Below, one piece after another: positions 1-64,000 of a stretch of DNA of 64,000 nucleotides. Position numbers and translations under genes: made by a program. Numbering within the stretch: the stretch's first letter is position 1; every line of letters starts with the position of its first letter. The notes under the pieces were generated by a model, which made no database searches, was not told where the DNA came from, and saw only the letters and a list, made by a program, of their open reading frames with translations. The DNA lies in NCBI RefSeq assembly GCF_003664005.1, contig NZ_RCCJ01000001.1:1674001-1738000 (forward strand). The letters are read 5' to 3'. The stretch comes from Hydrogenivirga caldilitoris (GTDB lineage Bacteria; Aquificota; Aquificia; Aquificales; Aquificaceae).

Positions 1-2
1 CC

Positions 3-725
3 TTCACGGGGGCAGTTAGTAGAAAGAAGGGAAAGTTTGAACTTGCTGACGGTGGCACTCTATTCCTTGATGAGATAGGAGATATGGAACTCCGGGCACA
101 GGCAAAGTTATTGAGGGTTATAGAGACAGGAAGTTTCACCAGGCTTGGAAGTACTCAGAAAATAGATATTGATGTGAGGATAGTATCCGCATCCAATAAA
201 GACATACTTTCTGAAGTACATGAGGGGCAATTCAGGGAAGACCTTTATTACAGAATTGCCGTTTTTACTATAGAGCTGCCTCCATTAAGGGAAAGGGGTG
301 AAGATATAATACTCCTCGCGGAATACTTCCTAAACAAATTTGCCTCAGAATATAAAAAGGAGTGTAAGGTTTTTTCCGACGAAGCTAAGGAAGTCTTGTT
401 GAAACACAGGTGGAAGGGCAATGTAAGGGAGTTACGTAACCTGATTGAGAGGATAGTTATACTGTGCGATAAGGAGGTTATAAAACCTGAACATATAGGT
501 GGTGTGTTTACAAAGAGCTCAAAGGATTACAGTTACATATTCAAACTTGATAGCTTTAGAGAAGCTCGGAAGGAGTTTGAGAAGACGTATATAGAGGAGA
601 AATTGAAAGAATATAACTATGACATGAAAGAGGTAGCCTCTAATATAGGTATTGATTTATCAAACTTATACCGTAAAGTTAAAGCTTACGGCATAAAGCT
701 CAAGAACCTGCAAGGTTCACTATAA
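3..725 (+). CDS. Sigma-54-dependent transcriptional activator (NtrC family), C-terminal part
   Basis: The gene enters from outside the window; codons are in frame from base 3. The first residues, FTGA, are the end of the GAFTGA loop that contacts sigma-54 in these AAA+ activators. Next come a Walker-B-like LFLDEIGDM, the arginine-rich REDLYYR and [10 protein letters not shown] segments, and [12 protein letters not shown], typical of the AAA+ lid. The last ~45 residues form a Fis-type helix-turn-helix ([19 protein letters not shown]). The N-terminal sensor domain is outside the window, so the signal and targets are unknown. Its 3' end overlaps the convergent rsmE gene by 26 bases. Confidence 0.95.
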
Positions 726-1401
726 TCCCAACGCTAACTATGGCTGCAGTTTCAGCTCTGAGCACATGCGGTTTAAGCCTTACAGATAAAAACCCCTTAT
801 CTCTGAGTAAACTACCTTCCTGCCGGCTAAAGCCTCCTTCTGGACCAACCACTATACCTATATCCTTTACCGTTTTCAGTTCAAGTTCGCTTATATAAGC
901 ACCTCTGTGGAAGTTATCCAGGAGTATATTTACCTGATGAACAGGCTCAATCTCATTTATATCAACCACATCTTCTATTTCAAGCTTGTAGGGGCGTCCA
1001 GACTGTTTCATGGCTTCAAGGGAAACCTTTTTCCACCTTTCTTTCTTCTTGTATAAAACTTCCTTGTTTCTAAAGCTTCTACCTGTTATAACAGGTATAA
1101 CTTTTCTTACACCTAACTCAGTGGATTTTTGAACTATTAACTCAAAAGTTTTTAATTCCAGAGGAACTGACTGGTAAAGAGTTATATGAACCTCTGGTGC
1201 CTCTACATGAACCTCCTCTATTATCTCACAAAGTGCTTCACTTTTTCTGTTATCAACCAGAACACAGGAGTAAAGCTTACCTTCCCATATTACGCCTATA
1301 GTTTCTCCTTTACTTATCCTTCTTACTTTAAGGTGTCTTAACTCCTCGTCAGTTATGTAAAAGGTGTTACCTTTTCTTTTTTCAGATATGAATATGTGCA
1401 T
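700..1401 (-). CDS. rsmE: 16S rRNA (uracil-1498-N3)-methyltransferase RsmE
   Basis: RsmE methylates U1498 in the decoding region of 16S rRNA and is a SPOUT/trefoil-knot methyltransferase. The protein has the small N-terminal domain (HIFISEKRKG...ELRHLKVRR) and the C-terminal knot motifs GPEGGFS and LRAETAA that bind S-adenosylmethionine. I chose the ATG at 1401 (MHIFISEKRK, 233 aa) over an upstream start giving MGRSRPAP, because RsmE proteins begin about there. No Shine-Dalgarno precedes it; a GC hairpin ends six bases upstream. It follows hup on the same strand and converges on the sigma-54 activator. Confidence 0.93.
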   Translation of the reverse strand: MHIFISEKRKGNTFYITDEELRHLKVRRISKGETIGVIWEGKLYSCVLVDNRKSEALCEIIEEVHVEAPEVHITLYQSVPLELKTFELIVQKSTELGVRKVIPVITGRSFRNKEVLYKKKERWKKVSLEAMKQSGRPYKLEIEDVVDINEIEPVHQVNILLDNFHRGAYISELELKTVKDIGIVVGPEGGFSRQEGSLLRDKGFLSVRLKPHVLRAETAAIVSVGIIVNLAGS

Positions 1402-1407
1402 GGGGGC

Positions 1408-1423
1408 GGGGCGAGAACGCCCC
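1408..1423 (-). terminator. GC-rich hairpin between hup and rsmE
   Basis: A perfect 6-bp stem with a 4-base loop (read on the minus strand GGGGCG-TTCT-CGCCCC) starts 12 bases after the hup stop codon. No U-run follows, so it is not a canonical intrinsic terminator. It may stabilise the 3' end of an abundant hup mRNA or partly block read-through into rsmE, whose start codon lies six bases beyond it. Confidence 0.5.
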
Positions 1424-1435
1424 AAAGGTTGGATT

Positions 1436-1708
1436 TTACTTTATGCTGTCTCTGAGGTCTTTGGCAGGTTTAAAAGCTACAACCTTCCTGGCAGGTATCT
1501 GGATAACCTGACCAGTCCTGGGGTTCCTGCCCTTCCTGGCAGCCCTCTTCTTAACGGTGAATATACCCAGCCCAGGAATGGCGATCCTCTCGCCCTTCTT
1601 CAGGGCTTTGGATATAGCTCCGACGGCTGCCTTGAGAGCAGCATCCGCCTCTTTCTTGGTGATGCCCGCCTGCTTGGCGACCTCTGCAACAAGCTCTGCC
1701 TTTGTCAT
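1436..1708 (-). CDS. hup: DNA-binding protein HU
   Basis: A 90-residue HU/IHF-family nucleoid protein of standard length. It starts MTKAELVAEVAKQAG, has the GFGTF-type turn as GLGIFTVKKRAARKGRNP with the DNA-wrapping arm, and ends VVAFKPAKDLRDSI. HU dimers bend and compact DNA without strong sequence specificity. The start is preceded by GGGAGGGTCGTGCT. Its promoter (TTGCAA-17-TATTAT) diverges from the ileS promoter and shares the -35 bases with it. Identity as HU rather than IHF is inferred from the lone gene context. Confidence 0.97.
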   Translation of the reverse strand: MTKAELVAEVAKQAGITKKEADAALKAAVGAISKALKKGERIAIPGLGIFTVKKRAARKGRNPRTGQVIQIPARKVVAFKPAKDLRDSIK

Positions 1709-1746
1709 AGCACGACCCTCCCAAATAGAATTTAGCGCTGATATAG

Positions 1747-1775
1747 ATAATACATAACTTCTTTTGATTTTGCAA
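1747..1775 (-). promoter_or_regulatory. hup promoter
   Basis: On the minus strand a TTGCAA -35 (1770-1775) lies 17 bases from a TATTAT -10 (1747-1752). The transcript would start around 1740, about 32 bases before the hup ATG. Confidence 0.6.
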
Positions 1776-1796
1776 GCTTTTTCTTTAGACTATAAT
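1769..1796 (+). promoter_or_regulatory. ileS promoter
   Basis: A TTTGCA -35 (1769-1774) is 16 bases from a perfect TATAAT -10 (1791-1796). The -35 overlaps that of the divergent hup promoter. The predicted leader is only ~35 bases, too short for a T-box. Confidence 0.6.
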
Positions 1797-1838
1797 TATC
1801 TTTCAGCCATTTTTTATGGGCTCATGGAGGTCTGGTGA

Positions 1839-4661
<2,823 letters not shown>

Positions 4662-4715
4662 ATCATACTATTATTTGGAAATAGTCTTACATTTATTTCC
4701 CTGAGGAGGATTGAG

Positions 4716-5696
4716 ATGAAGAGAGAGAGTATTCCCCTCCTTGACTTCTTAAAGGAAGCTAAGGGAAAGATACTTATACTTACCCATGAGAATCCAGACG
4801 GTGATGCCCTTGGTAGCGCCATGGCTCTTTATCTTTTCCTGAAGAAGGTTGGCAAAGATGTTACGGTAGGGTGCAAAGATAAGATACCCCATTTCCTTGA
4901 CTTTATACCTCATTCGGAGGAGGTCATCAGCATCCCCGATGGAAAGTTCTACGACATAGGGATAATAGTTGATTCAGCGGGATTTTACAGAGCGGGAACA
5001 GAGGTTAAGGTTGCTACCAGGATAAGGATAGACCATCATGTTGGGGGTGAGTTCTACGGTAGATACGATTACATAGATCCAAAGTCACCAGCTACTGCCG
5101 CACTTATATATGAACTTATTTCAGCTTGGGATGAAACTAAGATAGACGCCGATATAGCAACCTGCATATATGCAGGTCTTGCAACAGATACAGGCTTCTT
5201 TAAGTATTCAAATACCAATGAATATACCTTTGAGCTTGCAAAAAAACTGGTCCATTATGGGGCTGACCCGAACTACGTTTACAGAATGTTTTCAGAGAGA
5301 GAATCTATAAACAAGATGAAGCTTATAGCAAAGGTTTTGGAGACACTCACTCTTTATGAAGATGGTCTGGTTGCAGGGATAACTATATTTGACAGGTTCT
5401 TCAGGGAAACAGGAACGGAGTATTCTGACAGTGAAGGGCTTGTGAACTACCCCCGCTCCATAGAAGGTGTTGAAGTAGCTTTTGCCCTTATAGAGAAACC
5501 TGATGAGGGGATATGGAAGGTATCACTGAGAAGTAAAGTGAATGCGGATGTATCAAAGATAGCGGAAAGACTCGGAGGTGGCGGTCACAAGTACGCTTCC
5601 GGTGCTAAGATAAAGGCAAACTCCCATAAGGAAGCTCTTGATAAGCTGCTCTCAGAAATAAGAAAGCAGTTGGAGCTTCAGAAGATACATCACTGA
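4716..5696 (+). CDS. nrnA: DHH-family phosphoesterase (NrnA-like nanoRNase / pAp phosphatase)
   Basis: 326 aa with the bipartite DHH/DHHA1 layout. THENPDGDALGSA (from residue 23) binds the metal pair, the DHH triad is near residue 106 (RIDHHVGGE), and the C-terminal DHHA1 domain carries GGGGHKYASGAK. NrnA enzymes degrade 2-5-nucleotide RNAs and dephosphorylate pAp; they replace Orn in many bacteria. A good Shine-Dalgarno (GAGGAGGATTGAG) precedes the ATG. Its stop overlaps the nfo start by one base (TGATG), so the two are probably translationally coupled. The exact substrate is an inference. Confidence 0.9.
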   Translation: MKRESIPLLDFLKEAKGKILILTHENPDGDALGSAMALYLFLKKVGKDVTVGCKDKIPHFLDFIPHSEEVISIPDGKFYDIGIIVDSAGFYRAGTEVKVATRIRIDHHVGGEFYGRYDYIDPKSPATAALIYELISAWDETKIDADIATCIYAGLATDTGFFKYSNTNEYTFELAKKLVHYGADPNYVYRMFSERESINKMKLIAKVLETLTLYEDGLVAGITIFDRFFRETGTEYSDSEGLVNYPRSIEGVEVAFALIEKPDEGIWKVSLRSKVNADVSKIAERLGGGGHKYASGAKIKANSHKEALDKLLSEIRKQLELQKIHH

Positions 5697-6535
5697 TGGC
5701 TCTGTTCGGTGCTCACGTTTCCTCCGCAGGTTCTATACTTAAAACCTTTGACAGAGCTAAAGAGGTTACCGCGGAGGTTTTTCAGTTTTTCCTTAGGAGT
5801 CCAAGAGCGTGGCGCTGGAAGGGTGTTAGTAATGAGTTAGTAAACACCTTTTCTCAAGAGCTTCAGAATTTTGGCAAACCTGTTATGGTTCATGCACCCT
5901 ACCTTCTCAACCTGGCTTCTGCAGATTTGGAATTAAGGAATAGGTCTATATCGGTGTTCCTTGAGGAGCTTGAGCTGTGCGATAGAGCTGGCATCCACTT
6001 CTATAACTTTCACCCCGGTACAGCAAAGGGGATTTCGGAAGAGGAGGCTCTCAGGAATATAGTTTCATCTTTAGAAAGGGTGTTCAACTCCTACGAACCT
6101 AAAACGACTACTGTGCTCCTTGAAAATACCGCCGGGGAAAGGGGGGATATGGGTAAAAACTTCTCAGAGCTGAAGGAGATTATTGACCGTTTTCCAGGTG
6201 TAAAGCTTGGTGTTTGTATTGACACCTGTCATGCCTTCGCTTATGGGTATGAGATAAATAAGGAAGTGGGATTTTCCAGATTTCTCTCTGAAATTGAAAG
6301 AACGATCGGATTTGACAGGATAAAAGCTATACATGCGAACGATTCAAAGGTTCCTCTTGGAGGAAGGAGGGACAGACATGAGCATATAGGGGAGGGGTTT
6401 ATAGGTTATGAGGGATTTAGAAACTTTTTGAGGCACGAATATCTTAGGGAACTTCCCTACTATATAGAAACTCCAAAGACAGGGGGTATGGACATTGTGA
6501 ACCTTAATAGATTGAGAGAAATATACTCGTTGTAG
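5696..6535 (+). CDS. nfo: Endonuclease IV (AP endonuclease)
   Basis: 279 aa, usual length for this TIM-barrel tri-zinc enzyme that cuts 5' of abasic sites in base excision repair. Metal-ligand motifs appear in order: GAHVSSAG at the N-terminus, MVHAPYLLNLAS, NFHPGT, LLENTAGE, CIDTCHAFAYGY, and HANDSKVPLGGRRDRHEHIGEG. The start overlaps the nrnA stop. It is the second gene of the run 4716-8840. Confidence 0.97.
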   Translation: MALFGAHVSSAGSILKTFDRAKEVTAEVFQFFLRSPRAWRWKGVSNELVNTFSQELQNFGKPVMVHAPYLLNLASADLELRNRSISVFLEELELCDRAGIHFYNFHPGTAKGISEEEALRNIVSSLERVFNSYEPKTTTVLLENTAGERGDMGKNFSELKEIIDRFPGVKLGVCIDTCHAFAYGYEINKEVGFSRFLSEIERTIGFDRIKAIHANDSKVPLGGRRDRHEHIGEGFIGYEGFRNFLRHEYLRELPYYIETPKTGGMDIVNLNRLREIYSL

Positions 6536-6544
6536 AATTTTGGT

Positions 6545-7522
6545 GTGGCTGTGAGAGTGGTTATATCCAAAAGCAATCCAGATATACCCGACGAGTTCAT
6601 CTTTAGCGTCCTTTCAAGTACGTTGGGCATGACGGAGGAGGAATACAAAAGTATTAGGGGAGAAGACGGTTCTGTGTCCCTTTACGTTCGGGACCCAGGG
6701 GTTATAATCAAGCTCCAGCAGATTCACGAGAAACACTCATCCCTTTTAAAGGTATCCTTTGAATCTGCACCTTCCGGAGGGGTTTTCAGTTTGACCAATG
6801 AAGCTGTGAAAGCCAACTGGGGGCTCGTTCTCTCATGGGGTGCTGTTGTAGTACTGATGGCTATACTTTCCCTCTTACCTATATTGGGTGTAGTCATAAA
6901 CATATTCCTCAGTGTGTTTTACTATGCTTTCCCAATATTTGTAGCTCATCGCTTGAGTGGTTCGGAGTTGACTCCAGAAGGCGTTAGGGATGTAATGGCA
7001 AAGTTACGCTTGGGGGAGGCATTTTCCAGTTATCTTGGGGCAGGATTCGGATTCTGGTTAGGTTTTCTCGTTATGTATGTGCTTTCGGTTCTTATTTTTG
7101 TGGTACTTGCCCTACTTTTTGGGGGGCTTGGGGTTTTCTCAGACCTGATTAATCATGGAAGTTTGAAAGAGGGAGCGGTTGGAGCGGTCCTCCTTGTCTT
7201 TTTCCTCATGTTTCTATTCTGGTTATGGATCTTTTATTCTTTGCCCCTTATTGTGGCAAGATGTTTTGCAAAAGGTTCTCCCAGCTTTGAAAGTTCCTTT
7301 CTTGCTGTGCTATCAGTCTTTACCGTCCCCTTCATCAAGGAGAGTTTTAGTAACAGATATGTGGGTATAGGAGGGATATGGTCTCTCGCCTTGACCGTTG
7401 GTGTGATGGGACTTGTAGTGTCTCTTGTTTTAATAATAACGATACCTGTTTCTGTCCTGATACTCTACTGGCTTCAGATATTTCTCTCAGTGTGTGCTGT
7501 GTTTTATATTAAAAAGTCATGA
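6545..7522 (+). CDS. Multi-pass membrane protein of unknown function
   Basis: 325 aa, not recognised as a characterised family. The first ~95 residues are soluble (ISKSNPDIPDEFIFSVL...). About six hydrophobic segments follow: near residues 97-118, 118-135, 163-190, 215-240, 278-300 and 300-320. A transporter-like or DUF-type integral membrane protein is all I can say. The start is a GTG with no visible Shine-Dalgarno nine bases after nfo; GTG codons at 6551 and 6557 are alternatives. Its stop overlaps the next ATG (ATGA), so it is probably co-translated with the DUF89 gene. Confidence 0.8.
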   Translation: MAVRVVISKSNPDIPDEFIFSVLSSTLGMTEEEYKSIRGEDGSVSLYVRDPGVIIKLQQIHEKHSSLLKVSFESAPSGGVFSLTNEAVKANWGLVLSWGAVVVLMAILSLLPILGVVINIFLSVFYYAFPIFVAHRLSGSELTPEGVRDVMAKLRLGEAFSSYLGAGFGFWLGFLVMYVLSVLIFVVLALLFGGLGVFSDLINHGSLKEGAVGAVLLVFFLMFLFWLWIFYSLPLIVARCFAKGSPSFESSFLAVLSVFTVPFIKESFSNRYVGIGGIWSLALTVGVMGLVVSLVLIITIPVSVLILYWLQIFLSVCAVFYIKKS

Positions 7523-8385
7523 AAGCTTATCCTGCTTGCATTCCCTGTTTGATTAACCAGGGATTGAATGCTGTAAAGAAGCTGGGCTTGGGGGACGAGG
7601 TTGAGAGGGAGATAGCGGTGCGCTCCCTGAAGTTTCTCTCAGAAGTTAAAGAGTTTGACAAATCTCCTGCTTACTACGCCTACTTCATACAGAAGCTTGT
7701 GAAGGAGTTGTCTGGAACAGAGGACCCATTCTGGAAGCAGAAAAAACTTGCAAACGAGGTGGCTCTTAATATGCTTCCCGAGCTTGAAAAGGAGCTTGAA
7801 CACGCTGAAGACCAGCTTGCCTATGCTCTGAGGTTAGCGGCAGTCGGAAATTATATAGACTTTGCCATAAGGGGAGACCTCAACATATCCGAAGACTTAA
7901 CCAAACTCTTAAAATCAAGTTTTTTCGTCTGGGATTATGCAGTCTTCAGGGAAAGGTTGTCCTCCTCCAACATGGTTCTCATAATAGGGGATAACGCTGG
8001 GGAAATAGTTTTTGATAAACCCCTTGTGAAGCTCCTAAAAAACATGGGGAAAGAGGTTTTTTATGCAGTTAAAGGGGCTCCAATACTGAATGATGCTACC
8101 TACGAAGATGCCGTTGAGGTTTCAATGACTGGGTTATGTAATGTCGTTGATAACGGTTCTGATAAGGTGGGTACGTGGCTTGAAGACTGTTCGGAGGATT
8201 TCTTGAAGCTCTTCTATGATTCCGACATAGTAATAAGCAAGGGACAGGCGAACTTTGAGACTCTGAGCGGCGTGAGCAGAGAGGTTTTCTTCCTCTTAGT
8301 GGCAAAATGCGAACCTATAGCCAACGAAGTGGGCGGCGAGGTGAGGAGGTTCATACTTAAGTTCAAGCCCACAAAAACAACATGA
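7519..8385 (+). CDS. DUF89/ARMT1-like metal-dependent phosphatase (damage-control type)
   Basis: 288 aa. The N-terminus MKAYPACIPCLINQGLNA carries the CxxC seen in subfamily I (archaeal/bacterial) DUF89 proteins. The conserved active-site stretches follow: IIGDNAGEIVFDKPLV, VKGAPILNDATYEDA, DSDIVISKGQANFE and KCEPIANEVG. Characterised relatives dephosphorylate damaged sugar phosphates or cofactor derivatives with Mn or Co. The CxxC probably binds metal (inference). The start overlaps the upstream stop (ATGA) and its stop overlaps the following ATG (ATGA). Confidence 0.87.
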   Translation: MKAYPACIPCLINQGLNAVKKLGLGDEVEREIAVRSLKFLSEVKEFDKSPAYYAYFIQKLVKELSGTEDPFWKQKKLANEVALNMLPELEKELEHAEDQLAYALRLAAVGNYIDFAIRGDLNISEDLTKLLKSSFFVWDYAVFRERLSSSNMVLIIGDNAGEIVFDKPLVKLLKNMGKEVFYAVKGAPILNDATYEDAVEVSMTGLCNVVDNGSDKVGTWLEDCSEDFLKLFYDSDIVISKGQANFETLSGVSREVFFLLVAKCEPIANEVGGEVRRFILKFKPTKTT

Positions 8386-8840
8386 GCCAAAGCTTAAAGG
8401 CTATAATATCAATTATGAATAGATGGGGAAGAGTTCTAAAGGCGCTCTGTGAAGAAGCCAAAGAGGAAGGCATTGAACTTCATATCCTTGAAGCGGATGA
8501 AGACCTGAATTGGTTCGGGGCTCCTCTGGAAGGATTCTGCACCGAGGAAATGTATTCCAAGACAGACGCTCAGCTGTTCAAGGATATTAAAGGTAGCATA
8601 TCCGACAAGTTGGCAAGAGGAGAGATAGTTGCCTACGTCAGCCCTATCAACTTCCAGGTAGATATATATGAAGCAGATAGACGTAGGTTCGCGAGTGCAA
8701 ACACCTCAAGACCCTTTGCAGTTACCAGGGACGGTTTCAGGGTGGGTTTTTTTGAAAGTAAGAACTCTGCCGTTGATTTCTTCCTTAAAGTTGGAAAGAG
8801 GCTCAGGGAGGAAGGTCTTTCCCTTCATCTCTTTTATTGA
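8382..8840 (+). CDS. Conserved-looking hypothetical protein, last gene of the nrnA run
   Basis: 152 aa, not recognised. It begins MSQSLKAIISIMNRWGRVL, is soluble with mixed charge, and has one cysteine in FCTEEMY. It overlaps the DUF89 stop by four bases (ATGA), good evidence that it is real and co-expressed. Its end overlaps a convergent small gene by 38 bases. Confidence 0.75.
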   Translation: MSQSLKAIISIMNRWGRVLKALCEEAKEEGIELHILEADEDLNWFGAPLEGFCTEEMYSKTDAQLFKDIKGSISDKLARGEIVAYVSPINFQVDIYEADRRRFASANTSRPFAVTRDGFRVGFFESKNSAVDFFLKVGKRLREEGLSLHLFY

Positions 8841-9039
8841 GCCTTTTCTCTCTTCTTCTCTCCTTGTAAACCTCCTGTCTGCACTCCCTTATGACCTTCT
8901 TGTACTTGTAGTAAACACCAGGTACGTTTATAGGTAGCTTGTAGTATTTTTGAAGGACAAGCATTATATCCTCTGTAGTCATATACTTGTGGTTCCTTAT
9001 AAGGCTCTTTATGTACTTTACAATTCTTGTCTCTTTCAT
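8803..9039 (-). CDS. Small basic hypothetical protein
   Basis: 78 aa, rich in Lys/Arg/Tyr (VYYKYKKVIRECRQEVYKERRREKR). N-terminal residues 20-45 (MTTEDIMLVLQKYYKLP) could form helices of a small nucleic-acid-binding domain; that is a guess. No Shine-Dalgarno is obvious, and it overlaps the convergent upstream gene. It is kept because the 200 bases after 8840 would otherwise be empty and its composition looks protein-like. Confidence 0.5.
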   Translation of the reverse strand: MKETRIVKYIKSLIRNHKYMTTEDIMLVLQKYYKLPINVPGVYYKYKKVIRECRQEVYKERRREKRLNKRDEGKDLPP

Positions 9040-9131
9040 GAGATTCAGCCTATACCCTTTAAGTATACAAGCATGTTCTTAAAGCTGAAGTGAGGTTCAA
9101 TATTGAAACGGGTTTTGGGGGTTCATAAAGG

Positions 9132-9146
9132 GGGGGCAAAGCCCCC
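9132..9146 (-). terminator. Hairpin after sodB
   Basis: A perfect 6-bp GC stem (GGGGGC-aaa-GCCCCC on the plus strand) begins four bases past the sodB stop codon on the minus strand. The following transcript has only a short T-run (CTTTATG), so termination or mRNA 3'-end protection are both possible. Confidence 0.6.
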
Positions 9147-9150
9147 AGGA

Positions 9151-9786
9151 TTAACCTATATAGTCCTTCATAGCTTCATAAGCTTTCATAGCCTTTTCAA
9201 ACCTTGCGTTTACTACGTCCCAGTTAAGATTCTTGAGAACCGCATCCACGTATGGGGGTCTCTTATTCTTGTAGTCTACATAATAAGCGTGCTCGTATGT
9301 ATCCACAACTATTATTGGAATGAACCCATGCAGGTTGTAAACGTTGTGGGCATCAAGTCCATTTACAACGAGTCTCCCTGAAAACAGGTCAAGCCCAAGG
9401 ACAGCCCATCCTCTGAATGCAACGGCTGCGGCTTTTAACTCATTTGTGCATGTGTCCCAACCACCGAGGTCTTCTTCAACTTTTTTCTTGAAAGCTTCTG
9501 AAGGCTCCCCTTTTGCTCCAAGGTGACCAAAGTATAGCTCGTGCAGGACTATACCCATGTAGTTGAAGGTCTCCTCAACCTTTAGCTCCCTGTACTCGGA
9601 GTAGTTCTGGTTTGCTTTTCCCCTGTCGGAAAAACTCTGGTCTGCTAATTTCTCCTGTATCTCGTTGTATTTCGTAACGTACCCCTTGTAATGGGCTTCA
9701 AAGTGGGGTTCAATCTGCTCGTTAGATATACCATCCAGGTTTTGCGGCTTTAAATGGTCTCTTGGAGTAAGTTTATGAACTCCCAT
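9151..9786 (-). CDS. sodB: Superoxide dismutase (Fe/Mn family)
   Basis: 211 aa cytosolic enzyme that dismutates superoxide. Metal ligands are readable: His28 in IEPHFEAHYKGY, the His of GIVLHELYFGHL, and Asp/His in VVDTYEHAYYVDY. The start follows AAAGGAGG with good spacing. A minus-strand TATAAT lies near 9820 upstream, but no clear -35 was found. Fe versus Mn use cannot be settled by eye. There is no signal peptide. It stands alone between convergent and divergent neighbours. Confidence 0.95.
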   Translation of the reverse strand: MGVHKLTPRDHLKPQNLDGISNEQIEPHFEAHYKGYVTKYNEIQEKLADQSFSDRGKANQNYSEYRELKVEETFNYMGIVLHELYFGHLGAKGEPSEAFKKKVEEDLGGWDTCTNELKAAAVAFRGWAVLGLDLFSGRLVVNGLDAHNVYNLHGFIPIIVVDTYEHAYYVDYKNKRPPYVDAVLKNLNWDVVNARFEKAMKAYEAMKDYIG

Positions 9787-9912
9787 GGCTTAACCTCCTT
9801 TTTTTGGTTTTTCACTGATTATAACACCCTAAACCTAAAAACCCTTTATGATACTAAGCATATAGGCTTGATAAACGGCAAGATAGGTTTGTGTTAGGAT
9901 TTCTAAACAAAG

Positions 9913-10338
9913 ATGAGCAGGTTTCTGCTGGTACTTTTTACGGTTGCTGTAGTTTTTGGACAGGACAGAAAGTTGGTATACGGGGGAGTTTTTACTGGAG
10001 CACCAGAGGATTACCTGCAGAACATAAAGGTTATAAGCGGTGAGCTGCTTGAGAGGACCTGCATATGCTCAGTAAAACTTGAGAGTAGTATCAGGAGCTG
10101 TGTTGGAATGTGCGTGAGTAAGTTTGAAAAGGACGTTAAAGAGAGGATGAAGTCTGTATGTAAGAAGAATCCGAATCCTGCTGAGCTTATGGTTTACGGT
10201 GCAGGAGACCTAAAGGTATCCTATTTCAGGGATGAGGCTGTCTTGAAGGAGGGAGATATACAGGCAAGGTACGATGTAAGCGTGGTTACCGTCTACGGGA
10301 CTGGTTTCTGCGCCGTATTGAAAACTAGCTCTGAGTAG
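9913..10338 (+). CDS. Secreted cysteine-containing protein of unknown function
   Basis: 141 aa. The N-terminus MSRFLLVLFTVAVVFGQD is a short signal peptide probably cleaved after FG. The mature part has six cysteines, five packed between about residues 45 and 80 (CIC, CVGMC, and a later SVC) plus GFCAV near the end, suggesting disulfides or metal binding outside the cytoplasm. I do not recognise the family. It lies two bases upstream of thiL and probably shares its transcript, although the functions look unrelated. Confidence 0.75.
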   Translation: MSRFLLVLFTVAVVFGQDRKLVYGGVFTGAPEDYLQNIKVISGELLERTCICSVKLESSIRSCVGMCVSKFEKDVKERMKSVCKKNPNPAELMVYGAGDLKVSYFRDEAVLKEGDIQARYDVSVVTVYGTGFCAVLKTSSE

Positions 10339-10340
10339 AC

Positions 10341-11255
10341 ATGCGTGTATCTGATATAGGTGAGTTTGGTTTAATTAGGAGGTTGACAGAAATACTAGGC
10401 TCAGAGGTTATAGGAGACGATTGTGCCCACCTTCAGCTCGGGAACACGTATCTGTTACTGACAACGGACTTGATGCTTGAGGATGTTCACTTTTTGAGGA
10501 GATACCCACCTGAGGCTGTTGGCTGGAAGTCTTTGAGCGTAAACGTTAGCGATGTGGCTGGAAACGGGGGAGAGCCAAAGTGGGTTCTGGTATCCCTTAT
10601 GCTCCCAGACCTGGAGCTGGGCTATATAGAGAGGCTATACACCGGTATTAAGAAAGCCTGCGAGTTTTACAGATGTGAAGTTGTGGGGGGAAACGTTTCA
10701 AGGGGGGAGAGGTTAGGTATAGATGTCTTCCTGGTAGGTTTGAGTCCAAAGCCCGTGGGTAGAAAGGGGGCAAAGCCAGGGGACAGCCTTTTCGTTACCG
10801 GGACTTTGGGGGACTCCAGAGCTGGACTTGAGCTTCTTAGTATGGAAAAGGAGAAGTATGAGGACTTTGAGCTGGCTTTGATAGAGAGGCATCTCAGACC
10901 CACAGCCAGGATAGATTACGTGAAACACATTCAGAAGTATGCAAACGCGAGCATGGATATAAGCGATGGGCTTGTTGCTGACGCTCACCACATCTGTGAG
11001 AGGAGCTCTGTTAGGATAGACATAGACAGCTCAAAGCTTCCCTTCTCAAATGAGCTTCTAAGGTTCTGTGAGAAATACGGAAAAGACCCGAAAGATTACG
11101 CCCTCTACGGAGGGGAGGACTATCAACTTTTATTTACCCACCCGAAGGCAAGGTGGAATCCTTTCCTGGACATGAGCGAGATAGGGATTGTTTCTGAAGG
11201 CAAGGGTGTTTTCGTTGACGGTAAACCCGCAGAGGGTGGCTACAAACACTTCTGA
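10341..11255 (+). CDS. thiL: Thiamine-monophosphate kinase
   Basis: 304 aa, usual length. ThiL phosphorylates thiamine monophosphate to the active diphosphate. Family motifs are present in order: IGDDCAH, TDLMLEDVHF, SLSVNVSDVAGNGGEP, VVGGNVSRG, ASMDISDGLVADA, and YALYGGEDYQLLF. The ATG comes two bases after the preceding gene. No TPP riboswitch is visible upstream. Confidence 0.96.
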   Translation: MRVSDIGEFGLIRRLTEILGSEVIGDDCAHLQLGNTYLLLTTDLMLEDVHFLRRYPPEAVGWKSLSVNVSDVAGNGGEPKWVLVSLMLPDLELGYIERLYTGIKKACEFYRCEVVGGNVSRGERLGIDVFLVGLSPKPVGRKGAKPGDSLFVTGTLGDSRAGLELLSMEKEKYEDFELALIERHLRPTARIDYVKHIQKYANASMDISDGLVADAHHICERSSVRIDIDSSKLPFSNELLRFCEKYGKDPKDYALYGGEDYQLLFTHPKARWNPFLDMSEIGIVSEGKGVFVDGKPAEGGYKHF

Positions 11256-11268
11256 TAGAATCATAAAG

Positions 11269-12483
11269 ATGTACTCAGGGCTGTCAGGCATAATTTTGAA
11301 GCTGTATGACCTTGCCTATATAGAGCGGTGGAATGACCATCCCAAACCTTTTAACATAACGGAACTTGATAAGCAGGCGCACAAGGCGGCCATTGCCTAT
11401 GTGATAGGTAGGTTTGAGGAGGGGTTAAGGGATAAAGAGCTTAATTGGTCTTATCTCATTGAAGGTTTGATATTTGAGGCTATTCAAAGGGCGATACTGA
11501 CAGACATAAAACCCCAGGTATTCCACAGGCTGCTCAAAGAACGTTCAAAGGAGATAAACGAGTTCGTTGCGGATAAGGTTGGAAACCACATCAAGAACTT
11601 TGACCAAGAGCTACACAGCAGATTTCTATCCTACTTTCAGGACTTCAACGGTTTGGAGAAGAGAATCATAAAGGCGTCTCACTTCCTTGCAACATACTGG
11701 GAGTTCCAGATGATTTACTCGGTTGGTATAAGGTTCTACGGAATAGAAAGGGTCAAGGAGGAGATAGAGGATACCATAGAAGACTTCTTTGACCTTGTGG
11801 CGGTTGAGAGGATATACCTCCATAAGAAGACCTATAACTTTATAGACCTCGTAGGGCAGCTCAGATTTCAGAAGAGATGGATACTCTCACCGAGGATACC
11901 GCTTACTACTGTCTTAGGGCATATGTTTATAGTTGCTGCCCTATCCTACCTGCTTTCCCTTAAACTTGGAGCTTGCCAGAGGAGGAGGTTCCTAAACTTC
12001 TTCACAGGTTTATTCCATGACCTCCCTGAAGTCACTACAAGAGACGTTATAGCTCCTGTGAAGAGGGAAGCGGGCATATCGGATATACTCAAGGATTATG
12101 AGAGGGAACAGGTTGAGAGGGTTATACTGCCACTGCTTCCGGAGTTTCTCAGGGAGGAGTTTTCTTACATACTTGGATTTTTAGATAAAGGGGATGAGTT
12201 TTCCAATAGAATTATTGATAAAGGGGTGGTTAGAGAGGTCTCAAGCATAACAGAATCTATGAACAGGGACGAACTGTACCCCATAGATGGAAAACTCATA
12301 AAGGGTTGTGATAATCTGGGTGCCTATATTGAGGCTGCTTTGTCCCTGTATCATGGGGTTCGTTCAAGGCACCTCAAGAGTGCGGTTGAAAGTATAGGTT
12401 CACGACTTAAGAAGGAATCCTATGAAGGCATAGACTTTGGCAATCTGGTTATCCAGATTGATAAGGAGTTGGGAGAAATATAG
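11269..12483 (+). CDS. HD-domain phosphohydrolase-like protein
   Basis: 404 aa from the ATG at 11269 (MYSGLSGIILKLYDLAY); a longer start at 11188 would overlap thiL by 68 bases and was set aside. The middle holds an HD signature: LGHMFIVAALSYLL (His), then GLFHDLPEVTTRDVI (His-Asp), resembling the YfbR/HD 5'-nucleotidase group. The flanking ~200 N-terminal residues are helical and not recognised. The likely role is metal-dependent nucleotide or phosphate-ester hydrolysis; the substrate is unknown. trpC begins immediately after the stop. Confidence 0.8.
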   Translation: MYSGLSGIILKLYDLAYIERWNDHPKPFNITELDKQAHKAAIAYVIGRFEEGLRDKELNWSYLIEGLIFEAIQRAILTDIKPQVFHRLLKERSKEINEFVADKVGNHIKNFDQELHSRFLSYFQDFNGLEKRIIKASHFLATYWEFQMIYSVGIRFYGIERVKEEIEDTIEDFFDLVAVERIYLHKKTYNFIDLVGQLRFQKRWILSPRIPLTTVLGHMFIVAALSYLLSLKLGACQRRRFLNFFTGLFHDLPEVTTRDVIAPVKREAGISDILKDYEREQVERVILPLLPEFLREEFSYILGFLDKGDEFSNRIIDKGVVREVSSITESMNRDELYPIDGKLIKGCDNLGAYIEAALSLYHGVRSRHLKSAVESIGSRLKKESYEGIDFGNLVIQIDKELGEI

Positions 12484-13272
12484 ATGGCTTCATTTCTTGA
12501 GAGAGTTATTCAGGTAAAGAGGAAGGAAATAAGAGAGGATAGGGACTACATTGCGGAGCTTGAGAGGCTCATACAGGAGAGAGCTAAATTTTTTGACTTC
12601 GTATCTGCTTTAAAAAACTGCAGGACAAAGATAATCGCTGAGGTAAAGAAGGCATCCCCTTCCATGGGAAGGATAAGGGAAGTGAAACCATCTCAACAGG
12701 CGAAGCTCTACGAGTCGGCTGGAGCCGTAGCCATATCAGTTCTGACAGATAGAGAGTTCTTTAACGGTTCCCTTGAAGACCTCAGAGAGGTCAGGGAAGC
12801 TGTGTCTGTTCCGGTCTTGAGAAAGGACTTCATAATTCATAAGGTTCAGGTTCTTGAGGCTAAGGCTTACGGAGCGGATACCCTCCTCCTTATAGTGAGG
12901 ATACTCTCCCCAAGGGAGCTCGGTGAGCTTATAAGTTTTTCCAGAGAGCTGGGTCTTGAACCTCTTGTTGAAGTCTTCTCCCTTGAAGAAGCTAAGGTAG
13001 CCCTTGACCATGGGGCTACGGTCATAGGGATAAACAACAGAGACCTTGATACCCTGAAGGTGGATATAAACCTCACGAAGGAGCTCGCCCCAAAGATAAA
13101 GGAACTGGGGGCAAAATTTGTTATAGCCGAGAGTGGGATAGAAACAAGAGAGCAGATAGAGGAGTTGACAGGCTATAACGTGGATGCCTTCCTTGTTGGA
13201 ACTTCCCTTATGAAGAGCGAAGACCCCTATGCAAAGTTGAAGGAGCTTCTGGGTTTTGGTTGCAGGAAGTAA
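12484..13272 (+). CDS. trpC: Indole-3-glycerol-phosphate synthase
   Basis: 262 aa single-domain TrpC, which closes CdRP to indole-glycerol phosphate in tryptophan synthesis. TIM-barrel motifs include IIAEVKKASPSMG, VLTDREFFNGSLEDL, VLRKDFIIHKVQV, IGINNRDLDTL and VIAESGI. The ATG follows the upstream TAG directly; GGGAG in the previous gene serves as ribosome site. No other trp genes are adjacent, so the pathway is scattered; a TrpB2 lies at 30.05 kb. Confidence 0.97.
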   Translation: MASFLERVIQVKRKEIREDRDYIAELERLIQERAKFFDFVSALKNCRTKIIAEVKKASPSMGRIREVKPSQQAKLYESAGAVAISVLTDREFFNGSLEDLREVREAVSVPVLRKDFIIHKVQVLEAKAYGADTLLLIVRILSPRELGELISFSRELGLEPLVEVFSLEEAKVALDHGATVIGINNRDLDTLKVDINLTKELAPKIKELGAKFVIAESGIETREQIEELTGYNVDAFLVGTSLMKSEDPYAKLKELLGFGCRK

Positions 13273-13296
13273 TATAATTAATCCTTGGAGGATGTC

Positions 13297-13632
13297 ATGA
13301 AGAAACTTAACTCTCTTGATATGAATCTTCTTGAAGAAGTTACTCAGCTTGAATACTTCCTTGTAAGGAAGCCTATGAGCTCCCACGAGTTTTGGGCTGA
13401 ATGGCAGGAGAAGTTTGGTAAGGCTACGTTGGCAAAGATAGCTTTAAAGAAGATAGCAAAGACCAGGAAGCTCTCCCACGAGGAGTACGCGAAGCTAAGG
13501 ACTATGATGAGTACCTATGACGATATAATCAAGTATCTTGAGCAGTTAAAGAATACCGCCCTAAACGTAAGGGGTGTAGTGACTAACTTTAACGTTGAGT
13601 TTGATGATGAAGATATAGACCTGGACTTTTAA
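13297..13632 (+). CDS. Small acidic-tailed hypothetical protein
   Basis: 111 aa from the ATG at 13297, which follows GGAGG with five-base spacing; an in-frame TTG at 13285 lies on the wrong side of that site. The sequence is helical with a C-terminal run FDDEDIDLDF. Not recognised. It precedes the thioredoxin-fold gene by 11 bases and probably shares its transcript. Confidence 0.75.
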   Translation: MKKLNSLDMNLLEEVTQLEYFLVRKPMSSHEFWAEWQEKFGKATLAKIALKKIAKTRKLSHEEYAKLRTMMSTYDDIIKYLEQLKNTALNVRGVVTNFNVEFDDEDIDLDF

Positions 13633-13643
13633 GGAGGGTAGTT

Positions 13644-13976
13644 ATGCTGGAAGGATTTGAAGAGGTTTCCGATAGAGACTTCTATGAAAAGGTTATGGCT
13701 TCTGAGACACCTTCAGTCGTATTATTCGCAGACCCTAACTCCCCTGCTACGGAGGATTTTGTCAAACTGCTAAAGCCCTACATAGAACAGTATGGTGACA
13801 AGGTGAAGTTTTACTATATGGACGTTACAAAGAATACCTCCTTTGAAGACTTCGGGGTGTTCAACTTCCCCTCTGCCATGTACTTTAGAGATACTATGGA
13901 ACTTGACAGGCACGATTTTGTCCCTCCCCCTGAAATGGTTGAGCAGGCTATAAAGAGACTTCTAAGGCTTTCTTGA
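13644..13976 (+). CDS. Thioredoxin-fold protein lacking the CxxC active site
   Basis: 110 aa. The pattern SVVLFADPNSPATEDFVKLL...VKFYYMDVTKN...FGVFNFPSAMYF follows the beta-alpha-beta of thioredoxin including the cis-Pro strand (FNFPSAMYF), but where thioredoxin has WCGPC there is DPNSPAT, and the protein has no cysteine. It therefore cannot do dithiol chemistry and may be a binding or scaffold version. Strong Shine-Dalgarno (AAGGAGGGTAGTT). Its stop overlaps the TTG start of the next gene. Confidence 0.8.
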   Translation: MLEGFEEVSDRDFYEKVMASETPSVVLFADPNSPATEDFVKLLKPYIEQYGDKVKFYYMDVTKNTSFEDFGVFNFPSAMYFRDTMELDRHDFVPPPEMVEQAIKRLLRLS

Positions 13977-14743
13977 GACTGAAGAACAAAGCTTTAGGCT
14001 TACTGCTGACTTCTGTAGGGGTCGTCTTCCTAATTTCCTATCTGCTTAAGTTTGAACCTCTAAACGATAGAGCCCAAATCTACCTTGATAAAGGCATAAA
14101 GACTACATTGGCAAGCTATCTGATTGTCAGGGGAATAAACGCAGGTGTTTCAGTAGTTAAGGGAAGTGAAGTGCTTCTTTCCCCTGCCGGCGTTGGACTT
14201 TCCCTGGCTCTGGGTGAAGTGTTAGACCCCCTTGATGATATAACCGAGAGGGTGTCAGCCCTGCTACTCCTGAGTTTTATATCCCTGGGTATGCAGAAGT
14301 TACTACTTGAGCTCTTGTCCGGTCTTCTCCTCCTGCTTGCAGGTATTCTTGCCTTGCTGTCTGGGATACTTGTGATGGTTATGGGCTTGAAGACCAGCCT
14401 TCTAATAAGGTTACTTATTCTTACACTCGTGCTTAGATTTCTATTCCCTGCGATTGTTTTTGCCAATGACTTGGTTTATGAGGAGTTTCTGAAGCCACGT
14501 ATTGAAGTCGTTAACTTTCAACTTAGCAACATAAAGGGGGAAATTTCCTCAATGGCAAGTAGTATAAGGAGTACCCAAGACCTTAAGAATACTATGGCAA
14601 CTATTAAAACTAGTGTAGATGTTGCTTTTGACCATCTTCTGGCTCTTGCATTATACTTCGCTTTTCAGACAGTCATCCTTCCAGTTATCAATCTGTGGTT
14701 AACCTTGAAGCTTTCTTTAGGTGCTTTGAGGCTGCGGGTATAA
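13973..14743 (+). CDS. Membrane protein of unknown function with TTG start
   Basis: 256 aa. The start is read as TTG within TTGA overlapping the previous stop, implying translational coupling. Hydrophobic segments lie near residues 7-25, 62-80, 95-110, 112-140, 143-165 and 220-245; residues 170-215 form a polar helical stretch (LSNIKGEISSMASSIRST) that could be a coiled coil. Family not recognised. Its end lies just before the HIT gene. Confidence 0.72.
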   Translation: MRLKNKALGLLLTSVGVVFLISYLLKFEPLNDRAQIYLDKGIKTTLASYLIVRGINAGVSVVKGSEVLLSPAGVGLSLALGEVLDPLDDITERVSALLLLSFISLGMQKLLLELLSGLLLLLAGILALLSGILVMVMGLKTSLLIRLLILTLVLRFLFPAIVFANDLVYEEFLKPRIEVVNFQLSNIKGEISSMASSIRSTQDLKNTMATIKTSVDVAFDHLLALALYFAFQTVILPVINLWLTLKLSLGALRLRV

Positions 14744-14751
14744 TAAACGTT

Positions 14752-15249
14752 ATGAACATACTCTGGGCTCCGTGGAGAAGCCATTACGTTGAAAATGTTG
14801 ACAACATAGAGGAGTGTTTTTTGTGTCATGCGGTGTCCCAGCCTGAAGAAAGGTGGAGGGAGTTTTTAGTTCTTTACAAGAGCTCGGAGAGCTTCATAAT
14901 CCTCAACAAGTACCCTTACAACTCCGGACACCTGATGATAGTTCCCCTAAAGCATACGGGAGATTATGAAGAGCTTGACCCGAAGACTGTCCTTGATATG
15001 GATAGACTCCTCCGACTTTCCCTTAAAGCTCTCAGCATGGTCTACAAACCCCACGGTTTCAATATCGGTTACAACATAGGAAGACCAGCCGGTGCCGGCT
15101 TAGAGAGCCACTTACATATGCACGTTGTCCCCCGCTGGAATGGAGACACTAACTTTATGCCTGTGATAGCTGAGACAAAGGTTATCTCCCAGGACCTTTA
15201 TACAACCTACGATAGGCTCAAGGAAGCTATAGAAAGTTTGTTGGCATGA
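14752..15249 (+). CDS. HIT-family nucleotide hydrolase/phosphorylase
   Basis: 165 aa from the ATG at 14752 (MNILWAPWRSHYVENV), typical for the Ap4A phosphorylase/FHIT-like branch; an earlier start would overlap the membrane-protein gene. The catalytic histidine triad reads ESHLHMHVVPRW. FLCHAVSQ near residue 25 and NKYPYNSGHLMIVPLKH are conserved in this branch. Such enzymes act on dinucleoside polyphosphates or nucleotidyl conjugates. It follows the membrane gene by eight bases. Confidence 0.9.
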   Translation: MNILWAPWRSHYVENVDNIEECFLCHAVSQPEERWREFLVLYKSSESFIILNKYPYNSGHLMIVPLKHTGDYEELDPKTVLDMDRLLRLSLKALSMVYKPHGFNIGYNIGRPAGAGLESHLHMHVVPRWNGDTNFMPVIAETKVISQDLYTTYDRLKEAIESLLA

Positions 15250-15284
15250 TCATGGGTAGTTTTCACAGGGGGAATTTATAACCG

Positions 15285-16040
15285 ATGAACTTGCTTGAGG
15301 TTAAAAACCTAAATCTGTGGTATGGAGGCAACCAGGTTCTTCACAACGTTTCTTTTTCCCTGTCAAAGGGAGAAGTTTTGTGTATAGTTGGAGAATCTGG
15401 CTCGGGAAAGTCTTCCATCCTGTTCTCTATACTGGGGTTGTTGCCTGAGAATGCCAGGGTAGAGGGAGATATCACCTTTAAGGGCAAGAATCTTTTACAG
15501 CTGAAGGAGTTAGAGAGAAGGAGACTCAGAGGTAAGGACATAGGGATGATATTCCAGGAACCTTCTTCCTACCTTGACCCTCTATTTACCGTTGGGTCTC
15601 AGATAGCGGAAACCTACGAAGGGCATTTCCCGGACAGGAAGAAAGAATCCAGAAGGAAAAGCCTGGAAGCGATGAGAAGGGCTGGCATCCCTAAGGCGGA
15701 GGATAAGTTTGATATGTATCCTCATCAACTCTCAGGAGGTTTGAAGCAGAGGGTATGTATAGCTATGGCTATAGTATGTGAACCAGAGCTACTCCTAGCT
15801 GATGAACCTACCACGGCTCTTGATGTCTCCGTTCAAAAGAAGATACTTACCCTTCTAAGGAAACTCCGTTCCGAGGGTAAGTCGGTGATTCTTGTAACCC
15901 ACGATTTTGGAGTTGTTGCCGAAGTAGGTGACAGAGTCATAGTCCTCAAGGAGGGGAAAGTGGTTGAGAGCGGTGACGTGTTTGAGGTGTTTGATTCCCC
16001 AAAGGAGGTTTACACAAAGACATTGCTTGAAGCTATTTAA
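15285..16040 (+). CDS. ABC transporter ATP-binding protein (dipeptide/oligopeptide type)
   Basis: 251 aa. Walker A is GESGSGKSS, the Q-loop is MIFQEPSSYLDP, the signature LSGGLKQRV, Walker B LLLADEPTTALD, and the switch His sits in VTHDFGVVAEVGDRV. The EPSSYLDP/TTALDVSVQ spelling is that of DppD/OppD ATPases. No permease, binding protein or partner ATPase is adjacent, so its membrane partner must be elsewhere. It converges on flgM with a four-base overlap. Confidence 0.92.
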   Translation: MNLLEVKNLNLWYGGNQVLHNVSFSLSKGEVLCIVGESGSGKSSILFSILGLLPENARVEGDITFKGKNLLQLKELERRRLRGKDIGMIFQEPSSYLDPLFTVGSQIAETYEGHFPDRKKESRRKSLEAMRRAGIPKAEDKFDMYPHQLSGGLKQRVCIAMAIVCEPELLLADEPTTALDVSVQKKILTLLRKLRSEGKSVILVTHDFGVVAEVGDRVIVLKEGKVVESGDVFEVFDSPKEVYTKTLLEAI

Positions 16041-16297
16041 GGAAAGAACTTCTTAAAACCCTCAATTATCTTGTCAGGGTTCACTTCATACTCTCCTCTG
16101 GCTATCTCTTCCTTTATCTTTTTGACCTTTTCGGTTATATCCTCATAGTCAGCTTCCATAGCTCTTCTTGCCGTCTGAGAAATTTCAACCACATCTTCGT
16201 TCCTCTGGACTTCGCTAACTTGCTCCTTTCTCTTTACCCTTTTGTCCGTCTCAAGAGCCTGACCTATAAGCCTGTTCAGGTTAACCTTGTCTATCAT
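16037..16297 (-). CDS. flgM: Anti-sigma-28 factor FlgM
   Basis: 86 aa. The C-terminal half ([45 protein letters not shown]) matches FlgM, which holds sigma-28 inactive until the flagellar hook-basal body is built and FlgM is exported. It overlaps the nnr 3' end by 17 bases. A possible sigma-28 promoter (GCCGATAC) lies in that overlap zone. It indicates a flagellated or FliA-carrying organism. Confidence 0.88.
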
Positions 16298-17825
16298 CTT
16301 GATTAATAGTATCGGCTCCTTTTAAGAAATTTTCAATACTCTTATACGCCCTGGGTATTTCTTCTATGATGTCTCTTGCCCTGAGACTTTCCGTGTGTAG
16401 TCTCTCTTCTGCAAGCTCACCGGCAACGCCATGTAAGTAAACTCCCAACCTGAGAGCTTCTGTTGGCTCAAGACTCTTCCCGATAAGGGACACGAGCATA
16501 CCCGAGAGAACGTCACCCACTCCACCTTTTGCCATTGCTGGTGTTCCCCTTGTGGATATAAATGTCATACCTTCTGGGTTTGATACGACTGTCCTGGCAC
16601 CCTTCAGGACGAGGTAACATCTATATCTCTTTGAAAACTCCTGTGCTACGTCCGTCTGATGGTGTATTATTTCTTCAGAACTCAACCCTGTCAGTCTGGA
16701 GAACTCACCTATGTGAGGTGTGAGGATTGTAACACCTTTTCTTTTTTTGAGAATTTCAAGCTCTCCGGAATCGGCAAGGTTGTTTATACCATCAGCGTCA
16801 AGGAGAATAGGCTTTTCCCATTTCTCCAGGAGCTCAATTACTATGTCCTGTCCCTCCTCATATCTTCCCATTCCCATACCAAGAGCCAGAGCGCTGAACT
16901 TATCCTGTATCTTTAGGATGGTATCAACCCCAAATATGGAAAGCCTATCTTCTCCCTGCAACGGTAAGCTCATCTCTTCAACAAGTCTGGACTCAAATAT
17001 GAGGTTGAGACCTTTCGGGACACCCACAGTCACCAACCCGCTCCCCGTTCTTGTTGCTGCCAGAGCGGACATAATTACGGCTCCCGTTTTCCCAGCACTA
17101 CCCCCTACTATTAGGACATGTCCCTCTCTATTCTTATAGGTGTCCACCTCTCTCCTTGGGAGTTTTAAAGATTCTGGAGTTATAAGCTCTCTGTAAATTT
17201 TAGTGGCAAACTTTTCAGGTATAGAGATATCCCAGACTACAACCTCTCCACATAGCTTTGCCGATGGGTAGAGGATGTGGCACAACTTCGGAAACTGGAA
17301 GGTAACCGTAAGCGCAGCTTTTATGCAGGGCTCAAACACCTTGCCTGTGTCCGCAGACAGACCCGAGGGTATATCAACGGATACAACAGGTACACCCGAA
17401 CTGTTTATCTCGGCTACGGTTTTAGATATATCGCCTCTTAGGGGTGGTTCAAAGCCGGTTCCAAACAGAGCATCAACTACGAGCTCGTAATTTTTGTAGT
17501 TGGGTTTCTTAACAAGAGGCTTGTAGCCCAACCTTTTGAATATATCAAGCTGGAGAGCTCCGTCTCCTTTTGGCTCCCCCATGGGTAGGTATAGGTCAGC
17601 CTGTATCCCCTTCAGCTGTAGCATCCTTGCAACGGCTATTCCATCTCCGCCGTTGTTTCCTTTCCCTGCAACTACTAGGATTCTCTTTACTCCTGGAAAC
17701 CTTTCCAATAGGGCAGTTACTACCCCCCGTGCGGCATTCTCCATAAGGACAGGCGAGGGTATACCTATCTCCTCAATTGTTATCCTGTCAAGCTCAGCCA
17801 TCTCATAGGCTTTTACTACCTTCAT
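16281..17825 (-). CDS. nnr: Bifunctional NAD(P)H-hydrate epimerase / ADP-dependent dehydratase
   Basis: 514 aa fused repair enzyme. Residues ~1-210 are the YjeF_N epimerase ([45 protein letters not shown]). Residues ~230-500 are the ribokinase-like dehydratase ([32 protein letters not shown]-type, [30 protein letters not shown]). It repairs hydrated NADH/NADPH, damage that heat favours. The start codon is only eight bases from the divergent gmhA start. Confidence 0.95.
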
Positions 17826-17833
17826 GAATTAAA

Positions 17834-18409
17834 ATGATAACAGTGATGCTGGATAAGATTATCTCCTCCTTTAAGGAAAGTGCCGAGGTAAAGCTCGCTT
17901 TCGTTGAGCTGTATAAAGATAAGATACTAGAGGTAGGTAGTATAATGGCTACCGCCATAAAAGATGGAAACAAGATACTCCTCTTCGGCAACGGTGGAAG
18001 TGCTGCAGATGCTCAGCACATAGCAGCTGAGATAGTAGGCAGATACAAGAAGGAGAGAAAGGGACTTCCTGCGATAGCCCTTACCACAGATACCTCTATA
18101 CTGACAGCCGTTGGCAACGATTATGGCTTTGAAGTCATATTTGAAAGACAGGTTGAAGCCCTCTGTACACCTGGAGATGTAGCGATAGGCATATCAACTT
18201 CTGGAAACTCAGAAAACGTTTTAAGGGCTATTAAAAAAGCCCACGACCTCGGAGCCACAACTGTGGCATTTACCGGTAGGAATGGGGGTAAGCTGGCAGA
18301 GGTTGCTCACTATGCCTTTGTAGTTCCCTCCTACGATACACCAAGGATTCAGGAATGCCATATAACCCTTGGTCACGTTCTGTGTGAATTGATAGATGAG
18401 ATGGTATGA
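17834..18409 (+). CDS. gmhA: Sedoheptulose-7-phosphate isomerase (phosphoheptose isomerase)
   Basis: 191 aa SIS-domain enzyme for the first step of ADP-heptose synthesis for LPS core. Motifs: [57 protein letters not shown], and [15 protein letters not shown]. Starts at 17834 or 17846 (MLDKIISSF) are both possible; the latter leaves room for a TAAAAT -10 at 17830. Its stop overlaps nadK (ATGA). Confidence 0.94.
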
Positions 18410-19230
18410 GCAGGATAGCTCTCTTTGTGAAAGACTCTGAAGGGGCGAAGAACACCGCAGAGGAGATATCCGAATTCCTTTTAACAAGAGGGTATGTGGT
18501 TAAGAAGATACTCAATCAACCGCCTAAAGGAACTATCTCAAACCTGAAAGGATACAGACTTATGATTGTTGTGGGAGGGGATGGAACCTTCCTTGCAGGG
18601 GCGAGGCTGGCTTCAAGGTTTGGGGTACCTCTGCTCGGGGTGAACGAGGGAAGATTCGGTTTTCTAACTGAGGTAGAGAGACACGAGGCTGTTCATATCA
18701 TCGGGGAACTTCTGGCAGGTAAGCTCAGAAAGCAGAGGAGGATAATGCTCTCCACCTATCTCTACCGGGGGAGAAACAGGCGCTTCCTGGGTAACTACCT
18801 AAACGATGTGGTGGTTTCCAAGAGTGCTATAGCCCGGATAATGGAGATAGAGGTTTTCGCCAATGAAGATTTTATGGTCCATCTTTATGGAGACGGAGTT
18901 ATAGTTTCATCGCCTACAGGCTCAACAGCCTACGCCCTATCCGCAGGAGGACCGATTCTGTATCCAGACTCGGAAAACATACTCTTAGTACCTATATGTC
19001 CCCATACCCTTTCAAACAGACCCGTAGTGTTACCCTCTGGCTTCTCCTTGAAACTGCGTGTTCTCTCGCCAGATAGGGCTTGCTATTTAACAATGGACGG
19101 TCAGGAAGGCATGTACCTTAAGAACAAGGATATCGTTGAGGTGAGAAGGTCAAAACGCTTCTGTGAGATATATGTACACCCGGAAAAAAGCTTCTTTGAA
19201 ATCCTCAGAGGGAAATTGAAATGGGGATAA
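18406..19230 (+). CDS. nadK: NAD kinase
   Basis: 274 aa. The GGDGT motif is in [20 protein letters not shown], followed by [30 protein letters not shown] and the NRPVVLPSG segment, all typical of NadK, which makes NADP from NAD and ATP or polyphosphate. The start overlaps the gmhA stop by four bases. The nearby NAD(P)HX repair gene gives a nicotinamide theme, though on the other strand. Confidence 0.96.
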
Positions 19231-19232
19231 AA

Positions 19233-19306
19233 CGGGCCCGGGAGGACTCGAACCTCCGACCTGGGGATTAGAAATCCCCTGCTCTGTCCAGCTGAGCTAC
19301 GGGCCC
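19233..19306 (-). tRNA. tRNA-Arg (TCT)
   Basis: A 74-nt cloverleaf on the minus strand: acceptor GGGCCCG/CGGGCCC, D-arm GCTCAGCTGGACAGAGC, anticodon stem GGGGA/TCCCC with loop TTTCTAA, and T-arm GGTTCGAGTCC. The anticodon TCT reads AGA. CCA is not encoded. It lies 11 bases from tRNA-Pro. Confidence 0.97.
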
Positions 19307-19316
19307 TTACTACTCA

Positions 19317-19389
19317 TCGGGGTGGCAGGACTTGAACCTGCGACCTTCGGCTCCCAAAGCCGACGCTCTCCCACCTGAGCTACACCCCG
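19317..19389 (-). tRNA. tRNA-Pro (TGG)
   Basis: 73 nt on the minus strand: acceptor CGGGGTG/CACCCCG, anticodon stem TCGGC/GCCGA with loop TTTGGGA, T-arm GGTTCAAGTCC. The anticodon TGG reads CCA. CCA end not encoded. Probably co-transcribed with the downstream tRNA-Arg. Confidence 0.97.
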
Positions 19390-19439
19390 TTAGACAAGGC
19401 AGTATATTATTATCTACCTTATTGTTGCAGTTTTCAAGG

Positions 19440-20366
19440 ATGATAAAGCCTATTGAACTTCTTGTAATAGGAGGCGCAACAGCCACAGGCAAATCGGAGC
19501 TGGCTTGCCACCTTGCCAAGGAGCTGGATACTGAGATTATAAGTGCAGATTCCATGTCCGTTTACAGGGGTATGGATATAGGGACAGCAAAGCCGAAAGA
19601 ATGTATGAAGGAAGTTAGGCACTATCTTGTAGATGTTGTCAATCCTGGTGAGTACTTTGATGCAAAGTTGTTTGAAGAACTTTCTCTCAATTACATAGAA
19701 GACATACGCTCAAGAGGAAAAGTTCCCATAGTTGCAGGAGGAACTTATCTGTATATACAGGCTCTTCTCTATGGTATAGAAGAGACACCAGAACCGAACT
19801 GGGGGCTTAGAAAGAGGCTATACAGAATAGCGGAAGCTAAGGGGAGTGAATATCTCTTTAAGAAGCTTATGAAGTTGGATATAGATTACGCTCAAAAGAT
19901 TCATCCTAACGATACCAGGAGGATAGTTCGGGCTTTAGAGGTCTTCCTTGAGACAGGAAAACCATTCTCCTCCCTTCACAGATGGGGAAAAGCGCGCTTC
20001 AGGTTTCTGGGGATACACGTAGTCAGGAATTGGGACACCCTCTCAAAAAGGATAGAGGAAAGGGTAAGAGAAATGATTAAAGGAGGTTTATTGGAAGAGG
20101 TCAAAAGGCTTATGGAAGAGGGATTTGAGGGGTTTCTAACGTCCTCTCAGGCTATCGGTTATAAAGAGCTTGTGCCCTACCTCAAAGGGGAGATACGTCT
20201 TGAAGAAGCTGTAATTGATATCGTCAAGAACACTAAGAGTTACGCTAAGAGACAGCTAAGGTGGTTCAGGAGACAGGGTTGGCTTGAGCTGAATATGGAC
20301 AGCCTTAGTGTGGAGGAAGCTTCGGATATGGTCTTGAAGAGGCTCAGTTCTCTTCAAACCTCCTGA
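19440..20366 (+). CDS. miaA: tRNA dimethylallyltransferase
   Basis: 308 aa from the ATG at 19440 (MIKPIELLVIGGATATGKSE); a longer reading would run through the tRNA-Pro gene. The P-loop is GATATGKS, followed by ISADSMSVYRGMDIGTAKP, VAGGTYLYIQALLYG and SSQAIGYKELVPYL. MiaA adds the dimethylallyl group to A37 of tRNAs reading UNN codons. It overlaps the convergent rusA gene by 23 bases. Confidence 0.95.
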   Translation: MIKPIELLVIGGATATGKSELACHLAKELDTEIISADSMSVYRGMDIGTAKPKECMKEVRHYLVDVVNPGEYFDAKLFEELSLNYIEDIRSRGKVPIVAGGTYLYIQALLYGIEETPEPNWGLRKRLYRIAEAKGSEYLFKKLMKLDIDYAQKIHPNDTRRIVRALEVFLETGKPFSSLHRWGKARFRFLGIHVVRNWDTLSKRIEERVREMIKGGLLEEVKRLMEEGFEGFLTSSQAIGYKELVPYLKGEIRLEEAVIDIVKNTKSYAKRQLRWFRRQGWLELNMDSLSVEEASDMVLKRLSSLQTS

Positions 20367-20706
20367 TTTTTATCTCAACTCCCTGCTGACCCTTTACGAC
20401 CTTCTTTACGGTTCTGATCTCATATATCAGGTTATCGTTCTCTAAAACGCCAGCCTTTTCAAGCACGTCCCACAGGCTCTTCAACATGTTGTCTATGTCC
20501 CTTTTCCTGTGGTTAGGGAGGGTAAGAATTATGTCTACCGAAACTTTGAAAGCTATTGGTTCCCCTACATACTGTTGCCTAAGCTCCCAGAGTGCTCTAA
20601 CTTCCCAATTTTTCACCCTTGGAGGCTTGAACACCTTGCCCCCTTTACGCCTTATATAACGATTTGTCTTGGGTACAGGCACCTGAGAAAGCTTAAGAAC
20701 TACCAT
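20344..20706 (-). CDS. rusA: RusA-type Holliday junction resolvase
   Basis: 120 aa, the size of E. coli RusA. In KRDIDNMLKSLWDVLEKAG plus VLENDNLI the acidic residues fall at Asp70, Asp72 and Asp91, the same numbers as the catalytic aspartates of E. coli RusA. RusA dimers cut four-way junctions. In E. coli it is prophage-encoded, but Aquifex aeolicus carries an active chromosomal homologue, and no phage genes flank this one. It overlaps the DUF4149 gene by 14 bases. Confidence 0.92.
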   Translation of the reverse strand: MVVLKLSQVPVPKTNRYIRRKGGKVFKPPRVKNWEVRALWELRQQYVGEPIAFKVSVDIILTLPNHRKRDIDNMLKSLWDVLEKAGVLENDNLIYEIRTVKKVVKGQQGVEIKIRRFEEN

Positions 20707-21109
20707 TTTTAGTCTTTACTATAAGATAAACTATAGCCCCAAAGGTAAAGAATAGAGATACGGTACTCATTATCATGGAGATAAGGTGAGCCCTTGCAAA
20801 CTCTGGCGAGCCAGTACTTTTCAAGGCGTGTGCCTCTGGAAGGACATAAAACTGCAGAGCCAGAAGTACAATGAGATTGACTGCAAGCAAGGCTATTAGG
20901 AACCTGTCCATCTTGGAGGCAAGCCCTATAAGAAGGGACAACCCAACGGCACCAAGTCCTATTCCGAAATATATGGGGAAAACCTTTTCAACTATTCCTC
21001 CTGCTACAGACCTTTCAAGAGATCTAAAGAGCTCTGGAGCCACTATGTAACTAAAAAAGGCACCAAGCCCAAAGTAGAAGGAAAGCATAAAGATCATTAT
21101 TCTATTCAC
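20693..21109 (-). CDS. DUF4149-like (TMEM205-type) membrane protein
   Basis: 138 aa with four hydrophobic segments near residues 5-25, 40-62, 68-90 and 108-132. The pattern [21 protein letters not shown] fits DUF4149 small membrane proteins, whose function is unknown. It overlaps the LeuT-like gene by eight bases at its start and rusA at its end, so it sits inside a co-transcribed run. Confidence 0.75.
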
Positions 21110-22646
21110 ATTGAACCTCCTTGGGATTTCTCCTTTCGGCTATAAAGACCAGAAGTGTCAAGAAGAGAAACAGTCCTATCAGATAGAACCTTGTCACCCA
21201 CACCGTCCAATGGCTTTCGGAGAGAATTTTTGGCATGTACTCCTTGCCCCATGCCCCCAGGAGGAGAAGGAGAAATACTGGGGTAATGTATCTCATCACG
21301 TAATAGTAGACCTTAGGTATACGTATGATGCCTCCTCTATTCATCTCCTCCCAGGCTTTCTGCCCACCGAATATCCACATGAATAGAACCATCTCCAGAA
21401 GCCCGAAAAATACGACACCGATAGTTCCTGCCCAGAAATCCATTTCATCAAGGGAGCGGTTCAAGAATATAACCAGATGAGCGCTGAAGAAAACCACTCC
21501 TGCAGTTATGTACACTGAGTTCTGTCGTGAAAGTCCGAACTCATCTTCAAAGAAAGCTATGAGGGGTTGCATGAGGGCTATAGAAGAAGTCAGCCCTGCA
21601 AAGAAAAGAAGGAAGAACCACATAAAACCCAGGAAGGTTCCTGCTGGCATATTGGCAAATATGGCTGGGAGGCTTATAAATCCAAGGTTGAAAGCCCCAG
21701 ACTGAGCGATAGCCACTGCATTGGCGACACCAAAGAAGGCAACCGCTGCAGGGATGGCGAGAGAACCTCCGAGAACCACTTCAGCTGTTTCATTTAAAGA
21801 GGCAGCAGTAAGACCACTCAGTGTTATATCCTGGTCTTTTCTGACATAAGAGGCGTATGTTATTATCGCGCCAAAACCCAAGCTGAGTGTAAAGAATATC
21901 TGTCCAGAGGCTGCTATCCACACGCCGGGGTCTGTGAGCTTGCTTAAGTCAGGCTTCCACAGGAAGCTAAGCCCTTGAAGGGCATTTCCTACACCTGTAT
22001 CCAACAGGAATACCCTGACCACAAGGATGACCGCAAGAATAAAGAGGGTTGGCATAGCTACCTTTGCAAATGCTTCTATACCTTTTGAAACACCTCTGCT
22101 CAAAATCAGGATATTTATCAGGATAGTTACGATAAATACAAAATAAGCATAGACTGAAGGCGTTATAAAATCCTCTCCGCTCCCTACGTAGCTTCTGAGA
22201 AAAGTTTCAAAGGGCTTCAAGTAGGTATTTGGATCGCTCCCGTCAGCTGGTAGTGTGGGAACAAGACCCAGAAGAAACTTTATAGCGAAACCTAAAGTCC
22301 AAGACTCAATGTAAACATAGTAGATGATAACGACAAGGGGGATCCAGAGTCCAAACACACCTACTACCTTTGAGAGCCTGTTTTTCCAGAGAAGATAAAA
22401 GATCGCCGGTGTTGTTCCATGTCCCTGAGTACCACCGTATCTACCGATAGCCCACTCTATCCACATCAAAGGAATTCCTATTATCAGAAAGGCTATTATG
22501 TAAGGAATCATAAAGGCTCCGCCGCCGTTCTCTGCAGCTTGAACGGGAAAGCGAAGAAAGTTCCCAAGACCTACGGCATTACCCGCCATTGCCAAGATTA
22601 AACCTATGCGGGTAGCCCATCTTTCCCTTTCAATACCCCTGTTCAT
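21102..22646 (-). CDS. Sodium-coupled amino-acid symporter, LeuT orthologue (NSS family)
   Basis: 514 aa, 12 expected membrane helices. The N-terminus [20 protein letters not shown] matches Aquifex aeolicus LeuT almost residue for residue, shifted by +2 (LeuT Asn27 is Asn29 here). The unwound TM1 [10 protein letters not shown]3 [12 protein letters not shown] with the substrate-gate Tyr, TM6 [11 protein letters not shown] and TM8 [13 protein letters not shown] are all kept, so both sodium sites and the leucine/alanine pocket look intact. The extracellular loop after GLVP differs from LeuT. Predicted function: Na+-driven uptake of small hydrophobic amino acids. Confidence 0.96.
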
Positions 22647-22656
22647 TTTGCCAATA

Positions 22657-22959
22657 TTATACTTTCATACCTGCAACGAAACCTATGGCGAAGCTTCCCC
22701 CAAAGGACACCGTCCTGACTGCTGTCTTTGCAAAACTCTCAAAGGAGGAAAAGAAACTCCCTGCGAACTTTCCGAAAGCCGCCCAGTTTACGCTTATAAC
22801 CCCTTTATCTGCAAGCCATATGAGACTGAGTATATAAAGACCAAGTATAAAGGCTGCTATTTTGAAAACCCTCTTCAAAGTAAAGCCGACCAGAAAACCT
22901 AAAGCTCCTCCAAAACCAAGGTCTTTTAAAACCTCTTGACCGAATATATCTTCCATCAC
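22657..22959 (-). CDS. FUN14-family small membrane protein
   Basis: 100 aa. [19 protein letters not shown], a hydrophobic helix ([16 protein letters not shown]) and a Gly-rich C-terminal segment ([16 protein letters not shown]) match the FUN14 family, known from the mitochondrial mitophagy receptor FUNDC1 and many uncharacterised prokaryotic proteins. The start overlaps the mtnP stop (ATGA). Its bacterial role is unknown. Confidence 0.8.
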
Positions 22960-23789
22960 ACTTCTGCTCCCTCAAGAACCTTGTCACAGCCGCAGCTTCT
23001 CTCTTCGGGAAGTTTCAGTATCAGCTCCATTATAACTTCCTTTATGTTCTCTTCCCTTTCTGCCATGAGCTCAAGAACTTCCTTGCTCGTAAGCCTGTAG
23101 CCTGATATTCCAGCAGCTGGATTGGCAACTACACACAGAGATGCATAGCACATAGTAAGCTCCCTTGCCAACACAACCTCAGGGTAACCCGTCATACCGA
23201 CTACGTCTGCTCCCAACTTCTCCAACATCCTTATCTCGGCAGCTGTTTCAAAACGGGGTCCCTCGGTGCAGGCGTATGTTCCTGCAGGATGATACTTGAA
23301 ATGCTTTTCCTCAAGTATATCCATAAGGCTGTTTCTTACTTGAGGACAGTATGGTTCCGTCACATCTATGTGGACTACCTTTTTCTCCCTCAGGAGCCTT
23401 GCTACCTCATCGTTTCCTTCTACTTCTGCAGAGAACTTCCCTTCATAGTATGTAGAGTCTCTCTTCCTGGTAAAGTCAAGGAAGTTGTCTATTATCACAA
23501 AATCACCGGCTCTAAAGAGCTTATTTATGCTGCCTACCGCTGATATGGCAAGAACACGGTTAACTCCAATCTCTCTCAATGCCCACAGATTTGCCTTGTA
23601 AGGAACAAGGTGCGGGGGATAAGAGTGGTCTTTGCCGTGTCTTGCCAAGAAAGCCACACGCTTACCTTCAAGTTCACCGATTATTACAGGGGAGGAGGGA
23701 CCCCCGAAGGGGGTATTTACGTAAACCTCATCCCTTATCTTTATGTTTTCAAGCTTGTATAACCCGCTTCCCCCGATTATCCCAAGCAT
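22956..23789 (-). CDS. mtnP: S-methyl-5'-thioadenosine / purine nucleoside phosphorylase
   Basis: 277 aa PNP-family enzyme. Motifs: [23 protein letters not shown] (phosphate loop), [37 protein letters not shown], and [22 protein letters not shown] phosphorolyses methylthioadenosine left by polyamine synthesis, which fits the presence of speE at 36.4 kb. Which purine nucleoside is preferred cannot be fixed by eye. Confidence 0.92.
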
Positions 23790-23798
23790 ATGGAAATT

Positions 23799-25097
23799 TT
23801 ATACCGCTGCGAACTCTTCTGCCCTAACGAGTTCCTCGGGGTGGGCTATTCTACCCAGCACGGCGCTGGCAGCTACAACTGCGGGATTCGCCAGGTAAGA
23901 CTCCGATTTGGGATGACCCATCCTGCCTGGGAAGTTCCTGTTAGAACTGGATATACACCTTTCCCCTTCTGCAAGAACACCCATATGCCCGCCCAGACAA
24001 GGTCCGCAGGTTGAGGTGGAGACGACGCATCCCGCTTCCATGAATATGTCTATAAGTCCCTCGTGGAGAGCTTGGTGATAAACGTTCTTGGAGGCAGGTA
24101 TAACTATACATCTTACGTATGGGTGAACCTTTTTCCCCTGTTTCATAGCTGCTTCAAAGACCTTGGCTGCAATTCTCAGGTCTTCAATCCTCCCGTTGGT
24201 ACATGAACCTATGAACGCCTGGTCTATGCTTATGTGGGTAGATTCGCTCACAGGGTGGACGTTGGAGGGAAGATAGGGCCAGGCAACAAGAGGTTCAATC
24301 TTTCCCGCATCCCATTCATATATGGAGTGATACTCCGCATCCGGGTCACTTTCATACACCTTCCACTCTTTTTGGGCACGCTCCTTCACATACTCTATTG
24401 TTTTTTCATCGGGGGAGATTATCCCACTCTTTCCACCGGCTTCAATAGCCATGTTGGTTATGGTAAGCCTCTGTTCTACTGATAGCTCTCTTATAGCTTC
24501 TCCTTCAAACTCCATAGCCCTGTAGAGAGCTCCATCCACACCTATCTCGCCTATAGTGTGAAGAATAAGATCCTTACCCATAACCCAAGGCTTGAGTTTT
24601 CCGTAAAAGATAAATTTCATGCTTTCAGGGACCCTGAGCCATATTTCACCGGTAGCCATAGCGTACGCTATGTCTGTAGAACCCACTCCTGTAGCGAAGG
24701 CACCTATCCCACCGTAGGTGCAGGTATGGGAGTCAGCCCCGACAACCAGATCCCCTGGTACGACTATTCCGCGCTCGGGGAGGATAGTATGTTCTATGCC
24801 CTCTCCCTCTTCAAAGAAGTACTTTATTCCGTGTTTCCTTGCAAAGTCTCTCACTATCTTTGCCTGCTCTGCGGACTTTATATCCTTTGCAGGCACGAAA
24901 TGAGAGAGGACGAGGGCTATTTTGTTGGGGTCAAAGACCCTGTCAATTCCATGCTTTTCAAGGGTTTTAATGGCAAGGGGGGCTGTAACGTCGTTGGCCA
25001 TAGCCAGGTCAATTTTTGCTGTTATGAGGTCTCCAGCTCTGACCTCTTTCTTGCCTGCATGTGCGGCAAGTATTTTCTCCGTGATCGTCATTCCCAT
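23799..25097 (-). CDS. leuC: 3-isopropylmalate dehydratase large subunit (aconitase family)
   Basis: 432 aa, the shorter HacA/LeuC type common in Aquificales and archaea. Fe-S ligand cysteines are in IGSCTNGR and STCGPCLGG; VVGADSHTCTYGGIGAFATGVG is the aconitase signature. With a separate small subunit (not in the window) it isomerises isopropylmalate in leucine synthesis; homoaconitase or citramalate-pathway activity is possible. The start overlaps the ftsH stop by one base (TGATG). Confidence 0.93.
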   Translation of the reverse strand: MGMTITEKILAAHAGKKEVRAGDLITAKIDLAMANDVTAPLAIKTLEKHGIDRVFDPNKIALVLSHFVPAKDIKSAEQAKIVRDFARKHGIKYFFEEGEGIEHTILPERGIVVPGDLVVGADSHTCTYGGIGAFATGVGSTDIAYAMATGEIWLRVPESMKFIFYGKLKPWVMGKDLILHTIGEIGVDGALYRAMEFEGEAIRELSVEQRLTITNMAIEAGGKSGIISPDEKTIEYVKERAQKEWKVYESDPDAEYHSIYEWDAGKIEPLVAWPYLPSNVHPVSESTHISIDQAFIGSCTNGRIEDLRIAAKVFEAAMKQGKKVHPYVRCIVIPASKNVYHQALHEGLIDIFMEAGCVVSTSTCGPCLGGHMGVLAEGERCISSSNRNFPGRMGHPKSESYLANPAVVAASAVLGRIAHPEELVRAEEFAAV

Positions 25098-26998
25098 CAG
25101 ACAACCTCCTTCTCTTCTTTTTTAGCCTCTTCTTCTGCTGCAACCTCAAAGGTCTTGTGCTCTTCCTGTTTACACTTGGTCTTAACCTCAACCCCGTATA
25201 GCTTCAAGACCTCAACAAATTCTTCGCAGGATATGGACTCCTTCTCCAAAAGCTTTTTTACAACAGCCTTTAGAGGCTCTTTGTGGGCTTCTATGGTAGC
25301 TTTTGCGGTTTCGTAAGCTGAGGCGAGTATCTTCTTCACCTCCTCATCAATCTCCCTTAGGAGCTCTGGACTTGTATCTATACTGTTGGTTACTCCTCCC
25401 AGGAAGGGGTTGTTCACCCTTTTTATAGCTATGGGACCAACCTTTTCGCTCATTCCCCACATGGACACCATCTTGTAGGCAAGCTCTGTTGCCCTTTGGA
25501 GGTCGTTCTCCGCACCCGTGGTTATTCCGTCCTTGCCGTAAAAGACTTCTTCCGCTGCCCTTCCACCCATCATTATCAAGATCCTATTGAACAGGTTCTT
25601 CCTGTCGTATATGTGTTTGTCATCTATTGGCAGTTGCTGGGTTACACCGAGAGCCATACCTCTTGGAATTATTGAGACCTTGTGAACAGGGTCGGAGTCC
25701 TCCGTCATGAAACCCATAAGGGCGTGCCCGGCTTCATGGTAGGCTATCTTTTCCTTCTCTTTGGGAGAGATAACCATTCCCTTCCTCTCAAGCCCCATTG
25801 TTATGCGGTCTATTGCCTCTTCTATCTCTTCCATTGATATGTGTTCTCTTCCTTTCCTCGCAGCCAGAAGAGCTGCCTCATTCAGGAGGTTCTCAAGGTC
25901 TGCACCGTTGAAGCCGGGTGTTGCTCTTGCAACAAGTTCAAGGTCAACGTCTGGTGCGAGCTTCTTGTTCCTTGCATGTACTTTTAATATTTCGTACCTT
26001 CCCTTAACATCTGGCTTGGGTATGAATATCTGCCTATCAAACCTGCCAGGTCTCAAAAGGGCTGGGTCAAGGATATCGGGTCTGTTGGTAGCCGCTATAA
26101 CTATAATGCCCTCTGAGGTATCAAAGCCGTCCATCTCAACCAGGAGCTGGTTCAGGGTTTGCTCTCTTTCATCGTGTCCGCCACCCAGGTTAAGGGCGCC
26201 TCTTGTCCTGCCAACAGCGTCAATCTCATCTATGAAGACTATGCACGGGGCGTGCTTTTTTGCAGTTTCAAAAAGGTCTCTGACTCTTGCAGCACCAACG
26301 CCGACAAACATCTCCACGAAGTCTGAGCCTGAGATAGATATAAAGGGAACGTGAGCTTCACCTGCTATGGCTTTTGCCAAGAGGGTCTTACCAACACCTG
26401 GCTCTCCATAGAGCAGAACTCCTTTTGGAGGTCTTCCTCCAAGCTTCTGAAACTTGAGTGGGTCTTTCAGATACTCAATTATCTCTTTTACCTCGTCCTT
26501 TACCTCATCTATGCCTGCTACATCTCCAAAGGTCACCTTTGGCTTCTCTTCTATATAAACCTTTGCTCTGCTCTTTCCAAAAGAGAAGGCTCTCCCCGGT
26601 CCATTCGCTCCTCCGCCACCGCTCATCTGTCTCATTAGAGCTATCCATATACCTATGAAGAGGAGTATAGGGAGCCAGGATATGAACAGATTTAAAAGCC
26701 AGCCGCTGCCGGTGTCTCCAGACTCTACCTCAACCCTTACGCCTTTCTTTACAAACTCATCAACCACGGTAGAGCCTGGGGGTATGGCAGTTTCTATCCT
26801 CTGTCCATCCTTCGTGGTGGCTATTATCGTTCTCCCCTTAACCTGGACCTGCTGAACCTTCCCTTCGTCAACAAGCTGGACAAGACTGTTTAAGGGGACT
26901 TTTGTTGCAAGCTCGTGCCTCTGCTCAAATATGTTAAAGGCAACTATGGTGGCGCCTATTATGAGTATCCAAACAAAAAAGCTCTTGAACATCTGCAC
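25097..26998 (-). CDS. ftsH: ATP-dependent membrane zinc protease FtsH
   Basis: 633 aa. Two membrane helices (residues ~5-22 and ~104-124) bracket a small periplasmic domain. The AAA+ module has Walker [14 protein letters not shown], Walker [13 protein letters not shown] and the [22 protein letters not shown]. The zinc site is [12 protein letters not shown]. It degrades damaged or unassembled membrane proteins. The start is read as GTG at 26998, seven bases after GGAGG; the ATG at 26992 would have a 13-base spacing. Confidence 0.97.
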
Positions 26999-27043
26999 CT
27001 TTCTTCCTCCTTACGTGCGTCCGTAGATTTAGAAGATAGGCTT

Positions 27044-27997
27044 TTAGAGGCTCTTTTTCAAGCAAAGGAAGGCACCTTTCCTCACTACCTTAACACCTTC
27101 ACCCAAGGATACTTCACCTCCTTTGCTCAGAAGGTTCCTAACCTGCTCCACCTTGGAGAAGTTTCTTATACCGGTAAACTCCCTTATAGCCCTTCTTTGA
27201 AGGGAAACGTGTGCCTGTGTTAATACCTTAACCTCAAGGCAATCTTCGTTTCTTGCCCTATAAAGGAGTTCCCTGGATAATCTTTTAAGTAGTTCTTCCT
27301 CATCTTTGAGGATGTTCCTTGTTCTCAGAAAAGTCTCTTCCAGGTTCGGATTTATACTCTTCAATACAGGGATAACTTCCATCCTTATCCTGTTTCTGAA
27401 GAACCTTGGGTCCCTGTTGCTCGTGTCTTCCACCCACCTTAGATTCCTCACCTTGGCGTAAGAGAGTATCTCTTCCTTTTTCACTTTATACATAGGTCTG
27501 ACTATATCTCCCTCTTTCGGTTCAAAGCCCAAAAGCCCCTCAACCCCGGCTCCTCTGGAGAGCCATATTAAGGCTGTTTCAACCAGGTCGTTCAAGTGGT
27601 GGGCTGTGGCTATGAGGTCAAAACCCTCTCTATCCTTTATGGACCTTAAGAAGCGATATCTGAGCTCTCTTGCAACCTCTTCAAGATTTCTCTTGCTACT
27701 TCGGGCAACCTCTCCTACATTCTCGCTCCCTACGAATATTTCAAGCTTTCTTTCCTCAGCAAACCCTCTACAGAACTCCTCCTCCCTGTCTGCCTCCACC
27801 CTCAGCTTGTGGTTGAAGTGGGCTAAAGAGAGCCTTTTGAACCCGAAAAAGTCCTTAAGTTCAAGTAGGGCATCCGTAAGGGAAACTGAGTCAACTCCCC
27901 CGGAGAAAGCCACCAGGACTGAGCTTTGATGGGGTATCAGCCTTTCCTCTTTCTGGAGTCTTATAACCTTTCTGAGGAGCTTGCTAACTTCTTTCAT
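27044..27997 (-). CDS. tilS: tRNA(Ile)-lysidine synthase
   Basis: 317 aa. The PP-loop is VAFSGGVDSVSLTDALLEL, and TAHHLNDLVETALIWLSRGAG is the conserved second motif. TilS converts C34 of tRNA-Ile(CAU) to lysidine so it reads AUA. The short C-terminal region fits the compact Aquifex-type TilS. The start overlaps the upstream TPR-like gene by 14 bases; ftsH follows 45 bases downstream, as in many bacteria. Confidence 0.95.
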   Translation of the reverse strand: MKEVSKLLRKVIRLQKEERLIPHQSSVLVAFSGGVDSVSLTDALLELKDFFGFKRLSLAHFNHKLRVEADREEEFCRGFAEERKLEIFVGSENVGEVARSSKRNLEEVARELRYRFLRSIKDREGFDLIATAHHLNDLVETALIWLSRGAGVEGLLGFEPKEGDIVRPMYKVKKEEILSYAKVRNLRWVEDTSNRDPRFFRNRIRMEVIPVLKSINPNLEETFLRTRNILKDEEELLKRLSRELLYRARNEDCLEVKVLTQAHVSLQRRAIREFTGIRNFSKVEQVRNLLSKGGEVSLGEGVKVVRKGAFLCLKKSL

Positions 27998-28607
27998 CTT
28001 TCAGCTTCTCTGTTAATCTCTTGCTCACCTCATCGTAGTAAGGGTACGTTATACCCTCTTCTTTTATTCTCTCCACAAGCTCAAGGGCTTCTTTAACTTT
28101 TCCTTCCCTTTCCAATAGGTACACATAAACCTCAAAGGCGTTTATCTGAGGAAGCTGACCTCCAGAGCGTTCTGCAAGGGCATCCTTGTACTCCGGAAAC
28201 AGCTCTATATCTTTCTCGCAGTAGACTTTCATCTTATCAAAGTCTTTGAGTTTCTGAGCCAGGAGAACAAGGTCATTGAGTATAAAGTGCTCCTCAAGGG
28301 GAGTTCCTTCCATTTTAATGGCTTCGTTGTAAAGCCACTCGGCAGTTTCATAGTCTCCTTCCAACAGTGCAGTTTGTGCTATAGAGGCGAGAAAGGTTCT
28401 CTTAGTGTATAAGGGTTTTCCTACTTCGCCGCTGTCAAAGTGTTTTGCCTTGTAAGGAAAGTTGAGATTTTTGATGACTTTTATAGAGTAGTATTTCTTT
28501 ACTCTCTTCTGGTACTTTGGGTCCAGGTTTTCATACCATTCCCAAAGGTCTAAGGCTTTCAGTAAACCTCCTTTCTCCCGGAATATCTGAAAAACCTTCC
28601 CTATCAT
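27984..28607 (-). CDS. TPR-like helical hypothetical protein
   Basis: 207 aa. Helical pairs such as ALLEGDYETAEWLYNEAIKM, LAQKLKDFDKMKVYCEKDIEL and LEREGKVKEALELVERIKEEG look like tetratricopeptide repeats (roughly residues 75-190), so a protein-protein interaction role is inferred. No catalytic motif. It overlaps tilS by 14 bases and is probably co-translated. Confidence 0.7.
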   Translation of the reverse strand: MIGKVFQIFREKGGLLKALDLWEWYENLDPKYQKRVKKYYSIKVIKNLNFPYKAKHFDSGEVGKPLYTKRTFLASIAQTALLEGDYETAEWLYNEAIKMEGTPLEEHFILNDLVLLAQKLKDFDKMKVYCEKDIELFPEYKDALAERSGGQLPQINAFEVYVYLLEREGKVKEALELVERIKEEGITYPYYDEVSKRLTEKLKDERS

Positions 28608-28652
28608 ATCAAGCGCTTAGTATAAGCTTTTACACCTGATTTTCAAGGAGCT

Positions 28653-29480
28653 TCAGAAGTTCCTTATAAGCAATTCTATCTTATCCCTTTTCCTACCTTC
28701 TCCTTTGCAGTTTATAGCCCTGCCTGCTTCTATCTCTTCTATCTGGTAGCCTTTGTAGAGCTTCTTTACAAACTCTGTGTTTGAGTTAGAGAGCATAACG
28801 TAACACCCTTTCTTGTCCAACTCCCTGAAGACTTTGGACAATTCTATCTGATCCTCCTCCGTAAAGTCATAACGGTTGTACTTGGTGAAGGAGGCTGTTT
28901 TAGAAAGGGGGTGATAGGGCGGGTCAAGGTAGACAAAATCCCCCTTCTTTGCCAGCTCGCAGGTATCCTTGTAATCCTGACATAGGATCTGTACGTGTGA
29001 GGAGTTTAAGAACTCTGAAACCGCTCTTAGGTTTTCCTCGTCGCATATCTTAGGGTTTTTGTATTTTCCAAAGGGAACGTTAAATTCACCCTTGGAGTTC
29101 TCCCTGTAGAGCCCGTTGTAGCAGGTCTTATTCAGGTATATAAACCGACTTGCCCTTTCCACAGGTGAGAGTTTTTCAGGGTTTTGAGCACGAACTTTGT
29201 AGAAGTAACTCTCCTCGTTCCTGTGTTTCTTGAGACTCTCTATAAGCTCATCTACGTTGTCTCTGATAACCCTATAAGCGTTTATTAGCTCGTAATTTAT
29301 ATCGGAAATGATACCCCTCTCAGGCATAAGCTCAAACAGTAGCGCACCACCGCCAACCATAGGCTCAATGTATGTATTGAATGTCTTGGGCACATTTGCT
29401 ATTAGAACTCTCAGGAGTTGCCTTTTACCGCCTGCCCACTTCACGAAGGGTTTTGGTTTTTGAGCTACCTTAAACAGCAT
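28653..29480 (-). CDS. dam: DNA adenine N6-methyltransferase, Dam/DpnM family
   Basis: 275 aa. The SAM-binding motif is FVKWAGGKRQLLRVL at residues ~12-26, the catalytic motif is VYLDPPYHPLS near residue 185, and YLNKTCYNGLYRENSKGEFNVPFG is the target-contact region seen in DpnM/Dam enzymes. Recognition of GATC is likely but not provable from sequence. It starts one base after the stop of an unknown 188-aa gene (stop TAA, G, ATG), so the two are coupled; R-M genes are often arranged so. Confidence 0.93.
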   Translation of the reverse strand: MLFKVAQKPKPFVKWAGGKRQLLRVLIANVPKTFNTYIEPMVGGGALLFELMPERGIISDINYELINAYRVIRDNVDELIESLKKHRNEESYFYKVRAQNPEKLSPVERASRFIYLNKTCYNGLYRENSKGEFNVPFGKYKNPKICDEENLRAVSEFLNSSHVQILCQDYKDTCELAKKGDFVYLDPPYHPLSKTASFTKYNRYDFTEEDQIELSKVFRELDKKGCYVMLSNSNTEFVKKLYKGYQIEEIEAGRAINCKGEGRKRDKIELLIRNF

Positions 29481-29481
29481 C

Positions 29482-30048
29482 TTACCTTCCTCTATGTGTC
29501 GCTATGCTCACTATGTTAAATATATCTTCACCTTCCTCAAGGGCTTTTAGTAGTTTTTCAAACATATAGGCATCGTCCCTGTTTGTCTTTTCTTGGGTCA
29601 TTAGGAGTTCTGCAATAAATATGAGGAACTTCACTGAGTATTCTCCTTTCTCACTCAATTCTGCATACTTGTTAAGCTCTTCTCTATATGTTTTTTCAAG
29701 GTGGTTTACGCCTGTCCTTAACTTCCTATCTTCTTCAGACTTTATTGGTTTTATATCTTTCCATCGCCCCAATAAAAAACTTATAAGTTCTCTCGTCTTT
29801 TCAGGGTTTGCCTGCATCTTCATGAGTATATCAACCGCCCAGTGTATGTGTTTTGGGGTTCTTATCCTTGACCACCCACCGTTATGGTTTTTCTGACGAT
29901 ACTTTATGAGTATGTCATACTCACTCAGAGAACCTTCATAAACTCCCACTATATACTGACCATCTATTTCAAAAACATTTATGAGCTTGTGCCCTTTCAG
30001 TTTCATGCATTCAGGGAATCTCCCTCTGTGACAATCCCGAATGGGCAT
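29482..30048 (-). CDS. Unknown protein coupled to the Dam-family methylase; candidate restriction partner
   Basis: 188 aa, not recognised. Features: an N-terminal Cys/His/Arg stretch (MPIRDCHRGRFPEC), IKYRQKNHNGGWSRIRTPKH, and a helical C-terminal half with many charged residues. No PD-(D/E)xK, HNH or GIY-YIG motif is convincing, although GVYEGSLSEYDILIKYRQK could hold an E...E/D-x-K arrangement. Position suggests either a restriction endonuclease or a specificity/control factor. It begins four bases after the trpB2 stop, with GAGG in the end of trpB2 as ribosome site. Confidence 0.75.
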   Translation of the reverse strand: MPIRDCHRGRFPECMKLKGHKLINVFEIDGQYIVGVYEGSLSEYDILIKYRQKNHNGGWSRIRTPKHIHWAVDILMKMQANPEKTRELISFLLGRWKDIKPIKSEEDRKLRTGVNHLEKTYREELNKYAELSEKGEYSVKFLIFIAELLMTQEKTNRDDAYMFEKLLKALEEGEDIFNIVSIATHRGR

Positions 30049-30052
30049 ATCC

Positions 30053-31354
30053 TTAACTATCCTCTAGCTCTCCCCTCAGATACTTGTCGTAAGCTGAGAG
30101 GTCAAAGTATCCATGTCCTGAGAGGTTAAAAAGTATGACCTTTTCCTCGCCCGTTTCCTTGCACCTGATAGCCTCATCTATAGCCGCCTTTATAGCGTGG
30201 GAGGATTCTGGGGCAGGAATTATCCCCTCTGTCCTCGCAAAGGTGACTGCAGCCTCAAAAACTTCCGTTTGCTTATAAGCCACCGCATCTATGTATCCAA
30301 GGTCGTAAAGTTTGCATACTAAGGGAGCGTCTCCATGGTATCTCAAGCCTCCTGCGTGTATGGGCGGGGGAACGAAATCGTGCCCGAGTGTATACATCTT
30401 TATGAGGGGTGTAAGACCAACCGTATCACCGAAGTCGTATCTATACTCACCTTTCGTAAGGGTGGGGCAGGCTTGGGGCTCCACTGCGAGAACCTTCAGG
30501 TTGGGTTTATCCCCCCTTAATTTATCTGCCAGAAATGGGAAGGACAACCCGGCAAAGTTTGAACCTCCGCCCACGGCACCTATCACAACGTCAGGATAAA
30601 ACCCAGCTTCCTCCATCTGTCTCTTGGCTTCCAAGCCTATAACTGTCTGATGAAGGAGGACGTGGTTCAGGACACTTCCGAGGGAATACTTTGTGTCATC
30701 TCTCGTTGCTGCCTCCTCTATAGCTTCGCTTATAGCTATTCCCAGACTTCCCGGATGCTCAGGGTCTTTTTCGTAAAACTGCTTACCAGCGTTAGTGTAA
30801 GGGCTTGGTGAGGGTATAACTTCTCCCTTCCAAGTTTCCATCAGTACCCTTCTGTAAGGTTTCTGGTTGTAGCTTACCCTGACCATGTACACCCTGCACT
30901 CTATACCGAAAAACTGGGTAGCGAAGGAAAGAGCGCTTCCCCATTGACCAGCACCTGTTTCAGTTGTGAGCCTTTTAACGCCAGAAATTTTATTGTAATA
31001 AGCCTGGGCAACCGCAGTATTGGGCTTGTGAGAGCCAGGAGGTGAGACGCTCTCGTTTTTGTAGAATATTTTGGCTGGCGTTCCAAGAAATTCCTCAAGG
31101 TTCTTTGCCCTATGAAGGGGAGTGGGTCTCCATAGGGAAAGTATGTCCAGAACTTCCTCGGGGATATCTATCCACTCCTGGTCTGAGACCTCTTGCATAA
31201 CAAGTGGTTCAGGGAATATAACCAGAAGCTTTTCCGGAGACACGGGCTCTTTCGTTTCCGGATCAAGGGGCGGTTCAAGGGGTTCTGGCAACAAAGGTGC
31301 TATGTTCAGCCATTTCCTGGGTATCTCTCCTTCAGGAAGCAGGAATTTTCTCAC
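30053..31354 (-). CDS. trpB: Tryptophan synthase beta subunit, TrpB2 type
   Basis: 433 aa from the GTG at 31354, which follows AAAGGAGGGCTAAAG; an earlier in-frame TTG lies upstream of that ribosome site. Length over 430 and the N-terminal extension ([19 protein letters not shown]) mark the TrpB2 branch. The PLP lysine is in [11 protein letters not shown], and the phosphate loop is [11 protein letters not shown]. TrpB2 condenses indole with serine and usually does not need TrpA. No trpA is adjacent. A main TrpB1 may exist elsewhere. Confidence 0.93.
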
Positions 31355-31391
31355 CTTTAGCCCTCCTTTAGGGTTTAATTGCAATTTTAAC

Positions 31392-31419
31392 TTGAAAAGG
31401 GCATGTCGTGTCTTAATTT
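31392..31419 (+). promoter_or_regulatory. folC promoter, close to the start codon
   Basis: TTGAAA (31392-31397) is 16 bases from TAATTT (31414-31419). The folC ATG at 31429 is nine bases past the -10, so transcription would start two or three bases before it. No Shine-Dalgarno is present. Confidence 0.55.
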
Positions 31420-31428
31420 TCCTTATTC

Positions 31429-32652
31429 ATGAAGCTATGGGACCTGTATAAAGGGAGAGATTACAAGATAGAACCCACTTTAAACAGGATAAGGGAAGCT
31501 GTTAACTACGTTGGGGAACCCCACAGAAGCTATCCCAGTATCCTTATAGGAGGAACAAACGGAAAAGGGTCTTCCTGCGCCTTTTTAGAGCGCATACTCA
31601 GGGAACATGGTTTTAAAACTGGTTGGTTTGTTTCACCTCACCTCGTTTATGAAAACGAAAGATGGAGGGTAAAGGGGACACCCATGGAGGATTCAACGCT
31701 TGAAGGCTATGTAAGTGAGCTAAAAGGTGTGTTTGAGAGGTTTAACCTTACCTACTTTGAGGCTGCCACACTTATAGCTCTGCTCTACTTTAAAGATTCA
31801 GAAGTTGATGTGGCTGTACTTGAGGTTGGTATGGGCGGGAGATGGGACGCCACGAAGGTGAGTGAGCCTATTCTTGCAGGCATAACGAATGTTGAAAGAG
31901 ACCACACAAAATGGCTGGGTAGAAATATTGAGGAGATAGCGAGAGATAAGCTCCACCTTTATATGGAGGGGAAGCCTTTCGTTATAGGGAGTTCCCGCTA
32001 TCCCCTTTATCCTGTGGCTGTTGAGATGGGTATAAGGAACATGGTGGTTGCAGGGCAAGATTACCTATACAGAGGGGAGTTAAAAGCTGGGTTGAGCTTC
32101 TTGTCATGGTATGAATTCAACGGTTTTGAGCTCAAGGACGCTGAACTTGGTTTGCTTGGCAAGTGGCAAATTGATAACGCCTCCTTTGCGTTGACCTTGG
32201 GCAGTCTATTTACAGAACTTGAAGAGGAGGTCACAAAGAAGGCTCTGAAGCTGACAAGATGGGAAGGTAGGATGGAGGTTATTAGATATAAACCTCTACT
32301 CATACTTGACGGCTCTCACAATCCTTACGCCGTAAATAAGGTTGTAAAGGAGGTCAAAAGACTCTTTCCGTCTATAAAGTTCCTCTTCACAGGGCTTTTT
32401 GAAAAGGACTGGGCGCTATCAATGGAGGTTATACGCAGATATGCGGACTCCATATACCTTGTTCAAGTGAGCCATTACAGAGGTGAGCCAGTGTCAAATC
32501 TTTACAAGAAGGCCGTTGAGCTAGAGTTTAAGGAGATTGTAGTCTTGAGCTCTCCTTCGGAGGTTTTGAAAATAGAGGAAGACCTATGTGCTCTAGGTTC
32601 CCTTTACCTGATAGGTGAAATTAAAGAAGCTTTTGCAAATGCCGTTATATAA
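31429..32652 (+). CDS. folC: Folylpolyglutamate synthase / dihydrofolate synthase
   Basis: 407 aa Mur-ligase-fold enzyme. The P-loop is LIGGTNGKGSSCAFLE, followed by WFVSPHLVYENERW, VAVLEVGMGGRWDATKV, GITNVERDH and LLGKWQIDNASFAL, with C-terminal LILDGSHNPYAV. It adds glutamates to folates and may also make dihydrofolate. It has a promoter very close to the ATG and faces away from trpB2. The downstream EAL-HDOD gene begins 14 bases after the stop. Confidence 0.93.
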   Translation: MKLWDLYKGRDYKIEPTLNRIREAVNYVGEPHRSYPSILIGGTNGKGSSCAFLERILREHGFKTGWFVSPHLVYENERWRVKGTPMEDSTLEGYVSELKGVFERFNLTYFEAATLIALLYFKDSEVDVAVLEVGMGGRWDATKVSEPILAGITNVERDHTKWLGRNIEEIARDKLHLYMEGKPFVIGSSRYPLYPVAVEMGIRNMVVAGQDYLYRGELKAGLSFLSWYEFNGFELKDAELGLLGKWQIDNASFALTLGSLFTELEEEVTKKALKLTRWEGRMEVIRYKPLLILDGSHNPYAVNKVVKEVKRLFPSIKFLFTGLFEKDWALSMEVIRRYADSIYLVQVSHYRGEPVSNLYKKAVELEFKEIVVLSSPSEVLKIEEDLCALGSLYLIGEIKEAFANAVI

Positions 32653-32665
32653 AATAGGTTCTACC

Positions 32666-33928
32666 ATGTATGTGCTTTTTAAGCAGCCGATCTTTGACAG
32701 AGAGGGGAACATCGCCTTCTATGAGGTTATGCTCAAAGACATTAAGACCAAGGAGTTTCCAAAAGACCTTGACCCGCTCAAAGCAACCTCAATAACGATA
32801 AATATAGTTACTGATGTAGGTCCGGATAAGATAGGAAACGGCAAGCCTGTCTTTATAAACGTACCATCCCTTTTCTTGGAAGCTACCATGTTTGAACTCT
32901 TATCTCCTGAGTTTGTTGGTATAGAGCTTGTTGATAACAGGGACATAACCAACGAGCTTCTAAAAGCGGTTAACGAGCTCGTGGATAAAGGGTTTGTGTT
33001 CTGTATAGATGATTTTGGTTTTGAAAAGGTAAACTACCTGCCCCTTTTGAACAAGTGCCACATGGTAAAGATAAACTGGAAGGAGCTCGTTTATAGCAAG
33101 GAAGAGCTTGCAGAGGTTATGGGGATTCTCAAAGAGTTGAAGAAGGGGATAATCGCAAAGCATATAGAGACGGAAGAGGACTACGATAGAGCAAAAAAGG
33201 CAGGTGTTGATTACTTCCAGGGGTTCTATCTTGCAAAACCCATACCGATAAGGGACATAAGAAGTCTTTATTTTATGAAAGGAACGGTGATAAAGTTATA
33301 CGAGGCGCTAAAGAACAGAGACCTGAAGAGGGTTGCACAGGTTATAGAACAGGATGTGGGGGCAACTTACAGACTCCTCAGATTTGTTAAGTCCCTGTAC
33401 AGGGAGAGAGCTCACGATATAAACTCCGTTGAGGACGCTATATCCTTTCTTAGCCTTAACAATGTTGCTAACTTTACCCTTGCCCTTGCCATAACTGAGC
33501 TATTTGCGGCTCACGAAGAGGAAGAGCTTATAAAGAGGTCCCTTCTGAGGGCAAGTCTATCCGAGGAACTTGCAAAGCTTTACGCTCCGGGACTTGAAGA
33601 GAAAGCCTATATAACGGGTCTATTCTCCCTCACCGATGAACTTATGGGAGAGCACCCTCAGGATATAGCCAAAGAGCTTGAGCTTGATGAGGATATAATA
33701 GAAGCTTACGAGAGCAGATATAACGAACTCGGTTTGATACTTTCCCTTGTTGAGCTCCTTGAGGAGGATATGGACAACGACGGTATAACAGAAAAGGTCG
33801 CAAACATACTCAAGATTCCAAAGGAGAAGGTTGTAAAAGCTATACAAAATGCGAAGAAGATAACGAAGGAGATCACTTCAACCGGCAAACCCAGTCGTAA
33901 GGGGAAGCGGAAGGGAACTACTCGGTAG
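32666..33928 (+). CDS. Degenerate EAL-HDOD signalling protein (YuxH-like), paralogue 1
   Basis: 420 aa from the ATG at 32666 (MYVLFKQPIFDREGNIAFYE). This start aligns with the paralogue at 60.7-62.0 kb (MDLSVYRRAILDREGNLFAYE). Residues ~1-195 resemble an EAL domain that has lost the EAL glutamate and metal ligands (FCIDDFGFEKVNYLPLL remains). Residues ~200-400 are an HDOD helical domain (VIEQDVGATYRLLRFVKS, SLNNVANFTLALAI). Such proteins are regulatory, not hydrolytic. It converges on ccsA with an 11-base overlap. Confidence 0.85.
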   Translation: MYVLFKQPIFDREGNIAFYEVMLKDIKTKEFPKDLDPLKATSITINIVTDVGPDKIGNGKPVFINVPSLFLEATMFELLSPEFVGIELVDNRDITNELLKAVNELVDKGFVFCIDDFGFEKVNYLPLLNKCHMVKINWKELVYSKEELAEVMGILKELKKGIIAKHIETEEDYDRAKKAGVDYFQGFYLAKPIPIRDIRSLYFMKGTVIKLYEALKNRDLKRVAQVIEQDVGATYRLLRFVKSLYRERAHDINSVEDAISFLSLNNVANFTLALAITELFAAHEEEELIKRSLLRASLSEELAKLYAPGLEEKAYITGLFSLTDELMGEHPQDIAKELELDEDIIEAYESRYNELGLILSLVELLEEDMDNDGITEKVANILKIPKEKVVKAIQNAKKITKEITSTGKPSRKGKRKGTTR

Positions 33929-34853
33929 CGTAACTGTGTAGCCCAGGGAAGTAAAGATTTATAGCGAAGAAGCATATAAGTACCGTTATGAAACCGAACA
34001 CGACCATCCAGGCTACACGCTTTCCCTTCCATCCCATAAGCTGTCTTGCATGGAGATAAGCACCAAAGAATAGCCACACTATAAGAGACCAGACCTCCTT
34101 TGGGTCCCAGCTCCAATATCCCCCCCAGGCTTCGTTAGCCCAGGCAGCCCCAAGTATTATTGAAGCTGTCCATACCGGGAAAACTATAGCTATGGATTTA
34201 TAGGTTATCTCGTCAAGAACCTCTTTGGAAGGTAGGTACCTCTTAGCCCAGCTGTTGTCTCTGAAGCGTTCTTTGATAAGGTATGCGACCGCACCCCCAA
34301 AAGCCACCGTAAATCCTGCATAACCTATAAAGGCGGTAACAACGTGAATGTACAACCAGTAGCTCCTGAGTGCAGGCATAAGGGGCTGTATCTGGGAAGA
34401 GGCTTTAAAGACAGCGTAAGCTGAGGTGAAGAATATAAGAGGTGTTACGAAAGCCCCTATAAGCCTGAAACCGTACTTCCTCTCTATGAGAAGATATATA
34501 GAACCCGCCACGAAGCTCCAGAAGGTCAGAGCTTCAAAAAGGTTACTCCAGGGAGGATGAAATACACCCATCTGGTAGCTCTCTATAGACCTTCTGAGCA
34601 TACCGCTGAGGTTAAACAGGAGTCCCAGGAAAAGTATGCTCGTTGCAGCCCTGCCCAGAATGGTTTCCCTTATAAGCAGATAGGATAGGTAAAGGAGGGA
34701 AGCAAGCCCGTAAGATAACATCGCGGACTTGTACCAGAAGGTGTTTTCATAGGGAAGCAGTGAGAGGAAACCAGCTGTAAGCAATCCCCCGAAAACGAGC
34801 AGGAGGTCTATGGGTAAACTCAACCTTTTCTTTTCTACAACAACCTCTTTCAT
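33918..34853 (-). CDS. ccsA: Cytochrome c biogenesis protein CcsA/ResC type
   Basis: 311 aa with about eight membrane helices. The Trp-rich heme-handling motif WGGYWSWDPKEVWSLI near residue 245 and the histidines at the helix ends are diagnostic of CcsA, which with CcsB/ResB delivers and attaches heme to apocytochromes c (system II). No ResB is adjacent. A cytochrome c respiratory chain in the cell is implied. It follows rplI on the same strand by 12 bases. Confidence 0.93.
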   Translation of the reverse strand: MKEVVVEKKRLSLPIDLLLVFGGLLTAGFLSLLPYENTFWYKSAMLSYGLASLLYLSYLLIRETILGRAATSILFLGLLFNLSGMLRRSIESYQMGVFHPPWSNLFEALTFWSFVAGSIYLLIERKYGFRLIGAFVTPLIFFTSAYAVFKASSQIQPLMPALRSYWLYIHVVTAFIGYAGFTVAFGGAVAYLIKERFRDNSWAKRYLPSKEVLDEITYKSIAIVFPVWTASIILGAAWANEAWGGYWSWDPKEVWSLIVWLFFGAYLHARQLMGWKGKRVAWMVVFGFITVLICFFAINLYFPGLHSYATE

Positions 34854-34865
34854 AGCTCAAATAAT

Positions 34866-35318
34866 TTAAGACGTCTCCTCGGGTTTGACATCAAGTTTTA
34901 TCTCAACAGACACATCCCTGTGAGGGCGAACCGTTATAGTGTAAACGCCAACCTGCTTTATTGCGTGGGGGAATATAACGCTCTTCCTGTCAACCTCTAT
35001 CCCTTTTTCTTTAAGTGCGGTTACCACATCTGTTGCTGTTACAGAACCAAAGAGCTTACCAGCCTCACCCACGGGCTTTTTAACCTCAATTACAACACCT
35101 TCCAGCTTTTTAGCAAGCTCCTGTGCCTTCTTCTTCTCCCTCTCCAGCTTCCTTCTCTTCTGCTTTAGAACTTCCTGTATGTGCCTTACGTTCCCCTTGG
35201 TCGCTGGAACTGCAAGACCTCTTGGTATGAGGTAGTTGTTGGCAAAACCCTCCTTAACACTGACTATATCTCCAAAGAATCCGTATCCAGGAAGGTCCTT
35301 CGTAAGTATCACCTTCAT
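34866..35318 (-). CDS. rplI: 50S ribosomal protein L9
   Basis: 150 aa, standard length. The N-terminal MKVILTKDLPGYGFFGDIVSVKEGFANNYLIPRG domain, central long helix and C-terminal domain (GKLFGSVTATDVVTALKEKG) are all present. L9 binds 23S domain V and bridges ribosomes. Last gene of rpsF-ssb-rpsR-rplI. A good Shine-Dalgarno (TAGGAGGAAGAGAT) precedes it. Confidence 0.98.
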   Translation of the reverse strand: MKVILTKDLPGYGFFGDIVSVKEGFANNYLIPRGLAVPATKGNVRHIQEVLKQKRRKLEREKKKAQELAKKLEGVVIEVKKPVGEAGKLFGSVTATDVVTALKEKGIEVDRKSVIFPHAIKQVGVYTITVRPHRDVSVEIKLDVKPEETS

Positions 35319-35336
35319 ATCTCTTCCTCCTATAGC

Positions 35337-35564
35337 TTAGACTACGACGTAAGGCAGAAGCGCCAACTGGCGTGCCCTCTTTATCTGAAGGGCAAGCTTC
35401 TTTTGATGTTTGTTGCACAGGTTAGTTTGCCTCCTTGCCTTTATCCTCGCCCTTTCTGTCATAAACTGCCTGAGCTCTTCATAGTTTTTGTAGTCAGGCT
35501 CCTTGTTATTCTCACAAAAGTAACAGGTCTTTCTCTTTGCTGGTCTTTTAATAGCCATCTTCAA
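35337..35564 (-). CDS. rpsR: 30S ribosomal protein S18
   Basis: 75 aa. KRKTCYFCENNKEPDYKNYEELRQF has the CxxC-containing N-terminal part found in thermophiles, then the conserved RARIKARRQTNLCNKHQKKLALQIKRAR core. S18 binds 16S rRNA as a heterodimer with S6, and the dimer can also bind the operon leader. Confidence 0.98.
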   Translation of the reverse strand: MKMAIKRPAKRKTCYFCENNKEPDYKNYEELRQFMTERARIKARRQTNLCNKHQKKLALQIKRARQLALLPYVVV

Positions 35565-35582
35565 TCCTCCTGAATAAGTAGT

Positions 35583-36032
35583 TTAAAAAGGTATTTCATC
35601 GTCTTCATCAAAGGGTTGTTCTTTCTCTCCAAGCTCCTTTAACTCCTCTTCAAGCTTTTCAACCTCTGAGTCCTTATCAATGATTTCCTCCTCTTCAATC
35701 TCCTCTATCTTAGGTTTCCTAATGATCTTTACCGATTCCGCAACTACCCTGATTCTGCTGTAATTCTTTCCGTCTTGTCCGGTCCATCTGTCCTGGGTTA
35801 GCCTGCCCTCTACGACAACTTGATATCCTTTTGAAAGCCTTTCCGCAAGGTCTTCAGCCAGCTTCCCGTAAGCTTTTATGTCAAAGAAGTGGCTCTCCTC
35901 TTTCCATTCATCACCGGTTCTGTACCTTCTGTTCCATACTATTCCAAATTCCGTTATCGGCGTTCCGGAAGGCAGATATCTTATAACAGGGTCACTGGTA
36001 AGCCTTCCTATTAGGAGTACCTTATTTAGCAC
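35583..36032 (-). CDS. ssb: Single-stranded DNA-binding protein
   Basis: 149 aa. The OB fold starts MLNKVLLIGRLTSDPVIRYLPSG and continues with FDIKAYGKLAEDLAERLSKGYQVVVEGRL. The C-terminal acidic tip EQPFDEDDEIPF recruits repair and replication partners. It overlaps rpsF by 11 bases, in the classic bacterial rpsF-ssb-rpsR order. Confidence 0.98.
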   Translation of the reverse strand: MLNKVLLIGRLTSDPVIRYLPSGTPITEFGIVWNRRYRTGDEWKEESHFFDIKAYGKLAEDLAERLSKGYQVVVEGRLTQDRWTGQDGKNYSRIRVVAESVKIIRKPKIEEIEEEEIIDKDSEVEKLEEELKELGEKEQPFDEDDEIPF

Positions 36033-36363
36033 TTTTAATAACCTCGCTCTCCTTTATCTGGAAATTGAGCCACCTTATAACATCCTCGTTTATCTTGAGT
36101 TGGAAATCAAGCTCGTTGGGTAGCTGGGAATTATCAGTCCTGTACTGAATGAGAAAGTACCTGCCGTGGTTGAAGTTATCAACCCTGTAAGCCAGGGTCT
36201 TTGTTCCCCAGTCCTGGAAGTGAAGGACCTCGCCACCCTTTGATTCAATGAACTTTTTTATGCTCTCAGCCTTCTGCTTCACCTCTTCTTCTGTAAAGGT
36301 CGGCTTGAGGACAAAAACCGTTTCGTAAAATCTTACCGTTTTGTAGTGCCTGTTCTTTGGCAT
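36022..36363 (-). CDS. rpsF: 30S ribosomal protein S6
   Basis: 113 aa. YETVFVLKPTFTEEEVKQKAESIKKFIES and DWGTKTLAYRVDNFNHGRYFLIQY are the family core. First gene of the operon. A strong Shine-Dalgarno (CAGGAGGTGAGAG) precedes ATG. The leader carries a candidate S6:S18 binding hairpin 25 bases upstream. Confidence 0.98.
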   Translation of the reverse strand: MPKNRHYKTVRFYETVFVLKPTFTEEEVKQKAESIKKFIESKGGEVLHFQDWGTKTLAYRVDNFNHGRYFLIQYRTDNSQLPNELDFQLKINEDVIRWLNFQIKESEVIKSAK

Positions 36364-36388
36364 CTCTCACCTCCTGGTCTGTTTGGTC

Positions 36389-36410
36389 CCCTCCTGTAAT
36401 CGGAGGAGGG
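36389..36410 (-). promoter_or_regulatory. Candidate S6:S18-binding leader hairpin of rpsF
   Basis: On the minus strand a perfect 7-bp stem CCCTCCT/AGGAGGG encloses an eight-base loop CCGATTAC. Known bacterial rpsF leaders that bind the S6:S18 complex contain a hairpin with a conserved CCG resembling the 16S site. The loop begins with CCG and the hairpin lies just before the rpsF ribosome site, so autogenous control is likely. Assignment is by eye. Confidence 0.6.
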
Positions 36411-36443
36411 AACGAGGCATGTAGCCAATTTTACCACAAATTC

Positions 36444-39496
<3,053 letters not shown>

Positions 39497-39509
<13 letters not shown>

Positions 39510-40267
39510 ACAACAACTGCAGGCTCGCTTTCAACACCAAACTCATTTACAGCACGGACCTCATAAAGGGTCCTCCTTTTGGGCAACTTATCTACGAATA
39601 AGTTCTGAACTGTCGGTACAGGAGTAATGAGTTCTCCATTCCTGTAGACCACAAACCTGACTTCCTCTTCCTTTGACCACCAGTATATGTAAAGGTTCCC
39701 CCCTTTTACTATAAGCTTTAACCCTTCAGGTTTTTGAGGTTTTGGGGGTTCCTTTGCCGGCACCTCAACTACAAGGGGATAGGTTTCAGCCCCATCCAAG
39801 ACTTTAGTTATGGCAACCCTGTACGTTCTGTATTTCCTTTTGAACTCAAGCCTATTACCTCTTATATCAGTTATGACCTTAGGTACTATCTCTCCGTTAT
39901 AGGGGTATACTTTGTAAAACCCCTCTCGGTCAAGAGTCACAACAACGCTCTCCTCCAAGACCTTTACGCTACCCGTGATTTTATCCGTAGGTGCTTCCTG
40001 CACACAGGACAACTCTTCTTTCCCCTTCGTATGCTTGACCTTAAAGCAGAAATGCATAGGTTCTTTTCTTAGAAAATAAGAGCCCTTTCTCTGGAATCCT
40101 TCAGGGATTACCTCGTTGCTACTGGGGATAATATAGACGGTTTCGCCTATCCTGAGCATCGTATATTCAGGCTTTGGAAGGGGTTTAACGTCAGATTTTA
40201 TGCCGCAAGAGTACAGTAAAAGTAGATTTAAAACAAGAAAACTACATTTTAAAAAAAATCTATTCAT
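39497..40267 (-). CDS. Lipoprotein of unknown function
   Basis: 256 aa from the ATG at 40267 (MNRFFLKCSFLVLNLLLLYS). The lipobox is LLYSCG, so the mature protein is lipid-anchored. The rest is beta-rich; residues ~170-256 (KPEGLKLIVKGGNLYIYWW...LYEVRAVNEFGVESEP) resemble a fibronectin type III domain. Function unknown; adhesion or secretin-accessory roles are guesses. A TATAAT lies 11 bases before the start and no Shine-Dalgarno is seen. It converges on accC with a 13-base overlap. Confidence 0.82.
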
Positions 40268-40326
40268 GTTCAAATTAAATTATAAAACCTTTTATATTCA
40301 AGATATTAAACTCTGGCTCACAGGGG

Positions 40327-40354
40327 TTGACATATCTGATGAATTTTTTAAAAT
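40327..40354 (+). promoter_or_regulatory. Promoter of the kamA-like gene
   Basis: TTGACA (about 40327-40332) is followed after 16 bases by TAAAAT in an AT-rich intergenic stretch. The leader is about 65 bases to the kamA ATG at 40424. The 150-base intergenic region 40268-40423 also holds the lipoprotein promoter on the other strand. Confidence 0.65.
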
Positions 40355-40423
40355 AAAACACCCCAAAGAGCAGGCTCTATGAGGGGCAGCTTCATCTTGT
40401 TCAGAAATTAGGAGGTGGGTAGT

Positions 40424-41554
40424 ATGAATAAAAAGGTTAAGTATATAATAAAACTTGAATCAATCCCTGAACTTAAGGAGCAAGAGAAGAAGGAGCTTGC
40501 AAAAGTTACATCAAAATTCGCATTTAGAACAAACGATTATTACAACTCCCTTATAAATTGGGAGGACCCTGAAGACCCTATAAGAAGGATAGTTATTCCG
40601 ACTACGGAGGAGCTTGATGTATGGGGCAGGCTGGATGCCTCCAACGAAAGCAAGTACATGAAGGTTCACGGACTTGAACATAAGTATCCAGATACAGCTC
40701 TTCTCCTTGTTACAGACGTCTGCGGAATATACTGCAGGTTTTGCTTTAGAAAGAGGCTCTTTATGAATGACAATGACGAGGTGGCAAGGGACGTCTCTGA
40801 AGGTATTGAGTACATAAGGAATCATCCGGAAATAAACAATGTCCTCCTTACAGGAGGAGACCCACTGGTTCTGGCAACCTTTAAGTTAGAAAAGACACTT
40901 AAATCCCTGGCAGATATACCTCATGTGAGGATAGTGAGGATAGGGTCAAAGATGCTCGCTGCCAATCCTTTCAGAGTGCTTAACGATTCTTCACTCTTGA
41001 AGCTCTTTGAATGGTTCAATACCGAAACCGGAAAGAAACTTTACCTGATGAACCACTTCAATCATCCCAGAGAACTTACCAGGGAAGCTAAGGAAGCCGT
41101 TAGTCTAATTCAGAAAACCGGAACTACCCTTACAAACCAGACACCCATACTTAGGGGGATAAACGACGCTCCAGAGGTTTTAAGAGACTTACTGGAAGAA
41201 CTTTCTTTTATTGGGGTACCGCCCTACTACGTATTTCAGTGCAGACCTACCGCGGGGAACAAGACATACTCAACCAAGATAGAAGAGACTATAGATCTCG
41301 TTGAAACTGTCAGGGCTAAGGTTTCTGGTCTTGCGGCAAGGGTAAGATATGTGATGTCTCATGAAACGGGCAAGATAGAGATATTGGGTAAAACGGAGGA
41401 GTTTGTCTTCTTCAGGTATCACAGGTCCGCCGACCCTGAAAATGCCGGAAGGTTCCTGATTTTCAGAAGAAATCCGGAGGCTTACTGGTTTGACGACTAC
41501 ACAGAGCTTGTAGACGAGTATAAGGCTGAACTTGAGGAAGAATATTCCTTCTGA
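40424..41554 (+). CDS. kamA: Lysine 2,3-aminomutase family radical SAM protein
   Basis: 376 aa from the ATG at 40424, eight bases after AGGAGG; a GTG at 40415 is too close to that site. The radical-SAM cluster ligands are CGIYCRFCF (CxxxCxxC), and NNVLLTGGDPLVL binds SAM. QCRPTAGNKTYSTKIEE and the PLP-binding region are KamA-like. The product would be beta-lysine, used as compatible solute, in lysine breakdown, or on EF-P by the EpmB branch; which applies is unresolved. No ablB or epmA lies next to it. Confidence 0.88.
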   Translation: MNKKVKYIIKLESIPELKEQEKKELAKVTSKFAFRTNDYYNSLINWEDPEDPIRRIVIPTTEELDVWGRLDASNESKYMKVHGLEHKYPDTALLLVTDVCGIYCRFCFRKRLFMNDNDEVARDVSEGIEYIRNHPEINNVLLTGGDPLVLATFKLEKTLKSLADIPHVRIVRIGSKMLAANPFRVLNDSSLLKLFEWFNTETGKKLYLMNHFNHPRELTREAKEAVSLIQKTGTTLTNQTPILRGINDAPEVLRDLLEELSFIGVPPYYVFQCRPTAGNKTYSTKIEETIDLVETVRAKVSGLAARVRYVMSHETGKIEILGKTEEFVFFRYHRSADPENAGRFLIFRRNPEAYWFDDYTELVDEYKAELEEEYSF

Positions 41555-41627
41555 GAAAACCTGGGTCCTGTTAAATAATTTGTAGTTGAAATCACGTGGG
41601 AGTCCGTATAAATTTTCCTCTTGAGTT

Positions 41628-42119
41628 ATGGAGGTGTCCCCCTATTACATACTTCTTGCTAAGTTGGAGGAGGAGATTTCCTTTCAGCGAAAGGTTATAA
41701 ACACCTTCCTCTTTGTCCAGCAGAAACCCTCTCCTGAGATAACGCTGAAAACCATAGACATCCTGCGTAGGTTGACTCAGGGTTTTCGTTTAATTGCCCT
41801 TGTTATGGACGAGATGGAGTCTGTAACCGACAAGTACATGAAGGAGCAAGCTCTCCTCCTGAGTTCAGAAAGTCTATCGCTTGCCTCGCTCCTCCTTCCA
41901 GCTTTAGAGTCTCTATCTCCGATATTCCTTGAAAGCTTGAGGGTTTACGATGAGCCTATCCTTGATAGGATAGAAGCGGTTGCAGAATTCATAGAAAACT
42001 CAATGCAAAACTATGAAGAGCTTGCCACTGACGAGCTTGCTCAGACGATAGAGGACATAATGAGAACCCTTGAGTATCACATAAAACTCGGTGAGAAAGC
42101 CGTTGGCAAGATAGTGTGA
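41628..42119 (+). CDS. Helical hypothetical protein
   Basis: 163 aa, almost entirely predicted alpha-helix (ILRRLTQGFRLIALVMDEMES..., EAVAEFIENSMQNYEELA), without cysteine. The helical pattern recalls PhoU-like bundles but I cannot name the family. A TTGAAA/TATAAA pair lies at about 41586-41612. The MFS gene starts right after its stop, suggesting functional linkage. Confidence 0.75.
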   Translation: MEVSPYYILLAKLEEEISFQRKVINTFLFVQQKPSPEITLKTIDILRRLTQGFRLIALVMDEMESVTDKYMKEQALLLSSESLSLASLLLPALESLSPIFLESLRVYDEPILDRIEAVAEFIENSMQNYEELATDELAQTIEDIMRTLEYHIKLGEKAVGKIV

Positions 42120-43229
42120 ATGGGCAAAAACATATGGATAGTTGGGGCGGTCAGCTTCCTCACCGATAGTGCAACCTCAATAGTAACATCAACCCTTCCT
42201 CTGTTCGTTGTTTATGTCCTTAGGGAGGACGTTGAAAAGCTTGGTGTGATCGTTGCCGTGGCAACTTTCATCTCTTATGCTTTCCGTGTATTCTTTGGCT
42301 ATATATCTGATAGGTATAGGGTGGCTAAACCTCTGGTAGTGTTTGGCTACAGCCTATCGGCTATCAGTAAACCTCTCTTTTACTTTGTCTCTGACTGGAA
42401 AGGTGTAGCATTCCTCAGGGGTATGGACAGGCTTGGGAAAGCTGTAAGAAGTGCCCCTAGAGATGCCCTCCTTTCTATGACAAGGGGTGAAACCGGAAGC
42501 GGGAGAGCCTTTGGTATTCACAAGGCTTTTGACGTGGGTGGGGAGACAGCCGGAGCTCTCGTTGCGATGGGGGCATTAATAACGCTTGGAAGCGGTGAGG
42601 AGACCTTCAGACTTCTTTATCTCATGACTCTCATCCCCGGAGCGCTTTCCCTGCTCCTCCTATTCTTCGTTGTGGACGTGCCCAAGTCTGTCAATACACA
42701 GACACCAAGTCTGGTCAGAGACAAACACCTAATCCCATTCCTGATATACGTTTTCATAACGGTTTTCTTCGTTTGGGACAACGCCTTTTTCCTTGTAAGG
42801 GCAAAAGAGATGGGTTGGCAGGATGCCTTGGTGCCCGGCTTTATCGTAGCCCTCAACCTAACCCAAACCCTCTCAAGTTACCCTGTAGGGGTACTCATTG
42901 ATAAATTCTCCCCAGAGCTGGTTTTTAGGTTTTCTATCTTCTTTGGCTTTCTCTCAATGGTCTTTCTAAAGCTTGGATTTATGGTTGTTTCTTGTTTGTT
43001 TCTTGGCATCCATATGGTGAGTTTATTCAACTCGGTCCGCAGCTTAATCTCTGAAAAAGCCACAAACAGAGCCACCCTTTACGGGGTATTTTACGGTGGC
43101 TATGCCGTGGCTGGCTCTGTTGGAAGCCTACTGACTGGCTTCCTCTGGAACAGGTTGGGCTTTGATTTGGCGATAAATGTCTCTATCGTAGGACTCTTCT
43201 TCCTTATTCTTTTAAAATCCTTTAAATGA
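42120..43229 (+). CDS. Major facilitator superfamily transporter
   Basis: 369 aa, 11-12 hydrophobic segments. FGYISDRYRVAKPLVVFGYSLSA matches the MFS loop 2-3 signature, and FLRGMDRLGKAVRSAPRDALLS is typical of a bacterial subgroup of uncharacterised MFS permeases. Substrate unknown. It begins directly after the previous stop and its stop overlaps topA (ATGA). Confidence 0.88.
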   Translation: MGKNIWIVGAVSFLTDSATSIVTSTLPLFVVYVLREDVEKLGVIVAVATFISYAFRVFFGYISDRYRVAKPLVVFGYSLSAISKPLFYFVSDWKGVAFLRGMDRLGKAVRSAPRDALLSMTRGETGSGRAFGIHKAFDVGGETAGALVAMGALITLGSGEETFRLLYLMTLIPGALSLLLLFFVVDVPKSVNTQTPSLVRDKHLIPFLIYVFITVFFVWDNAFFLVRAKEMGWQDALVPGFIVALNLTQTLSSYPVGVLIDKFSPELVFRFSIFFGFLSMVFLKLGFMVVSCLFLGIHMVSLFNSVRSLISEKATNRATLYGVFYGGYAVAGSVGSLLTGFLWNRLGFDLAINVSIVGLFFLILLKSFK

Positions 43230-44833
43230 ACCTCTTTATAGTTGAATCGCCCACCAAGGCAAAGACCATACAGCGGTATCTTGGAAAGGAGTTTATTGTG
43301 AGAGCTACCTTCGGTCATGTAAAGGACCTTCCTCAAAGAGAGCTCGGTGTAGATGAAGAAACCCTGGAAGCCAAGTATGTCTATGTTAAGGGGAAGAAAA
43401 AGGTGATTGACTCCCTTAAAAAGCTTGCCAGGAGTGCTCAGGTTGTCTATGTGGGAACCGACCCCGATAGAGAAGGTGAAGCTATAGCTTACTTCGTTGA
43501 GCAGGAGATTCTGAAGGTCAACAAGAATGTAAGGAGAGCTGTTTTCTATGAGATAACACCTTCGGCTATAAGAGAGAGTATTCGGAATGCCGGTGAGCTG
43601 AATATGAATATGGTTTATTCCCAGTTTGCCCGCAGGATACTTGATAGACTCATAGGTTATAAGGTCTCACCTCATCTATGGAAGGCTTTCAGGAACTACA
43701 AGCTGTCGGCAGGAAGGGTGCAGTCACCCGCCCTCAGGCTTATCGTTGACCGAGAAAGGGAGATAGAGAGCTTCAAGGTGAAGAAGTATTACTATGTAAA
43801 GGCTCTACTTGAGAAGGATGGACACCTTTTTGAAGCCACATACGATTACAGGTATGAGAACCCTTCCGATGCGAAGCTTTTAGCTGAGAGGATAAAGGAC
43901 GGTGTTTGCGCTGTGGTTGGGGTTAAGAGAAAGGAGGAGAGAGTACCTCCCCCCAAACCTTTTATTACATCAACACTCCAAAGTGACGCTAATGCAAAAC
44001 TCGGCTTTCCTACCGAGAAGACCCAAAGCCTAGCCCAAAAACTCTACGAGTGGGGTGTCATAACCTACCCAAGAACGGACAGTTATAGAATGAGTTCCAC
44101 CAAGGCGAGGGAATTCATGGAGTATATAGCCCAGAAGTTTGGACAGGAATACGTGGGAAGATTAAGGAAGTTCAAGGAGAAACCCATATCTCAAGGAGCT
44201 CACGAGTGTATAAGACCTACAGGTATAAAGGAAAGAACCTTGAGCGGGGACTACGGAGTTCTTTACAGGCTTATACTTTCAAGAACCCTGGCTAGCCTTA
44301 TGTCTGAGATGCTTTTGGAAAAACGAGAAGTTGACGTTGAGGTCAGCTCACCTAAACTTAAGACCCCACTGGTTCTTAAAGCAAAAGGACTTGAAGTGAA
44401 ATTTGATGGTTGGAGCAGGGCTTATCCAGCAGATATAAAAGAGGAAAAACTCCCCGAATTGAAGGAAGGCGAACTCCTTAAACTTGTAAAAGTGTTCATT
44501 GAGGAAAAGAAGACACAACCCCCTCCCAGATATACCGAGGGAAGCCTGGTCAGGACCTTAGAAAAGCTTGGCATTGGGAGACCATCAACCTATGCCACTA
44601 TAGTTAAGACACTCAAGCAGCGAGGCTACGTCCACTTATACCGGAAAAGCTTAAAACCAACGGAGGTTGCCTTTTTAGTGGTGGACTACCTTATGGAGCA
44701 TTTCCCGGTGCTTATGGATTATAGCTTTACCGCTTATATGGAGAACTCTTTAGATGAGATTGAGGAAGGAAAAAGGTTCTGGAAGGACGTGGTGAGAGAA
44801 TTCTTTGGAAAGGTAATGAGCGGTGTGGTTTAA
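43226..44833 (+). CDS. topA: DNA topoisomerase I (type IA), compact form
   Basis: 535 aa, much shorter than E. coli TopA (865). The TOPRIM domain starts MNLFIVESPTKAKTIQRYLG and has VGTDPDREGEA. The catalytic tyrosine is in GVITYPRTDSYRMS (near residue 280). The protein ends shortly after FFGKVMSGVV without Cys4 zinc ribbons; a similar short TopA is known in Aquificales. It relaxes negative supercoils. It overlaps the MFS stop. Confidence 0.95.
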   Translation: MNLFIVESPTKAKTIQRYLGKEFIVRATFGHVKDLPQRELGVDEETLEAKYVYVKGKKKVIDSLKKLARSAQVVYVGTDPDREGEAIAYFVEQEILKVNKNVRRAVFYEITPSAIRESIRNAGELNMNMVYSQFARRILDRLIGYKVSPHLWKAFRNYKLSAGRVQSPALRLIVDREREIESFKVKKYYYVKALLEKDGHLFEATYDYRYENPSDAKLLAERIKDGVCAVVGVKRKEERVPPPKPFITSTLQSDANAKLGFPTEKTQSLAQKLYEWGVITYPRTDSYRMSSTKAREFMEYIAQKFGQEYVGRLRKFKEKPISQGAHECIRPTGIKERTLSGDYGVLYRLILSRTLASLMSEMLLEKREVDVEVSSPKLKTPLVLKAKGLEVKFDGWSRAYPADIKEEKLPELKEGELLKLVKVFIEEKKTQPPPRYTEGSLVRTLEKLGIGRPSTYATIVKTLKQRGYVHLYRKSLKPTEVAFLVVDYLMEHFPVLMDYSFTAYMENSLDEIEEGKRFWKDVVREFFGKVMSGVV

Positions 44834-44835
44834 TG

Positions 44836-44908
44836 TGGCCCAGGGCGGAATCGAACCGCCGACACCCCGGTTTTCAGCCGGGTGCTCTACCAACTGAGCT
44901 ACCGGGCC
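44836..44908 (-). tRNA. tRNA-Phe (GAA)
   Basis: 73 nt: acceptor GGCCCGG/CTGGGCC with one G-T pair, anticodon stem CCCGG/CCGGG with loop CTGAAAA, T-arm GGTTCGATTCC. CCA not encoded. Its promoter has TATAAT (44921-44926, minus strand) with TTGTCA 17 bases upstream over the start of the next gene. Confidence 0.97.
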
Positions 44909-44920
44909 TCAAGATTAGAT

Positions 44921-44949
44921 ATTATAGCCCTATAATAGAGCTATGACAA
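44921..44949 (-). promoter_or_regulatory. tRNA-Phe promoter, overlapping the beta-CASP gene promoter
   Basis: Minus strand: TTGTCA -35 (44944-44949), 17-base spacer, TATAAT -10 (44921-44926). On the plus strand another TATAAT (44931-44936) lies six bases before the ATG at 44943. The two -10s form an inverted repeat ATTATAG-cc-CTATAAT, so polymerase could use only one at a time. Confidence 0.6.
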
Positions 44950-46319
44950 TAAAGATAACTCCGTGTGGTGCGGCAAAGGGTGTTACCGGAAGCTGTTATC
45001 TCCTTGAAGCGCAGGGCATAAAGCTTCTTATTGACTGCGGCTTGTTCCAAGGCGGAGAGGAGGAAAGGAACTATGATCCTTTTCCCTTTGACCCTTCGGA
45101 GATAAGTTACCTCATTCTCACCCATGCCCATATAGACCATTGTGGAAGAATCCCCCTACTTGTAAAAGAAGGGTTTAAGGGGAAGATACTGTGCACGAGA
45201 CCAACAGCTCAAATCGCAAGGATAATGCTCCTTGACGCTGCAAGGGTCATGAATGAGACTTATAAAAGCAAGTTAAAAAAGGCAGAAAGGTTAGGTGAGG
45301 TAGTCAACCCACCTATTTATGAAGAGATGGATGTATTGGAAAGTTTTGACCTGTTCTCTCATCCGTATTTGGAATACGACAAATTTTACGACCTGGCTCC
45401 GGCTTTTAGGTTTAGGCTCAAAGATGCAGGACATATTCTAGGCTCCGCCTTTGTAGAATTTGATGTAGGAGGAAAGAGGGTAATCTTTTCAGGAGATTTA
45501 GGGAATAAGAACAAGCCTATTGTCAGAGACCCTTCCCCTCCATCAACTGCCCAAGCGGTATTTATAGAGACAACCTACGGAGACAGGAATCATAAAAGCT
45601 TTAAAGAGTCAAAGGAAGAGTTTGAGGACGCTGTCCTAAAGACACTATACAGAGGGGGAAATGTCCTTATACCTTCCTATGCCCTAGAAAGGGCTCAAGA
45701 CATCCTATTTGTTCTGCGGGAAATGTATGAGAGAGATATACTTCCGGAATGCCAAGTTTTTTTAGACAGCCCTCTTGCCATAAGCGCTACGAAATTGTTC
45801 CTCCAGAATCCCGATTTTTTTGACGAAGAGACTTATAGAATTTTTAAGGAAAGAGACCCCTTCAACTTTCCATACCTTAAATTCACAAGGGATGTTGAAG
45901 AGTCTAAGAAGATAAACGATATAAAAAGCGGAGCGATAATAATAGCCGGAAGCGGTATGCTTACCGGTGGAAGAATACTTCATCATCTCAAGCATAATCT
46001 ATGGAGGGAGGAGTGTAGTCTTATATTTGTTGGATATCAACCAAAAGGTACTTTAGGCAGGAGGATAATTGAAGGTTCTGAAAAGGTTAAGGTATTGGGA
46101 GAAGAGATAGCGGTAAGAGCGGAAATCTATACCATAAACGGTTTCTCCTCTCATGCGGGTCAAAAGGAGCTCACGGAATGGCTCTCCCATACTGAAAGAC
46201 CTAAGGTTTATCTGGTTCACGGGGAGGAAGAAAAAATGAACATATTTGCAGACCATATAAAGAATGAGCTCTCCTTAGAAAGTTTTATACCCGAGTTTGG
46301 TATGCCGATAGAAATATGA
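44943..46319 (+). CDS. Metallo-beta-lactamase/beta-CASP ribonuclease-like protein
   Basis: 458 aa. LTHAHIDHCGRIPLL is the metal site (HxHxDH), followed by DAGHILGSAFVEF, VIFSGDLGN, FIETTYGDRNHK, and the beta-CASP motifs PSYALERAQDIL, IIAGSGMLTGGRILHHL and INGFSSHAGQKEL. This is the RNA-specificity group (CPSF73/YSH1-like). The likely role is RNA processing or decay. The -10 ends only six bases before the ATG, suggesting a leaderless mRNA. Confidence 0.93.
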   Translation: MTIKITPCGAAKGVTGSCYLLEAQGIKLLIDCGLFQGGEEERNYDPFPFDPSEISYLILTHAHIDHCGRIPLLVKEGFKGKILCTRPTAQIARIMLLDAARVMNETYKSKLKKAERLGEVVNPPIYEEMDVLESFDLFSHPYLEYDKFYDLAPAFRFRLKDAGHILGSAFVEFDVGGKRVIFSGDLGNKNKPIVRDPSPPSTAQAVFIETTYGDRNHKSFKESKEEFEDAVLKTLYRGGNVLIPSYALERAQDILFVLREMYERDILPECQVFLDSPLAISATKLFLQNPDFFDEETYRIFKERDPFNFPYLKFTRDVEESKKINDIKSGAIIIAGSGMLTGGRILHHLKHNLWREECSLIFVGYQPKGTLGRRIIEGSEKVKVLGEEIAVRAEIYTINGFSSHAGQKELTEWLSHTERPKVYLVHGEEEKMNIFADHIKNELSLESFIPEFGMPIEI

Positions 46320-46322
46320 TGG

Positions 46323-46396
46323 CGTCCCCGGGAGGACTCGAACCTCCGACCTCGAGATTAGGAATCTCGCGCTCTATCCGCCTGAGCTACGGGGAC
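46323..46396 (-). tRNA. tRNA-Arg (CCT)
   Basis: 74 nt: acceptor GTCCCCG/CGGGGAC, anticodon stem CGAGA/TCTCG with loop TTCCTAA, T-arm GGTTCGAGTCC. Reads AGG. CCA not encoded. Confidence 0.97.
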
Positions 46397-46408
46397 AGCC
46401 AAGGAAAA

Positions 46409-46437
46409 AGTATAAGCTCTACAGAGGGGAATTTCAA
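46409..46437 (-). promoter_or_regulatory. tRNA-Arg(CCT) promoter
   Basis: Minus strand TTGAAA (46432-46437), 17-base spacer, TATACT (46409-46414). It diverges from the rRNA promoter 20 bases away. Confidence 0.65.
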
Positions 46438-46455
46438 GAAATAAGCTAAAACCTC

Positions 46456-46484
46456 TTGACACCTCCAAAGGCAGGTGATATATT
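46456..46484 (+). promoter_or_regulatory. rRNA operon promoter
   Basis: TTGACA (46456-46461), exact 17-base spacer, TATATT (46479-46484), followed by the 16S leader. Transcription is expected from about 46491. Confidence 0.8.
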
Positions 46485-46528
46485 AATAGACCGCGTCAAA
46501 GAAGTAGCGAGTCCCGAGAGGCTCGCCT

Positions 46529-46548
46529 GGCTCCTTGGCAACTGAATA
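46529..46548 (+). promoter_or_regulatory. boxA-like antitermination element, 16S leader copy
   Basis: The 20-base element GGCTCCTTGGCAACTGAATA occurs here and, identically, at 48427-48446 before the 23S gene. It resembles the Bacillus boxA region (TGTTCTTTGAAAACTGAAT), the NusB/S10 loading site for rRNA antitermination. Confidence 0.65.
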
Positions 46549-46565
46549 GGGAGAAGGAACTCTCA
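46545..46565 (+). other. 16S processing stem, 5' strand
   Basis: These 21 bases are the exact reverse complement of 48224-48244 after the 16S gene. The pair would form the RNase III stem that releases pre-16S. Confidence 0.75.
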
Positions 46566-46613
46566 GAAACTGGGGTTCTTTGAATTTGGATTTTGATTGC
46601 TTGTGCCCTATTT

Positions 46614-48183
<1,570 letters not shown>

Positions 48184-48223
48184 TAACGGAGATATTATCT
48201 CAACTACTGTTTAGTCCATAGGA

Positions 48224-48244
48224 TGAGAGTTCCTTCTCCCTATT
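48224..48244 (+). other. 16S processing stem, 3' strand
   Basis: Exact reverse complement of 46545-46565; see that entry. Confidence 0.75.
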
Positions 48245-48261
48245 GAGTTGTTTGCAAGGCA

Positions 48262-48335
48262 GGGCCTCTAGCTCAGTCGGTTAGAGCGTGCCCCTGATAA
48301 GGGCAAGGTCCCAGGTTCGAATCCTGGGAGGCCCA
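48262..48335 (+). tRNA. tRNA-Ile (GAT)
   Basis: 74 nt in the 16S-23S spacer: acceptor GGGCCTC/GAGGCCC, anticodon stem TGCCC/GGGCA with loop CTGATAA, T-arm GGTTCGAATCC. CCA not encoded. Confidence 0.98.
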
Positions 48336-48351
48336 TATTGGGGGCATCTTA

Positions 48352-48424
48352 GGGGATGTAGCTCAGCTGGGAGAGCGCCTGCTTTGCAAGCAGGAGGTCG
48401 CGGGTTCAAGTCCCGCCATCTCCA
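48352..48424 (+). tRNA. tRNA-Ala (TGC)
   Basis: 73 nt: acceptor GGGGATG/CATCTCC, anticodon stem CCTGC/GCAGG with loop TTTGCAA, T-arm GGTTCAAGTCC. The Ile-Ala spacer pair is the common bacterial arrangement. Confidence 0.98.
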
Positions 48425-48426
48425 TA

Positions 48427-48446
48427 GGCTCCTTGGCAACTGAATA
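48427..48446 (+). promoter_or_regulatory. boxA-like element, 23S leader copy
   Basis: Identical 20 bases to 46529-46548, placed just after tRNA-Ala and before the 23S processing stem. Many bacteria have boxA in both the leader and the spacer. Confidence 0.65.
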
Positions 48447-48472
48447 AGTCTTCCTCTCCAATTAAGGTAGGT

Positions 48473-48480
<8 letters not shown>
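48443..48480 (+). other. 23S processing stem, 5' strand
   Basis: AATAAGTC...CCTCTCC...GGTAGGTATGCAAGT pairs with 51413-51449 (ACTTGCATACCTACC...GGAGAGGGAGACTTATT) with few interruptions, forming the long stem that encloses 23S. Confidence 0.7.
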
Positions 48481-51424
<2,944 letters not shown>

Positions 51425-51460
51425 CTACCTGAGGAGAGGGAGACTTATTAAGTTGCCAGT

Positions 51461-51581
51461 TCCCCGGTGCCAATAGCGGAGGGGAAACACCCGGTTCCAT
51501 TCCGAACCCGGCAGTTAAGCCCTCCAGCGCCGATGATACTGTGCCGGACCGCGGCACGGGAAAGTAGGTCGGTGCCGGGGT
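51461..51581 (+). rRNA. rrf: 5S ribosomal RNA
   Basis: Terminal helix CCCCGGTGCC/GGTGCCGGGG closes about 120 bases containing TTCCGAACCCGGCAGTTAAGC. It follows the 23S processing stem. The operon then ends in a T-rich tail (AAAATATTTTT) shared with the end of the convergent serS gene; no separate hairpin terminator was found. Confidence 0.96.
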
Positions 51582-51598
51582 TAAAAACTAAAATATTT

Positions 51599-53700
<2,102 letters not shown>

Positions 53701-53723
53701 AATCAATAATTCGGAACAGGAAA

Positions 53724-53752
53724 ATTATAGGTTAAAAGGGCACAAATGCAAA
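53724..53752 (-). promoter_or_regulatory. Promoter of the PAS-GGDEF gene
   Basis: Minus strand TTTGCA (53747-53752), 17-base spacer, TATAAT (53724-53729). The -35 lies in the end of the DsrE-like gene. Confidence 0.55.
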
Positions 53753-54169
53753 TCCTGAGTTCTGAAGCTCTATCAGAGTTATCCAGCTGTTAGGAACCGT
53801 TTCTATAAAGTCTGGAACACCGCTTATCTTTCCCCTGTCCATAGCTATCCTGCAGGCTTTCACCTCAACGTTGTAGAGCTCCTTTAGTGTTCTTAGCTGG
53901 CTCTGAATGAACTCTACTTTCCTTGCCTTCTTAGGAGGGAACCTCTTTAAGTCCTTCTCCACTATCGGTATACAGTGGGAGTGTATAGTGACGACGAACT
54001 TGTAATCCCTTCCTTCCCTTACAAGACTCTCTGCAGTCTTCTTTATAAGAGAAAGCCTCAGGCTGACCCAGTCAAGGTCTCCTACTGCACAGTCAAAGAC
54101 AGCTTTAAGCTCTTTATCCTGGGCGAAAGAAAAAGAAACAACAGCAAAGAGAATCAACAGTAACTTCAT
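53732..54169 (-). CDS. Secreted DsrE-fold protein
   Basis: 145 aa. Signal peptide MKLLLILFAVVSFSFAQD, then a DsrE-like pattern: VFDCAVGDLDWVSLRLSLIKKT, FVVTIHSHCIPIV, VEVKACRIAMDRGKI and ITLIELQNSGFAFVPF. Three cysteines in the mature part could carry or sense sulfur outside the cytoplasm. The start overlaps the upstream stop (ATGA). Third gene of the palindrome-controlled operon. Confidence 0.82.
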   Translation of the reverse strand: MKLLLILFAVVSFSFAQDKELKAVFDCAVGDLDWVSLRLSLIKKTAESLVREGRDYKFVVTIHSHCIPIVEKDLKRFPPKKARKVEFIQSQLRTLKELYNVEVKACRIAMDRGKISGVPDFIETVPNSWITLIELQNSGFAFVPF

Positions 54170-54357
54170 AGTTCGCCACCTTCAAGGTTTACTAAACGAC
54201 ACGAGCCCTTCTTAAAGGCATCACAGAGCTCATCCCCTGGCTGTGCGCCTATGGAGCATTCCATACCCTTTAATACCTCCCACTCTTCTTCCGGATACAT
54301 TTCGGGCGGGAGGTTCTTGACATAATAAACACAGCTCTTACAGATTTCTCTGCCCAT
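54166..54357 (-). CDS. Small cysteine-rich protein in the DsrE operon
   Basis: 63 aa with CKSC near the N-terminus plus three more cysteines (MECSIG, ELCDAF, GSCRL). The pattern suggests a small metal or redox domain; the family is not recognised. It is coupled to both neighbours (TGATG overlap upstream and ATGA overlap downstream). Confidence 0.8.
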   Translation of the reverse strand: MGREICKSCVYYVKNLPPEMYPEEEWEVLKGMECSIGAQPGDELCDAFKKGSCRLVNLEGGEL

Positions 54358-54776
54358 CAGTACTGCATAAATATAGTCGCAGGTTCAGCCTTTTCCATGA
54401 GAAACCATGTAGCCCCTACTATTCCATCCGCTTCAGAGATAAGGTCTTTCTCCTCAACACCGAATATCTGAGCTGCGAGGCTACAGGCGTATAGATGGAC
54501 CTTCCCGGTTTCTTTGAGTTTCTTAAAAATCTCGTGAAGGTCTGCCGGCAGTCCTGCCGCTTTCACTCTCTCTTCTATCATATCTACCGGTGTTCCAGTA
54601 TGATCCGCCGAGGGCTTTACCGCTTCAACGCCCTGCTTGGAAAGGAGCCTTACAGCCCAGTTCACAAAGAGGATGTTCACCTCATCGTAGTCTGCTGCAC
54701 CCAAGTAGGCAAAAGCCAGCGGGGTTAAAACCAAGTCATAGGCGTCTTGCCTCACAACCATAGCCATGGTCTTCAT
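54357..54776 (-). CDS. Cytosolic DsrE-family protein
   Basis: 139 aa. MAMVVRQDAYDLVLTPLAFAYLGA, VNILFVNWAVRLL, KVHLYACSLAAQIFGV and EADGIVGATWFLME match DsrE/DsrE2 proteins of sulfur relay; Cys in YACSLAAQ is the likely persulfide carrier. The ATG follows GGAGGTGGAAG. First gene of the operon with a palindrome in its promoter. Confidence 0.87.
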   Translation of the reverse strand: MKTMAMVVRQDAYDLVLTPLAFAYLGAADYDEVNILFVNWAVRLLSKQGVEAVKPSADHTGTPVDMIEERVKAAGLPADLHEIFKKLKETGKVHLYACSLAAQIFGVEEKDLISEADGIVGATWFLMEKAEPATIFMQY

Positions 54777-54793
54777 CTTCCACCTCCTTATTT

Positions 54794-54822
54794 AGGATAA
54801 TACCGAACGTTCGGTATGTCAA
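54794..54822 (-). promoter_or_regulatory. DsrE operon promoter with embedded palindromic operator
   Basis: Minus strand TTGACA (54817-54822) and TATCCT (54794-54799) are exactly 17 bases apart, and 16 of those 17 bases are the perfect palindrome TACCGAACGTTCGGTA (54801-54816). A TetR-family gene lies immediately upstream on the same strand, so it is the obvious candidate repressor. Binding would block RNA polymerase directly. Confidence 0.8.
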
Positions 54823-54838
54823 GAACTTTTTTAAAAAC

Positions 54839-55414
54839 TTAAGGAGAGAGGGACCTCCATACGCATTCCCCAAGGCTATCAGCGTATGAGGTTAACGGTT
54901 CCTTTATGACACCGTCCCACTTAAGTTGCATGAGACGAACAGGAGCAGCGGTTATACATACGGCGCAGAGCTCTGGGTCAATAGCTCGTATTCTCCCCTT
55001 ATCTATCTCTTCTCTACAGAATTTCTTGAGAAGGTCCATCGGCTCTGCAGAACAAACAGGAACATCTAAAATTTCCCTGTGTTTGACGTAGAGAGCATAC
55101 TCCATCGTGTACCTGTCCTCCTCCGCAAGTATAAGAAGCTCTCTTATCACACCTTTTATCTTCTCTCTTGCTCCTTCCCCTTCACGGAGAGCCTTTTCAA
55201 GTCTTTCTTTTATCTTTTCTACAGTTTCCCTGTATATCTCACCCGCTATCTCCTCCTTGCTTTCAAAGTGATGGTATAAAGCTCCTGTACTGACTCCGGC
55301 TTCTTTTGCTATGTCTCTCATGCTGGTGTTGAAGTACCCTTTCTCTACGAAGAGTTTCTTTGCTGTGAGGATTATGCTTCTCTTTGTCTGTTCCCCTGAC
55401 TGTTTTTTACTCAC
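54839..55414 (-). CDS. TetR-family transcriptional regulator
   Basis: 191 aa if started at the GTG 55414, overlapping the end of the Dsb-like gene; an ATG at 55432 is an alternative. The helix-turn-helix is IILTAKKLFVEKGYFNTSMRDIAKEAGVSTGALYHHFESKEEI (residues ~13-55). The ligand domain has four cysteines (VPVCSAE, KKFCREE, ELCAVC), which may make it redox- or sulfur-responsive. It precedes the DsrE operon and its putative operator. Confidence 0.9.
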   Translation of the reverse strand: MSKKQSGEQTKRSIILTAKKLFVEKGYFNTSMRDIAKEAGVSTGALYHHFESKEEIAGEIYRETVEKIKERLEKALREGEGAREKIKGVIRELLILAEEDRYTMEYALYVKHREILDVPVCSAEPMDLLKKFCREEIDKGRIRAIDPELCAVCITAAPVRLMQLKWDGVIKEPLTSYADSLGECVWRSLSP

Positions 55415-55916
55415 CCTTGATCCCAAGCTCATTGAGGAGGTTCTGTGAAAAGCCTTCAATTATTTTGTTCTTCTCAGGAATTATATTGTAGGGAACACCG
55501 TTTACTCCCAGTCTGTCAACAACCTTAAGATGTTCCTCAATCAGGTCGCATTTACTTACATTCAGAGCCTTACCGTCCAGTTTTCCCAACATAACCTCAT
55601 CAATAGCTTTGAGTTTGTCTTCTGAGCAGGCGATGTAATAAGACTTTTTTAGATTCTCCTCCCCCCAGGTCTTGAAGGGGAACACAAATATGTATACCTT
55701 CAATTTGTCCAGATGTTTGCGAAGCTCTTTCCACTCGGCTCTACAGTGGGGACAGTCTGGGTTTATAACTGCTATGAGCTCCTTATCCCCTTTCCCTACA
55801 ACTATTGCCTTATCTTTTGGTATGCTGCTTATCTGCTCTTTGATCAACAGGTCGTAAAGACTGCCACCAAAAACGAGGGAGAACAAGCCTATTAGCAGTA
55901 TGAGTGCTCTTTGCAT
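55407..55916 (-). CDS. Periplasmic thioredoxin-fold protein (DsbC/DsbG-like)
   Basis: 169 aa with signal peptide (MQRALILLIGLFSLVFGG). Active site NPDCPHCRAEW and cis-Pro loop GVNGVPYNII are those of Dsb proteins with CPHC. It lacks the long N-terminal dimerisation domain of DsbC. Likely thiol-disulfide exchange in the periplasm. Overlaps ispH by 25 bases and the TetR start by eight. Confidence 0.87.
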   Translation of the reverse strand: MQRALILLIGLFSLVFGGSLYDLLIKEQISSIPKDKAIVVGKGDKELIAVINPDCPHCRAEWKELRKHLDKLKVYIFVFPFKTWGEENLKKSYYIACSEDKLKAIDEVMLGKLDGKALNVSKCDLIEEHLKVVDRLGVNGVPYNIIPEKNKIIEGFSQNLLNELGIKGE

Positions 55917-56764
55917 ATTTCCTTTATTTTACTCCTAACCTCTTCTATTATCCATCCTGGGGTTGAAGCTCCGGCGGTTATCCCGACTCTTTTTACACCT
56001 TCAAACCATGATGGGTTAAGCTCCTCTGAGGTCTCTATATGATAGGTGCGTTCGTTCAGGGACTTTGCTATACTGTAGAGCCTTCTCGTATTTCCACTGT
56101 TTTTGCCACCTATAATTATCATCACATCAACCTCAGGGGCGAGGGTGTATACGTCCTCCTGTCGCACCGAAGTAGCGTTGCATATAGTGTTTATAACCTT
56201 AAGCTCTTTAACCCAAAGGGAGAGCTCTCCTACGACCTCTTTGAAAAACCTTTCACTTTGAGTAGTCTGGGAAACGACCCCAACCTTTTCGTGTCTGAAA
56301 GCCTCCTGTAGGTCGTCCATGCTTTCTACAACTATACCTTTGCCGTTGCATTCTTTGAGGTAGCCTAAGGTACCTATAACCTCAGGGTGGTTCTTTTCCC
56401 CTACGAGAACTATAAAGTATCCTTCTTGGGAAAGTTTACATACGGCTTCATGAACAGCTTTAACGTATGGGCAGGTAGCATCTATAACTCTTAACCCTTT
56501 TTCCTTTAACTCCCTTTCCTTTTCTGGAGGTATTCCATGCGAACGGATTATTATCGCGTCACCCTCTTGCAACTCTTCATTTTCAAGGGGTTTTATCCCT
56601 ATACTTTTTAACCTTCCTACTTCCTGAGGATTATGGATTATCGGACCTAGGGTAAAAACTCTCTTTCTATTCTTTACGAGATGGGAGCTTTCTTCTGCGA
56701 GTTTAACAGCCCTCTTTACCCCAAAACAGAAGCCCGCGTTGGGTGCTACGATTATCTCAACCAT
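55892..56764 (-). CDS. ispH: 4-hydroxy-3-methylbut-2-enyl diphosphate reductase
   Basis: 290 aa Fe-S enzyme, last step of the MEP isoprenoid pathway. Cluster cysteines are in PNAGFCFGVKRAVKLAEE, VIDATCPYVKAVH and VINTICNATSVRQED; IIIGGKNSGNTRRLYSIA and TAGASTPGWIIEEV complete the family signature. Confidence 0.97.
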   Translation of the reverse strand: MVEIIVAPNAGFCFGVKRAVKLAEESSHLVKNRKRVFTLGPIIHNPQEVGRLKSIGIKPLENEELQEGDAIIIRSHGIPPEKERELKEKGLRVIDATCPYVKAVHEAVCKLSQEGYFIVLVGEKNHPEVIGTLGYLKECNGKGIVVESMDDLQEAFRHEKVGVVSQTTQSERFFKEVVGELSLWVKELKVINTICNATSVRQEDVYTLAPEVDVMIIIGGKNSGNTRRLYSIAKSLNERTYHIETSEELNPSWFEGVKRVGITAGASTPGWIIEEVRSKIKEICKEHSYC

Positions 56765-56788
56765 GACCAGATAAAAATTATATCCCTT

Positions 56789-57439
56789 TCAAAATTTCTC
56801 AAGTTCTGGATTTACAGGAAGGGAGCCGTACTTCGCTCCTTCAATTACCAGGAGCCTCCCCTTCATGCTTACGCGTCCTTCTGAAAACCACTGAATCGCT
56901 TGAGGAAGTACCCTGTGTTCGTAACTGAGTATCCTCCTGGAGAGAGTTTCCTCGTTATCCTCTGGAAGAACTGGTACAACAGCTTGAACTATAACCGGTC
57001 CACCATCAACACTTTCATCCACAACGTGAACTGTACATCCAGAGAATTTTGCTCCGAACTCTATAGCCTGCCTTTGAGCGTTGAGTCCCTGGAAGGCTGG
57101 GATTAGGGAGGGGTGAATATTTATAACCCTATTGGGGAAGTGGCTGAGGAATGTATTTGACAGAATCCTCATAAATCCTGCGAGCACTACCAGTTCCACC
57201 CCTTTATCTTTGAGCTTTGAAGCGATAGCCTTCTCAAAGTCCTCTTTTGAGGAGAAATTCTTCCTCTCAACAATTTCACTCTTTAAGTTGTGTTTTTTGC
57301 ACCTCTCTAGGGCGAGGGCTTTAGGGTTATCTGATATTACAAGCTCTATACTTGCATTAAGCTTACCTTCCTCTATACTGTCAATTATTGCCTGAAGGTT
57401 TGATCCCCTACCAGACACCAGAACTCCTATTCTAAGCAT
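56789..57439 (-). CDS. purN: Phosphoribosylglycinamide formyltransferase
   Basis: 216 aa from the ATG at 57439, placed after GGAGGTGGAT inside the end of hyuB. Motifs: [30 protein letters not shown] with the catalytic [20 protein letters not shown], and [16 protein letters not shown]. It transfers formyl to GAR in purine synthesis. Confidence 0.96.
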
Positions 57440-58976
57440 ATCCACCTCCTCCTGGTGTCTCTATCCTCAGCCCGTCACCTTTCTTGAGCCTAATTGAAAA
57501 CTTGCCGGACATAGACTCTCTCTTTCCGCCTTTTATAACGGTGTTCTTCCCTACCATACCGGGCTGTCCACCAAACAAACCGTAAGGGGGAGTTCTCCTC
57601 CTCTCCGAAAGGACGGTAACTTCAACTTCTGAAAGAAACTCTATCTCCCTCACTATTCCATCTCCTCCTCTTCTAAGTCCATCTCCTCCTGAGTTTCTTC
57701 TCACAGAATACTCCCTCACTATAAAGGGAAAAGAGTGTTCCATAGCTTCTACCGGGGTGTTCATAGTGTTGGTCATGTGGGAGTGGACTGCGCTCTCCCC
57801 ATTCCCACCGTACCAGGCTCCCATTCCACCTCCTATAGTCTCATAGTAGGTGAAGCTTTTCCCTGTCCTTGGGTCAACACCGCCTATGGCAACGTTGTTC
57901 ATGGTTCCCTGGCTGGCTGCTGGTACATATTCTGGTAGCGCTTTTGCCAGGGCTCCCAGGACTACGTCTACTATTCTCTGGGAGGTTTCCACGTTCCCTC
58001 CAGCAACCGCCGCAGGAAAGTTAGCATCCAGGATAGTACCTCTTTTGGTTATAACCTCTATAGGTGCAAAACATCCATCATTGGTGGGAGCGTCCTCGGG
58101 AAGTAGGCACCTGAAAGCATAGTAGGTTGCAGATAGAGTTATGGCTTTGACGGCGTTCATGGGTCCTTGGGTCTGGGGATCGCTCTCCGAGAAATCAACA
58201 CTGACCTCACCACCCTGCACCTTTAATCTAACCCTTATAGCTATGTCCTTTGTTCCGTATCCGTCATCTTCCAAATAGTCTTCAAACTCGTAACTCCCAT
58301 CGGGGATTCTCTCTATCGCTTTACGCATAAGTTTTTCTGAATAAGCGAGCAGCTCTTCACACAACCTTTCCGTTTCCTCTCCGTAAGTGTCCAGCAGGCT
58401 TACAGCCCTCTCAATACCTACCCTGTTTGCCATTATCTGGGAGCTTAGGTCACCGATCCTCTCCTCGGGTGTTCTGACGTTTGCAGTTATTATGGACAAT
58501 ATATCCTTCTTTATTTCCCCTTTCTCCACAAGCTTTACGGGGGGAATTATCAAGCCTTCTTGAAATAAGGAGTTTGATAGAGGCATTGAACCAGAAGACA
58601 TACCACCTATATCGGCGTGATGTGCCCTATTTGCCACATAGAACCTGAGTTCACCCCTGTAAAAGACCGGAGCTACCAAAGTGATGTCCGGAAGGTGAGT
58701 CCCGCCCCTGTATGGGTCGTTTAGAATCACCATGTCCCCTTCTTCCATCGGAATTGTATCAATTGCCTTCCTTACAGACATAGACATTGAGCCAAGGTGA
58801 ACCGGTATATGTTCAGCCTGAGCAACGAGCTTGCCTTTACGGTCAAAAACTGCACAGGAGAGGTCTTTTCTCTCCTTTATGTTCGGCGAGAAGGCGGTTC
58901 TTTGGAGGACTAATCCCATCTCCTCAGCTATGGAGGAGAGCCTGTTTCTGAATACCTCAAGGAGAAGGTAAGACAT
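57432..58976 (-). CDS. hyuB: Hydantoinase B / N-methylhydantoinase-like subunit
   Basis: 514 aa HyuB/acetone-carboxylase-alpha family. [64 protein letters not shown] and the C-terminal [19 protein letters not shown] are typical. It normally pairs with HyuA as an ATP-dependent oxoprolinase/hydantoinase; no HyuA gene is in the window. A TATAAT ends eight bases before the ATG. Its 3' end overlaps purN by eight bases. Confidence 0.92.
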
Positions 58977-58984
58977 TGAAAAGA

Positions 58985-58990
58985 ATTATA
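58985..58990 (-). promoter_or_regulatory. -10 element of hyuB
   Basis: A perfect TATAAT on the minus strand lies eight bases before the hyuB ATG, predicting a leader of about two bases. No Shine-Dalgarno is present. Confidence 0.5.
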
Positions 58991-58993
58991 AGT

Positions 58994-59019
58994 TAAAGCT
59001 CCAGACCAGCTGCCGATAA
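58994..59019 (+). promoter_or_regulatory. Candidate sigma-28 (FliA) promoter
   Basis: TAAA (58994-58997), 14 bases, then a perfect GCCGATAA (59012-59019); reading TTAA one base earlier gives the standard 15. GCCGATAA is the sigma-28 -10 consensus. The site lies 16 bases before the ATG of the PAS-GSDEF-EAL gene. Confidence 0.7.
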
Positions 59020-59035
59020 TCTAAACTTGATAGGC

Positions 59036-60748
59036 ATGTGTAAAGAAGATGAGCTAAAGAGGCAGATAAAGAAACTTAAGGAAAAACTTTTTTTAATGTC
59101 AAAGGTTCTAAAGTATATGAATGAAGGAGTTGTGATAGTTGACAAGGAAGGGAGGATAAAGAGTGCTAACGAGGCTTTCTTGGACATAACCGGTCTAAAG
59201 CTTGAGGGTGTGTACGGGACAAAACTATCGGAGCTTGACCTTAAATGGGAGGGTTACCCCTCCTTTCAAGAGGTCATGGATATTCTTTTATCGGAGGGTT
59301 TGTGGAAGGGGGAGGTCTGGGGCGTGCATAGAGGTGGAAGACCCTTCTCCACAGAAGCAACCATAGTTAGGGCTGACGAGGATAACTACGTGGTTATATT
59401 TTTAGACACTACCGATAAGAGAAGCCTTGAAGCTAACCTCCGTTCACTTGCCTACTATGATTCCCTAACAGGACTTCCCAACAGGGCTTTACTTTACGAA
59501 CACATATCACAGCTGATCTTTCATGCAAGGGAGGAGAGAAAAAGACTTGCCGTTATATTCATTGATATAGATAACTTTAAGCTCATAAACGATACCCTGG
59601 GACATGACGTAGGAGATAACCTCCTTAAGGCGTTCGCTCAGAGGCTAACCTCTTACTTCCCAAAGAACACTATGGTTGCCCGTTTTGGGAGCGATGAGTT
59701 TGTAGTTGTCTTGGATACGGTGCCAAGTGTTGATTTTATTGAGGACCTTGTAGCCGGTTTTGTAGACAGTGTTTCAACACCCTTTTTCATAGAGAAGCAG
59801 AAGATATATATAACCGTTACGGCAGGTATAAGTATATACCCAATAGATGGCAATGATCCCCAGACTCTGCTTAGGAATGCGGATATAGCTATGCACCATG
59901 CGAAGGAACTTGGGAAGAGCTCTTACAAGTTCTTTACCAATGAGCTCAACCTTAAGGTGAGTGAGCGTTTTACCCTTCAAGCTGAGCTTAGAGACGCCTT
60001 AGAAAAGGAAGAATTCGCCCTGTACTATCAACCTCAATTTGAACTTCATACAAACAGTATCGTAGGAGTAGAAGCTCTTATTCGCTGGCACCATCCCGAT
60101 AGGGGGGTTATACTCCCTGGCAGGTTTATGCCAGTGGTTGAGGATACGGACCTTATAATCCCATTGGGGTATTGGGTATTAAAGAAAGCCTGCGAAGATG
60201 GAAAGAGGCTGGTTGAGGAGGGTTTTCCTCTTAAGATTGCTGTGAATATATCAGCTAAGCAGCTTTCTTCGGAGAATTTCCTCCAAAGGCTCAAGGATAT
60301 TCTCAACGAGACGGGTTTTAGCCCCGAGTACCTTGAGATGGAAATAACTGAAAGCGTTTTGATGAAGAACAAGCAACAGGCTGCAGATATTCTCAGGGAG
60401 CTTAAAAAATTGGGTATATCTATAGCCATAGATGACTTTGGGACAAGTTATTCCTCCCTTAACTATCTGAAGTACTTTCCGGTGGATAAGTTAAAGATAG
60501 ACAGGTCTTTTATAGGTGATGTAATATCTGACCCTAACGATGTTGCCATAGCCACCACTATAATAGCCATAGCCCATAACCTCGGTCTCAGGGCTACCGC
60601 TGAGGGCGTTGAAACTGAGGAGCAACTGATTTTCCTTAAACTCTGGCAGTGCGATGAAGCTCAAGGGTTCTACTTTTCTCCTCCGGTGACACTGGACAGC
60701 CTGATAGATATGCTCAAGAGTGAAAACTTTAAGATTAAAGGTGTATAA
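59036..60748 (+). CDS. PAS-GGDEF-EAL cyclic-di-GMP turnover protein
   Basis: 570 aa from the ATG at 59036. PAS at residues ~25-140 (MNEGVVIVDKEGRIKSANEAF). The GGDEF domain has the altered loop RFGSDEF, so cyclase activity is doubtful. The EAL domain looks complete: VGVEALIRWHHP, NISAKQL, EMEITESVLM, AIDDFGTSYSSL, LKIDRSFI, EGVETEEQL, QGFYFSPP. Predicted net phosphodiesterase. A sigma-28 type promoter ties it to motility. It overlaps the next, convergent gene by 14 bases. Confidence 0.95.
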   Translation: MCKEDELKRQIKKLKEKLFLMSKVLKYMNEGVVIVDKEGRIKSANEAFLDITGLKLEGVYGTKLSELDLKWEGYPSFQEVMDILLSEGLWKGEVWGVHRGGRPFSTEATIVRADEDNYVVIFLDTTDKRSLEANLRSLAYYDSLTGLPNRALLYEHISQLIFHAREERKRLAVIFIDIDNFKLINDTLGHDVGDNLLKAFAQRLTSYFPKNTMVARFGSDEFVVVLDTVPSVDFIEDLVAGFVDSVSTPFFIEKQKIYITVTAGISIYPIDGNDPQTLLRNADIAMHHAKELGKSSYKFFTNELNLKVSERFTLQAELRDALEKEEFALYYQPQFELHTNSIVGVEALIRWHHPDRGVILPGRFMPVVEDTDLIIPLGYWVLKKACEDGKRLVEEGFPLKIAVNISAKQLSSENFLQRLKDILNETGFSPEYLEMEITESVLMKNKQQAADILRELKKLGISIAIDDFGTSYSSLNYLKYFPVDKLKIDRSFIGDVISDPNDVAIATTIIAIAHNLGLRATAEGVETEEQLIFLKLWQCDEAQGFYFSPPVTLDSLIDMLKSENFKIKGV

Positions 60749-61973
60749 CTGTATCAGCCATTATGTAACTTCTGTTCGCTATATCCAGAATCTCTTCGGG
60801 TTTGAGCCCAGTATGTTCTGACACGCTCTTCAGGAATTTTAATCCTTCGGCTGTTTTAGCTTTCTTAATCTCCTGCTCCATCTCCTCTATAACTGAAGCC
60901 ATGCTTAGAAGCTTTGCCATCTTACTCCCTTTATCAAGGAACGCTGAGATTATTAAGTCGTCAACGTTAACTTCCATGAGAAATTCGGGTATGTTTACAT
61001 CAAGGATTCGGTCTATGAGAGAGAACAGTCCAACGAGGTATGCTTCACTTGTGTGGTCGGGCATTATGCTCTTTGCAAGTTCTTCCATTACTTTTGCCCT
61101 CACGAGAGCCTTTCTCCACAACTCTGGGTCTTTAACTGTGGCGTAGTCATTTATTGCAAGGACAATTATAAAGTTCTTTATATTTTTCAACCCAAAGTAA
61201 ACCGCTGCCTGTTCAATACTGCTGATTTTCTTTCTCAGGGCGAAGAAGGCTGAGTTTATAAAGCGAAGGAATTTTGCACTCAAGCCCACATCGGTTTCTA
61301 TAACCTTTGCGAACTCCTTTGGAGTTTGAGCTGTGTTCATCAGGACAAGAAGTCTTAAAAGGGTGCTCTTCAGGAAGGGAGCAAGCTTTATCTGCTTGAG
61401 TTCCTCGGGAGGGCTTACATAATCTCCCTCAATGTAATCAGCAAAAGCAATGAACCTGTCGTAAAGCTCCTTAGAATCAACACCGCTCACAAATACTTTT
61501 TTCCCGATGTTCTCTATCTGAGATATATCCTTTATCTCTGCCGTCTTCGCATCAAACTCTATCATGTCTGCGAGTTTTATTATGTCTAAGTGCTGCTTTA
61601 AGAGAGAATAGTGAACCGCAATTGTAGCTTCCTCACTACGAAGCCTCTCAATGCTCTCTACCGCATGTGTATACACTACTTTTCCGAGACCCACGGTAGC
61701 AGGGTACAATTTGAAACCCGTAAGCCTGGGGTTCAAAAGTTCAAAGGCTTTTACAAGAAGCGTGTCTATTGGTAAAGTTATAAAAACCTTCTTCCCCTCT
61801 CCTACCCTGTCCAATCCGTACTCTGCCAATGTTCGTATGCTTATAATAGCCAGTTTATTCTCAAGTATTTCTTTAGGGAGCTCACTTTCGTATAAAGGTT
61901 CAACATAAAACTCATAGGCAAATAAGTTGCCTTCCCGGTCTAGGATAGCCCTTCTGTATACACTAAGGTCCAT
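60735..61973 (-). CDS. Degenerate EAL-HDOD signalling protein (YuxH-like), paralogue 2
   Basis: 412 aa, same architecture as the protein at 32.7 kb: N-terminal EAL-like half without catalytic residues (ILDREGNLFAYEFYVEPL, GEGKKVFITLPIDTLL) and C-terminal HDOD half (VIETDVGLSAKFLRFINSAFF, YFGLKNIKNFIIVLAI). Probably a protein-interaction hub in c-di-GMP or motility control; it directly faces the GSDEF-EAL gene. No Shine-Dalgarno was noted. Confidence 0.87.
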   Translation of the reverse strand: MDLSVYRRAILDREGNLFAYEFYVEPLYESELPKEILENKLAIISIRTLAEYGLDRVGEGKKVFITLPIDTLLVKAFELLNPRLTGFKLYPATVGLGKVVYTHAVESIERLRSEEATIAVHYSLLKQHLDIIKLADMIEFDAKTAEIKDISQIENIGKKVFVSGVDSKELYDRFIAFADYIEGDYVSPPEELKQIKLAPFLKSTLLRLLVLMNTAQTPKEFAKVIETDVGLSAKFLRFINSAFFALRKKISSIEQAAVYFGLKNIKNFIIVLAINDYATVKDPELWRKALVRAKVMEELAKSIMPDHTSEAYLVGLFSLIDRILDVNIPEFLMEVNVDDLIISAFLDKGSKMAKLLSMASVIEEMEQEIKKAKTAEGLKFLKSVSEHTGLKPEEILDIANRSYIMADTVIHL

Positions 61974-62024
61974 GCCAGATAAATCGTCCCCTCAGCGGTA
62001 TTTATTAAATTACTAGTATAAACC

Positions 62025-62053
62025 TTGACGGAGTCTGAGCCTTAAATTAAAAT
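62025..62053 (+). promoter_or_regulatory. Promoter of the tRNA-tuf operon
   Basis: TTGACG (62025-62030), exact 17-base spacer, TAAAAT (62048-62053); transcription from about 62060, eight bases before tRNA-Thr. A second, weaker candidate (TTGTAT-17-TATTAT) lies between the last tRNA and tuf. Confidence 0.65.
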
Positions 62054-62067
62054 TATCCTTTGTGTCT

Positions 62068-62140
62068 GCTGGCGTAGCTCAGTCGGCAGAGCGCGGGATT
62101 TGTAATCCCGTGGTCGCGGGTTCAAGTCCCGCCGCCAGCT
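62068..62140 (+). tRNA. tRNA-Thr (TGT)
   Basis: 73 nt: acceptor GCTGGCG/CGCCAGC, anticodon stem CGGGA/TCCCG with loop TTTGTAA, T-arm GGTTCAAGTCC. CCA not encoded. Confidence 0.98.
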
Positions 62141-62151
62141 TTTAGCTGGTA

Positions 62152-62238
62152 GGAGGGGTTGCCGAGCGGCCAAAGGCAGGGGACTGTAAATCCCCCGGGC
62201 TCCGCCCTGCGCAGGTTCGAATCCTGCCCCCTCCACCA
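62152..62238 (+). tRNA. tRNA-Tyr (GTA)
   Basis: Long-variable-arm tRNA: acceptor GGAGGGG/CCCCTCC, anticodon stem GGGGA/TCCCC with loop CTGTAAA, variable arm GGGCTCCGCCC. The 3' CCA (62236-62238) is encoded, unlike most tRNAs here. Confidence 0.97.
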
Positions 62239-62241
62239 GTA

Positions 62242-62317
62242 GCGGGTGTAGCTCAGTTGGTAGAGCAGCGGCCTTCCAAGCCGCAGGTCGCGGGTTCGAG
62301 TCCCGTCGCCCGCTCCA
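62242..62317 (+). tRNA. tRNA-Gly (TCC)
   Basis: Acceptor GCGGGTG/CGCCCGC, anticodon stem GCGGC/GCCGC with loop CTTCCAA, T-arm GGTTCGAGTCC. CCA encoded at 62315-62317. Confidence 0.97.
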
Positions 62318-62321
62318 TAAA

Positions 62322-62394
62322 GCCCAGGTAGCTCAGTCGGCAGAGCACACCCTTGGTAAGGGTGAGGTCGCCGGTTCAAGTCCGGTCCTGGGCT
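62322..62394 (+). tRNA. tRNA-Thr (GGT)
   Basis: 73 nt: acceptor GCCCAGG/CCTGGGC, anticodon stem CACCC/GGGTG with loop TTGGTAA, T-arm GGTTCAAGTCC. CCA not encoded. The order Thr-Tyr-Gly-Thr-tuf equals that of E. coli thrU-tyrU-glyT-thrT-tufB. Confidence 0.98.
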
Positions 62395-62473
62395 TAAACT
62401 ATTTGTATTTTCAATAAAAAGGATTTATTATATTCTGTTAGCTCAAAATACCTATACGGAGGTATGAACGGAG

Positions 62474-63691
62474 ATGGCTAAGGAGAAATTTGAGAGGACG
62501 AAGGAGCACGTGAACGTAGGGACAATAGGGCACGTTGACCACGGGAAGAGCACCCTCACCTCTGCCATAACCTGCACGTTAGCGGCAGGGCTTGTAGAGG
62601 GGGGAAAGGCAAAGTGCTTTAAGTACGAGGAGATAGACAAAGCTCCTGAGGAGAAGGAGAGAGGAATAACCATAAACATAACCCACGTTGAGTACGAGAC
62701 AGCCAAGAGGCACTATGCACACGTTGACTGTCCTGGGCATGCGGACTACATCAAGAACATGATAACGGGTGCAGCCCAGATGGATGGGGCTATACTTGTT
62801 GTGTCAGCAGCAGACGGACCCATGCCCCAGACCAGGGAACACGTTCTTCTTGCGAGACAGGTTAACGTTCCCTACATAGTAGTGTTTATGAACAAGTGTG
62901 ACATGGTAGATGATGAAGAGCTCTTGGAGCTTGTTGAGCTTGAGGTAAGGGAGTTACTTAGCAAGTACGAGTTTCCTGGTGATGAGGTACCTGTTATTAG
63001 AGGTTCAGCGCTTGGAGCTTTGCAGGAACTTGAGCAGAACTCACCTGGCAAGTGGGTAGAGGGCATAAAGGAACTCCTCAACGCCATGGACGAGTATATA
63101 CCGACACCACAGAGGGATATGGATAAACCCTTCCTGATGCCCATAGAGGACGTGTTTACCATATCAGGAAGGGGAACAGTTGTTACTGGAAGGGTAGAGA
63201 GAGGGGTTCTCAAGCCTGGTGAGGAAGTGGAGATAGTAGGGCTTAGGGAGGAGCCACTCAAGACAGTGGCAACTTCAATAGAGATGTTTAGGAAGATACT
63301 TGATGAGGCATTACCTGGGGACAACGTAGGGGTGCTGCTTAGGGGAGTGGGTAAGGACGATGTAGAGAGGGGGCAGGTATTAGCGAAGCCTGGGACAGTG
63401 AAGCCCCACAAGAGGTTTAGGGCGCAGGTATACATACTGAGCAAGGAAGAAGGGGGTAGGCATACACCCTTTTTCCTCAACTACAGGCCCCAGTTTTACT
63501 TTAGGACAGCGGATGTGACAGGTACGGTGGTGAAGTTGCCTGAGGGAGTGGAGATGGTTATGCCTGGTGACAATGTGGAGCTTGAGGTAGAGCTTATAGC
63601 GCCTGTGGCTATGGAAGAGGGGCTTAGGTTTGCTATAAGGGAAGGTGGAAGGACCGTTGGTGCTGGTGTCGTCACTAAAATTCTGGATTGA
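62474..63691 (+). CDS. tuf: Elongation factor Tu
   Basis: 405 aa. GTPase motifs [17 protein letters not shown] and [10 protein letters not shown] are intact; effector region [13 protein letters not shown]. It carries aminoacyl-tRNA to the ribosome. Ribosome site GGAGG at 62458-62462 is 11 bases upstream. The 79 bases between tRNA-Thr and tuf may hold a secondary promoter. Confidence 0.99.
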
Positions 63692-63705
63692 TAAGGAGTT
63701 AAGAT

Positions 63706-63864
63706 ATGGCTGTAGCCCGTGAAATTATCACTCTTGCCTGTACTGAGTGTAAGAGAAGGAACTACACTACTACAAAGAACAGACAGAAGCACCCTGAAAG
63801 GTTAGAGCTCAGAAAGTACTGCAAATGGTGCAGGAAGCACACCGTACATAGGGAGGTAAAGTAA
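63706..63864 (+). CDS. rpmG: 50S ribosomal protein L33
   Basis: 52 aa, ATG at 63706 after AAGGAGTTAAGAT. It starts [20 protein letters not shown] and has a second pair CKWC, forming the four-Cys zinc-binding type of L33. It sits between tuf and tRNA-Trp, the conserved bacterial position before secE-nusG. Confidence 0.96.
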
Positions 63865-63865
63865 A

Positions 63866-63938
63866 GGGGCAGTAGCTCAATTGGCAGAGCGCGGGACTCC
63901 AAATCCCGCGGTTGGGGGTTCAAGTCCTCCCTGCCCCG
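63866..63938 (+). tRNA. tRNA-Trp (CCA)
   Basis: 73 nt: acceptor GGGGCAG/CTGCCCC, anticodon stem CGGGA/TCCCG with loop CTCCAAA, T-arm GGGTTCAAGTCC. The anticodon is CCA; the 3' CCA end is not encoded. One base after the rpmG stop. Confidence 0.98.
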
Positions 63939-63952
63939 TATGGAAGAATCCC

Positions 63953-64000
63953 ATGGAAAAGCTAAAGGTTTTCTTGCAGGGTGTAAGGTCAGAACTGAGA
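63953..64000 (+). CDS. secE: Protein translocase subunit SecE, N-terminal fragment
   Basis: The ATG at 63953 gives MEKLKVFLQGVRSELR..., the conserved amphipathic start of SecE, cut by the window end. An ATG at 63940 is in another frame and reads nonsense for this family. Position after tRNA-Trp and rpmG is the standard one before nusG. Confidence 0.88.
   Translation, partial: MEKLKVFLQGVRSELR

Follow-up and report, generated by a model that had tools for sequence, protein, structure and literature searches.

A TetR-family gene and a dsrE-like gene follow one another in the window (the whole 64,000-nucleotide stretch of DNA analysed here), and the promoter spacer between them is filled by a perfect palindrome. 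The question raised by this locus is whether the palindrome is the operator through which the adjacent TetR protein controls dsrE and, if so, how far such a switch would reach and what signal would release it. The features, from upstream to downstream, are as follows:

55407..55916, minus strand: thioredoxin-like/DsbC-like secreted protein, upstream of tetR (Pfam Thioredoxin_2, 4.8e-7)
54839..55414, minus strand: tetR-family regulator, 191 aa, GTG start, 8-bp overlap with the upstream gene (Pfam TetR_N, 5.9e-19; structure model)
54817..54822, minus strand: -35 hexamer TTGACA, invariant across six aligned promoters
54800..54817, no strand: proposed TetR operator, 18-bp perfect palindrome ATACCGAACGTTCGGTAT, conserved as ATACCGANCGNTCGGTAT in 5/5 dsrE orthologs
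54794..54799, minus strand: -10 hexamer TATCCT, 17 bp from the -35; weakest element, variable in relatives
54783..54787, minus strand: GGAGG ribosome-binding site of dsrE, from sequence, conserved in relatives
54357..54776, minus strand: dsrE-like gene, 139 aa, invariant Cys98 (YACSLA) (Pfam DrsE_2, 2.4e-10; nearest solved relative PDB 2qs7)
54166..54357, minus strand: 63-aa protein with five cysteines and no family match, its start codon overlapping the dsrE stop
53732..54169, minus strand: DsrE-family protein, 145 aa, likely signal peptide, third operon gene in the window's genus (Pfam DsrE, 3.5e-6)

The palindrome in the dsrE promoter

The minus strand from 54822 to 54794 reads TTGACA-TACCGAACGTTCGGTAT-TATCCT with a spacer of exactly 17 bp, in agreement with the sequence-only reading, which had placed the two hexamers at this distance. 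That reading had also described a perfect palindrome of 16 bp in the spacer; the palindrome is there, but it measures 18 bp, its outermost (first) base being the last A of TTGACA. A further copy of the dyad does not precede tetR itself. The -10 hexamer is the least certain part of the promoter, with TATCCT matching at 4 of 6 positions and relatives displaying TATTTT or TACAAT at 17 bp or TATTAT at 16 bp.

A first-order Markov model of the same composition predicts 0.25 perfect 18-bp palindromes per 64 kb vs. 3 observed in the window, so that palindrome length by itself, while mildly unusual, is weak evidence. The two others (1079-1096 and 5159-5176) are both intragenic, in ORFs that by eye are RsmE-like and DHH-type phosphoesterase-like, respectively, and are probably due to chance. 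That the palindrome before dsrE is likewise a chance occurrence, as its two companions might suggest, or that it acts as a hairpin in RNA (in a terminator or 5' leader), as a possible 7-bp stem with a 4-base loop might suggest, is extremely improbable. The hairpin/terminator reading was rejected on the following grounds: 1) no T-run follows the palindrome; 2) the fold is no better than that of shuffles (z -0.67); 3) the palindrome is positioned upstream of the expected transcript start; 4) conservation across five genomes extends to 16 of its bases, among them the central two, which in RNA would be part of the loop, and this argues against chance as well. Indeed, placement within the promoter spacer in the 62 bp that separate the tetR stop from the dsrE start, together with conservation in 5/5 dsrE promoters, is well beyond chance.

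Conservation in the Aquificota

Among 136 Aquificota genomes, the window's own included, close DsrE orthologs (74-94% identity) were present in five, namely the window genome, G005, G016, G065 and G066. In all five, a TetR ortholog lies immediately upstream of dsrE, an exact ATACCGANCGNTCGGTAT follows TTGACA, and the promoter takes the form TTGACATACCGANCGNTCGGTAT amid surrounding DNA that has mostly diverged; the intergenic alignment displays mainly the operator block and the ribosome-binding site as common to relatives. The site was thus missing from none of the five genomes that retain tetR-dsrE, an absence that the sequence-only reading had named as counting against it. All 16 fixed bases were matched exactly in 5/5 genomes with this dsrE vs. 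2/107 without it (Fisher p = 1.6e-7, kinship uncorrected), and in both of the latter the match adjoins another TetR gene. Being related to each other, the five dsrE genomes do not represent five independent events. The near-centre pair of the site is variable, with A..T in the window and G065, G..C in G005 and G016, and A..A in G066. In G005 and G016, both halves have been altered from AACGTT to AGCGCT with symmetry kept; in G066 the centre is AACGAT and symmetry is lost at the variable pair.

TetR orthologs were found in six genomes of the window's genus (46-71% identity) and in a second genus (89% in G066, 54% in G065). The contig of G012 ends inside the operator, at TTGACATACCGAATG just past tetR, with the left half intact, and that of G006 ends at tetR. 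In G010, tetR (66-68% identical, with the same recognition helix) is kept, dsrE is lost and a degenerate site, TAACGGGTGTTCGGTT, precedes the secreted DsrE-like gene that directly follows tetR (L037 5478-6610), indicating that the full site is not retained wherever the TetR is. Both this dsrE and the operator site are absent from G015, whose TetR is the most distant (46%). A GTDB contig scan with a DsrE profile returned only two already-known MAG copies and, at such sensitivity, showed no pairing of DsrE with TetR beyond the Aquificaceae. In the named collection, two members of the window's genus are MAGs listed as Aquificaceae bacterium.

Apparent joint transfer of tetR, operator and dsrE

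In this neighbourhood, the window and G066, which we take to be Hydrogenobacter thermophilus TK-6, share 87% DNA identity only over 54350-55421, from tetR through dsrE, a unit of ~1.07 kb that has a different neighbourhood in G066. At the protein level, TetR and DsrE are 89% and 94% identical between the two vs. 71% for both SerS and IspH; in the same-genus comparison with G016, TetR is ~68% and SerS 84% identical. Judged by these identities, regulator, operator and target have evidently been passed together between the window's genus and that of G066, which fits the expectation for a self-contained switch. Joint retention and joint movement, taken together, suggest that the locus is very likely a simple one-target genetic switch in a subset of hot-spring Aquificaceae. 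In G066 (L088 9201-14841), the tetR-dsrE unit adjoins apparent CRISPR repeats (frames in which LLGAYKGL recurs) and genes resembling cas1/cas2/cas4, with a DUF542/RIC-like gene oriented towards dsrE; all of these were named by eye.

The linkage also bears on which protein would bind the site. As the genome has six other TetR-like matches, the adjacent TetR is the likely but not the sole possible binder, and ACCG...CGGT half-sites serve several TetR proteins. Nevertheless, tetR, site and dsrE occur together in five genomes and appear to have moved to G066 as one 1.07-kb unit, and all operator-bearing TetR orthologs have an identical or almost identical recognition helix, STGA[LV]YHHF; we therefore consider it very unlikely that the site is the operator of another TetR paralog or of some other DNA-binding protein.

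The TetR protein and its recognition helix

The regulator scores 68 bits with TetR_N (PF00440) vs. a cut-off of 24, and its AlphaFold model (pLDDT 85) has an all-helical TetR fold with a C-terminal ligand domain, the best PDB matches being TetR proteins with TM about 0.6-0.8. A palindromic site overlapping the target promoter, a trait of this family, is found in the -35/-10 spacer of 5/5 genomes. The GTG start is most likely correct given that the G066 ortholog has ATG at the same codon. As tetR overlaps the preceding thioredoxin-like gene, it is probably made from the purN-ispH side; in G065, the same thioredoxin-like gene sits downstream of dsrE.

Efflux-linked TetR proteins of the Aquificaceae have SKG[AG]FYF[HY]F as recognition helix. 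The gamma-butyrolactone receptor CprB contacts bases through K43, G44, Y47 and F48 (PMC4150764), and its K43 matches the position of the Thr here. In view of the helix difference and of this Lys contact, a specificity rule pairing Thr with an NCGN centre and Lys with a CCGG-type centre, resting on two groups of related proteins, appears sensible.

Proposed switch

We surmise that ATACCGAACGTTCGGTAT is very probably the operator of the TetR-family repressor encoded just upstream, blocking the dsrE promoter. A TetR dimer (or a pair of dimers) would bind the palindrome and cover the DNA between -35 and -10, keeping RNA polymerase from starting dsrE and the following genes, until a signal bound by the C-terminal domain would make TetR let go, allowing the DsrE sulfur-carrier-like protein to be made. 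Of the earlier claim that the adjacent TetR represses the dsrE operon, the link between TetR and operator is upheld by co-occurrence, co-transfer and conservation in 5/5 genomes, while repression itself, along with binding and release, is what we infer from the promoter layout, the conservation through symmetrical centre changes, the strict tetR/operator/dsrE link, the joint transfer and the lack of other genomic sites, all read from the sequence.

Some TetR proteins activate; in addition, dsrE has the same orientation as tetR, which ends in only a weak terminator-like stem, making read-through into dsrE possible. The TetR might accordingly be an activator, or a roadblock to read-through from tetR, instead of a classical initiation repressor. 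However, the dyad fills the region between -35 and -10, from which RNA polymerase is excluded once a protein is bound there, and the -35 is of consensus type in all five promoters, rendering either role highly improbable.

Reach of the proposed switch

The earlier proposal that the operator could be used to find a regulon did not hold within the window genome, where no further sites with <=2 mismatches were found; two 3-mismatch sites in the genome read as coding sequence. With no second genomic site, the regulator is best seen as local, serving one promoter. Order-wide, matches with <=2 mismatches numbered 23 vs. 21 for a reversed-pattern control, and since they were no commoner than in the control, exact matches alone were used. 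In a literature search, ACCGAACGTTCGGT was not found in print, nor was any described TetR-DsrE pair.

The dsrE product belongs to the DsrE/DsrF-like superfamily (PF13686/PF02635, 41 bits with a cut-off of 25 and 28 bits with a cut-off of 22.7), with Cys98 invariant, and falls below the cut-off for the DsrE2 sulfur carrier (NCBIfam NF047629, 29.6 vs. 210 bits). The operon (dsrE, the 63-aa Cys-rich protein and the secreted DsrE-like protein) is found in three genomes, but in two the conserved pair is tetR-dsrE only. The 63-aa protein, translationally coupled to dsrE, keeps all five cysteines at 62-64% identity in G005 and G016. A separate sHdr-tusA-dsrE-like locus is present near 446-454 kb without this operator (genes named by eye), from which we gather that the DsrE studied here is probably not the core DsrE but an accessory paralog that can be switched. 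A gene for a regulator-like protein (L102 16535-17098; DeoR-type HTH by eye, Cys-rich C-terminal part) is divergent from the sHdr-like cluster at its tusA end and is a candidate regulator of that cluster.

The signal

The sequence-only reading had attributed thiol, sulfur or metal sensing to several cysteines of the TetR, which in the window are Cys121, 133, 150, 153 and 184. Of these, Cys121, in the motif P-[VI]-C-S-x-E-P, is the only one that all operator-bearing orthologs share; the TetR of G065 has a single cysteine in the alignment and lacks the other four, though operator and dsrE are kept there, leaving one cysteine of the several proposed and making sensing through several cysteines a weak proposal. 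The cysteine pair of sHdrR/SoxR-like sensors was not found, Cys121 alone being conserved, and neither a metal site nor pairing of cysteines within the protein is thus likely as a common mechanism. A single reactive cysteine as sensor is possible. We tentatively suggest that the signal may be a reactive sulfur or thiol species at or near Cys121, a reading to which we give a modest chance; a small organic ligand, e.g. acyl-CoA-like, is about as likely, given that the fold comparison returned, besides mostly uncharacterised TetR proteins, several fatty-acyl-CoA regulators (FadR type), making an organic ligand equally possible. More speculative, and rather unlikely as a whole, is the notion that this TetR, with its single conserved Cys121, represents a novel type of sensor for sulfur species and switches a DsrE sulfur carrier on its own, a Lys-to-Thr helix difference having shifted recognition from the common efflux-type operator ACCGACCGGTCGGT to ACCGANCGNTCGGT. 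A literature search found no sulfane-sulfur-sensing TetR, and a broader one gave nothing clearly relevant.

Comparison with known systems

The link between TetR, operator and dsrE is well supported, and the proposed switch, although ordinary in kind, is clean: regulator, operator and target form a compact and transferable unit from thermophiles, and the operator is sharply defined. It should be useful for asking whether TetR proteins sense sulfur species and how the centre of ACCG..CGGT operators is specified by residues of the recognition helix.

On the side of the target, the closest solved relative by sequence (4.8e-11) is DsrE2B of S. solfataricus (SSO1126, PDB 2qs7), with M. cuprina Mcup_0682 as another DsrE2B, and as in these proteins there is one conserved cysteine in the matching region; unlike them, this dsrE lies outside the sHdr cluster. 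PDB 2qs7 is identified as S. solfataricus DsrE2B in the same study in which none of the sulfur compounds tried reacted with the Metallosphaera counterpart (PMC4175335). With respect to regulation, sHdrR and SoxR are ArsR-type sulfane-sulfur repressors of sulfur oxidation genes (PMC10451225, PMC12423496); they too are repressors in sulfur oxidisers, and their examined promoter regions include one before a dsrE-type gene, but they carry a conserved cysteine pair in contrast to the TetR family and one fully conserved cysteine here. The best NCBIfam match of the DNA-binding domain is to the gamma-butyrolactone receptors ScbR/ArpA/CprB (NF041196, 2.5e-19), but at 70.2 vs. a 150-bit cut-off, over residues 13-90 only, and with Thr at the K43 position.

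The operator itself has close parallels. PaaR, a TetR protein of Burkholderia cenocepacia, is held to act via ACCGACCGGTCGGT between -10 and -35 (PMC2770484). The two systems share a TetR-type repressor, a near-perfect repeat between -10 and -35 and identical ACCGA/TCGGT half-site ends, but PaaR controls several phenylacetate promoters, with other target genes and a CCGG centre vs. ACGT/GCGC here. In several Aquificaceae, sites of the ACCGACCGGTCGGT type stand in front of TetR-TolC-membrane-fusion or RND pump loci (L090, L091, L092, L093, L094, L095, L097). Both G024 and G017 have two places with such sites, which appear to be an efflux-operator motif. The pump-linked TetR proteins, e.g. that beside ATACCGACCGGTCGGTAT in G019 (presumably Aquifex aeolicus), are of the same family and share the outer operator bases ATACCGA..TCGGTAT, yet they are about 30-35% identical to the TetR described here and differ from it in their SKG-type helix, CCGG-type centre and efflux neighbours.
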